A stretch of DNA of 38,680 bases, from the IMG/VR virus record IMGVR_UViG_3300033153_002940, positions 1-38,680 of that record. The stretch is one strand, 5' to 3'. Origin of the DNA: a virus. This document shows, piece after piece, positions 1 through 38,680 of the stretch. The notes beneath the pieces are model-generated. The model did no database searches. It was not told the origin of the DNA and worked only from the letters and a program-made list of their open reading frames with translations. Positions within the stretch are counted from its first letter, which is position 1, and each line of letters begins with the position of its first letter. Made by a program: the position numbers and the translations under genes.

Positions 1-114
1 ATAATGGTATAATTAAATTAACACGTTTATGAAATCAAAAGAGACAGTTCACAGTATAATGACAAGGGAGGTTAAATTTATAATCTCTATTGTTGTCTTT
101 GTATTAGCTGTTGC
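1..114. repeat. Left copy of 114-bp terminal direct repeat (circle junction)
   Basis: Bases 1-114 are identical to 38567-38680. The repeat carries the first promoter and the first 86 bases of the first gene, and its right copy overlaps the stop codon of the last gene. This is what a circular or circularly permuted genome looks like when an assembler writes it linearly with an overlap. A true short terminal repeat is possible but less likely, because the repeat starts inside a coding/promoter overlap. Confidence 0.9.
5..13 (+). promoter_or_regulatory. Extended -10 promoter of the lysis block
   Basis: TG (5-6), one base, then TATAAT (8-13): a perfect extended -10 element, with no clear -35. 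A start point about 7 nt downstream gives a leader of roughly 9 nt before the ATG at 29. The same 16 bases (ATAATGGTATAATTAA) recur at 1835-1850, and 14 of them at 11852-11865. On the circle it overlaps the TAA stop of the LamG gene. Confidence 0.7.
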
Positions 115-286
115 AGCCCCTTTCTGGTCAGTTAAAACTGACGTTGCTTTGATTAAACAAAATCACTTCGTTCATATTGAAAACATTAATAGGAATATTG
201 AAGAATTAAAAGAGGAGCAAATTAGATTAGAGGATAGGCAATTAGAACTTATGGAAATAATTGCAAATAGATTACCAAAAGGATAA
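29..286 (+). CDS. Small membrane-anchored coiled-coil protein, probable lysis accessory
   Basis: 85 aa. A basic N-terminus is followed by one strongly hydrophobic segment (about residues 16-34), then a charged, heptad-like Glu/Lys/Leu/Ile stretch (about 44-80) that should form a coiled coil. This is an N-in, C-out bitopic layout. It is first in a tight cluster with a two-helix holin-like protein and an M23 endopeptidase, so a role in lysis (holin partner or spanin-like) is inferred from position and topology. No family signature is recognised. The ATG follows the extended -10 box at 8-13 and has no Shine-Dalgarno sequence. It could instead be a virion membrane protein. Confidence 0.75.
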   Translation: MKSKETVHSIMTREVKFIISIVVFVLAVAAPFWSVKTDVALIKQNHFVHIENINRNIEELKEEQIRLEDRQLELMEIIANRLPKG

Positions 287-295
287 TATAAAACT

Positions 296-490
296 ATGAA
301 AAAAATTAAAGATATATTAGTAAGTAAGAGGTTCAAGTCATTCTACTGGAGATTAGGAATGATGATTGTTGCTACAGTAGTTGCTTTCTTATCAGACGCT
401 GTTATTGACTTTGGATTCTCACCAGAAGTTACAGTAACATTAGGTCTAGTGTTAGGAGAAATTTCAAAGGCACTTAACTCTAAGAAATAA
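296..490 (+). CDS. Holin-like protein with two membrane segments
   Basis: 64 aa. A very basic N-terminal 16 residues is followed by a hydrophobic helix at about 18-36 and a second, weaker one at about 42-57, then a Lys-rich tail. Size, charge pattern and position 3 bp before the endopeptidase gene fit a small phage holin with both ends in the cytoplasm. No conserved holin family motif is visible, so the call rests on topology and context. The start lies 9 bp after the preceding stop in an A/T-rich spacer without a Shine-Dalgarno match. Confidence 0.7.
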   Translation: MKKIKDILVSKRFKSFYWRLGMMIVATVVAFLSDAVIDFGFSPEVTVTLGLVLGEISKALNSKK

Positions 491-493
491 AAG

Positions 494-1132
494 ATGTTAT
501 TTAAACCAGTTAATCCACAACGAATAACACAAAGATTCGGCGCTAATAAGGTGTGCGTTGATTTGGCTACTGGTGGTAAATATATTTCTTGTAATGGTCT
601 TAAACCACCTAAGGGATACAAGAGTGTCTATTCCAAAATGAAAGGACATAATGGGTTGGATTTTAAAACTTATTCAGGACAACCGATTAACTGTCCCCAA
701 GATGGTTGGATAGTGGAAGAAGTTACGGATAATAATAGGGGCTTTGGTTTAGGTATAGTAACCAAACGCAAATTTTTATGTAAGGAAACGGGAGAGATGG
801 AGTATTTTAAAATAAGATTTTGGCATAACAAACTCCACTTCGTTCATAAGGGAGATGAAGTCTTTATAGGACAATTAATAGCTCTATCGGACAATACGGG
901 TATCTCAACAGGTAATCATTTACACTTTGAATTGAAACCAGTTAAAGTTAGATTCAGAAAGAGTAAACCTGTTGGTTATGAGAATATATTACAAAACAAT
1001 GGATATTATGGTGCAATTAATCCTGAACCATATCTCAATACAATGTTTGCTTATAAGTTTAATAGAGTTAGAACACTGACAGAAAGATTATTTTTTATCA
1101 TTAAGTTAATAGTAAATAATAGGAATGTCTGA
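494..1132 (+). CDS. M23-family peptidoglycan endopeptidase (endolysin)
   Basis: 212 aa. The LytM/M23 zinc-site motifs are present: HNGLD (His52, Asp56) and HLH (His142, His144), with another His at 111. The G-rich strand before the HLH (DNTGISTGNHLHFE) is typical of the family, which cuts peptide cross-links in peptidoglycan. There is no signal peptide, so export would depend on a holin, and two small membrane proteins lie just upstream. A zinc-stabilised cell-wall domain is not obvious; the C-terminal 60 residues are basic and may bind the wall. The stop overlaps a 31-codon membrane-protein ORF by 8 bp. Confidence 0.9.
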   Translation: MLFKPVNPQRITQRFGANKVCVDLATGGKYISCNGLKPPKGYKSVYSKMKGHNGLDFKTYSGQPINCPQDGWIVEEVTDNNRGFGLGIVTKRKFLCKETGEMEYFKIRFWHNKLHFVHKGDEVFIGQLIALSDNTGISTGNHLHFELKPVKVRFRKSKPVGYENILQNNGYYGAINPEPYLNTMFAYKFNRVRTLTERLFFIIKLIVNNRNV

Positions 1133-1220
1133 TTTTAAATTAGCCCTCGTAATTTTTCAAGGAGCTCTTTTTGTTTTAGCTGTGCATATTGTATTATCTT
1201 GGTTAGAGAGTATGATGTAA
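1125..1220 (+). CDS. 31-aa single-pass membrane peptide at the end of the lysis cluster
   Basis: ATG at 1125 overlaps the endopeptidase stop by 8 bp (ATGTCTGA) and the frame ends with TAA at 1218-1220. The product starts MSDFKLALVIFQGALF and is nearly all hydrophobic from residue 5 to 26, with an acidic-plus-Met C-terminus. Such tiny overlapping frames are common in lysis cassettes (second holin, antiholin or release-like peptide). It has no recognisable family. The overlap and clean membrane-helix composition support it; the short length limits certainty. Confidence 0.5.
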   Translation: MSDFKLALVIFQGALFVLAVHIVLSWLESMM

Positions 1221-1273
1221 GCATACGTCTAATTGACCCAAAATGGTGTCCTAGAGGCGTTTAATACAAGAAG

Positions 1274-1609
1274 ATGGGAATATACCAACAAACCCTCAAA
1301 ATCAAGCCTTTGTCGGTAAATAAAGTATGGCAGGGCAGAAGATTTAAAACTAAAGATTACAAGGATTATGAACAAGAAGTTTTGCTAACCCTTGAAAAAA
1401 ACGAAATGATTATGGGAGATGTTGAAGTTGTTTTTGAATTTAATTTGAAAAATGATAAGAGGTCAGACATAGATAATTTTATAAAACCCCTATTAGATAT
1501 AATTGTTAAAAAAGGAATAATAGAAGACGACCGATTTATAAAACACTTAGATGTTTATAAAGGACACTCTGAAAAGGACAATGTCAGATTAACTATTAAT
1601 AAACTATGA
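1274..1609 (+). CDS. rusA: RusA-like Holliday junction resolvase
   Basis: 111 aa, close to the usual ~120. The hallmark of the RusA family is intact: S-D-I-D-N-F-I-K-P-L-L-D (Asp65, Asp67, Asn68, Lys71, Asp75) followed by GIIEDDRF (Asp85, Asp86), matching the catalytic acid cluster and lysine of Escherichia coli RusA. The N-terminal region (PLSVNKVWQGRR) also fits. It resolves branched recombination or replication intermediates and may trim DNA before packaging. It is separated by 53 bp from the lysis cluster and overlaps the next gene by 4 bp (ATGA). It is unusual to find it between two cell-wall-hydrolase genes. Confidence 0.92.
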   Translation: MGIYQQTLKIKPLSVNKVWQGRRFKTKDYKDYEQEVLLTLEKNEMIMGDVEVVFEFNLKNDKRSDIDNFIKPLLDIIVKKGIIEDDRFIKHLDVYKGHSEKDNVRLTINKL

Positions 1610-1917
1610 AAATGGACGAGCAAAGTTTTTCCTTTAGAGAAGAAGCTCGTTTAAGAGAGAAGCAGGCTGTTTGTATGCACCCTAGTTATAAGTGTTCTTT
1701 ATGTGGAGTATATAAGGATAATTTATTTAATGAATATCAAGCCCAAATTGATGTCTTATTACTTATACTAGACCACTACGAAAGGACTTTAGATATCCAC
1801 AATATACAGCACCCAAAATATTATGACCTACTAAATAATGGTATAATTAATTACTGGAGGACCGATAAGATAAAACAGTATATCTCACGCAACAGAAAGA
1901 CCGAACAACTGATATAG
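1606..1917 (+). CDS. Hypothetical protein with a Cys/His cluster
   Basis: 103 aa, translationally coupled to rusA through an ATGA overlap. Residues 23-33 form a C-x-H-x4-C-x2-C cluster (Cys23, His25, Cys30, Cys33) that could bind zinc. The rest is helical and basic near the C-terminus (YISRNRKTEQ). I do not recognise the family. The TAG stop is followed, in the same frame, by 65 open codons leading into a lysozyme-like domain, so this gene may be read through into it or may once have been fused with it. A second start at codon 3 is possible. Confidence 0.6.
   Translation: MKMDEQSFSFREEARLREKQAVCMHPSYKCSLCGVYKDNLFNEYQAQIDVLLLILDHYERTLDIHNIQHPKYYDLLNNGIINYWRTDKIKQYISRNRKTEQLI
1839..1847 (+). 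promoter_or_regulatory. Intragenic extended -10 promoter copy
   Basis: TGGTATAAT inside the preceding gene. It lies in a 16-base block (1835-1850) identical to the promoter block at 1-16. It would start RNA near 1854, about 60 nt before the open frame that encodes the lysozyme-like domain, so it may drive that frame separately. A GGAGG sequence follows at 1856-1860. Confidence 0.5.
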
Positions 1918-2112
1918 CTCTACGAGGTAGAACCGCTTATATTTCAAAACTATTTACTATCAGCTTTTATATTATTAACAACCCCAACAGTAGTTGAGGA
2001 GGTTATTATTACACCACCCACACCAATTATAGAGGTTTTTGAATCTCAATATCCAGCAGAATGTAACCAATATTACATTGAATTAGATAAATATGACTGG
2101 GACACGGACATA

Positions 2113-2349
2113 ATGATGAGCATAATGAGTTTGGAGAGTGGGTGTAATGCAACGATTGTTAATGATAATCCCAATACAGGGGACTATTCAATAGGTTTAT
2201 TGCAAATTAATCTGTATGGGCAGAATGCTTTGTATAGACCATCGGAAGAACACCTAAAGATACCAGAAAACAACATAGCTTTTGGATATAACTTATACCA
2301 AAATGGTGGTTATAAACATTGGACTACCTATGATATAATAAAGGAGTGA
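2113..2349 (+). CDS. Lysozyme-like transglycosylase domain; first ATG truncates the domain
   Basis: From the first ATG the product is 78 aa and shows an SLT/goose-lysozyme pattern: catalytic Glu in MSLESGC, then SIGLLQIN, and a C-terminal ENNIAFGYNLYQ...HWTTY block. It should cleave glycan strands. The same frame is open from 1918 and encodes, before the ATG, a hydrophobic stretch (YLLSAFILLTTPTVV), a Pro/Ile/Val linker and the helix that normally precedes the catalytic Glu. That 65-codon stretch contains no ATG, GTG or TTG, only ATT/ATA, and is bounded upstream by TAG at 1915-1917. The true start is unresolved: non-AUG initiation, readthrough, or a broken gene. The full domain likely spans 1918-2349. 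Confidence 0.6.
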   Translation: MMSIMSLESGCNATIVNDNPNTGDYSIGLLQINLYGQNALYRPSEEHLKIPENNIAFGYNLYQNGGYKHWTTYDIIKE

Positions 2350-2365
2350 GGATATCCAACCTCAC
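2346..2365 (+). other. RNA hairpin at the end of the lysozyme-like gene
   Basis: GTGAGG (2346-2351) and CCTCAC (2360-2365) form a perfect 6-bp stem with an 8-nt loop over the TGA stop. There is no T-run directly after it, so it may protect the 3' end rather than terminate; the real terminator is about 90 bp downstream. Nothing else is evident in 2366-2438. Confidence 0.35.
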
Positions 2366-2438
2366 CCACAATTAAATAGAGGACACACATACTTTTTTTA
2401 AACTCACTTTATCTAGAAGAAAATATACTCATTATTTT

Positions 2439-2474
2439 AAAAAAGCACTCTGAATTCAAAGGGGTGTTTTTTTT
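2439..2474 (+). terminator. Rho-independent terminator of the lysis block
   Basis: AAAAAAGCACTC pairs with GGGTGTTTTTT (core CACTC/GGGTG with one G-U pair, extended by the A-run pairing with the T-run), loop about 11 nt, followed by a run of eight T. It closes the 1-2.35 kb block and abuts the next promoter. Confidence 0.75.
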
Positions 2475-2482
2475 GTTATAAT
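2474..2482 (+). promoter_or_regulatory. Extended -10 promoter of the 2.5-4.1 kb operon
   Basis: TG, T, TATAAT (2477-2482), directly after the terminator T-run. The leader to the ATG at 2509 would be about 20 nt. It drives five closely packed genes ending at the terminator at 4111. Confidence 0.65.
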
Positions 2483-2508
2483 AAGAGTAGTAGTTCTTTA
2501 ACAATTTA

Positions 2509-2736
2509 ATGGAGAAAAAAATGACAGACGAACTTTTAGTCAGAGAAATTAATTACATAGCGAGAGGTTTAACCATCTTTCAGAGAACATTACTTATCAT
2601 AATGAGAAAAAATCCCGATATGGCTTGGGGAGAAATTTATATCCGAGCCCAAATTTTTGAAAACATTAACCAGAGGAAGGAGTTATATCGTGAACTTGAG
2701 AGAGTGGAACGAGACCGAGCTAAAAAAAATTCGTAG
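2509..2736 (+). CDS. Hypothetical helical protein
   Basis: 75 aa, first gene after a terminator/promoter pair. It is predicted to be almost all helical, with a basic, charged C-terminus (RELERVERDRAKK) and a hydrophobic segment around residues 21-31 (TIFQRTLLIIM) that is too short for a secure membrane span. No family is recognised. Codon 5 is another ATG. The last 47 bases overlap the next gene, whose Shine-Dalgarno lies inside this one. The function is unknown; the position suggests an early or regulatory role. Confidence 0.6.
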   Translation: MEKKMTDELLVREINYIARGLTIFQRTLLIIMRKNPDMAWGEIYIRAQIFENINQRKELYRELERVERDRAKKNS

Positions 2737-2887
2737 TGAATCTCTCTCAAAGGAGAATCGTTACTTTTTTTGGAAAAAATACCACCGAGAAGCATATAAT
2801 AATGACGAACTAGAATTGTTCTATGTTCTTGAGGGTGGTGGCTTCAAGTTTCATAAAGAACACGAAAACGAAAGAGATGATATATGA
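2690..2887 (+). CDS. Hypothetical protein, GTG start
   Basis: 65 aa from GTG at 2690. This start is chosen because GGAAGGAG (2675-2682) lies 7 nt before it, one of the few clear Shine-Dalgarno sites in the genome; the TTG at 2657 further upstream has none. The product is charged, with aromatic clusters (RYFFWKKYHREAY, LELFYVLEGGGF). No recognisable domain. It overlaps the preceding gene by 47 bp and the metallophosphoesterase gene by 4 bp (ATGA), so it belongs to the same coupled operon. Confidence 0.55.
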   Translation: MNLREWNETELKKIRSESLSKENRYFFWKKYHREAYNNDELELFYVLEGGGFKFHKEHENERDDI

Positions 2888-3678
2888 AAGCTCAAATTAC
2901 AGTTAGTGATAAATTAAGGGGCAGACCTATTCGTTTGAATAAATGTGTCCTTAAACCACAGAAACCCGATTATGCAGAGATGATGTTTGTAGGAGATTTA
3001 CATTATGGTTCGCCACAATGTGATTACAAACGTTTTCTTGCTAATTTGGATTACTGTCTCAAGCACGGTATTTATATCTTGCTTATGGGTGATTTGTTGG
3101 AAACAGCAACACGTTACTCAGTCGGGGCTGGAGTCTATGAACAGACACACCCAGCACAAACTCAATATGAACAGATAATTGATTGGCTTCAACCATTAGC
3201 TGATAAAAACCTTATTCTTGGTGCTTTAACAGGCAACCACGAAGAAAGGGTCTATAAGGAATCAGGTGTGAATCTAACAAAAGCTCTGTGTCGGGAACTT
3301 AATATTAAGTATCTCGGTGATGCTTGTTGGAACACATTCAGGGTTGGAAAACAAATCTACACTATTTATTCCTTACACGGAAGAAGTGGAGCAAGATTTG
3401 ATGGAACAGCACTACTTGCAGTAGAAAGAATTTCAACCTCTTTCTTCTGCGATTTGGTAGCCCAAGGACACGCCCATAAATGTATTAACTCAATTGTAGT
3501 TATGCAAAGGGCAGTTAGTGGTAAAGTTGTAGAACACAAAAAGCACCTTTTAATTACTGGAGCATACCTATCTTATGATGGGAGCTACGGTCAGAAAACA
3601 GGTCTTTCAATATCAAAACTTGGAAGTCCAAAGGTCAAGTTCTACACCAAGAAGCACGACATTGTCATTAGTTGGTAG
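2884..3678 (+). CDS. Calcineurin-like metallophosphoesterase
   Basis: 264 aa. All metal-binding blocks of the family are present in order: GDLHYG (Asp38, His40), MGDLLE (Asp70), GNHEER (Asn118, His119, Glu120), SLHGRSG (His165) and GHAH (His196, His198). Such proteins bind two metal ions and hydrolyse phosphodiesters or phosphomonoesters. Phage versions are often near DNA-repair exonucleases (SbcD/Mre11-like) or act on nucleotides or host defence signals. No partner SbcC-like ATPase is seen, so the substrate is open. It is coupled to the previous gene by ATGA, and an HNH nuclease gene follows 4 bp after the stop. Confidence 0.9.
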   Translation: MKAQITVSDKLRGRPIRLNKCVLKPQKPDYAEMMFVGDLHYGSPQCDYKRFLANLDYCLKHGIYILLMGDLLETATRYSVGAGVYEQTHPAQTQYEQIIDWLQPLADKNLILGALTGNHEERVYKESGVNLTKALCRELNIKYLGDACWNTFRVGKQIYTIYSLHGRSGARFDGTALLAVERISTSFFCDLVAQGHAHKCINSIVVMQRAVSGKVVEHKKHLLITGAYLSYDGSYGQKTGLSISKLGSPKVKFYTKKHDIVISW

Positions 3679-3682
3679 AACA

Positions 3683-3946
3683 ATGGAAAAGAAAATATGC
3701 AGATATTGTAATGGAAAGAAACGCCTAGAGAAGCATCATATATTCCCCAAGTGCCACTTTGGAGCTAGGGGAAATAATAGCACTATCTGGGTTTGTCGTT
3801 CCTGCCACATTGACCTAGAACACTTCATAATGAAACACGAGGGTGTTATCCACTTCTTTCATCACGATGAGAGGAGGAGGAGAACCAGAATGTTTTATCT
3901 TTGGTGTGTTCTAAAGTTTGGGAGAGAGAAAGATGAAGGTGGCTGA
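3683..3946 (+). CDS. HNH endonuclease-like protein
   Basis: 87 aa from ATG 3683 (a longer frame upstream would overlap the phosphoesterase by over 100 bp). CRYC (Cys6, Cys9) and CRSCH (Cys38, Cys41, His42) form the zinc knuckles, and KHHI (His18, His19) is the first catalytic block of the HNH beta-beta-alpha fold. The C-terminus is basic (ERRRRTRM). It could be a homing-type nuclease or a packaging accessory nuclease; it is far from the terminase. It overlaps the next gene by 14 bp. Confidence 0.8.
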   Translation: MEKKICRYCNGKKRLEKHHIFPKCHFGARGNNSTIWVCRSCHIDLEHFIMKHEGVIHFFHHDERRRRTRMFYLWCVLKFGREKDEGG

Positions 3947-4118
3947 TAAAATAAAACTCATAAAGAAGCTAATACCAAAGCTCCATTATACACAACAATC
4001 TGAAGTTTATGCTCTATGGAGAGATACAGAGGCTCATAATGAGAATTTAGAACTCGTTATTAATCGCTGTAACTCTTTTATAAGGCACAATATTCGGGTG
4101 TTGAAAGACAAGAGGTAG
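3933..4118 (+). CDS. Small hypothetical helical protein
   Basis: 61 aa from ATG 3933, chosen over the TTG at 3918. A GGGAGAGAG stretch lies just upstream and may serve as ribosome-binding site. The product has a basic N-terminal helix (KIKLIKKLIPKL) and a second basic helix at the C-terminus. It may bind nucleic acid, but no family is recognised. It is last in its operon, and its stop codon is inside the terminator stem. Confidence 0.5.
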   Translation: MKVADKIKLIKKLIPKLHYTQQSEVYALWRDTEAHNENLELVINRCNSFIRHNIRVLKDKR

Positions 4119-4141
4119 GCTAACAACCTATCTCTTTTTTT
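4111..4141 (+). terminator. Strong rho-independent terminator
   Basis: AGAGGTAGG (4111-4119) pairs with CCTATCTCT (4127-4135): a 9-bp stem with one G-U pair and a 7-nt loop, followed by a T-run to 4141. It overlaps the stop codon (TAG, 4116-4118) of the upstream gene and separates that operon from the replication region. Confidence 0.85.
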
Positions 4142-4199
4142 ATATCAAAAACAACTCCCTTTTCAGAGAGCTGTCCATAATTAAATGTGTTTGAAATTC

Positions 4200-4330
4200 A
4201 AATTTAGAGCTTGTAACCGCAAGCTGTCACGGAGTGGATTAACCACTACTATTATTATTATACACTCTAAACACGTTATTAACAACTTATTAACACTTTG
4301 TGTGTTTACATATAATATATAGGGTATATA
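4200..4330. other. Candidate replication origin
   Basis: This is within the 4142-4452 gene-free stretch, just before the initiator-like gene. It holds a perfect hairpin AGCTTG/CAAGCT (4208-4225), a second hairpin AGTGG/CCACT (4233-4247), and an A/T-rich run. Two copies of TTATTAACA (4276-4284, 4287-4295) follow, 11 bp apart, one mismatch from the DnaA-box consensus TTATNCACA. A perfect 7-bp inverted repeat, TAAACAC (4268-4274)/GTGTTTA (4302-4308), flanks the boxes. Box pairs in helical phase beside A/T-rich DNA and an initiator gene are typical of origins. Function is inferred. Confidence 0.45.
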
Positions 4331-4332
4331 AT
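4305..4332 (+). promoter_or_regulatory. Promoter of leader RNA/replication gene
   Basis: TTTACA (4305-4310), a 16-bp spacer, and TATAAT (4327-4332). The downstream sequence TATAATAATAACA (4327-4339) is shared exactly with 6563, 23143 and 33454. The start of transcription would be near 4339. Confidence 0.6.
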
Positions 4333-4338
4333 AATAAC

Positions 4339-4425
4339 AGATTATAAAGACTTCAAGTTGTGTGAAAGAGGCTCTAATAGGGAAGTTTGGTTACACAACA
4401 CCAAACTCTCCTGTTAGGGCTTTTT
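4339..4425 (+). ncRNA. Leader RNA/attenuator ending in a long terminator hairpin
   Basis: Between a good promoter (-10 at 4327) and the replication gene lies a long hairpin: 4370-4382 pairs with 4409-4421 (13 bp with G-U pairs), an A-C mismatch, then AGTTTGGT/ACCAAACT (4384-4391/4400-4407) with loop TACACAAC, followed by TTTTT (4421-4425). The loop bases ACACAAC (4393-4399) are perfectly complementary to GTTGTGT (4357-4363) upstream, so a pseudoknot or competing antiterminator pairing is possible. It could be an ~87-nt small RNA, or an attenuator controlling the initiator gene at 4453. No coding frame explains this conservation of pairing. Confidence 0.55.
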
Positions 4426-4452
4426 AACTTGTTATTAGATAATAAAGAAAAT

Positions 4453-4920
4453 ATGTCAAAACAGAGATACATAAATACAAAAATATGGGAAGATGCTTGG
4501 TTTTCAAATCTAGACCAAATTGAACAATTAGTGTTTATTTACTTTCTTACTAATCCAATGACTAATATTGTTGGGGCTTATGAGATAAGTAAAAAAACAA
4601 TAAGTGTATCAACAGGATTAGAAATGAGAACTCTTGATGAAATCTTAGGAAGATTTAAAAAAGATAAAAAAGTGTTTTATCTTGATGGTTGGATAGTTTT
4701 ACCAAATTTTATAAGACACCAAAATCATAAATCCCCTAAAATACAACGTGGAATAGAGATAGAATTAGAATCTATGCCTGATAATGTTAAGGTATTGATA
4801 CCCTATACATATGGTATAGATACCATATCGCATTCTAATACTAATACTAATACTAATATCCTATTTATAAGAATTGGTTTAAAAATAAAACCCAACGAAA
4901 AGCCTGTAATGATTTATTAG
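4453..4920 (+). CDS. Phage replication initiator-like protein, N-terminal part (frame-interrupted)
   Basis: 155 aa from ATG 4453; an upstream TTG at 4387 lies inside the terminator hairpin and is rejected. The N-terminus (MSKQRYINTKIWEDAWFSNL), then LVFIYFLTNPMTNIVGAYEI and KVFYLDGWIVLPNFIRHQN, matches the winged-helix-like N-domain common to phage replication (O/DnaD-like) proteins. After a (Asn-Thr)n linker encoded by TAATAC repeats (about 4834-4858) the frame yields ILFIRIG and stops. The conserved C-domain continues in the -1 frame. A T TTA AAA slippery heptamer lies at 4878-4884 in frame. A -1 shift there would give a 219-aa protein ending at 5111. Confidence 0.75.
   Translation: MSKQRYINTKIWEDAWFSNLDQIEQLVFIYFLTNPMTNIVGAYEISKKTISVSTGLEMRTLDEILGRFKKDKKVFYLDGWIVLPNFIRHQNHKSPKIQRGIEIELESMPDNVKVLIPYTYGIDTISHSNTNTNTNILFIRIGLKIKPNEKPVMIY
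4878..4884 (+). other. Candidate -1 ribosomal frameshift heptamer
   Basis: T TTA AAA in the zero frame of the replication gene (GGT TTA AAA) fits the X XXY YYZ rule. Slipping back one base gives TTT AAA AAT, entering the frame that encodes NKTQRKACNDLL and ends at 5111. No strong stimulatory hairpin lies 5-9 nt downstream; a small hairpin AAGTTG/CAACTT is about 50 nt further on. Confidence 0.4.
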
Positions 4921-4925
4921 ATTTA

Positions 4926-5111
4926 ATGGAGTTTGAGAAGTTGGAGCAACTTATCAAGAGGGTTTTGCCAGTAACGAATAAAAGACAGTATGCCCCCAGT
5001 ATAACAACCCCCCACCAGCTTCTACAAAAATTTGCTCAATTAGAGAGTTATTTATCAAAAGAAAAAACTTCTGCTGATGAAAAAAAGAAGTCTAACCTAG
5101 CTTTCGGATAA
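4926..5111 (+). CDS. Replication protein, C-terminal part in the -1 frame
   Basis: From its own ATG 61 aa, but the frame is open back to about 4857 and encodes YPIYKNWFKNKTQRKACNDL before it. The segment with LEQLIKRVLPVTN, YAPSITTPHQLLQKFAQLE is the conserved C-terminal helical domain that follows the linker in this type of phage replication protein. It therefore belongs to the gene at 4453 and is reached either by programmed -1 frameshifting or through an indel. A separately translated short form from ATG 4926 is possible. The stop is followed after one base by the next start (TAATATG). Confidence 0.6.
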   Translation: MEFEKLEQLIKRVLPVTNKRQYAPSITTPHQLLQKFAQLESYLSKEKTSADEKKKSNLAFG

Positions 5112-5112
5112 T

Positions 5113-5469
5113 ATGAAAAAACTAAAAATAAAAATAATAATGGGATTTAGAAAGGACCAAGAACATACCATTGAAGCCGAAGAGGCTCACAAAGCATATT
5201 TTCTATTTCAGAACCCAGAAGAAAGAGGGGTGTTTAACAATGGTTTAGCTGTTGTTGGTAGGGACATCAGGGGAATAGAACCTGATTACCACACAACAAT
5301 GGGGTGGAATAAAACACATAATTTGGATTCAAATGATTGGAATGAAATGAGAAAATTAAATATAGATACAAAAATGAGAGAACTAATGGTGGAGGCTAAA
5401 CAACTATCTTTAAACCCAGATTTAATACAATTACCAATGTCAGAGGCTAATAATAAGTTATTAAATTAA
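5113..5469 (+). CDS. Hypothetical phage protein
   Basis: 118 aa. A short basic beta-strand-like N-terminus (MKKLKIKIIMGF) is followed by an acidic helix and the block DYHTTMGWNKTHNLDSNDW, then a helical C-terminus. I recognise it only as the kind of short protein found after phage replication genes; no function can be assigned. It starts one base after the preceding stop (TAATATG), so translation is probably coupled to the replication protein. A non-coding 126-bp gap with a promoter follows. Confidence 0.6.
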   Translation: MKKLKIKIIMGFRKDQEHTIEAEEAHKAYFLFQNPEERGVFNNGLAVVGRDIRGIEPDYHTTMGWNKTHNLDSNDWNEMRKLNIDTKMRELMVEAKQLSLNPDLIQLPMSEANNKLLN

Positions 5470-5532
5470 AGAAAAGGGGTAGTTAAGCAATAAGATAAAG
5501 GGTATTTTAGGGGTTTACAGCCACTACCTATT

Positions 5533-5541
5533 TGTTATAAT
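5533..5541 (+). promoter_or_regulatory. Extended -10 promoter of the early small-gene operon
   Basis: TG, T, TATAAT (5536-5541), followed by AATAAGG. The leader to ATG 5596 would be about 48 nt, the longest for this promoter type here. It holds a 6-bp hairpin GTAATC/GATTAC (5548-5553/5559-5564). Confidence 0.6.
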
Positions 5542-5595
5542 AATAAGGTAATCAAAGGGATTACATTATAAGCAATAAACAATTAAAGAAAAATA

Positions 5596-5856
5596 ATGAG
5601 AGTAGAAATAACAACATTTGATAAGGAAAGAAATAATATCATAACAAGAACATATGATTGGGATAATAATGGAGATGACCACAGCGAAGTGGTAAACGAA
5701 ATTATAGAGGACAGTCATTCTATTTTAGAAGATAGAGAAACAAGAAATGCAGAACTTAAAAAGGTTGATGAAGATGAAAAAGCAATAGACCAAGAGCTTG
5801 AAGAAATTGATGACAAAAATGAAAGAGCTTTTGATAATAACCAACAGGAGAAATAA
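5596..5856 (+). CDS. Acidic hypothetical protein
   Basis: 86 aa, strongly acidic (VDEDEKAIDQELEEIDD), with a beta-strand-like N-terminal 20 residues and a coiled-coil-like rest. The composition resembles small phage proteins that mimic DNA or modulate host enzymes, but nothing in the sequence proves that. It is the first gene after the promoter at 5536. AGGAG near its end may serve the next gene. Confidence 0.55.
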   Translation: MRVEITTFDKERNNIITRTYDWDNNGDDHSEVVNEIIEDSHSILEDRETRNAELKKVDEDEKAIDQELEEIDDKNERAFDNNQQEK

Positions 5857-5860
5857 TAAT

Positions 5861-6058
5861 ATGAAAATAACCAGACAACAAAGATTAGATTTGGTGGCTC
5901 TTCTAGACCATTCTAATGAAGATATGAGTTATTGGGAGGGGGGCACTTTCATAGACAGGGCTTCGAATATTTCAGAACCAGAGGCGGATAAGAAAGAAAT
6001 GAGGAGCGTAAGACGAGCACACAATTGGATTATTAATAATATTTTAACCAAGAAATAA
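5861..6058 (+). CDS. Small hypothetical protein
   Basis: 65 aa from ATG 5861; a start at 5798 would overlap the previous gene by about 60 bp and give an unrelated N-terminus. An AGGAG lies 12 nt before the ATG. The product begins with a basic helix (KITRQQRLDLVALLDH), then DMSYWEGGTF, and ends in a basic helix (RSVRRAHNWIINNIL). No family is recognised. Confidence 0.5.
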   Translation: MKITRQQRLDLVALLDHSNEDMSYWEGGTFIDRASNISEPEADKKEMRSVRRAHNWIINNILTKK

Positions 6059-6061
6059 ATT

Positions 6062-6253
6062 ATGAATAGACACGACATAACAACTCTTACATTAATATTG
6101 ATTATAGCTATATTGTTTTCAATAGGGCTATTCCATATTTCTATAACGAGAACAAAAGTGTTGAACGATTATGATACTTGTATAGCAGAACATAATGAGG
6201 GTAATTTACCAATTAAGGAGGCGTGGCAAGTTTACGCTGACGAATGTAAATAA
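6062..6253 (+). CDS. Small single-pass membrane protein
   Basis: 63 aa. A short N-terminus is followed by one clear membrane helix (about residues 8-28; TLTLILIIAILFSIGLF) and a hydrophilic tail with two cysteines (Cys40, Cys62) that could form a disulfide outside the membrane. It lies in the early operon, 3 bp after the previous stop. A role in superinfection exclusion or host membrane takeover is possible, but only by analogy with other early phage membrane proteins. Confidence 0.55.
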   Translation: MNRHDITTLTLILIIAILFSIGLFHISITRTKVLNDYDTCIAEHNEGNLPIKEAWQVYADECK

Positions 6254-6257
6254 TATT

Positions 6258-6539
6258 ATGCAAGGAAAAATCAGAATACCAACAGACCAATATGCTTTTA
6301 TAGAATTAGATGTGGATATGGCTCCGTCAGAAATAATAAAGGTTCATAATGACCTATTGGAAATGTATAAAGAATCAAAACAGGGTGGAATAGGAGATAC
6401 AGAACTTGTGAAAATCGCAGGTAAATATCTTTATGGTGGCAAATTATCATCAGATGATTACCTAGAGAAGATGTCCGAGAGGGAAAAATGGTTTATTGAT
6501 AGATTAAGAAGAATCAAAAGAAATAATGAAGAAGAATAG
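6258..6539 (+). CDS. Hypothetical phage protein of the replication region
   Basis: 93 aa from ATG 6258 (the longer frame from 6195 would overlap the membrane protein). The N-terminal block KIRIPTDQYAFIELDVD resembles short phage proteins with an Ile-Pro-Thr-x-x-Tyr-Ala-Phe-Ile-Glu opening that lie before SSB genes. The C-terminus is basic (RLRRIKRNN). Function is unknown. Its start is 4 bp after the previous stop, with an A/T-only spacer. Confidence 0.55.
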   Translation: MQGKIRIPTDQYAFIELDVDMAPSEIIKVHNDLLEMYKESKQGGIGDTELVKIAGKYLYGGKLSSDDYLEKMSEREKWFIDRLRRIKRNNEEE

Positions 6540-6559
6540 TGTATTAAAATAACAAAGTA

Positions 6560-6568
6560 TGATATAAT
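6560..6568 (+). promoter_or_regulatory. Extended -10 promoter, near-leaderless
   Basis: TG, A, TATAAT (6563-6568). Nine bases separate the box from the ATG at 6578, so the start of transcription falls within about 3 nt of the start codon. It shares TATAATAATAACA with 4327, 23143 and 33454. Confidence 0.65.
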
Positions 6569-6577
6569 AATAACAAT

Positions 6578-6907
6578 ATGAAAGGACGAATAACAAAAAT
6601 AGACCCATTAAAAGAAAGTCATAATAAAAATCAGGCATACCATAGAGTATATTTTCAGGTTCGTGAAGTTGATGAAGAAAAGAAACTGATAAATAAGTGG
6701 TATAAGACAGATTTGGTAACAAAGTTTAGAAATTATAAGAGGTGGTCGCCACACTTACAGATTGGTGCTGTCTTTTATGGACTTAAAAGAAAAGATGATA
6801 AAACAATAGATGCCGACTCTAAATTTACTTATGATGGTAATATAGAACTTAAAGATAAGGATAAGGAGGAGATGAGAGAACACGTGGAACAATTATCTTT
6901 ATTATAA
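6578..6907 (+). CDS. Hypothetical, possibly OB-fold-like protein
   Basis: 109 aa. Alternating beta-strand-like segments (MKGRITKIDPL, HRVYFQVREV, KWYKTDLV, IGAVFYGLK) with basic and aromatic residues suggest a small beta-barrel such as a nucleic-acid-binding OB fold. The acidic C-terminus (KDKDKEEMREHVEQLSLL) also fits that. It sits two genes before an SSB-like protein. No specific family is recognised. It is probably translated from a nearly leaderless message. Confidence 0.5.
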   Translation: MKGRITKIDPLKESHNKNQAYHRVYFQVREVDEEKKLINKWYKTDLVTKFRNYKRWSPHLQIGAVFYGLKRKDDKTIDADSKFTYDGNIELKDKDKEEMREHVEQLSLL

Positions 6908-6910
6908 AAA

Positions 6911-6949
6911 TTGACCGGAAATGTCTATAAACTATTATAAGCTTAATTA
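6911..6949 (+). promoter_or_regulatory. Duplicated upstream element, copy A (likely promoter)
   Basis: TTGACC (6911-6916), 16 bp, TATTAT (6933-6938), then CTTAATTA (6942-6949), 9 nt before the ATG at 6959. A related copy precedes the next gene. The 21 bases at 6929-6949 match 7146-7166 at 19 positions. This looks like a -35/-10 promoter class different from the extended -10 sites, possibly with an operator. Confidence 0.5.
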
Positions 6950-6958
6950 AAAAAAAAT

Positions 6959-7123
6959 ATGGAAGATTTAATGTATATGGTATTGGGGCTAGTAATGTTT
7001 TATTCGTGGATTCACGGAACAATTATTATTTCCCACAATATAAAAAAAATATCTAATTATAAAAAGACAGTCCTTGTCGTTGGATTAGTAGGTTTTGTTC
7101 TTTATGTAGTTGGAACGTTATAA
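6959..7123 (+). CDS. 54-aa protein with two membrane segments
   Basis: ATG 6959 to TAA 7121-7123. Two hydrophobic helices (about residues 5-25 and 37-53) flank a basic loop (HNIKKISNYKK). Topology is that of a small hairpin membrane protein. It has its own promoter-like element and is followed by a near copy of that element, so it looks like an independently controlled cassette inserted before the SSB gene. It could be an antiholin, an exclusion protein or a regulator; no family signature decides. Confidence 0.55.
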   Translation: MEDLMYMVLGLVMFYSWIHGTIIISHNIKKISNYKKTVLVVGLVGFVLYVVGTL

Positions 7124-7125
7124 AA

Positions 7126-7166
7126 TTGTGACCGAAATTGTCCCTAAACTATTATTAACTTAATTA
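7126..7166 (+). promoter_or_regulatory. Duplicated upstream element, copy B (likely promoter)
   Basis: TTGTGACC (7126-7133), TATTAT (7150-7155) and CTTAATTA (7159-7166), 8 nt before the ATG at 7175. It is a diverged copy of 6911-6949. The -35/-10 spacing differs slightly, but TATTAT-to-CTTAATTA spacing is identical. Confidence 0.5.
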
Positions 7167-7174
7167 TTAAAATT

Positions 7175-7846
7175 ATGATTAAAGCAAATAAACCAGAGAG
7201 CACATTTGAATATGAACTGTGTCCCGCTGGAACGCATTTAGCAAGAGTTTTTAAAATTGTTAATATAGGAACAATTAAGGAAAGCTGGGAGGGTCAAGAA
7301 AAGGATTCTCACAAGATTAGAGTTTACTGGGAACTTCCTAGTGAAAAAAAGACCTATGAAATTGAAAAAGATGGTAAAAAGGAGACTGTTAATTCAGTAT
7401 TTAGTATCTCACAGGAATATACCCTATCATTTGGGGATAGAGCAAAGCTCCGACCAATCGTGGTGGGTATTATGGGAGAGGACTTTAAAACAGACCAAGA
7501 CGCTTGGAATTTCAACATTGAAGATATACTCGGCAAGAGTTGTATTATAAATGTTACCCATAGAACTTCTAAAGATGGTCAAAGACAATATGCAATAGTT
7601 GTTAGTGCATCTGCTCTTATGAAAGGTCAAAAAGAAGAAGAACCAGTTAATGAGGCTAAAATAGTTGATGTTGAAACTATCACGGAAGAAGAACTGGATA
7701 AAGTATATGATACTCTGAGACAGAAAATTAAATCGTCTAAAGAATATCAAGCAAGAATGAATCCTACAGAAACCAAACCAGAAGATAAAGAAAGACCAGA
7801 TTACCCCGTTAGTGATGAAATAAATCCTGACGATATTCCTTTTTAG
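7175..7846 (+). CDS. Single-stranded-DNA-binding-like replication/recombination protein
   Basis: 223 aa. The N-terminal block (LCPAGTHLARVFKIVNIGT, then SHKIRVYWELP) is characteristic of a phage protein family usually placed with ssDNA binding and recombination. The core is beta-rich. The last residues, acidic then DDIPF, match the tail tip by which bacterial SSBs recruit partner proteins. It should coat single-stranded DNA during replication and recruit host enzymes. The acidic hinge (TEEELDKVYDTLRQK and after) is longer than usual. A structured non-coding segment follows immediately. Confidence 0.75.
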   Translation: MIKANKPESTFEYELCPAGTHLARVFKIVNIGTIKESWEGQEKDSHKIRVYWELPSEKKTYEIEKDGKKETVNSVFSISQEYTLSFGDRAKLRPIVVGIMGEDFKTDQDAWNFNIEDILGKSCIINVTHRTSKDGQRQYAIVVSASALMKGQKEEEPVNEAKIVDVETITEEELDKVYDTLRQKIKSSKEYQARMNPTETKPEDKERPDYPVSDEINPDDIPF

Positions 7847-7851
7847 AATAT

Positions 7852-7987
7852 AGGCTACCATTGAGGGTAGCTTCCCATATAGGACGAAGTTGAATAATAT
7901 GCTTATAATGTATTTTCCCCCTTATTGAACCTTCCAAATTTGCCCAACATTTTTGACCTCAATAAAAAACCTATTCCTATGTGGGAA
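7852..7987 (+). ncRNA. Candidate structured RNA with long-range stem and pseudoknot
   Basis: In the 163-bp gap after the SSB-like gene three helices can form together. (1) Hairpin AGGCTACC/GGTAGCTT (7852-7859/7866-7873), loop ATTGAG. (2) Long-range stem TTCCCATATAGGA/TCCTATGTGGGAA (7872-7884/7975-7987), 13 bp with one U-G pair. (3) An inner stem, 7886-7897 with 7922-7934, with one mismatch and one bulge. The loop ATTGAG (7860-7865) is also complementary to CTCAAT at 7958-7963, giving a pseudoknot. There is no T-run and no coding frame. It may be a cis-regulatory leader of the gene at 8010 or an independent RNA. A TATAAT at 7904-7909 lies in a loop. Confidence 0.5.
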
Positions 7988-8009
7988 ATTACCCTTAATT
8001 AAAATAACT

Positions 8010-8240
8010 ATGACAAATAAACAAGATAAAAGAATATATCAAGATATGATAGGGAAAATACTACACATTCAAAACATTCAGGACTTTAATGACATACTAG
8101 AACAAGCCCTTAAAGAACAAAGAGAGGAGATAATGGAGAAGATAAGGGTTGGAATATATATAAATGATGCAGAACTAGATAAATCAAGGTTTGATGAATA
8201 TGTAAAAGTTAAAGACATTATAAACCTAATAAAAGAGTAG
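8010..8240 (+). CDS. Hypothetical helical protein
   Basis: 76 aa from ATG 8010; the longer frame from 7953 would run into the structured RNA segment. The product is helical with mixed charge (ILEQALKEQREEIMEKIR) and no recognised domain. Its start is 22 nt after the long stem ends, so its translation may respond to that structure. It is followed 2 bp later by the GTG of the HNH gene. Confidence 0.5.
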   Translation: MTNKQDKRIYQDMIGKILHIQNIQDFNDILEQALKEQREEIMEKIRVGIYINDAELDKSRFDEYVKVKDIINLIKE

Positions 8241-8242
8241 TA

Positions 8243-8545
8243 GTGAGACTTAAAAACCCTTTTACAGAAGAAACCAGAAACCTATATCTATACCAATACT
8301 CCTGTCAATGCTGTGGTCGGTCAGATAGAGGGTTAGAACTGCATCATATTAAGGGTAGAAGCTCTAACTCTAAACTTAATGCAATAGTTCTCTGTCTAGA
8401 TTGTCATAAAATCATAGGACATACAGACGAGGAGGAGGGAAAATACTTACAAATTACAATAAGATTTCATTTACAAGAGAAAAACGAGCTTAATGAGGAC
8501 GATATTATGTTTTATGAAGACAATGTGTTATTATATCAACTATGA
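8243..8545 (+). CDS. HNH nuclease-like protein
   Basis: 100 aa, GTG start (8243). CQCC (Cys21, Cys24) and CLDCH (Cys51, Cys54, His55) are the zinc pairs, LHHI (His34, His35) is the HNH signature and Asn46 is in the expected middle position. The C-terminal half is helical and acidic. This family includes free-standing homing nucleases and phage packaging partners; it lies about 1.6 kb before the terminase genes, which fits a packaging helper better than the HNH gene at 3683 does. It overlaps the next gene by 4 bp (ATGA). Confidence 0.75.
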   Translation: MRLKNPFTEETRNLYLYQYSCQCCGRSDRGLELHHIKGRSSNSKLNAIVLCLDCHKIIGHTDEEEGKYLQITIRFHLQEKNELNEDDIMFYEDNVLLYQL

Positions 8546-8736
8546 AAGAAGAAATAATAAAAGGACTAAAAGAAGATGGGCGCTACGAAATAGATGGAGT
8601 TGGCGTAATTGAAATGCTTCCCAGAAGAAAGGGTAAGACCTTTTGTGGCTTTAGAAATAAAGAGGGAACACCTATTTATAAAAAGAGATTGAGGTTTACT
8701 AGCTTCAAAAGTATTAAAGATGAAATATGCAAATAA
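8542..8736 (+). CDS. Small basic protein, possibly HU-arm-like
   Basis: 64 aa, coupled by ATGA. The pattern GVGVIEMLPRRKGKTF, NKEGTPIYKKRLRFTSFKS, IKDEI recalls the beta-arm and C-terminal helix of HU/IHF proteins (G-x-G, an Arg/Gly-rich arm, then F-x-x-x-K-x-x-K). The N-terminal helical half of HU is missing or reduced to about 15 residues. If so it could be a DNA-bending or sequence-recognition module. The resemblance is by eye only; it is otherwise an unknown small basic protein. Confidence 0.5.
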   Translation: MKEEIIKGLKEDGRYEIDGVGVIEMLPRRKGKTFCGFRNKEGTPIYKKRLRFTSFKSIKDEICK

Positions 8737-9350
8737 AATTCAATCTACCGGAGATAATGTGGAGGTTATTATCAAAGGTTAAGCTAAATGACAGAAACCC
8801 CAGAAAGATTAACGACAATAAATTTGAAACTTTAAAGAAGAATATAGAGAAATTCCCCAAAATGATGGGAATTAGACCCGTTGTTATAGACCAAGATAGT
8901 GTGATTATGGGAGGAAATATGAGGTTTAGAGCTTGTTTGGATTTAGGTTGGAAAGAAATACCAGTCATTATGTTTGATGAAAGTTGGACTAAGGAGGAGA
9001 TGAAGATGTTTGTTGTGGTTGATAATCAGGGTTATGGTGTTTGGGATTATGAAATACTTGGTGCCGATTATGATATGGAAGAACTTGAGAACTATGGACT
9101 TGATTTAAATTATAATATTAATCCATCAGAGATAGATGTTGAGGCAGAATGGGAGGGTATGCCCGAAGTAAATGCCCAGAGGGTAGAGGGCGCAGTTCAA
9201 TCAATAGTAATTCACTTTGAAACCGCAGAAGATGTTATAAAATTCGCAGAGATAACCGAACTTAAATTAACAGACAAAACAAAATTTGCTTGGTTCCCTT
9301 TTAGAGAACAACAAAAAAATAAAGATTTTATAGTAGAAAATGAATCCTAA
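8727..9350 (+). CDS. ParB/Srx-like domain protein
   Basis: 207 aa. Residues about 20-85 carry the ParB-like signature: DRNPRKINDNKFETLKKNIE, PVVIDQDSVIMGGNMRFRAC, then WKEIPVIMFD. The GGNMRFRA block is the nucleotide-binding box of the fold. Phage ParB-like proteins next to terminases or DNA-modifying enzymes can be nucleases, CTPases or adaptors. There is no helix-turn-helix DNA-binding domain of chromosomal ParB; the C-terminal half is acidic and unassigned. It overlaps the HU-arm-like gene by 10 bp and the glycosyltransferase gene by 11 bp. A downstream ATG at 8757 is an alternative start. Confidence 0.8.
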   Translation: MQIKFNLPEIMWRLLSKVKLNDRNPRKINDNKFETLKKNIEKFPKMMGIRPVVIDQDSVIMGGNMRFRACLDLGWKEIPVIMFDESWTKEEMKMFVVVDNQGYGVWDYEILGADYDMEELENYGLDLNYNINPSEIDVEAEWEGMPEVNAQRVEGAVQSIVIHFETAEDVIKFAEITELKLTDKTKFAWFPFREQQKNKDFIVENES

Positions 9351-10176
9351 ATACCCAATATATATAATATCTAAAGGGAGATGGGAGAGTCGCCAGACCT
9401 CAAAAGCCTTGGAAAAGATGAATGTTCCTTATAGAATAGTTATTGAACCACAGGAATATGATGATTATGCCAAAGTAATAGATAAAGAAAAGATATTACA
9501 ACTTCCCTTTAGTAATTTAGGTAAGGGTAGTATCCCTGCTAGAAATTGGGTATGGGAACACTCAAGAACAGAGGGACATAAGAGACATTGGATAATGGAC
9601 GATAATATTCAATCCTTTTTGAGATTAATAGGTGGAAGAAGATATTATGTGGGAGATGGGACAATCCTAAAGGCCGCAGAAGATTTTACTGATAGATATG
9701 AAAACATAGCTATGGCGGGTCTTAACTATAAAATGTTTGTAGTTGATAAGAATAAAAAGGCATTCACCCCTAATACTAGAATATATAGTTGTATATTATT
9801 ACAGAATGATATGCCACATCGCTGGAGAGGTCGCTACAACGAAGATACTGACCTATCTATAAGGTTTTTAAAAGATGGATATTGCACAATACTATTTAAT
9901 GCTTTTATGTGTGATAAAACCGCAACAATGACTATGAAAGGAGGTAATACAGACCAACTATACAAACAAGACAGAAAGATGGACGGAAGACTAATGATGG
10001 CTAAATCTCTCCAACAACAACACCCTGATATAGTAGAGATAAAATGGAAGTGGGGAAGATGGCAACATTCAGTAGATTATAGACCCTTTAGAAAGAATAC
10101 TTTTATTAAAAGGAAAGACCTAAAAATTAAAGAGGGAATAGACAATTATGGTATGAAGATTAAGAAAGTAGTATAA
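9340..10176 (+). CDS. TET-associated-type glycosyltransferase (TAGT-like)
   Basis: 278 aa. GT-A fold features of the TAGT family are clear: opening YPIYIISKGRWESRQT, the DDN metal motif (IMDDNI, 87-89), NTRIYSCILLQND, and RGRYNEDTDLSIR (NEDTD 167-171) followed by KGGNTDQLY. In phages this family is proposed to glycosylate modified DNA bases. No TET/JBP oxygenase, thymidylate or dCMP hydroxymethylase is found in this genome, so the acceptor is unknown; it may act on a host-made base, on protein, or have drifted in role. It lies between ParB-like and terminase genes. Confidence 0.75.
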   Translation: MNPKYPIYIISKGRWESRQTSKALEKMNVPYRIVIEPQEYDDYAKVIDKEKILQLPFSNLGKGSIPARNWVWEHSRTEGHKRHWIMDDNIQSFLRLIGGRRYYVGDGTILKAAEDFTDRYENIAMAGLNYKMFVVDKNKKAFTPNTRIYSCILLQNDMPHRWRGRYNEDTDLSIRFLKDGYCTILFNAFMCDKTATMTMKGGNTDQLYKQDRKMDGRLMMAKSLQQQHPDIVEIKWKWGRWQHSVDYRPFRKNTFIKRKDLKIKEGIDNYGMKIKKVV

Positions 10177-10177
10177 T
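10172..10177 (+). promoter_or_regulatory. Possible near-leaderless promoter of the terminase genes
   Basis: TATAAT (10172-10177) with 8 nt to the ATG at 10186, overlapping the TAA stop of the previous gene. It lacks the TG of an extended -10 and has no clear -35, so support is weaker than for the sites at 11856 or 26269. Confidence 0.35.
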
Positions 10178-10185
10178 AATATTAT

Positions 10186-10518
10186 ATGGAAAAAGAACCT
10201 AAAGAACTGGAAAACAACAGGAATCCTGATGGAACCTTTAAAAAAGGAATGAGTGGTAATCCTAATGGAAGAACAGTAGGGTCAAAAGATTATGTAACCC
10301 TTTATAGAGAGGCTATAATTAAGATTGCAGAATCAAAGGATATGACACCAGAAGACATAGAAAATGACCTTGCTAAATCAGGAATACTTAATGCTATTAA
10401 AGGAAATTATAGTTTTTATAGAGATACAATGGATAGAATACACGGAAGACCTAAGGAGAACCTAGAAGTTTCGGGAGATATAACCATAGAATTAACTCAA
10501 TATGGAGACAAAGATTAA
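10186..10518 (+). CDS. Small terminase subunit-like protein (DUF5681 type)
   Basis: 110 aa. The N-terminal block NPDGTFKKGMSGNPNGRT is the DUF5681 signature found in phage proteins directly before the large terminase. The rest is helical, consistent with a DNA-recognition and oligomerisation subunit. It overlaps the large subunit by 17 bp. It should recognise phage DNA and present it to the large subunit at the portal. The identification rests on the motif plus position. Confidence 0.8.
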   Translation: MEKEPKELENNRNPDGTFKKGMSGNPNGRTVGSKDYVTLYREAIIKIAESKDMTPEDIENDLAKSGILNAIKGNYSFYRDTMDRIHGRPKENLEVSGDITIELTQYGDKD

Positions 10519-11848
10519 ATTACCACACAACTTTACACCAAGAGATTACCAATTACCCTTTTTAAGGGCTTTAGATAAGGGTAAAAAGAAAAGGGCAGTT
10601 ATTGTTTGGCACCGAAGAAGTGGAAAGGATAAGACTTGTTTTAATTATATGATTCGTAAGGCTTGGGAAAGAGTCGGAACTTATTTTTACTTTCTGCCCT
10701 CTTATTCACAAGCTAAAAAGGTTGTTTGGGCTAATATTGATAATGATAGCTTTAAGATGCTTGACCATATACCACCAGAGATTATTAAGAATAAGAATGA
10801 GAGTGAACTTAAAATAGAATTTAAAAATGGTTCTATAATTCAATTGATTGGTGCTGATGTCTTTGAAAAGAGTGGTGTTGGAACTAACCCCGTTGGTGTA
10901 GTCTTTAGTGAGTATTCAATTAATAGACCAGAAGTGTGGGATTTTGTTAGACCTATTTTAAAAGTTAATAAAGGGTGGGCTATATTTAACTTTACTCCTA
11001 GAGGAGTTAATCACGCACATAAACTATTACAGGTGGCTCGCAACAACCCAAAGACTTGGTATAGCGAACAGCTAACTGTTACAGATACAATGGTCTTAAC
11101 AGAAAAGGATATAGATGAGGAGAGAGCAGAGGGAATGACAGAGGATTTAATTGAACAGGAGTATTATTGTAAATTCATTGAGGGAGCCGGTGCATACTTT
11201 AGAAATGTAGATGGTTGTATTTATAATGAAGCCCCAGATAAACCAGACCCAACCCATAGATACCAATTAGGAGTTGATTTAGGTAAATACCAAGACTATA
11301 CAGTTATTGCTCCCTTTGACCTTGCTACCTTTAAGGTTGGAAGTATAGATAGATTTAATCAATTGGACTGGGGAACACAAAAGACTAGGATTAAATTAGC
11401 TTCAAAAGACTATACAACAGCACCAGATATAAGGCCTTTAATTAATCAGGACTCTACAGGATTAGGAGACCCAATCTTTGATGATTTAGTTACTGCTGGT
11501 ATGAATGTTAATGGCTTTAAATTTACTATGAACTCTAGGAGAGACTTACTAGAGAATTTAAGAATACTGTTGGATAAGGGAAAGATAAGAATACCAAATG
11601 ACCCAATACTTATAGATGAGTTAAAGTCTATGAGGTTTGAACTACCAGAAACCCAACAGGCGCTTGATAGAAATAGGATAAGGATTAAGGTGCCTGATGG
11701 TTTACACGATGATATGATTATGGGATTGGCTCTATCTGTTTGGCAGATACCAGAAACTCCCCTAAAGACAGAAACGCATACAATTAGATACTTATCAATG
11801 AATAAATCAATAGGAAGTGATGACGTAGAGATAACAACTTATGATTAA
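10502..11848 (+). CDS. terL: Terminase large subunit
   Basis: 448 aa. The packaging ATPase has Walker A WHRRSGKDKT (36-45) and Walker B VGVVFSEYS (131-139, Glu137), followed by a coupling region FNFTPRG. The RNase H-like nuclease domain shows LGVDLGKYQDYTVIAPFD, NQDSTGLGDPIFDDL and a C-terminal HDDMIMGLALSVW, supplying the acidic metal ligands. Length is normal. It cuts concatemers and pumps DNA through the portal. The portal gene follows after 24 bp with its own promoter. Confidence 0.95.
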   Translation: METKIKLPHNFTPRDYQLPFLRALDKGKKKRAVIVWHRRSGKDKTCFNYMIRKAWERVGTYFYFLPSYSQAKKVVWANIDNDSFKMLDHIPPEIIKNKNESELKIEFKNGSIIQLIGADVFEKSGVGTNPVGVVFSEYSINRPEVWDFVRPILKVNKGWAIFNFTPRGVNHAHKLLQVARNNPKTWYSEQLTVTDTMVLTEKDIDEERAEGMTEDLIEQEYYCKFIEGAGAYFRNVDGCIYNEAPDKPDPTHRYQLGVDLGKYQDYTVIAPFDLATFKVGSIDRFNQLDWGTQKTRIKLASKDYTTAPDIRPLINQDSTGLGDPIFDDLVTAGMNVNGFKFTMNSRRDLLENLRILLDKGKIRIPNDPILIDELKSMRFELPETQQALDRNRIRIKVPDGLHDDMIMGLALSVWQIPETPLKTETHTIRYLSMNKSIGSDDVEITTYD

Positions 11849-11855
11849 AAAATAA

Positions 11856-11864
11856 TGGTATAAT
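11856..11864 (+). promoter_or_regulatory. Extended -10 promoter of the portal gene, near-leaderless
   Basis: TG, G, TATAAT (11859-11864), inside ATAATGGTATAATT shared with 1-14 and 1835-1848. Only 8 nt separate the box from ATG 11873, so the message would start within about 2 nt of the start codon. Confidence 0.7.
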
Positions 11865-11872
11865 TTAGTTAT

Positions 11873-13618
11873 ATGGACATATTAACCAAACTAAACATAG
11901 ATTTAGCAGATTTTAAGAACTCTATTACGATAGTTGATTCATTAAACGAAGATAATATTCGCTTTGGTGGTTCGGCAGACGAGAATGGAGGATATTATTT
12001 TAACCAAAAGGACACAATTGATTTAATAGATTTATACTACAATTCAAAGTATAAAGACGGAAGATTAGACAACGAACAACAAAGGAAGTTGTTTATGAAT
12101 ATCGTTCAATTCAAGGCCAATGTGGCAGAGAAGCAAACAGATATTGATATAAAGAACTATAATTTTATACCAGATGGCGAAAAGGATGCCAATATGGTGT
12201 GGTTCTTAAAGAGACAATTTATTGTTTGGACTAGAGAAAATGACTTTGGTCAGACAATTAATGATTTAAATAAAGATTATTCAAAGTATGGAACTTGTGT
12301 ATTAAAGAAACTAAAAGATACAGTTGAAAGAATACCTTTAAGACATATTTATAACCCGTTAGATGCAAGGACTCTTAAAGACTCTCCATTAGAGGGAGGA
12401 TATGTTGCTATCAAACATATGATGACAGATACAGAGATTAATAAGATGCCTGATTGGAAAGATGTGGAAGTTGAGGGACAAACACCTGTTTATGAATATT
12501 ATACACTTTGTGATGGTAAATATCTTGAGGGAGATGAATATGATGACGGAGAAGATTACTTAATGGTTGCTTATGTTGCACCAGAAGTAGGAGACCAAGA
12601 ACAAATACTATTTATGGAACAGATTGATGAAGTTCCTTTAGAAGAAGCTCATTGGGATAAACAAGATGGAAGATGGTTAGGAGTTGGGGAGGTTGAGAAA
12701 CAATTTGAAAATCAAGTTGCTGTTAATATGACAGAGAACCTAAGACGAAAGCATCTTATTTATGGAGCTAAAAGAGTGTGGCAAACTCAAGGTAATGCAG
12801 TAGTTAAGAACCTATCTAAACAAGTTCAAGACGGAGCTGTATTAGAGGTTGGAGCAAATGGTGCTATTTCAGAAGTGCCTATGGCTTCTCAAAACTTACA
12901 AGAGTTTGAATTATCAAAGAGTGGGTGGATGTCTAATTCAGACCAAAAGGCCTTTGCCTTTGAGGTATCTACTGGGGAATCAATGCCTAGTGGAACACCA
13001 TTCAGATTAGGAGTTATACTCGCTAATTCGGCAGCAAGATACTTTGAACTCAAAAGGGAGAACTTCTCACTATTCCTAAGTAGGTCATTCTTCAGTCAAT
13101 TAATACCTATATTCAAAGACCAAACCAAAGAGCATACAGTAGCAGTTGCAAATGGAGAGGAGGGAACAGAATTTATTAAAGATGCTGTAATAGATTGGAA
13201 CATTAATCGTAAATATTTCTCTCAATTACTTGATGGAAAGATACCTAACAGAGATAAGATAGAGATTAGGGTTAGAGAGGACTTACAGAAATCTCCTTTT
13301 ATGTTTGTAGGATTACCAAATAAGGCGTATGATGATGTTAAGTTTTATATGCAGTTGGATATTGATAATCAGGAGACAGATACAGATGCAGAAATGGCGA
13401 CAGCAACTACCCTATATCAGACACTCGCACAGAGAGGAGACCCTAGAGCAGACAGAGTATTAGATTGGATTATCTCTTTGGCAGGTAAGAATCCTAATAA
13501 GATATTGGGAGATGCCCAAAAGGTTAAGCAATCAGTGCAACAATTACCACAGGGAGGTAGTTTAGCAACACCCAACCTATCAGGACTAAATCAACCATCA
13601 CAAAATGTTATCGCTTAA
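11873..13618 (+). CDS. Portal protein
   Basis: 581 aa, directly after the large terminase and before scaffold and coat genes, the standard place of the portal. The sequence is mixed alpha/beta, with a helical N-third (IDLIDLYYNSKYKDGRLDNE, FKANVAEKQTDI), a central clip/stem-like region and an acidic, Gln/Pro-rich C-terminus. Length fits podovirus-type portals. It would form the dodecameric channel for DNA. No single motif is diagnostic, so the call leans on size, composition and order. The last 14 bp overlap the next gene. Confidence 0.8.
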   Translation: MDILTKLNIDLADFKNSITIVDSLNEDNIRFGGSADENGGYYFNQKDTIDLIDLYYNSKYKDGRLDNEQQRKLFMNIVQFKANVAEKQTDIDIKNYNFIPDGEKDANMVWFLKRQFIVWTRENDFGQTINDLNKDYSKYGTCVLKKLKDTVERIPLRHIYNPLDARTLKDSPLEGGYVAIKHMMTDTEINKMPDWKDVEVEGQTPVYEYYTLCDGKYLEGDEYDDGEDYLMVAYVAPEVGDQEQILFMEQIDEVPLEEAHWDKQDGRWLGVGEVEKQFENQVAVNMTENLRRKHLIYGAKRVWQTQGNAVVKNLSKQVQDGAVLEVGANGAISEVPMASQNLQEFELSKSGWMSNSDQKAFAFEVSTGESMPSGTPFRLGVILANSAARYFELKRENFSLFLSRSFFSQLIPIFKDQTKEHTVAVANGEEGTEFIKDAVIDWNINRKYFSQLLDGKIPNRDKIEIRVREDLQKSPFMFVGLPNKAYDDVKFYMQLDIDNQETDTDAEMATATTLYQTLAQRGDPRADRVLDWIISLAGKNPNKILGDAQKVKQSVQQLPQGGSLATPNLSGLNQPSQNVIA

Positions 13619-13841
13619 TGATAAAGAAAAAGAATACTTTTTAAAACTATCAAGAAGTAGTGATACGGATATATTAAAGGACTATTTAACTAGAATAATT
13701 AAAGAGGTATCAGACATTGATAACTTAACAACAGACATTATTAAGAATGCACAAACAGTTAAGTTTATCTTAAAATCACAACTATTAGATTTATTAGAAG
13801 AACACACAGTAGAACAAGGAGAGGAAGATTCATACGATTAA
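13605..13841 (+). CDS. Small helical hypothetical protein after the portal
   Basis: 78 aa, overlapping the portal gene by 14 bp. It is Leu/Ile/Asp-rich and helical (SLNDKEKEYFLKLSR, KFILKSQLLDLLEEHT), with an acidic tail. It lies between portal and scaffold, where short head-assembly factors are common, but no family is recognised. The 81-bp gap after it is GC-richer than its surroundings and contains a promoter-like box. Confidence 0.55.
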   Translation: MLSLNDKEKEYFLKLSRSSDTDILKDYLTRIIKEVSDIDNLTTDIIKNAQTVKFILKSQLLDLLEEHTVEQGEEDSYD

Positions 13842-13900
13842 TACGGATATCGGTTTCCGACCAAAAACGAACTATTAGGCTCGCCACCGAAACGGCTGAT

Positions 13901-13906
13901 TATAAT
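13901..13906 (+). promoter_or_regulatory. Promoter-like -10 box of the scaffold/coat genes
   Basis: TATAAT preceded by TGAT, giving a TG two bases upstream instead of one. It lies 16 nt before ATG 13923. It would express scaffold and coat protein together up to the terminator at 15455. Confidence 0.45.
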
Positions 13907-13922
13907 ATAACTAGACAAAACT

Positions 13923-14462
13923 ATGGAAAATGAAGAAAACCAAGAAGTTGAACTTGAAGAACAAAATGACGAAGAACAAGAGGTTGAAGAAGTAGAAGAA
14001 CCTCAAGAAGAAGTTGAAGAAGAAAAATCAGTAGAAGACGAAACTGATTGGAAAGCAGAAGCTCTTAAATATAAGGCTATTGCAAATCGCAAAACAAAAA
14101 AGAAGATTAATAGTAATATTAATAGTAATTTACAAGATAAGGCACAAAACCCAGATGACTTGAGGTCAGATGTTGAATACTTGAAACTTGAAGCCAAAAA
14201 GCGACAATTTCAGTTTGAACATAACTTGACACCTTCTCAAGTTGATAAGGTATTTTCAGTTAATCAGAACCCAGACAAAGATACTCTTAAAGACCCTTTT
14301 ATTAAAGCTGGTCTTAAAGGTATTGAAAGACAGGAGAGGGTTAATAACAATACACCCCAAACGTCGGCCAAATCTAAAACCTTAGACAGAAAAGCTATGA
14401 AGGATATGTCCCCAGAGGACAAACAAGTAGCTTACCAGAAATATATGGAATCTAAGAAATAG
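13923..14462 (+). CDS. Capsid scaffolding protein
   Basis: 179 aa. The N-terminal 40 residues are extremely acidic (runs of Glu/Asp), a basic stretch follows (ANRKTKKKINS), then helices with NLTPSQVDKVFSVNQ, and a basic amphipathic C-terminus (LDRKAMKDMSPEDKQVAYQK) of the sort that docks on coat subunits. This charge layout and the position just before the coat gene are typical of phage scaffolds. It would guide procapsid assembly and leave or be cleaved later. No protease gene is seen. Confidence 0.85.
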   Translation: MENEENQEVELEEQNDEEQEVEEVEEPQEEVEEEKSVEDETDWKAEALKYKAIANRKTKKKINSNINSNLQDKAQNPDDLRSDVEYLKLEAKKRQFQFEHNLTPSQVDKVFSVNQNPDKDTLKDPFIKAGLKGIERQERVNNNTPQTSAKSKTLDRKAMKDMSPEDKQVAYQKYMESKK

Positions 14463-14478
14463 AGGGTAATAAAACATT

Positions 14479-15429
14479 ATGGCAGTTACAGGACAAGCTT
14501 ACACAGCAGCAAACTTGGCAGCTACAATTCCAGAAATTTGGAGTCCAATAATCAATGAGGTTAATTTCCCTCACGCAGTATTGACAGATTTTTGTGTAGA
14601 CCTATCAAGATTTGTAGAAGCGGGAGGAGACATTGTTCACGTCCCAGACTTTTACACAAATGAATTATCAGTATCAACACAATCAACTGAGGGAACAGAA
14701 ATTACTCCATCAGTTGCAGCACAAGTTGATGATTCTCTAACAGTAACAACTCACTCTTATGTGGCTTGGTTACTTGGAGACAATACACTTTCACAAGTAG
14801 CACGATTCTATGACTTGAACGAGGCTTATGCCCGACAAGCCCAAGGACTACTTATGAATACTATTGAGGCAGCAATCGCTGGTCTATGGTCATCACTTTC
14901 AACTACAGGAGTTGGAGATACATCAAACGCAGTTTCAGATGCAGACATTCGTGTCGCAATCTCAACCTTGGAATCAGCAGACTTTAGAGTAGAAGATATG
15001 GCGTTTTTCTTCCACCCAGAAGTTTACTGGACACAAATTCACGGAATTTCAAAGTATTATACATTTGATACTTCACAATTCCCACTACAGAAGACAGGAA
15101 ACCTACCTAACCAATCAGGTATGCAACACGCATACAAAGGTCAGTTGTTTGCAATACCATTGTATACATCAACTAACCTAGTTAATGCTTTGCAGACTTA
15201 CCGAAACCTATTGCTTACACCAAACGCATTTATGTGGGCAGTTCGACCATTCGGAGGTTCTATTATGACTGAGTTCGGTCCTACACCTCTAAAGATTAGA
15301 GTGCAGACAGAATATCAACTACGTAACCTAGCAGTATTGGCAATCGCCGATATGAGTTACGGAGTTGCAGCAATTAGAGCTGATGGAGGTGTTGTAATTA
15401 ATGCTTCAAACGCATTTATCACTTCATAA
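14479..15429 (+). CDS. Major capsid protein (HK97-type fold expected)
   Basis: 316 aa, following scaffold. It has features common to non-cleaved phage coat proteins: an N-terminal arm (TAANLAATIPEIWSPIINE), a beta-rich strand that may be the E-loop (GGDIVHVPDFYT), a long spine helix (LNEAYARQAQGLLMNTIEAA), and the C-terminal block LLTPNAFMWAVRPFGG with a basic/aromatic strand (IRVQTEYQLRNLAVLAIADM). It would form the icosahedral shell. Codon use looks more optimised than in neighbours (more C-ending codons), as expected for the most abundant protein. It is closed by a terminator. Confidence 0.88.
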   Translation: MAVTGQAYTAANLAATIPEIWSPIINEVNFPHAVLTDFCVDLSRFVEAGGDIVHVPDFYTNELSVSTQSTEGTEITPSVAAQVDDSLTVTTHSYVAWLLGDNTLSQVARFYDLNEAYARQAQGLLMNTIEAAIAGLWSSLSTTGVGDTSNAVSDADIRVAISTLESADFRVEDMAFFFHPEVYWTQIHGISKYYTFDTSQFPLQKTGNLPNQSGMQHAYKGQLFAIPLYTSTNLVNALQTYRNLLLTPNAFMWAVRPFGGSIMTEFGPTPLKIRVQTEYQLRNLAVLAIADMSYGVAAIRADGGVVINASNAFITS

Positions 15430-15454
15430 GTTTATAATTCATAACTTATACACT

Positions 15455-15481
15455 AAAGTTCCTTTAACTAGGAGCTTTTTT
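15455..15481 (+). terminator. Rho-independent terminator after the coat gene
   Basis: AAAGTTCC (15455-15462) pairs with GGAGCTTT (15471-15478), an 8-bp stem with one G-U pair and an 8-nt loop, followed by T bases to 15481. It ends the head operon and runs into the next promoter. Confidence 0.8.
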
Positions 15482-15491
15482 GTTATATAAT
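15481..15491 (+). promoter_or_regulatory. Promoter at the head of the accessory island, leaderless
   Basis: TGTTATATAAT, with TATAAT at 15486-15491 and a TG further upstream. Exactly 6 nt separate the box from ATG 15498, as at 26269 and 30006. It directly follows the terminator. Confidence 0.6.
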
Positions 15492-15497
15492 AATAAG

Positions 15498-15929
15498 ATG
15501 ATAAACAAAATTTGGTTTGCTGAAAAACAAGATGGTAATATTATAGAACTTTCAGAGATGGAAGCTCTTACCCATTTTGAAAGCAATAACATTTCCCAAA
15601 GAATGAGATTAAGGTTCTTGGGAACTGGAGACGGAACAGTTTATAATAAAGCTGTATTACAAGTTAAGGAGTTAATGAAATTAAAGAGAGATGAGATTTA
15701 CCCTGATTATGCTATCCTAAACCCTGAAGAAAGGAAACTGGCTGATTTTAAATTACAAGATATGCACAGACCAGAAATAAGGGAGATATTAAATCAGGGG
15801 AAGAAAGATGAACTTGAACAGGCTAAATTAAACGGGGTTAAGCAACCTGACAAGAAATTAAGATATGTAGTAAAGGCATCAGATTCAGGTGCATCAAGAG
15901 ATGAGATAATTGGTTCAATCAAAGTATGA
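15498..15929 (+). CDS. Hypothetical protein at the start of the accessory island
   Basis: 143 aa from ATG 15498. The frame extends to a TTG at 15480, but that lies in the terminator T-run and -10 box, so the ATG is preferred. The product opens IWFAEKQDGNIIELSEMEA and is helical and charged after residue 60. In many phages a protein like this follows the coat gene, but no function is known to me. It overlaps the next gene by 4 bp (ATGA). Confidence 0.6.
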   Translation: MINKIWFAEKQDGNIIELSEMEALTHFESNNISQRMRLRFLGTGDGTVYNKAVLQVKELMKLKRDEIYPDYAILNPEERKLADFKLQDMHRPEIREILNQGKKDELEQAKLNGVKQPDKKLRYVVKASDSGASRDEIIGSIKV

Positions 15930-16294
15930 AAAAACGAGATAAAAAAATACTTGATGATATACAAATGCGTGCCAATGCAAAATATGGGGATAAGCTGTGG
16001 ATAGATAAACCCAAAGCAGATGTTATTTTAAAAATAATTGAAAAGGCTCTAACAGAGAAAAAGGATATGTTCTCTGAAGATGAATTAAAGAAAATGAAAT
16101 CAATTAGAGATAGTCATATACTAGAGGGAACAGAAAGAGTTATAGACGATAAGGTATTAAAGAAGATGGACGATTATATGGGTAAGGAGATTACTAAAAA
16201 CATTAATGAGGGACTACTTACCCACCCAGATAAAGACCCTTATTTTAAGAAGATTAAAAAATTAACCAAAAAACAAAATGGAAGAAAAGATTAA
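15926..16294 (+). CDS. Lys-rich helical hypothetical protein
   Basis: 122 aa, Lys/Asp/Glu-rich and helical throughout (KKRDKKILDDIQMRANAKYG, LKKMDDYMGKEITKNI, KKIKKLTKKQNGRKD). It is coupled upstream by ATGA and overlaps the next gene by 17 bp. No domain is recognised. Its place between coat and glycosyltransferase genes hints at a minor head or assembly role, but that is only position. Confidence 0.55.
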   Translation: MKKRDKKILDDIQMRANAKYGDKLWIDKPKADVILKIIEKALTEKKDMFSEDELKKMKSIRDSHILEGTERVIDDKVLKKMDDYMGKEITKNINEGLLTHPDKDPYFKKIKKLTKKQNGRKD

Positions 16295-16547
16295 AGAGGC
16301 TATGCCCAATGTGCTTAAAAAGCAGATTGATGCAGTAATAGATGAAGTAGTTACATTAGAAATTCAAATTGTATTTGTTGAAAATGATTTGGACGAAAAA
16401 TTAAAGAAAGCTAAAAAGGAAAAGAATAAGGAACAGAGGGAAGCTATGATTGAAAACTTGGAGAAATTGAAGTTACAACAATTACACCCTATGAAAGATA
16501 ATAGAATATATAAAAAGAAATATTACGATTACCTATGCACTCTGTAA
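16278..16547 (+). CDS. Coiled-coil hypothetical protein
   Basis: 89 aa. A long continuous helix with heptad-like charge (DEKLKKAKKEKNKEQREAMI) suggests a coiled coil. No family is recognised. It overlaps both neighbours (17 bp before, 13 bp after), so it belongs to the same message as the downstream HNH and glycosyltransferase genes. Confidence 0.5.
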   Translation: MEEKIKEAMPNVLKKQIDAVIDEVVTLEIQIVFVENDLDEKLKKAKKEKNKEQREAMIENLEKLKLQQLHPMKDNRIYKKKYYDYLCTL

Positions 16548-16861
16548 TAAGAGATAAAAAAGGAAGATTTATTAAGGGTTTAAGTTATTGGACTGGTAGA
16601 TATAACGAAAGAAAAGACCGAAAAGGAGAAACTCACGGAATGTGGAAGGGAGATAACGTAAAATATCGTGCATTACATATGTGGGTTGAACGCAACAAGG
16701 AAACACCAACTGTATGTAATATGTGTGGCAAAATATGGGACGGAAAGGGAAGGAGAATTATTGAGTGGGCAAACATTTCGGGCGAATATAAGAGAGACCT
16801 AAACGATTGGGAAGCTCTTTGCCATAAATGCCACTCACATAAAGATAACGGATTATGTTAA
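16535..16861 (+). CDS. Free-standing HNH endonuclease-like protein
   Basis: 108 aa. The basic N-terminal region (RDKKGRFIKGLSYWTGRYN) is followed by YRALHMWVERN, CNMC, EWANISGEYKRDLNDWEALC and CHKCHSHKD. This order matches a phage HNH nuclease type with two Cys pairs and the W-A-N-x-S-G-E-Y block. It may cut DNA at a target site and promote spread of the adjoining sugar genes, or be a remnant of such spread. It sits at the left edge of the glycosylation genes and overlaps the first of them by 7 bp. Confidence 0.75.
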   Translation: MHSVIRDKKGRFIKGLSYWTGRYNERKDRKGETHGMWKGDNVKYRALHMWVERNKETPTVCNMCGKIWDGKGRRIIEWANISGEYKRDLNDWEALCHKCHSHKDNGLC

Positions 16862-17748
16862 AAATTGTAGGTTACGGAATTTGTGGAGGAGGGGAAGCTG
16901 GTAGGTATATGAAAAATACTGCTTTTAAATCCTTCAAAGAATTATGTGATGAGACAATCATATTAGGTAATAATATTACTGATAAGGAGAGAACCCTAAT
17001 TAAGGAGTTTGGCTTTCATTTAGTGGAAGATGATAGGGAGTGGGGTAAGAACCAACATATAATGAAAGAGGACTTTTTAAAGAATAATGTTGCCCTATTA
17101 AACCCAGACGCAACAGTTTGTCTTGATATGGACGAAGAATTGGTCGCTACAAGGGATAAACTTGAGGAGTGGGCAAGGAAAGGACAGGCTTGGTATGTTT
17201 ATATTGCAAACTTGTGGAATGATGGTTATCGGTCTGATTGGTCTTTTTGGAATGTTAGGTTTTGGTCTTGGGGTTGGAAAGATAAACTTGGGGAGGGTTT
17301 CTTTAAGTTTGAGAATAGACCTTTACATTGTGGTTTAGCTCCCAAATGGGCTTATCATTTAAACCTCCACGCCCCTTTTATGCTTAAACATTATGGTTTA
17401 AAGAAAGAGGTTGATAGGAGGAGAAAGATAAGGAGATATAAGAAATATGACCCTAATCAAGTTTATAGACACCCAAGTTATTATAGGGCTTTAAGTTTAA
17501 ACACTTGTGAGCCTTTTAATCAAGAGAAGATACAATTTGAATTAGATAATCACATTAATAGTTTAAACCAACCACTTAATAAGGAATTACCAATGCAGAA
17601 GAAGAATAAAAGGGAATTTTTAGTTGTTAGAGAAAAGGACGGATTAACATTCCCAGTTCCCGAAAAATTTATTAGTATGCAATTAAAAAGAAAATACAAA
17701 GGAATGGGATTCAAATTAGTGGAAGAAATGCCTAAATATACAATATGA
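16855..17748 (+). CDS. Glycosyltransferase-like protein (GT-A, family 2-like)
   Basis: 297 aa. It opens with a Rossmann-like strand (LKIVGYGICGGGEAGRYMKN), has the acceptor-opening pattern SFKELCDETIILGNN, and contains a DxD motif in VCLDMDEEL around residues 89-91, the metal/nucleotide-sugar site. A Trp-rich block (DWSFWNVRFWSWGW) follows. The C-terminal third is basic and may bind the acceptor. The donor sugar is unknown; GDP-sugar genes lie 6-8 kb downstream in the same direction. It is coupled by ATGA to the next glycosyltransferase. Confidence 0.7.
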   Translation: MLKIVGYGICGGGEAGRYMKNTAFKSFKELCDETIILGNNITDKERTLIKEFGFHLVEDDREWGKNQHIMKEDFLKNNVALLNPDATVCLDMDEELVATRDKLEEWARKGQAWYVYIANLWNDGYRSDWSFWNVRFWSWGWKDKLGEGFFKFENRPLHCGLAPKWAYHLNLHAPFMLKHYGLKKEVDRRRKIRRYKKYDPNQVYRHPSYYRALSLNTCEPFNQEKIQFELDNHINSLNQPLNKELPMQKKNKREFLVVREKDGLTFPVPEKFISMQLKRKYKGMGFKLVEEMPKYTI

Positions 17749-18626
17749 AAATAGCTTATATAGGAAACTTTAATAAAATGTGGGACGAGGAATATGTCGC
17801 ACAAGCCTTTGAGTCATTAGGACACGATGTAGGAAGAATAACCGAAAGAGACCCAAAGATAATACAACAATTAGAAATGTTTGAGCCTGATGTAGTCTTG
17901 TGGGCTAAATTACAAACACCACAGGCATCTAAGATTATTGATTACTGTAATATTAATAATATTAAGACAGTATGTTGGGTGTGGGATTTATATTGGGGTT
18001 ATAAAAGGGAATATATAATTAAAAATGGAAATATGTTTAGGGCAGATAAGGTATTTACCTCAGATGGAGGACACAAAGAAGAATGGAAGTCTGTGGATAT
18101 AGACCACACTTGTATAAGACAGGGAATACATAAACTAGATTGTTATAAAATAGAAGCTAAAAAGGAATATGATGTTATATTCGTTGGAACTTTCAATGCT
18201 CATAACTCCGAAAGGAATGATATATTAAGAAAGGTTGATAAGGACTTTGACTTCCATTGGTTTGGTAAAGATGACCCTGATGAAGTTAGAGGACCTAAAC
18301 TTAATCAATTATATAGTAAGACAAAGGTGGTAGTTGGAGATAGTGTTTACAGCCCTAACTATTGGTCAAATAGGGTGGTTGAAACTTTAGGGAGAGGAGG
18401 TTTCCTTATCCACGTTTATGTTGAGGGTATAGAAAAGGAATATCCTTATTTAGTAACCTATGAAAGAGGGAACTATCAAGACCTAAAGGATAAAATAGGA
18501 CACTATAAACAAAATCCTAAGGAGAGGGAGGAAATTATTAATAAAAATCTTGAATGGGTCAAAAAGAATTATTTAATGAAGCACAAATGTAAAAAACTAT
18601 GCCAAGAATTAGACAACCAATCTTAA
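17745..18626 (+). CDS. Glycosyltransferase-like protein (GT-B, CgeB-like)
   Basis: 293 aa. The opening MKIAYIGNFNKMWDE, the FEPDVVLW strand and the C-terminal donor-binding half (YDVIFVGTFNAHNSERNDIL, KVVVGDSVYSPNYWSNRVVE, LGRGGFLIHVYVEGIEKEY) match single-domain-order GT-B proteins of the CgeB/group-1 type: an invariant Arg/Glu-Gly-rich loop and the R-V-x-E-x-L-G-R-G-G block. It would transfer an activated sugar to an unknown acceptor. It overlaps the sulfotransferase-like gene by 28 bp. Confidence 0.75.
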   Translation: MKIAYIGNFNKMWDEEYVAQAFESLGHDVGRITERDPKIIQQLEMFEPDVVLWAKLQTPQASKIIDYCNINNIKTVCWVWDLYWGYKREYIIKNGNMFRADKVFTSDGGHKEEWKSVDIDHTCIRQGIHKLDCYKIEAKKEYDVIFVGTFNAHNSERNDILRKVDKDFDFHWFGKDDPDEVRGPKLNQLYSKTKVVVGDSVYSPNYWSNRVVETLGRGGFLIHVYVEGIEKEYPYLVTYERGNYQDLKDKIGHYKQNPKEREEIINKNLEWVKKNYLMKHKCKKLCQELDNQS

Positions 18627-19087
18627 TATTAGGTAGAGGTAGATGTGGAACTTCTGCATTAGCTGGTGCTCTTGTTAAGGGTGGTTGGAGATTCCCTGGC
18701 CATAGACCACCTAAAAGAATAGCCTGTATGAGTGCTGGAGAGGGTGTTTGTGGTTATTTAGAAACTAAAGGGGAGATAAGAACTAAGGGAAATCATAAGA
18801 GAACAGGATTACCTATCAGAACTAGGGGAGATGAAACTATAATATTAATGACAAGAGATGAGGATTCACAATCTAAATCAATAGCAGTTCAATTAAAGGG
18901 AGATGGAGATATTGAAAAGGCAAGGAGAAGTATAATAAAGTTTAACAAGGAGGCAAGGAAGTTAAAACCAATAGAAATCCCCTTTGAAGACTTAATAAAT
19001 AAACCCCACGAAGTGTTGGCTATGTTTGACATTAAGAGATTAGACGAGGCAATAGAATTTATTAAACCAAGATATAAACATTTTTAA
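18599..19087 (+). CDS. Compact sulfotransferase-like protein
   Basis: 162 aa. PILILGRGRCGTSALAGAL at the N-terminus matches the 5'-phosphosulfate-binding loop of PAPS-dependent sulfotransferases (usually R-S-G-T-S/T), and the C-terminal IEIPFEDLINKPHEVLAMFD matches their late E-D-L-x-x-x-P-x-E block. It is much shorter than the usual 220-300 aa, so the middle acceptor region is reduced; it may be a minimal enzyme or a decayed one. Sulfation of a glycan would fit the neighbours. Confidence 0.6.
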   Translation: MPRIRQPILILGRGRCGTSALAGALVKGGWRFPGHRPPKRIACMSAGEGVCGYLETKGEIRTKGNHKRTGLPIRTRGDETIILMTRDEDSQSKSIAVQLKGDGDIEKARRSIIKFNKEARKLKPIEIPFEDLINKPHEVLAMFDIKRLDEAIEFIKPRYKHF

Positions 19088-19089
19088 TT

Positions 19090-19590
19090 ATGAGACAACC
19101 AATAGAAAAAATAAGTTACTGGAAATATAGAGTAGATAAGTCTTTTGAAAGAGATGCTAAACACGAAAATGACGATTTAAAACACGAGTCTGTATATTTA
19201 GTAAATCAAGATGAATGGGAGAGAATCGCCGAAGAACATAAAAAGATACTAGGACAATATAGAGATAAGAAAGTATTAGACGCTGGTTGTGGTTATGGTA
19301 GAAGTTCTGAATGGTTTACTAATTATGTGGGTATTGACTTCTCTCCTGATTTTATAGAAAAGGCAAAAGAATTATATCCTGATAAAGAGTTTATTATAGG
19401 GGATTTAAAAAAACTACCTTTCAAAGATAATGAATTTGATATCGCTATATGTGTATCAATAAAGAATATGGTAGTAGGTCAATTAGGAGGTGCTGTATGG
19501 GACAAAATGGAAAAGGAATTACTGCGAGTTGCAAAAGAGGTGTTATTATTAGAATATACCGACCCATCAATATTTAACAAATTAAATTAA
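19090..19590 (+). CDS. Class I SAM-dependent methyltransferase
   Basis: 166 aa. Motif I VLDAGCGYGR (62-71), an acidic residue after strand 2 (GIDFS, 81-85), and IGDLKKLPF before DNEFDIAI are the standard SAM-binding fold of the UbiE/family-11 type. The C-terminal part of the fold is short (ends soon after LLLEYTDP). The substrate is unknown; small-molecule or sugar O-methylation is the usual role among glycan genes. It starts 2 bp after the sulfotransferase-like gene and is followed by a second methyltransferase. Confidence 0.8.
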   Translation: MRQPIEKISYWKYRVDKSFERDAKHENDDLKHESVYLVNQDEWERIAEEHKKILGQYRDKKVLDAGCGYGRSSEWFTNYVGIDFSPDFIEKAKELYPDKEFIIGDLKKLPFKDNEFDIAICVSIKNMVVGQLGGAVWDKMEKELLRVAKEVLLLEYTDPSIFNKLN

Positions 19591-19598
19591 ATAACATT

Positions 19599-20642
19599 AT
19601 GTTTTTTGGTAACCATACAACTAGAAAAAGCGAAAGGGATTTGCTTATGGAACAAGAGGGGGAAGAAATAGAGATTAACCCCTTATCTTTTCAGAAGAAT
19701 CCTGACCATAAATGTATTGTCTGTGAGGAGGGGACAGCTAAATATTATGAACACTCCCCAGATGAATTTATAGATATGTTGAGAGGTTTAGATGGAAATA
19801 TAAACTATGACTATACTAAATCAGAGTATTATCATATTTATGGATATAAAGGGGAAGATGTTAAATCTAGGATTGATAGGCTTCCTAAACTTCTTTACAA
19901 TATAAGAGAAAATGGAATATTAGAGCCAGTTCATTGTGAGATAACGGGAGAAAGACTAGATGGTTCATTCAGAACTAAAATAGCTATGTATCTCGGTATT
20001 AAGAAAGTAAGGGCAGTCTTACATAAGTTTCATTGGAAAGATATAGATGATGACTTTATAGAAAGAAAGATTAAAGCAAGGTGGATGTCATCAGGTAAAG
20101 AGTATTACCAGTTTGAATATCCTAATGGAATGTGGAATATCCCAGATGGAGGGGAGGTTTATACGGAAAATGCTGGTAGATGGGATTTGTTTATACCTTT
20201 CATTAAAGGGGAGACTATTTTAGATTTAGGTTGTAATGAGGGCTACATTGGAATACAGTTAGCTCGGCAAGGATATAAGGTTACAGGAATAGATTTAAAC
20301 TATACTCATAATGCTTGGTTGAATAAATTAATCTTTGAATATTGTGATAAGAAAGATTTACCTATTGAATTTCACGAAGAACTTATAGAGGAAACCACAA
20401 AAACAGCAGACACTATTTTAATGTTGAACGTCCTCTATCATATACCGAAAGCTAAACAGAAAGCAGTATTGGAAAAGTTTAAGGGTAAAAGGATAATTTT
20501 CCAATGTAATTTAAGGAAAGAAAAGGAGAGGGATATATATTATACTTCCCACCCCGATGACTTAAAAGCTCTTTTAAAAGAGTGTGGATTTAAAATTTTT
20601 AAAGAAATAGAATGGAGAGACAAACCAATAATAATCGTATAG
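19599..20642 (+). CDS. ParB-like domain fused to SAM methyltransferase
   Basis: 347 aa with two parts. Residues about 90-145 look ParB-like (RIDRLPKLLYNIRENGILEP, then ERLDGSFRTKIAMYLGIKKV; the R-L-D-G-S-F-R block replaces the usual G-x-x-R). Residues about 205-347 are a class I methyltransferase: ILDLGCNEGYIG (207-218), VTGIDLN, and a late LMLNVLYHIPK. An N-terminal Cys pair (KCIVCEEG) may bind metal. The fusion suggests nucleic-acid or nucleotide linkage rather than plain sugar methylation, or that a ParB-like kinase/sensor unit was recruited. It overlaps the next gene by 31 bp. Confidence 0.7.
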   Translation: MFFGNHTTRKSERDLLMEQEGEEIEINPLSFQKNPDHKCIVCEEGTAKYYEHSPDEFIDMLRGLDGNINYDYTKSEYYHIYGYKGEDVKSRIDRLPKLLYNIRENGILEPVHCEITGERLDGSFRTKIAMYLGIKKVRAVLHKFHWKDIDDDFIERKIKARWMSSGKEYYQFEYPNGMWNIPDGGEVYTENAGRWDLFIPFIKGETILDLGCNEGYIGIQLARQGYKVTGIDLNYTHNAWLNKLIFEYCDKKDLPIEFHEELIEETTKTADTILMLNVLYHIPKAKQKAVLEKFKGKRIIFQCNLRKEKERDIYYTSHPDDLKALLKECGFKIFKEIEWRDKPIIIV

Positions 20643-21352
20643 GAGCTTATGTAATGTTCTGTGAAGAAGATACCATCTGGTTAGATGATTTTCTTGTTAA
20701 TGCAGAAATGATAGATGTTGATATTGCTTGGCAACTAGACCATTGTTCAGACAAAACCAAACAAAAGATAAAGGACTTTAAAAATACAGTATGGATTAAA
20801 GAAGAAACCGAACCATACTTAGAATCATTTAGACAAAACCCTTTCTATGCTCTCAAGGAATTAGGTTATAAGTGGGCATTTCATTGGGATATAGATGAGA
20901 GGTGGGATATATCAGCAAACCTACAACAAGACTTTAAAGATGCAGAAGAAAAGGGGGCAAAGGTAATTCAATTCCCTATGTTTACAGCTTGGGGAAATAA
21001 GTTAAGGGTTGATAGTATATTTAATCCTAAAAAATCCCATAGCCAAACATTAAGGGAAAGAGCTTATTATACACAAGAAGACTGGAGGTGGAGAGATAAA
21101 ATAATAGTATCTCCGTTTCATTTTATAAAAGGTAAGGTAGATAAAGCATATAAAAGACATTATGGTAAATCAGTAATAGTTCATTATGGATATTCCACAG
21201 AAGAATTAAGAGAACACCATAAGAAACGATGGAACGATAATTACACAAGAGCAGTAGGTAAACAACCTTATGATTTTTGGGACTATATCACTAACCCAGA
21301 AATAGAGGTAGAATTAGCAGATTATAAACAATTTAACTTAACAAAAAAATGA
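20612..21352 (+). CDS. Glycosyltransferase-like protein (GT-A)
   Basis: 246 aa. Opening GAYVMFCEEDTIWLDDFLVN, then DIAWQLDHCSDKTKQKI, and the DxD motif in FHWDIDERWD (about residues 90-97) mark a family-2-like nucleotide-sugar transferase. The C-terminal basic region (HHKKRWNDNYTRAVG) may contact acceptor. It overlaps the ParB-methyltransferase gene by 31 bp and is coupled to the next by ATGA, so five consecutive sugar-linked genes share tight junctions. Confidence 0.7.
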   Translation: MERQTNNNRIGAYVMFCEEDTIWLDDFLVNAEMIDVDIAWQLDHCSDKTKQKIKDFKNTVWIKEETEPYLESFRQNPFYALKELGYKWAFHWDIDERWDISANLQQDFKDAEEKGAKVIQFPMFTAWGNKLRVDSIFNPKKSHSQTLRERAYYTQEDWRWRDKIIVSPFHFIKGKVDKAYKRHYGKSVIVHYGYSTEELREHHKKRWNDNYTRAVGKQPYDFWDYITNPEIEVELADYKQFNLTKK

Positions 21353-22338
21353 AAGCAGTAATAACAGGAATAGATACAAAACCAGCAGAGAGTCTAGCCT
21401 TTATGTTAGAAAAAATAGGATATGAGGTCTTTATGCTTACAGATGAAGCAATAAGAAAATATCAGGAAAAAGGTTATAAAGGAGGAGTAACTTCTGATTT
21501 ATTAAAATCAATGGGATATAATATGGCAAAAATTAAACCAATAGATACAGTAGAGGGTGCTGACATCTTCTTTGATTTAAAACAAAGGGATTTAGAATCA
21601 ATGTTAAAGATATATCCTGAGATAAGGGGTGCTTTGTATATTATTAATGGGGGTTGTGATGGATATGAGGATTGTGGTTTATACTTCCCGACTATTACCA
21701 ATAACTTTTGGATTAAAAATGCTTTCCACGTTTGGTCGCCTCCAGTTGATGATTACACTCCTAAAACAGAGATGGGTAAGGACTCTCCAATAGGATTATT
21801 ACACAATGCTTATAATTGGGGTTATAGAGATTGGATTAATCCCATAATTGAAGCAACGGGGCTTCGTATTTATGGAGATAATCGTTCCCCAGCAGGAAAG
21901 ATACAAAATACACAAGTTGAAGAATTACTTACTAATGCTAATTGCTTTATTCATATTAAATCTAGTGATTGCCCAGGTTGGGCTTTATATGAAGCATTTG
22001 AAACTGCAACACCAGTAGTAGTTCCCTCTCTATTGGCGGCAAGAATGAAAATGGAAGATTTATATATTAATGGAGATACCTGTATGACTTGGGGAGATAG
22101 TGTCTTTAAACAGGATAAGAAAGACCCAAGAATCATTATAGAGGATATGGAAAACGAAATGCCTAAAGCCGTTGAGGAGATAAAGGAAATTGTAGAGAAA
22201 TTAAAAGACCCAGAGTTTAACCAAAAGATAGGTCAGCAGGGTTATAGACATTGGAAGAAATTAACAGAGTGGACAGGAGAAAAGGAAGAAGCGTTAAAAC
22301 AATACTTAAATGATTGGAGCAGTAGTATTAGCAACTAA
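21349..22338 (+). CDS. Glycosyltransferase-like protein (GT-B)
   Basis: 329 aa. An N-terminal Rossmann-like half (MKAVITGIDTKPAESLAFML) is followed by a C-terminal donor-binding half with VEELLTNANCFIHIKSSDCP and WALYEAFETATPVVVPSLLA, the usual E-A-x-A-x-x-x-P-V-V region of GT4-like enzymes. Donor and acceptor are unknown. Its end overlaps the next glycosyltransferase gene by 29 bp. Confidence 0.7.
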   Translation: MKAVITGIDTKPAESLAFMLEKIGYEVFMLTDEAIRKYQEKGYKGGVTSDLLKSMGYNMAKIKPIDTVEGADIFFDLKQRDLESMLKIYPEIRGALYIINGGCDGYEDCGLYFPTITNNFWIKNAFHVWSPPVDDYTPKTEMGKDSPIGLLHNAYNWGYRDWINPIIEATGLRIYGDNRSPAGKIQNTQVEELLTNANCFIHIKSSDCPGWALYEAFETATPVVVPSLLAARMKMEDLYINGDTCMTWGDSVFKQDKKDPRIIIEDMENEMPKAVEEIKEIVEKLKDPEFNQKIGQQGYRHWKKLTEWTGEKEEALKQYLNDWSSSISN

Positions 22339-23230
22339 TCAGGGACTAGGTTATCTAGCCAAAGACTTCTATGACAATGGAGTTATAGATAAGGTTTTTG
22401 TATATCCCCATTCTTCTAGGAAAAATCATTATGATTGGTATAACAATAGGGTAGATAAGATGGAGGACTTATTAGATTGTGATACTATCCTATTCTTTGA
22501 AACTCCTTTTGATTGGACTATTATATTAAAGGCAAGAGCTAAAAAGGTTAAGACAGTATTAATGCCTATGTATGAATGCACCAATTATCCCCTAATATAC
22601 TTCCCAGATGTTATCTTAACCCCCTCTGATTTAGACCAACAGTATTATCCAAAAGGAATACGAATAAACGTTCCAATACCTAAACATATTAAATGGAGAG
22701 AGAGGCAAAAAGCACTCGTCTTTGTGCATAATGCTGGAAATGGTGGTTTGGGAGGGCGTAATGGGACTAAGGAGCTTATAGAGGCATTTAAGTGGGTAAA
22801 AAGCCCTGTTAAGTTGATAATAAGGTCGCAAGTTCCTATGAATGATGTAGATGACGAAAGAATTGAGGTTAGAGTGGGTCAATTTGATGATATATGGTCA
22901 GAGGGAGATGTATTTATATTCCCCGAAGCCTTTAATGGTTTGTCTTTACCAATTCAGGAGGCTTATGCTTCAGGAATGGTTGTAATGTGTGGAGATAGGT
23001 TTCCAATGAATGAGTGGCTACCAAAAGAATATTTAATACCAGTTAAAAGTTACAGAAAGGAAACCTTATCAACTGAATTTGATTATGCAGAGTTTTCCCC
23101 AGAAGATATTGCCGAAAAAATAGAAGAAGTCTATAAAAGTGATATAATAATAACATCAAGGAAAGGTAAGAAGTTTGGAGAAGATAATTCTTGGAAGAAG
23201 TTAAAAGCTAAATATCTAAAATTATTATGA
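22310..23230 (+). CDS. Glycosyltransferase-like protein (GT-B, GT4 type)
   Basis: 306 aa. The C-terminal half carries VFVHNAGNGGLGGRNGTKEL, then GDVFIFPEAFNGLSLPIQEA and YASGMVVMCGD: the F-P-x-x-x-E-G/N-x-x-x-P-x-x-E-A-x-A-x-G-x-P/V pattern of GT4 enzymes, with the first Glu present. It probably uses a GDP- or UDP-sugar. It lies just before the GDP-mannose dehydratase cluster. A promoter-like sequence is embedded near its 3' end (23140). It is coupled to the next gene by ATGA. Confidence 0.75.
   Translation: MIGAVVLATNQGLGYLAKDFYDNGVIDKVFVYPHSSRKNHYDWYNNRVDKMEDLLDCDTILFFETPFDWTIILKARAKKVKTVLMPMYECTNYPLIYFPDVILTPSDLDQQYYPKGIRINVPIPKHIKWRERQKALVFVHNAGNGGLGGRNGTKELIEAFKWVKSPVKLIIRSQVPMNDVDDERIEVRVGQFDDIWSEGDVFIFPEAFNGLSLPIQEAYASGMVVMCGDRFPMNEWLPKEYLIPVKSYRKETLSTEFDYAEFSPEDIAEKIEEVYKSDIIITSRKGKKFGEDNSWKKLKAKYLKLL
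23140..23148 (+). promoter_or_regulatory. Intragenic extended -10 promoter before the GDP-sugar genes
   Basis: TG, A, TATAAT (23143-23148) followed by AATAACA; the 16 bases from 23140 equal those at 6560. It would start RNA near 23155, about 70 nt before ATG 23227, and could give extra expression of the GDP-mannose dehydratase and aminotransferase genes. Confidence 0.4.
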
Positions 23231-23589
23231 ACTACAAATTAGCAAAAGAATTAAAAGAGGCTGGGTTTCCACAGAAACTTATTATAGGTAATGAGTATTA
23301 CTCCAAGATTGGACACCCTAGAATGGGAATACCAATACAGTGGGCAGAAACATTAGTATTGAGTGAAGGAGCCAATAATATGAGTGGAGAATGGTATAAG
23401 AAACCAACCCTATCAGAACTAATAGATGCTTGTGGGGAGGAGTTTGACTCATTATCTAAATATCTACACAAATGGGTGGCGAATGCTTCAATAGACCCAC
23501 TTGAAATAGATAGTGTTAGTGTAGTTATGTATGGTAAAACCCCAGAGGAGAGTGTTGCGAAGTTGTGGTTGGAGTTAAATAAAAAATAA
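23227..23589 (+). CDS. Conserved phage protein of unknown function
   Basis: 120 aa. The arrangement NYKLAKELKEAGFPQ at the start, PTLSELIDACGEEF in the middle and EESVAKLWLELNKK at the end is a pattern I associate with a short protein seen in many phages without known function. It probably has nothing to do with sugars and marks the phage backbone within the island. It is coupled to the upstream gene by ATGA, and its stop is followed after one base by gmd (TAATATG). Confidence 0.6.
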   Translation: MNYKLAKELKEAGFPQKLIIGNEYYSKIGHPRMGIPIQWAETLVLSEGANNMSGEWYKKPTLSELIDACGEEFDSLSKYLHKWVANASIDPLEIDSVSVVMYGKTPEESVAKLWLELNKK

Positions 23590-23590
23590 T

Positions 23591-24562
23591 ATGAAAAAAG
23601 CACTTATAACAGGAATAACAGGACAAGATGGAAGTTATCTTGCAGAGTTATTAATAGAAAAGGGTTATGAGGTTCACGGAATAGTTCGCAGAGCTTCAAC
23701 ATTTAATAGAGGTCGTATAGACCATCTAGATTTAGAGGACAAACTCCACTATGGAGATATGACAGACATTGCTTCACTACTTAGAATTATAAAAAAAGTG
23801 AAACCTGATGAGATATATAATTTGGCTGCCCAATCACACGTTGCTGTTAGTTTTGACACTCCTATCTACACAGGACAAGTTGATGCTTTAGGAACCCTTA
23901 ATCTATTGGAAGCTGTAAGGATATTAGGGCTAAAAACAAGGATATATCAAGCCTCTACTTCAGAAATGTTTTCTGGTAATGAAGATGAATGTCCTTATAA
24001 TGAAAAATCTAAATTCTGCCCTAAAAGTCCTTATGGTGTAGCTAAACTATATTCATATAACTTAACAAGAATTTACAGAGAGTCTTACGATATGTTTGTA
24101 GTTAATGGAATACTATTTAACCACGAATCAGAAAGGAGAGGAGAAAACTTTGTAACTAGAAAGATTACTAAAGGTATAAGGGATATACTAGATGGAAAGA
24201 TTAAACATATTGTATTAGGTAATCTAACAGCAGAAAGGGATTGGGGACACGCTAAAGATTATGTTGAGGCTATGTGGTTAATGTTACAACAAGATAAACC
24301 AGAAGATTTAGTAATTGCAACAGGAGAAAAATACTCTGTAAGAGATTTTATAGATAAGGCTTTTGAAATAACTAATCAAATATATAAAACAGACCTTAAC
24401 TTCCAAGATAATATTAGAACAGATTTAGAATTTGTAAGACCTAATGAGGTTCAAACCCTATTGGGGGATAGTTCAAGAGCCAAAGCTGTATTAGGGTGGT
24501 CGCCTAAAATCGGCTTTGAATCTCTTGTGAAATTAATGGTTATTAACGATACAACAAAATGA
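23591..24562 (+). CDS. gmd: GDP-mannose 4,6-dehydratase
   Basis: 323 aa, a little shorter than the usual 345-370. It is an extended SDR: NADP-binding GITGQDGSYL (Gly8, Gly11, Gly14), the diagnostic VRRASTFNRGRIDHL loop, catalytic STSEMF (Thr123, Ser124, Glu125) and YGVAK (Tyr148, Lys152), plus NHESERRGENFVTRK typical of the GDP-mannose enzyme. It converts GDP-mannose to GDP-4-keto-6-deoxymannose. GDP-mannose must come from the host, as no mannose-1-P guanylyltransferase is present. The next gene would aminate its product. Confidence 0.93.
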   Translation: MKKALITGITGQDGSYLAELLIEKGYEVHGIVRRASTFNRGRIDHLDLEDKLHYGDMTDIASLLRIIKKVKPDEIYNLAAQSHVAVSFDTPIYTGQVDALGTLNLLEAVRILGLKTRIYQASTSEMFSGNEDECPYNEKSKFCPKSPYGVAKLYSYNLTRIYRESYDMFVVNGILFNHESERRGENFVTRKITKGIRDILDGKIKHIVLGNLTAERDWGHAKDYVEAMWLMLQQDKPEDLVIATGEKYSVRDFIDKAFEITNQIYKTDLNFQDNIRTDLEFVRPNEVQTLLGDSSRAKAVLGWSPKIGFESLVKLMVINDTTK

Positions 24563-25605
24563 TACCAGTAAGTATGCCGAGTTTGACAGACTTGGAGAAA
24601 AAATATGTCAATGAAGCCCTAGACACTAATTGGATTTCTTCTAAAGGACCCTTTGTAGAGAGATTTGAAAAGGCTTGGGCTAAAAAGAATAAAATGGAAT
24701 ATGGAGTAGGTTGTTCAAGTGGAACTACTGCTCTTGTCCTAGCATTAAGGGCTATAGGAGTTCAGGAGGGAGATGAGGTTATCGTTCCTGAATTTACTAT
24801 GGTTGCAACTGCGTGGGCAGTAACTTATGTGGGTGCAACACCTGTTTTTGTTGATTGTGATGATACCTTAAATATTAATCCAAAGAAAATACGAAAGGCT
24901 ATCACAATAAAGACAAAAGCAATAATACCAGTTTCAATTTATGGAAGAATGTATAGTGATGCAGTAATTAGGGCTATAACGCAGGTAAATAAAAGGAGAA
25001 CAAAAAAGATTAAGATTATAGAAGATTTAGCAGAGGCACACGGAACAAAAGTTAGAGGGGATATTGCCTGTTATTCACTTTTCGCCAACAAGATAATCAC
25101 ATCAGGAGAGGGTGGAATATGTCTAACAAACAACAAGAGGTATGCTGAATTAATGAAATGGTATGGAGCTATGTGTTTTAATGAAGACCATACATTCTTA
25201 CACCCAGATTTAGGTTATAACTTTAGAATGACAGCTCTACAAGGTGCAGTAGCATTAGCTCAAGTGGAGAGGTTTGATGAAATAATAAGAAAAAGGAAGT
25301 TAATAGAGAAATGGTATGATGAACATATACCCGAATATCTTAAAATGCCCCCCAGAGATGTCTTGTGGATGTATGATATTAATGTAGGATATAAACAGAA
25401 CCTTATTAGACAAGAATTAAAGAAAAAGGGTGTTGATTCAAGAGTTTTCTTTAAACCAATGAGCCAACAACCAACATATAATAGACCTTATAATCATTTA
25501 AATGCTTTTAGATGGGCTTATCAGGGTCTTTATTTACCAACTTATACAGATATGACAGAAGAAGACGTTAAAACCATCTGTAAAACATTAAAAGACGTAT
25601 TATGA
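24559..25605 (+). CDS. DegT/StrS aminotransferase, perosamine synthase-like
   Basis: 348 aa. Features of the sugar aminotransferase family: NWISSKGPFVERFE, GCSSGTTAL, PEFTMVATAWAV, EDLAEAHG (Glu155-Gly162) and the PLP lysine in FANKIITSGEGG (Lys178). N-terminus and spacing best fit GDP-perosamine synthases (RfbE/Per), which aminate GDP-4-keto-6-deoxymannose, exactly the product of the adjoining gmd gene. Other 4-keto-sugar aminotransferases cannot be excluded. It overlaps gmd and the next gene by 4 bp (ATGA each), so the three are translationally coupled. Confidence 0.85.
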   Translation: MIPVSMPSLTDLEKKYVNEALDTNWISSKGPFVERFEKAWAKKNKMEYGVGCSSGTTALVLALRAIGVQEGDEVIVPEFTMVATAWAVTYVGATPVFVDCDDTLNINPKKIRKAITIKTKAIIPVSIYGRMYSDAVIRAITQVNKRRTKKIKIIEDLAEAHGTKVRGDIACYSLFANKIITSGEGGICLTNNKRYAELMKWYGAMCFNEDHTFLHPDLGYNFRMTALQGAVALAQVERFDEIIRKRKLIEKWYDEHIPEYLKMPPRDVLWMYDINVGYKQNLIRQELKKKGVDSRVFFKPMSQQPTYNRPYNHLNAFRWAYQGLYLPTYTDMTEEDVKTICKTLKDVL

Positions 25606-26276
25606 ATCATTTAGTTATAGGAAGTGGGCAGATAGGAACTGCCATCTCGCAGATTTTGAAGTGTGATATTAGAGATATAGAGAAATTTGAGGGCGAATAT
25701 GGTGTTATTCACATTTGTTTTCCTTATTCAGATAGATTTATATCACAAGTTAAAAAATATAAGAAAGAACATAATGCTAGATATGTAGTTATTCATTCAA
25801 CAGTTCCTGTTGGAACCTCCAGAACATTAGAGGCTTGTCATTCTCCCATAACAGGAAAACACCCTGATTTATATGAAAGTATATTATTGTTTACAAAACT
25901 ATTTGCTGGTAGAGGGGCTAAAAGAATGGCCGAAGAGTTTGATTTTAAGGGTTGTGAAACTAAAGTGTTGATTAAACCAGAGAATACAGAAGCTGGTAAA
26001 TTGTGGGCTTTAAATATTTATGGACTAAATGTGATGATAGAAAAGGAAATATATAAATATTGTGAAGAAAACAAACTTGATTTTAATGAGGTTTATACAG
26101 ATTTTGTGGAGATGTATAATGGGGGTTATAACAAGATGGGATTACCACAATTCCAACAATATAATCTTAAACATATGGAGGGAAAAATAGGAGGGCATTG
26201 TATTATTCAAAATATGGATAATCTTAATAGTCCACTATCTTCTTTGTTAAAAAAACTCAATGATGGTGTGGTATAA
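25602..26276 (+). CDS. Shortened nucleotide-sugar dehydrogenase-like protein
   Basis: 224 aa, about half of UDP-glucose/UDP-ManNAc dehydrogenases. It keeps a compact NAD-binding start (VIGSGQIGTAI), the HSTVPVGTSR loop, a central helical region, and IGGHCIIQN around Cys200, matching the G-G-H/S-C active-site block. The C-terminal UDP-binding domain is missing. It may be a minimal oxidoreductase, or a decayed one. It ends the sugar cluster and is coupled to the aminotransferase; a leaderless promoter follows within its last codons. Confidence 0.6.
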   Translation: MNHLVIGSGQIGTAISQILKCDIRDIEKFEGEYGVIHICFPYSDRFISQVKKYKKEHNARYVVIHSTVPVGTSRTLEACHSPITGKHPDLYESILLFTKLFAGRGAKRMAEEFDFKGCETKVLIKPENTEAGKLWALNIYGLNVMIEKEIYKYCEENKLDFNEVYTDFVEMYNGGYNKMGLPQFQQYNLKHMEGKIGGHCIIQNMDNLNSPLSSLLKKLNDGVV

Positions 26277-26277
26277 T
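26269..26277 (+). promoter_or_regulatory. Extended -10 promoter of the connector operon, leaderless
   Basis: TG, G, TATAAT (26272-26277) overlapping the stop codon of the previous gene. It has 6 nt to ATG 26284, so RNA would begin at or next to the A of the start codon. GGTATAATTAAATTA (26270-26284) equals 6-20. Confidence 0.7.
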
Positions 26278-26283
26278 TAAATT

Positions 26284-26994
26284 ATGCAATACAATAAAGA
26301 TTCAGATTCACAAGATATTGTTTCATTAATTGGAGATGCAACTGGTATTGACACTACTGTTCAGATTAAACAAATAACAAGGGCAGCAAACGAAGCGAAC
26401 AAGAAGATTTGGTCGTGGATTTTTGAGTCTTATGGAGGTTGGATTTATGATGATAGTAATAATACAAATTTACCAATCGCAACAACTGATTTAGTAGCAG
26501 ACCAAGCAAAATATATTTTACCTAGTGAGGCATTAACTGTTAGAGAAGTGGAATATAAAAATTCAGGTGGAGATTGGACTAAATTACTTCCTGTTTCAAC
26601 GACAGAGATAAACCAATTCTATTCAGAAAAGGAATGGCACGACACTCCAGCAGAACCAAGATATTATGCATTAATTAGTGATATGGTTAAAACATATCCA
26701 GCAACAGACACATCAAGGTCAGATGCTTTAAGAGTCCAATTTGATAGAGGTTCAGTATCTTTTGTTTCAACGGATATAGAAAAAGACCCAGGCTTTGCTT
26801 CAGAGTTTCACGGAGCAGTTGCCACGGGGGCATCATATTTTATTGGTATTAATAAAACATTACCTAATTGGGATAAAATCAGGTCAGAATGGTTAAATTC
26901 CGAGAAGAGTATTAAGGATTATTATACAAGACGATGGGAAGAAAAGTTCCCACCCAAATTTATTAGCTCTGACACATTAAAACAATACATATAA
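26284..26994 (+). CDS. Probable head-tail connector/adaptor protein
   Basis: 236 aa. It has a helical N-terminus (QIKQITRAANEANKKIWSWI), a beta-rich centre (LPSEALTVREVEYK, WTKLLPVST) and a helical C-terminus (WLNSEKSIKDYYTRRWEEKF). This helical-bundle-plus-strand layout and the position at the start of the minor structural genes match adaptor proteins that dock under the portal. No decisive motif is visible. It appears to be made from a leaderless message. Confidence 0.55.
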   Translation: MQYNKDSDSQDIVSLIGDATGIDTTVQIKQITRAANEANKKIWSWIFESYGGWIYDDSNNTNLPIATTDLVADQAKYILPSEALTVREVEYKNSGGDWTKLLPVSTTEINQFYSEKEWHDTPAEPRYYALISDMVKTYPATDTSRSDALRVQFDRGSVSFVSTDIEKDPGFASEFHGAVATGASYFIGINKTLPNWDKIRSEWLNSEKSIKDYYTRRWEEKFPPKFISSDTLKQYI

Positions 26995-26995
26995 T

Positions 26996-27418
26996 ATGGC
27001 AAACGTAGTTTACAACAGCACAAAAGGAAAGTTGATGGACGGAACTATTGATTTAGATTCAGATACAATAAACATTGCTCTTTACACTTCTTCATATACA
27101 CCAGACATTGATGCAGATATATTCTTTGATGACCTTTCAAATGAGGTTACAGGAACAGGTTATACAGCAGGAGGAGAAGAACTTGGAAGCAAAACTGTAA
27201 CAGTTGATACAACAAATAACAGAGCAGAATTTGATGCAGCAGATACAACTTGGTCTTCAGCAACAATTACTGCAAGAGGAGCAGTTGTTTATCAAGACAC
27301 AGGAACACCAGGAACTTCAGCTTTGATTTGTTATATTGATTTTTCAACAGATAAGACTTCAACATCTGGCGACTTCAAAATAGCATACAACGCAGAGGGA
27401 ATATTACAATTAGCTTAA
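26996..27418 (+). CDS. Minor virion protein, beta-rich
   Basis: 140 aa. SDTINIALYTSSYTPDID, NEVTGTGYTAGGEELGSKTV and a C-terminal Gly/Thr/Ala-rich part resemble a short beta-sandwich protein frequent in phage structural modules. Exact role (head decoration, tail or fibre base) is unknown. The gene begins one base after the preceding stop and ends one base before the next start (TAATATG at both ends). Confidence 0.6.
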   Translation: MANVVYNSTKGKLMDGTIDLDSDTINIALYTSSYTPDIDADIFFDDLSNEVTGTGYTAGGEELGSKTVTVDTTNNRAEFDAADTTWSSATITARGAVVYQDTGTPGTSALICYIDFSTDKTSTSGDFKIAYNAEGILQLA

Positions 27419-27419
27419 T

Positions 27420-28292
27420 ATGGCAATATCATACGAATCAATACAATCCACAACGGATGATGGGAGTGCAACAATAACAATTACAAAACCAATAAGTTTA
27501 GCTGTTGGCGATTTAATGGTGGCTTTTATAGGTTCAGGTGCAGATGCAACAACAAACTCTTCATTAGCTGGGTGGACAGTAATAGATGGTCTTGGAGATG
27601 CTACTTTCTGGGGAGCTAACCCTGGCAATCATACTTGTTTAGCAAAGGTGGCAGATTCAGGAGATACGGCAGCTTCCAATTTCTCTTTCACTAAAGGGGG
27701 TGGTAATGATGAGAGTGTCGGTGCAATATTAAGATTTTCTTCTGATGTTGGTAGTTTCGATGCTTCTAGTTTAATTGTTGGAGATGCTAATTTAGCAGCA
27801 GGAAATCCTACAATCACATTCGTTGGGGGTGTAACACCAGCAAGTGCTAACTCTTTTCTAGTTATGGGTGTATTTACAGATGCTTCAAGCACGTCAACAG
27901 GGTGGGCTGTTGTAACAGATAACCCTAGTTGGACAGAAGTATTAGACGAGGTAATTTCAGAGGGAAATGATGCAACACTATCAATAGCCTATGGCTCAAG
28001 GGCAGAAACAAGTGCTACTGGTAATTATTCAACCATATTAGGTGCAAACAATGATGGAATAGGAATTTTAATAGCCCTTAACGAAATGGTAGATGTAACA
28101 ATATCTCCCGACCCCATTGTTATGACATCTACTGTTCCATCAGTTGTAGTAACAGCAGATGCTAATATAGCACCAAGCCCATTAGTAATAACAGCTTCAG
28201 TTCCTGCACCAACAGTCACGGTTACAACAGTTAGTTGGACTAACGAATCAAAACCATCTGCTTCTGTATGGACTATTGAAGACCAAATATAA
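27420..28292 (+). CDS. Beta-rich structural protein
   Basis: 290 aa, Ser/Thr/Ala/Val-rich and low in charge. The first about 220 residues look like a jelly-roll or lectin-like domain (GDLMVAFIGSGADATTNSS, SFLVMGVFTDASSTSTGW, GIGILIALNEM). After it comes a Pro/Val repeat linker with two related segments (ISPDPIVMTSTVPSVVV and IAPSPLVITASVPAPTV) and a short C-terminal tag. It is probably a virion surface or fibre protein. No named family is certain. Confidence 0.6.
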   Translation: MAISYESIQSTTDDGSATITITKPISLAVGDLMVAFIGSGADATTNSSLAGWTVIDGLGDATFWGANPGNHTCLAKVADSGDTAASNFSFTKGGGNDESVGAILRFSSDVGSFDASSLIVGDANLAAGNPTITFVGGVTPASANSFLVMGVFTDASSTSTGWAVVTDNPSWTEVLDEVISEGNDATLSIAYGSRAETSATGNYSTILGANNDGIGILIALNEMVDVTISPDPIVMTSTVPSVVVTADANIAPSPLVITASVPAPTVTVTTVSWTNESKPSASVWTIEDQI

Positions 28293-28296
28293 AATT

Positions 28297-29793
28297 ATGG
28301 ATAAAAACGGAAATATAACATTAAATTATGACACTTGGAAATATGGTATTAAAACCCCAGTAACAGGAATGGGTGATATTGTTAATATGGATATTTTTGA
28401 TACACCAGGGATAGTGAAAATAGCATTAGCCCCTACAGCCCTAGCTACTACAGATTTTACAGACAAACCAACCTTTGGTGCTTTTAGACCCGAAACTAAT
28501 TCTGTTTTCTTGGGGGATAGAGATGGAGAACTTTATGATTATAATGTTGATACATCCGTTCTGGGTGCTAAGGCTGATGGTTCAGAGGGAATGGCAAATG
28601 GAAAATGGTGGAAGAATTATCTAATTGCTACAGATGTTTCAGGAACAACTATTGATATAGATGCCTTTGATGGAACATCAACTTGGACTGCTGATTGGGA
28701 ATCATATACAGCAGACTCAAGTTCAGGTGCTGGATATAATAAAATACACCCATCTCCAGCAGATGATGATTTATATATCGGATATGGAAGATACGTTGCA
28801 AGAATATCAGGTATTGGAACTTTTGACCCAACTGATAGTGGGACTTGGACTTCTATTGATAAGTTCTTAATACTTCCCGTTGGTTATGTTATTAATGATA
28901 TAGATACCATAGCTAATTATTTAATAGTCTCTGCTTCTATAAGTGGTTCTGCTTCAGCAACAACACATTTTTATGGAGCAAGACTTTATTATTGGGATTT
29001 AAGTCAAAATATAACTGTGGCACAGGAGTTTACAGGCTTTGTGGAATTAAATACTAATGTAGCTTCTCCATTAATTACTGTAGATAACAATATTTACTAT
29101 CACAAGTGGGCTGATAGAAGCTGGGGTGTAACAAACCTATCCTCAACACAAACACTATTCGGTCTTGATATTCAATCTGAAGTTAATTATGGTGGTTATT
29201 TAACTGGAAATAAAGATTGTGCCTCAAGAACAAATGATTATTTTGTGCTTGGTTTATCATCAGAAGATGGAGATAGTAAACCAGCGGGTGTTTATCATAT
29301 AAGTGATGGTTCATATACAAGACATACAATTTCAACAGGGGAGGTTGGTATTAATGCTGAAGTGGATATTAAGTTTGTAACTACTATTGGTTTTGGAGAA
29401 TATCTTGTTGGTTATGAAGATGCTGTAACACCATCTTATGTAGTAGACCATTTTGGTAAATCAGGATATAGGAGAACGTCTTATGGTGCTTATATGGAAA
29501 GTCCCCTCTATCAGGTTAGTGGTTCCCTTAAAAAGAAATCATATCAACAACTAGAGGTATCTTTAGCTAAAGAGTTGGCAACAGGACAAGGGGTTAGAGT
29601 TTCTTATCGTAAGAATTTATCAGATAGTTGGACAGTAATGCAGACCTTTGATTTTGCTACTTATGGAGCTAAGGCACAATTTAATGACACAGCAAAGATA
29701 ACAGACGCTTCCACACTTCAATTGAAAGTGGAAATGACAACGGGTGCAAGTTCAACAACCACACCAGAATTAATTACAGTAAGAATATTTTAA
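28297..29793 (+). CDS. Large beta-rich structural protein, possibly tail tube/hub
   Basis: 498 aa from ATG 28297 (a TTG at 28276 lies inside the upstream gene). The sequence is rich in Gly, Asp, Tyr and Trp with repeated strand pairs (FGAFRPETNSVFLGDRDGEL, YIGYGRYVARISG, GTWTSIDKFLILPVGYVI), suggesting a beta-propeller-like body, and a C-terminal beta-sandwich (YQQLEVSLAKELATGQGVRV). Size and position fit the large tail-tubular or hub proteins of short-tailed phages, but similarity to a named protein is not evident. Confidence 0.55.
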   Translation: MDKNGNITLNYDTWKYGIKTPVTGMGDIVNMDIFDTPGIVKIALAPTALATTDFTDKPTFGAFRPETNSVFLGDRDGELYDYNVDTSVLGAKADGSEGMANGKWWKNYLIATDVSGTTIDIDAFDGTSTWTADWESYTADSSSGAGYNKIHPSPADDDLYIGYGRYVARISGIGTFDPTDSGTWTSIDKFLILPVGYVINDIDTIANYLIVSASISGSASATTHFYGARLYYWDLSQNITVAQEFTGFVELNTNVASPLITVDNNIYYHKWADRSWGVTNLSSTQTLFGLDIQSEVNYGGYLTGNKDCASRTNDYFVLGLSSEDGDSKPAGVYHISDGSYTRHTISTGEVGINAEVDIKFVTTIGFGEYLVGYEDAVTPSYVVDHFGKSGYRRTSYGAYMESPLYQVSGSLKKKSYQQLEVSLAKELATGQGVRVSYRKNLSDSWTVMQTFDFATYGAKAQFNDTAKITDASTLQLKVEMTTGASSTTTPELITVRIF

Positions 29794-29794
29794 T

Positions 29795-30004
29795 ATGGCA
29801 GACAATATACAAAAAGAAGAATTCAGACAACATAAACACTCTGGTATTGATGGGGTTAAGGTCAATTTTAATGACCTTTCAATAGTTAGAAAGACAGCGA
29901 TAACAGCCCCAACAGGAGGTGGAACACAGGACTCGGAAGCAAGAACAGCAATTAACACAATTATTAGCACGCTTGAGGACTTAGGTCTAATCAACGAAAA
30001 TTAA
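29795..30004 (+). CDS. Small virion protein with HKHSGIDG motif
   Basis: 69 aa. EEFRQHKHSGIDGVKVNFND near the start and GGTQDSEARTAINTIISTLE at the end are a pattern common in short phage structural proteins, often trimeric fibre or decoration parts. The His-rich HKHSG could bind metal, as in some fibre tips. It is coupled to the previous gene by TAATATG. Its stop overlaps the region of the next promoter. Confidence 0.6.
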   Translation: MADNIQKEEFRQHKHSGIDGVKVNFNDLSIVRKTAITAPTGGGTQDSEARTAINTIISTLEDLGLINEN

Positions 30005-30005
30005 A

Positions 30006-30014
30006 TGTTATAAT
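30006..30014 (+). promoter_or_regulatory. Extended -10 promoter of the ejection-protein genes, leaderless
   Basis: TG, T, TATAAT (30009-30014), 6 nt before ATG 30021, the same spacing as at 26272 and 15486. It lies directly after the stop at 30002-30004. Confidence 0.7.
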
Positions 30015-30020
30015 ATTATT

Positions 30021-31790
30021 ATGGACAACGAAACAGTATTAACATCAGGACAATTTGATAACGCAAACCCATTAACAGGGAATGAATCTGCTACTCCCTT
30101 AACGGAGACCTTTTTTACACCAGATAAACCCTCTTTAAATGAAATGGCAGATAGTGCAGGTGTTGATGCTCCAGCTACCACAACACAAATAGATGCTAAA
30201 AATATAAATCAACCGGTAGCATCTCCAGTTGATGCCCCTATTGCAGAAAATGATATTTATTCTGATTTGGAAAACCAAATTCGTAGTGTATCTGGTATTG
30301 ATACAATGGCTCAAGATGAGGAGAATATAGATGATTTATGGAGTGTTCTTTCTTCTTCAGCAAAAGATGTGGCAGATATACAAAGGGATATAGGAAATCA
30401 ACCAAGAGAACAAAAGAAATTAGAGGCTAAGACTGGTTTACCTGAATTTAGGGAATCTCAAAGAGATGTGGTTGCTCAAATGACAGCATTACAGGCTCAA
30501 TTAACTACTGATTTAGAAACTATAACAGAACAAAGTCGCCAAGAGGGTGGTTTAGCCTTTGCTTCAGGAGGAGAGAGGGGACGTAGAGCAAGACAGGCTG
30601 CAGCTGAAATGGCAGGTCTATCCGCTATTAATCAACAACTATTGGGAAATATCCAAACAGCACAGGATTATGTTACACAATCTATGAATATTAAATATTC
30701 TGCTCTACAAGGAGAATTAGATGCTCAAAATACTCTTATTAATATGAATAAGGATAAGATGACAAGTAAGGAGGCAAAACTGGCAGAGAAAAGACAAACA
30801 GAAATATCTCTATTATCTAATAGATTAGAAAAACAAATGGCTAACGAATTGGAAGCTAGACAGAGTATTATCACAGCTATGGGAAATGGTCTAGGTTCTA
30901 GCACAGGCTCTAATTTAATGAGTCAATTATCAAAAGGAAGTATAACCCCCGAATCTGTTTTTGCTACAACAGGTGGTTATTTAGTAGACCCACTTGATAG
31001 AGCTATTAAACAGTTATCTTATAATACAGCCTTAGAAACATATAACTCAACATCAGAAGTTAATGATGATTGGGGAGATTTAATTAATGATACTGCCTCA
31101 CTAGCTGGTTCAAAAGATGGTAGAGCTAATACAAAGAAATTACTTGCAGATGCCTTTAAAGACCAAAACTATAATAGGGTTTATACTCTTATGGCTAATA
31201 ATGTATCAGAAGCATTAACAGGAGAGAACAAATCTAAATTTGATGCACAAAGGAGAGAATATCTTGCTTTAGATAAAATGAGTAATTCTTTACAGCAATA
31301 TCAAGATGCTGGAGGAGATATGAACATCTTTAAAGGTAAGGCTGAAGAAATTACAAGAAAGCTAGGGCTTATAGGAGATGACCCTCGCTTTACAGCGTTT
31401 GCTGTTGAATTGACTCGTAATTTCCAAACATACCGACAGGAAATGACAGGTGCCGCCTTTACACCACAAGAATCAAGGGAGTATGCCTCAATTAACCCAG
31501 GCACAGGAAAGACTATTGACCTTAACCTTGCTATTATTAAAGGTGCTAGGAATGCAATAGAAAATAAATACATTTCTACTATTGAAGCAAATATTAGTGG
31601 AGCCGAAAAGGTTTGGAATATAGTCAGTGGTTCAAGCTCTACATCAGGACAATATATAAATGAAGTTGATAGTGTCTTACAATCAGGAGATGGTTTAGAT
31701 GATTTTCTAAACGGATTAGAACTAGGTGGTTCAACCCCAGCCACAACAAATTATAAGAAAGAATCAATGGATTTTAATATAACACTTTAA
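30021..31790 (+). CDS. Internal virion/DNA-ejection-type helical protein
   Basis: 589 aa. A disordered Ala/Pro/Thr-rich first about 85 residues is followed by long helices with coiled-coil character (about 90-270; ALQAQLTTDLETITEQSRQ, LAEKRQTEISLLSNRLEKQM) and a helical C-terminal half. In short-tailed phages such large helical proteins next to a glycine-zipper membrane protein are carried in the capsid and ejected with DNA. A basic Gly-rich patch (GGERGRRARQAAAEMAG) stands out near residue 190. Identification is by composition and place. Confidence 0.6.
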   Translation: MDNETVLTSGQFDNANPLTGNESATPLTETFFTPDKPSLNEMADSAGVDAPATTTQIDAKNINQPVASPVDAPIAENDIYSDLENQIRSVSGIDTMAQDEENIDDLWSVLSSSAKDVADIQRDIGNQPREQKKLEAKTGLPEFRESQRDVVAQMTALQAQLTTDLETITEQSRQEGGLAFASGGERGRRARQAAAEMAGLSAINQQLLGNIQTAQDYVTQSMNIKYSALQGELDAQNTLINMNKDKMTSKEAKLAEKRQTEISLLSNRLEKQMANELEARQSIITAMGNGLGSSTGSNLMSQLSKGSITPESVFATTGGYLVDPLDRAIKQLSYNTALETYNSTSEVNDDWGDLINDTASLAGSKDGRANTKKLLADAFKDQNYNRVYTLMANNVSEALTGENKSKFDAQRREYLALDKMSNSLQQYQDAGGDMNIFKGKAEEITRKLGLIGDDPRFTAFAVELTRNFQTYRQEMTGAAFTPQESREYASINPGTGKTIDLNLAIIKGARNAIENKYISTIEANISGAEKVWNIVSGSSSTSGQYINEVDSVLQSGDGLDDFLNGLELGGSTPATTNYKKESMDFNITL

Positions 31791-31791
31791 T

Positions 31792-33381
31792 ATGCAAATT
31801 TCACAAGAACAACTAAAGACAATCCTAAAAAACAAACCAACAGGAACAGACAATAGAACTATTGTTGAGGGTCTTATTGGTAGAGGATATAACCTAGAGG
31901 GATTAGACCCCTTAACTTCTACTGTTTTTAGAGAACAAAAGAAAGCATCACAACCTCTCGTAACACAACAAGAATTTGAAAAACCAAAGGCTACAAGTTT
32001 TTGGGGTAAGGCTAGAGATGTTGCAGCCAGTATTGTTGGAGGTGGTAAATTAGCAGAGGGACTAGGACAAGCAATAGCTGCACCTGGAGTTATTAAAAAT
32101 CTAGAAGATGCAATAACAAATACAACTTCTGTTCAGACAGATATAATACAAAGACTTCAGCAAAAAAGAAAGAAAGGGGAGGACACATCAAGAGAGATGG
32201 AACTTCTTAAATTAAATAAGGTTGATTTAGATAGATTAACTCAAACAGCCAAGTCTTATACAGGTTCTTTAGTTTCAAGTAAGGAGGTTGTCGGTTCTGC
32301 AGCAAGATTAGCAGGAACAGTAGCAGGTGGAACTATTGCAAGTAAGGCTGCAGGATTAACTGGGGTTGGTAAAGCAACAACATTAGGAACTGGTGCGTTA
32401 AGGGGTGCTGGTGCTGGTGCAATTACTGGTGGTATTGAGGGTGGAATACACGGAGCTGGAGTTGCAGCAGAACAAGATAGGTCTACAGAAGAAATAATCT
32501 TGAGTGGAGGTTTGGGTGCTACATCAGGTGCTCTACTCGGAGGTGCAATAGGAACAGTAACGGGAGGATTAGGAGGATTCTTTAAGGGAAGAAAATTAAA
32601 GAAAGAGAAATTTTACGAGGCCTTTGTTACACCTAAAGAAACAGCAAAATCAAGAGCTCAAGCAATTCAAGACGGGAGATTAGAAGACCCAACACTATTT
32701 GGTAAAGCAGAATTAGCAGCCTCAAAGAGAGATAAACAATTAGCAGAAGCGGTTAGAGATGTAGTAAAACCAAAAGCAAAATTAAGTGAAAATGTTGATG
32801 CTGTAAAGAGAAGAATTGGAGATATTAATGCTGGTGTTGAAGATTATGTTATAGCAAATAAGGTTCCCCTTAATAAAAATCAAATAAAGTCAAAACTAAT
32901 GACAGGAAAAAATGATTTAGATTTAGTATTTGCATCAGAAACAAATGCTGAAAAAACATATAACAGACTTTCTGAAATCTTTATGAAGCAAATTAAAAGT
33001 GGAGATACAGCAGGAGTGTTGGAAGCAAGAAAAAGTTTTGATAGATTACCAGCAGTTAAGAAACTCCTTAGCACAGATGTTATAGGAGAAAATGCCCGTA
33101 AAGAACTCGTATTAGCAATTAGGGGGGCTGCTAATGATTTGGTTGCAACACAATTACCTAAAGGAAATCAATTTAAGGCTAGTTTAATGACAGAACACAG
33201 ATTGTTTGAAGTAATAAAAAATCTAGCCGAAAAGAACCAATCAATAGTTGGTATGAATAGATTACAAATATTCGCAAAGGAATACCCAGTTGTTCAATCA
33301 CTAGTAGCTGGTTTGGCAGCAGGAGGATTAGCCCTAGGAGGTGTAGGTATAGGTCGTTCAATAGTTGGTTCTACCGATTAG
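31792..33381 (+). CDS. Ejection-type protein with glycine-zipper membrane segments
   Basis: 529 aa. The middle (about 165-270) is a long run of Gly/Ala-rich hydrophobic helices with GxxxG spacing (AARLAGTVAGGTIASKAAGL, AGAGAITGGIEGGIHGAG, ATSGALLGGAIGTVTGGLGG), able to insert in a membrane. A second hydrophobic segment is near the C-terminus (LVAGLAAGGLALGGVGIG). The rest is helical and charged. This is typical of phage proteins that form a trans-envelope DNA channel during infection. A soluble lytic domain is not seen in it. Confidence 0.65.
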   Translation: MQISQEQLKTILKNKPTGTDNRTIVEGLIGRGYNLEGLDPLTSTVFREQKKASQPLVTQQEFEKPKATSFWGKARDVAASIVGGGKLAEGLGQAIAAPGVIKNLEDAITNTTSVQTDIIQRLQQKRKKGEDTSREMELLKLNKVDLDRLTQTAKSYTGSLVSSKEVVGSAARLAGTVAGGTIASKAAGLTGVGKATTLGTGALRGAGAGAITGGIEGGIHGAGVAAEQDRSTEEIILSGGLGATSGALLGGAIGTVTGGLGGFFKGRKLKKEKFYEAFVTPKETAKSRAQAIQDGRLEDPTLFGKAELAASKRDKQLAEAVRDVVKPKAKLSENVDAVKRRIGDINAGVEDYVIANKVPLNKNQIKSKLMTGKNDLDLVFASETNAEKTYNRLSEIFMKQIKSGDTAGVLEARKSFDRLPAVKKLLSTDVIGENARKELVLAIRGAANDLVATQLPKGNQFKASLMTEHRLFEVIKNLAEKNQSIVGMNRLQIFAKEYPVVQSLVAGLAAGGLALGGVGIGRSIVGSTD

Positions 33382-33451
33382 TTCGGACTATCCAACCAAT
33401 AAGACCACCAATAAGGCTACATATAATCAAAAATATAATAATATTAATCAT
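33371..33451 (-). CDS. Possible 26-aa membrane peptide on the minus strand
   Basis: ATG at 33451 (reading left) to TAG at 33373-33371 gives MINIIIFLIICSLIGGLIGW followed by IVRTNR: one hydrophobic helix with a Gly-Gly-Leu-Ile-Gly core and a basic C-terminus. It lies in a 109-bp gap between genes and would be the only minus-strand gene. Such peptides are known as toxins or lysis factors, but a 26-codon frame in AT-rich DNA can easily arise by chance. Confidence 0.2.
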   Translation of the reverse strand: MINIIIFLIICSLIGGLIGWIVRTNR

Positions 33452-33453
33452 CT

Positions 33454-33459
33454 TATAAT
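33454..33459 (+). promoter_or_regulatory. Promoter-like -10 box before the collagen-like fibre gene
   Basis: TATAAT followed by AATAACA; TATAATAATAACA (33454-33466) equals 4327, 6563 and 23143. Leader to ATG 33491 is about 25 nt. There is no TG extension. Confidence 0.5.
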
Positions 33460-33490
33460 AATAACATAAACCCCTTAAAAGTAAACAATT

Positions 33491-36490
33491 ATGGCTTCAA
33501 AACAAGAAATACAAAAATTAAAGAAATTAGGAATGTCTGATAAGGATATTATTTTATATTTTCAACAACAAAAATTTCAAGATAAGATTACCTTAATGAA
33601 AGGAGATGATGGAATAAGGGGGGAGAAAGGAGAAATTGGTTTAACTGGAGCCTCAATACAGGGTAAAACTGGTAATAAGGGAGATATTGGTAAGACTGGT
33701 AAGGTTGGTTCTAGGGGAGAAAAAGGGGATAAAGGTAAAATAGGTAAGACAGGAAAGAGAGGGTTTATGGGTTGGACAGGAAAAAGGGGAAAGGTTGGAC
33801 CAAAAGGAGATACAGGAAAAGGGGGGAAAGATGGAATTGATGGAAAGACTATAATCAGACAAACTACTGGAAGTGGAATAGGTGGCGGTGGTGGTTCTGG
33901 TATTCAAATTACCTCTAATGGAGTAAATAAAAGAATGGGAGCCTCAAAGATTAACTTCGGAACTGGACTTACTGTTACACCAACTCCTAATGGAGTAGAT
34001 GTTGCTGGCTTTAGTGTTGAAACTCAATCACTTCAAGCTGTTACAGATATTGGTAATACAACCACGAATGATATAGAGGCAAAATCTTTTATAACAACAA
34101 GCGGAACATCATCTGGTTTTGTTAAGGGAGATGGTTCTTTAGATACCTCTACTTACTTAACAGCAGAGGCAGATACATTACAAACTGTAACAGATAGAGG
34201 TGCTTCTACTACAAATAAGGTAACTATTACAGATGAGGGATTAGCTTCTAGTTATATTGATTTTGATACTGCAGCAACACCAGGTCATCAGGAGGGTAGA
34301 TTACATTGGGACGATGATAATGGAACTCTTGAACTTGGAATGGCAGGGGGTGAAGTTAAGATGCAAATGGGTCAGGAGGTAATGCTTCCTAGAGGTAAGG
34401 CTACTGGTAGTGATATTGATAATGGAGAACTTGTCTATATATCAGGTGCTTCAGGTAATAAACCAGAGCTTACATTAGCTAAGGCAGATGCTAGTGCTAC
34501 AGCAGAGGGAACTATTGCAATGGCAACAGAGGATATTAGTCAAAATAGTAATGGATACTATACTGCTTTTGGAATGGTAAATGATATTCCAGTTCCTGTT
34601 GCTACATATTCAGATGGAGATGAAATATACTTATCTGCCACAACAGCAGGTGCAATTACAAACGTAAAGCCAGTCTCTCCAAATTACGCCATTAAGGTTG
34701 GGTTTGTAATGCTGGCTCACAATACAGCAGGAAAGATTTTTATAAATGTAAACCCAAGAACAAATGATGTAAGCAATATCGCAGGTCTTACCGCCAACTA
34801 TGTTCCTTATGCAGATGCAAATGGATTTTTAACAGAACATTCAGGCTTTCAATATGACGGAGATAGTCTTAATATAGATAGATTAGAAATACTAGGAGAT
34901 AATGTAGTCAATAGAATATCATATCCACTTTCAGGAATGTCAGCATTCCAACAGACACTAAACTTAATTGTTGATGGTGTAAAAGTTTATATGGAAACAG
35001 AGAGGGTTACTACTGGTGGAGATTTGTTCTATGTGATTGATGAGGAGAAAGTTACATTAGATTGCACCACTGGTGCAGGAACAGATGGTATGGCTCAAGT
35101 TGAACTAACTGTTGGAACAGCTCAAGTTGAACTAACTGTTGGAACAGCAACAGCTCCTCAAATTAACTATATCTATGTAACAACAGATGGTGCTGGAACA
35201 GCAACACTTGAGTCTTCAACCTCGTTACCAACAGGAACCTTTGCTTGGCACTCTATTGCAGTAATTCAAGATGCAGCAACGGTTACAGCTCACGGACCAA
35301 TCTCACTACAAAGAACCACGGAGGCTCTTAAACATAATGGTAGGGGAGCATTATCATATATGAGAGAGAAGTTAAGATGGCTTGGACCTAAATACGTTTC
35401 AGGTTGTGCCTCAACACTTGATGATGGTGCAGCAATGAACTTATCTGTGGCGGCAGGTGTCGTATTTCAACTCCATAGACAAGACTTCCCAGCACTTAAT
35501 GTAGTTACTCATGGAGCCACAGTAGCTAATGCTAGTGGTGATGGGGTGTTGACAATGTTGGAGAATGTCCACGACCTAAATGATATAACAGAATTAGCAA
35601 ATGGAACACCCATTGGAACAAACAAATACTTCTCTATAACTATTTGGGCAACAATGGCTTCAAGTGACCAGAATGGTAATCAATCAAAACTATTTGTAAA
35701 CTTACCTACTGGAGTTTATAACTCTGAATCAGCAGTAATTGCAGATGCTTCTAACTTTGATGTAAGAACAGCAGCTCAAGAATATAACAATACAGCTTTC
35801 TTACTTTGTAGGGTTACATTTAAGAAGACAGCAGGAGACCATGACCCAGTCGGTGCTGAAGTTTATGCTTTAACAGGTTCCCCTATGGGAACTATAGGTG
35901 GTGGTGCAGGTTCAACAGCCCTTACAGAGTTCTCAGATGCTAACTTTAAAGTTTATGACAACGGAGACCCAACAAGAATAATTGCTCTTGAGGCGGGAAG
36001 TATAACAGCAGGTAATACAAGAACTATCACAATGGCAGATAGTGCTGTTGACCTAGCAGATATAGGGACAAACACAACAGCGATAGGACTGAATACCACA
36101 CACAGAACTTCAAATGGAACAGACCATTCATACATTGACCAATCAGTAGTTTCAGGAGCCACACCAACATTTACAAATACAAACTTTACAGAAGCTACTG
36201 ATAAGAATTATGTTACAGATGCTCAACAAACTGTTATTGGTAATACAACTAATACTAACTCAGGAGACCAAACCATTGAATTAACAGAAGAGGTAACTGG
36301 TTCTGGAACAGGTAGTTTTGTAGCAACCATCGCAGATAATGTAGTAGATGAAGCAAACCTAAAGGTAAACTCACCTACTAATGATTATGTATTAACATCT
36401 GATGATGGGGAGGCGGGAGGTATGAAATGGGCAGAGGCACCAGGTGGAATAGACACAACAGCAAAGTCTTTTGCTTGGTTTATCAATTAA
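33491..36490 (+). CDS. Fibre protein with collagen-like repeats
   Basis: 999 aa. A short helical head (QEIQKLKKLGMSDKDI) is followed by uninterrupted Gly-x-y triplets at about residues 38-119 (for example GDIGKTGKVGSRGEKGDKGK), then a Gly-rich hinge and beta-rich repeats. Residues about 300-425 share a domain with the next gene (LVYISG, LAKADASATAEG, DEIYLSATTAGAITN, VGFVM). Later segments resemble fibre shafts and end in VTDAQQTVIGNTTNTNSGDQ and a terminal YVLTSDDG...MKWAEAPGG. A 9-residue unit, AQVELTVGT, is duplicated in tandem at 535-552. It should be trimeric and bind host surface or other virion parts. Confidence 0.8.
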   Translation: MASKQEIQKLKKLGMSDKDIILYFQQQKFQDKITLMKGDDGIRGEKGEIGLTGASIQGKTGNKGDIGKTGKVGSRGEKGDKGKIGKTGKRGFMGWTGKRGKVGPKGDTGKGGKDGIDGKTIIRQTTGSGIGGGGGSGIQITSNGVNKRMGASKINFGTGLTVTPTPNGVDVAGFSVETQSLQAVTDIGNTTTNDIEAKSFITTSGTSSGFVKGDGSLDTSTYLTAEADTLQTVTDRGASTTNKVTITDEGLASSYIDFDTAATPGHQEGRLHWDDDNGTLELGMAGGEVKMQMGQEVMLPRGKATGSDIDNGELVYISGASGNKPELTLAKADASATAEGTIAMATEDISQNSNGYYTAFGMVNDIPVPVATYSDGDEIYLSATTAGAITNVKPVSPNYAIKVGFVMLAHNTAGKIFINVNPRTNDVSNIAGLTANYVPYADANGFLTEHSGFQYDGDSLNIDRLEILGDNVVNRISYPLSGMSAFQQTLNLIVDGVKVYMETERVTTGGDLFYVIDEEKVTLDCTTGAGTDGMAQVELTVGTAQVELTVGTATAPQINYIYVTTDGAGTATLESSTSLPTGTFAWHSIAVIQDAATVTAHGPISLQRTTEALKHNGRGALSYMREKLRWLGPKYVSGCASTLDDGAAMNLSVAAGVVFQLHRQDFPALNVVTHGATVANASGDGVLTMLENVHDLNDITELANGTPIGTNKYFSITIWATMASSDQNGNQSKLFVNLPTGVYNSESAVIADASNFDVRTAAQEYNNTAFLLCRVTFKKTAGDHDPVGAEVYALTGSPMGTIGGGAGSTALTEFSDANFKVYDNGDPTRIIALEAGSITAGNTRTITMADSAVDLADIGTNTTAIGLNTTHRTSNGTDHSYIDQSVVSGATPTFTNTNFTEATDKNYVTDAQQTVIGNTTNTNSGDQTIELTEEVTGSGTGSFVATIADNVVDEANLKVNSPTNDYVLTSDDGEAGGMKWAEAPGGIDTTAKSFAWFIN
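35093..35146 (+). repeat. Perfect 27-bp tandem duplication in the fibre gene
   Basis: Two identical 27-base units (35093-35119 and 35120-35146), each starting GCTCAAGTTGAAC, encode AQVELTVGT twice. Perfect identity in a protein whose other repeats are diverged means a recent event. Nine extra residues keep the frame. Confidence 0.9.
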
Positions 36491-36508
36491 CAATTTAACA
36501 ATATTATT

Positions 36509-37414
36509 ATGTCAACTTTAATTTTAGACGCAGACGACAAGTCAATAGAAGTAGTAATGAGTGGTGCAGCAAATGCAACCAATCCAGACTTCACTTCTTC
36601 ATATGCAGATTCAACTGCAACAACATTTACGGAGGGTTCAAATGATGGAGCCTTAAATGGAACAACACCAGTAACTTTGGTGGCAGCACCCTCGGCCTCT
36701 ACTCAACGTGTTGTAAAATCAATCTCTATCCAAAATAAAGATGATGCCGTTGTTACGCTTACAATAAGCTACAACAACAATACAACACTACGACAAATAG
36801 CCGTAGTATCACTTGCTGTTGGAGATACTTGGACATTGGGGGGGACATACACTAATTCAGGTGCTTTGAAGCAATCCAATGAATTAATATCTTATCTACA
36901 AAATGTAGTAGAAGATGCTACACCACAGCTAGGTGGTAATTTAGATACAAACGGAAGTGACATAATATTAGCAGAAACAGATTCTATTGTTCTAGACCCA
37001 GAGGGGTCGGCAGATGGAAAGTTTACTGGTATTACCTTTATAGGAACGGCAGGAGAAACTGTAGCTTTTGGAGATATTGTTTATCTTAAGGCAGCAGATT
37101 CAGAATGGTATCTAGCAAAAGCAGATGCGGCATCCACAGCAGGAATTGTAGCAGTAGCAATCTGTGTATCAGCAGGAACAAACGGAAACCCAGTAACTCT
37201 TATGACTCACGGAATTGTTAGAGCAGATGCAGGATTCCCAGCACTTACAATAGGCGCTCCTGTTTATATTTCAGAAACAGGAACAACTACTAATACAGTT
37301 ACAGTTACAGCTCCAACAACAGCAGATGCAGTAGTAAGGGTGGTCGGCTTTGCACTTACTGCAAATGAGATGATGGTCACAATAAGCCCAGACCATATAA
37401 CCGTAACAGGATAA
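36509..37414 (+). CDS. Minor tail/fibre-associated protein
   Basis: 301 aa. The N-terminal about 130 residues form a beta-sandwich-like unit (VTLVAAPSASTQRVVKSISI, VVSLAVGDTWTLGGTYT) seen in many phage structural proteins. The C-terminal part (about 140-300) has DTNGSDIILAETDSIVLDP, then FGDIVYLKAADSEWYLAKAD, GAPVYISETGTTTNTVTV and VGFALTANEMMVTISPD, which matches the mid-domain of the collagen-like fibre. The two may interact or share a trimer fold. TAATATG joins it to the next gene. Confidence 0.65.
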   Translation: MSTLILDADDKSIEVVMSGAANATNPDFTSSYADSTATTFTEGSNDGALNGTTPVTLVAAPSASTQRVVKSISIQNKDDAVVTLTISYNNNTTLRQIAVVSLAVGDTWTLGGTYTNSGALKQSNELISYLQNVVEDATPQLGGNLDTNGSDIILAETDSIVLDPEGSADGKFTGITFIGTAGETVAFGDIVYLKAADSEWYLAKADAASTAGIVAVAICVSAGTNGNPVTLMTHGIVRADAGFPALTIGAPVYISETGTTTNTVTVTAPTTADAVVRVVGFALTANEMMVTISPDHITVTG

Positions 37415-37415
37415 T

Positions 37416-38570
37416 ATGGCACACGTAGCAACAATAACAATTGACCCCACCAAGGTAGCAATAAGTCTAACAGACTTCCCTGTTTTTGTTGATTTGTCAG
37501 ATATGGGTGCTTCTTTTTGGGCTACAGTTGCAGATGGTGGTGGAGATATTAGAGTGTTCAAAGATGATGATTCTACCGAACTTCCTAGAGAAGTTGTAAC
37601 CTGCACAACAGCAGACGACAAGGGAGAACTACACATAAAATTCACAGGAACACTTTCTGGTGCTGCAGAAACAGATATACATATTTATGCAGATGGAAGC
37701 TCTAGTGAACCAGCCGCAGATTCTACTTATGGAAGTGAAGCCGTGTGGAGTGATTATAATGCTGTTTGGCATATGAATGCTACTAGTGGAGATGAAACAG
37801 ATAGCACAGCTAATGGCTTAGACCTTACAGACAACAATACAGTTACAAGTGCGGCAGGTAAGCTGGGTGGTTATGCTAATGGTGCGAGAGAATTTACTCG
37901 TTCTAATAATGAATCACTATCACATGCTGATTCAGCACTACTTTCATTGGGTGCTAATGATATGACTTATCAATTATGGATTAAATTTGCAACAGTTAAT
38001 CAAACTCTTTATTATATTACACAAAAAGGTTGGTATGACCCAACCGCAAGTAATAGGGAAATTGGGCTAAACTATTATACTGGGGGTGGAACCGACGCTT
38101 CAAGAATGGAGGTTTGGGACGGTGGGTTTCAAGGTGCAAATGCTGTATCAGATTTAGGAACAACAGACTGGCATATGTGGGTTTCCAAAAGAGATAGTAA
38201 CGATATAAAAACAATAGTTGATGGTTCTATAACAGGAACTGATACTGTTGGGACTTGTATAGATGGAACTGACCCCTTTGTTATTGGTATTGGTTATCAT
38301 TCATCAGGTCCAGCATCATCTTCTGATAATCCTATGGACGGACTTATCGACGAGTTCCGAGTCAGACAAGAGGCACTTATAGATGATTGGATTACAACAG
38401 AATATAATAATCAAAATGACCCAGGAACATTTTATGCAGTAACAGATATAGAACCAACACCATCTGGTCCAGCAACCCTAAAAACTTTCAACACTATTGA
38501 AACAGCTAGTGTTAAAACAATAGATGTTACTGACCTAGGGGATGTTAAAACAATTAACACTGCCGCATAA
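37416..38570 (+). CDS. Spike-like protein with DUF2341 and LamG domains
   Basis: 384 aa. Residues 1-100 match DUF2341 (ISLTDFPVFVDLSDMGASFW, IRVFKDDDSTELPREVV, IHIYADGSS). Residues about 110-350 form a concanavalin/LamG lectin-like jelly roll (VWSDYNAVWHMNATSGDETD, SLGANDMTYQLWIKF, GLIDEFRVRQEALIDDWITT, NNQNDPGTFY). The short C-terminus has a repeated K-T-I/F pattern (LKTFNTIETASVKTIDV, DVKTINTAA). It probably binds a host glycan. Its TAA stop overlaps the promoter of the lysis block across the circle junction (TAATGGTATAAT). Confidence 0.8.
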   Translation: MAHVATITIDPTKVAISLTDFPVFVDLSDMGASFWATVADGGGDIRVFKDDDSTELPREVVTCTTADDKGELHIKFTGTLSGAAETDIHIYADGSSSEPAADSTYGSEAVWSDYNAVWHMNATSGDETDSTANGLDLTDNNTVTSAAGKLGGYANGAREFTRSNNESLSHADSALLSLGANDMTYQLWIKFATVNQTLYYITQKGWYDPTASNREIGLNYYTGGGTDASRMEVWDGGFQGANAVSDLGTTDWHMWVSKRDSNDIKTIVDGSITGTDTVGTCIDGTDPFVIGIGYHSSGPASSSDNPMDGLIDEFRVRQEALIDDWITTEYNNQNDPGTFYAVTDIEPTPSGPATLKTFNTIETASVKTIDVTDLGDVKTINTAA

Positions 38571-38680
38571 TGGTATAATTAAATTAACACGTTTATGAAA
38601 TCAAAAGAGACAGTTCACAGTATAATGACAAGGGAGGTTAAATTTATAATCTCTATTGTTGTCTTTGTATTAGCTGTTGC
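38567..38680. repeat. Right copy of the 114-bp terminal direct repeat
   Basis: Identical to 1-114. It restarts the promoter and first lysis gene, showing that the last gene leads straight into the first one on a circle of about 38,566 bp. Confidence 0.9.

Follow-up and report, generated by a model that had tools for sequence, protein, structure and literature searches.

A long non-random hairpin between an SSB-like gene and a small downstream gene of an uncultured phage, possibly an RNase III-type processing site

The intercistronic gap at 7847-8009 of the phage window (the whole stretch of 38,680 nt analysed here) contains a real, strongly non-random hairpin, in which a 25-position inverted repeat closes a loop of 90 nt. 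Its most likely identity is a phage mRNA element of an ordinary type, probably serving the next gene in processing or as a leader. The role favoured by our analysis, to which we give a probability of about 0.4, would be that of an intercistronic + strand processing site for a double-strand RNase (RNase III-type), splitting the SSB message from that of the gene at 8010. What was observed and forms the basis of this reading is the repeat, its rarity relative to shuffled sequences, where it lies, its bias to the + strand and the missing U-tract. The features of the gap and its neighbours, all on the + strand, are as follows.

7175..7846, + strand: upstream SSB-like gene, 223 aa, C-terminus DDIPF (PHROG 862, E 3e-16)
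7852..7873, + strand: 5' hairpin, AGGCTACC-ATTGAG-GGTAGCTT; competes with the outer half of the long stem and, by itself, is close to chance
7860..7884, + strand: left arm of the long stem (ATTGAGGGTAGCTTCCCATATAGGA), part of the inverted repeat that scores best in the window; predicted pairing probability 0.8-1.0
7885..7974, + strand: loop of the long hairpin, 90 nt; its fold is not significant (z -1.08, 81 of 500 shuffles as stable)
7886..7934, + strand: inner stem of the preliminary description (7886-7897 with 7922-7934); z -0.86, 100 of 500 shuffles as stable, predicted pairing probability about 0.2-0.4
7904..7909, + strand: TATAAT in the loop, an exact match to a -10-like hexamer; no fitting -35 hexamer was found
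7958..7963, + strand: CTCAAT, complement of the loop ATTGAG and proposed pseudoknot arm; present exactly in 1.9% of shuffled loops
7975..7999, + strand: right arm of the long stem (TCCTATGTGGGAAATTACCCTTAAT), 10 nt between its end and the ATG at 8010
8010..8240, + strand: downstream gene, 76 aa, no known family
8243..8545, + strand: HNH endonuclease gene (Pfam PF01844, above cut-off), the next after the 8010 gene

The SSB-like protein had a tblastn match to a protein of Pseudoalteromonas phage RIO-1 annotated as putative ssDNA-binding, and its DDIPF end resembles the tips of bacterial SSBs. Pfam and PHROG searches with the 8010 protein gave no match, and the terminase large subunit gene is located 2.5 kb downstream. 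Only 5 of 56 gene starts in the window carried a Shine-Dalgarno-like motif; instead, A was found at -3 in 79% and T at -1 in 70% of the starts, a context that the 8010 start shares (A at -3, T at -1). In addition, an extended -10 motif, TGGTATAAT, has five + strand copies (window 5, 1839, 11856, 26269 and 38571), and at 5, 11856 and 26269 only 6-15 nt separate the end of the motif from an ATG, a placement that suggests leaderless or very short-leader transcripts. All occurrences of TGNTATAAT in the window numbered 12, compared with 4.7 expected. At 9340-10176, a gene for a TET-associated glycosyltransferase (TAGT, PF20691) adjoins a ParB-like gene, and this neighbourhood suggests that the phage DNA is hypermodified.

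The repeat pairs 24 of its 25 positions (21 Watson-Crick and 3 G-U pairs, one mismatch). A 13-bp stem with one U-G pair (7872-7884 with 7975-7987) had been reported in the preliminary description and is indeed present; the outer extension (7860-7870 with 7989-7999), which joins it across a single C-A mismatch, had been missed. When ungapped complementary segments were scored across the window, with 40 dinucleotide-shuffled windows as controls, the long stem obtained 47.5, the highest score in the 38.7 kb, whereas the shuffled maxima averaged 32.3 and reached 38.0 at the top. The segment 7860-7999 folded with a z of -6.5, and none of 500 shuffles was equally stable. Both the score beyond all 40 shuffled maxima and this z value favour the processing reading. 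The outer stem had predicted pairing probabilities of 0.8-1.0 in the ensemble, the fold was kept in a 300-nt context, and no second copy of the arms could be found in the window. The predicted duplex would measure about two helical turns, as for an RNase III-type stem. It should be noted that the closeness of such stems to an ATG is partly expected, since non-coding gaps are short.

The gap as a whole also folded better than shuffled controls. RNAfold gave a minimum free energy of -40.4 kcal/mol for 7840-8010 (z -4.81), which none of 200 shuffles equalled, and a z of -4.96 for 7847-8009, which none of 500 equalled. The 160-nt window starting at 7841 ranked second across the whole record, both strands included, and the z of 7847-7952 alone was -0.3. 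The minimum-energy fold contains the extended stem in place of the structure first described. The whole gap exceeds chance (z about -5), but the earlier claim that three helices and a loop pairing do so broke down when the inner stem, the loop, CTCAAT and the 5' hairpin were each taken singly. Each of these pairings does exist in the sequence: the inner stem is interrupted by one G-G mismatch and by a bulge of one base, the 5' hairpin has eight pairs including one G-U, and the complementarity between ATTGAG and CTCAAT is perfect. With G-U pairs allowed, however, 55% of shuffled loops offered such a complement, and CTCAAT also competes for pairing with about 7922-7927 in the centroid fold. The 5' hairpin was equalled by 54 of 1000 shuffled flanks and 49 of 1045 window flanks (∼5%), and its predicted pairing probability in the ensemble was 0.0.

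All three non-Watson-Crick pairs of the stem are G-U on the + strand, beside the one C-A mismatch, and on the - strand they therefore turn into A-C mismatches. The repeat scored 40.0 on the - strand versus 47.5 on the + strand, and the z of the gap fold was -1.9 versus about -5. These values favour the processing reading and indicate + strand RNA as the pairing strand, which is suggestive only, the differences to judge by being few. Neither an intrinsic terminator nor a matched -35/-10 promoter pair could be found on the + strand of the gap, in which the -10-like TATAAT at 7904 is present, and both flanking genes lie on the + strand; this arrangement favours the processing reading as well. Like an intrinsic terminator, the element is a strong hairpin after a gene; unlike one, it has a far too large loop, and the + strand stem is followed by UAAAAUAAC and not by a U-tract, for which reason this identity was rejected. 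Lacking both a matched promoter and a U-tract terminator on this strand, the gap does not support the suggestion of a free RNA. Rfam 15 gave no match at the gathering cut-off in the whole window, and a relaxed search of 3900-8100 returned sub-threshold matches only, none of them inside the gap. A known Rfam family was rejected on these results, and a tRNA or tmRNA identity was also rejected after a search.

Under the processing reading, a polycistronic transcript would run from the SSB gene through the 8010 gene to the HNH gene. The 25-position stem, closing a largely unstructured loop of 90 nt, would be a candidate RNase III-type target, and a cut there would part the SSB message from the 8010-HNH message, which would then begin with a leader of only some 15-25 nt. 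Until it is cut, the stem may protect or expose message ends. The anatomy of the T7 RNase III sites is the basis for the likeness to the gap hairpin. Such sites are established in the phages lambda, T7 and T3, which favours the processing reading, and cleavage can make a hidden ribosome site accessible, as in lambda cIII (PMC5371410). Like the hairpins of these phages, the gap has a long stem, here a predicted duplex, between cistrons of a putative same-strand operon, near the next gene and with no U-tract. Unlike them, it has an unusually large loop and no known shared sequence, and its cleavage is a prediction. RNase III cleavage also accompanies the UTR pairing of the icaR mRNA. In this mRNA of Staphylococcus aureus, base pairing between the 5' and 3' UTRs is reported to affect translation (PMC3868564). 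Distant regions of one transcript pair there and, by prediction, here, whereas icaR pairs the UTRs of one gene and both arms of our stem lie in one intercistronic gap.

Stems of this type were also present in related phages, where L105 796-869, L103 971-1044 and L110 4011-4059 end 21, 11 and 16 nt, respectively, before an ATG, contain G-U pairs and lack a U-tract. These comparable stems favour the processing reading; it weighs against it that they share no detectable sequence with the gap stem, so that the likeness is one of predicted anatomy only. Two further observations weigh against the processing reading. First, most SSB-family relatives (identity up to 43%) have no such gap, the distance at that place being mostly about -20 to 40 nt, and they were left aside as a basis for covariation. 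Second, no homologous gap, and hence no covariation, could be found in the databases searched. None came from blastn against phages, with either the SSB-to-HNH region or just the gap as query, from an exact 18-mer search of viral_contigs, from searches of viral_contigs and genome_contigs with proteins of the window and their alignments (SSB, portal, capsid, terminase and the 8010 protein) or from local blastn against all fetched loci. A contig of the same phage (L002, beginning at about window 8857) and a 70% relative that is too short (L003) both stop short of the gap. In the terminase relatives (∼55% identity), the SSB gene was absent from the fetched loci and from eight of their records searched. 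Sampling of the group to which this phage belongs is poor. An SSB-family phage has a comparable spaced repeat (L046 7251-7358), which was not taken to be homologous, since a different gene comes after it and no sequence match was found; it is flanked by GTTAAAT and TTGTTATG and vaguely resembles an integron attC site.

Several other structured sites were observed. A second, stronger structured gap (window 4119-4452) directly precedes a gene at 4453 resembling DnaA/DnaD-like replisome organisers; 4000-4460 has a z of -6.94, and the repeat 4366-4391/4400-4425 scores 46.5. The loop of the 4366-4425 hairpin, ACACAAC, is complementary to GTTGTGTG immediately 5' of the stem, and this gap may be an origin or a leader RNA. 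The layout of window 4360-4431 is matched in a terminase relative (L098 3671-3962), in which a DnaA-box-like TTATCCACA and TATAAT lie ahead of a long hairpin; the loop of this hairpin, CGCAAGG, has its complement, CCTTGCG, on the 5' side of the stem. In L105, 1-529 and 735-892 each contain TTATCCACAGGTA followed by a -10-like hexamer, a long hairpin and a small gene, a duplication that is possibly a repeated early promoter-leader unit.

A structured, probably + strand cis-acting element before the 8010 gene, as had been proposed, is still the best reading, without the pseudoknot form. The foremost alternative to processing, although an unlikely one, is a two-state leader for this gene, in which the 5' hairpin would form first and give way to the full stem after transcription of 7989-7999, the balance (set perhaps by a protein or the loop pairing) determining access to the start. 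GGGTAGC (7865-7871) does have two possible partners. Across 7860-7871 the 5' hairpin and the outer stem cannot form together, the overlap with the extended stem being 7860-7870 and not only the two bases 7872-7873 named earlier. We compared the states by forced nested folds, adding the energy of the duplex between the loop and its complement: forcing the hairpin cost 5.1 kcal/mol (-35.3 versus -40.4), a difference that the kissing helix ATTGAG/CTCAAT, worth -4.0 at most before any pseudoknot penalty, would shrink. The stem also ends 10 nt from the AUG in a phage with so few Shine-Dalgarno motifs. On the other hand, the hairpin and the loop complement are each near chance, and the AUG is unpaired in both states.

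That the repeat is a functionless by-product of evolution, for instance an inverted duplication by template switching or a transposon remnant, also appears improbable. Events of these kinds produce spaced inverted repeats, and the missing homologue would fit them; however, of the four positions that break the symmetry, three form G-U pairs on the sense strand, which, although a small sample, suggests maintained RNA pairing, and no flanking target duplication was seen when looked for. A comparably low probability goes to a DNA-level element before the HNH and terminase genes, namely a protein-binding inverted repeat or a packaging or replication site. The HNH gene that follows, the terminase gene downstream and the folding of the gap as single-stranded DNA (z -2.5) speak for it; the 90 bp between the arms are wide for a protein site, the arms have no second copy in the window, and the asymmetries of the repeat favour pairing of RNA from one strand.

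Autoregulation by SSB, also proposed earlier, is unlikely. The autogenous operator of gene 32 (Ssb) in T4 and RB69 is placed upstream of ssb, on its 5' side (PMC535899), whereas the gap element comes after the stop of the SSB-like gene at 7846, on its 3' side, and the homologous SSB genes examined mostly have the short or overlapping distances given above. The gap resembles that operator in a proposed pseudoknot near an SSB gene and a UUAAA/UAAA-like sequence near a start codon, but its pseudoknot is unsupported, the loop complement being present, near chance level and energetically disfavoured. A bistable leader, in which GGGTAGC would toggle between the 5' hairpin (its loop kissing CTCAAT) and the zipped 25-position stem while SSB or another ligand picks the state and times 8010-HNH-terminase expression, is highly improbable, and nothing observed demands one. 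Least probable of all is the compact pseudoknotted RNA of the preliminary description (hairpin, 13-bp stem, inner stem and kissing loop) as a novel riboregulator: although every named pairing is present and a kissing loop with all 6 nt paired is conceivable on steric grounds, the fold, with the kissing helix not yet counted, is less stable than the extended stem by 5 kcal/mol, its single parts are at or near chance and no Rfam family matches.

The gap calls for caution in that short adjacent complementarities can mimic a pseudoknot where a longer competing stem exists. If the hairpin is processed as proposed, it would be a further case of phage operons splitting their messages with long hairpins, here in an uncultured phage group almost without Shine-Dalgarno motifs, in which a short leader could matter for translation.
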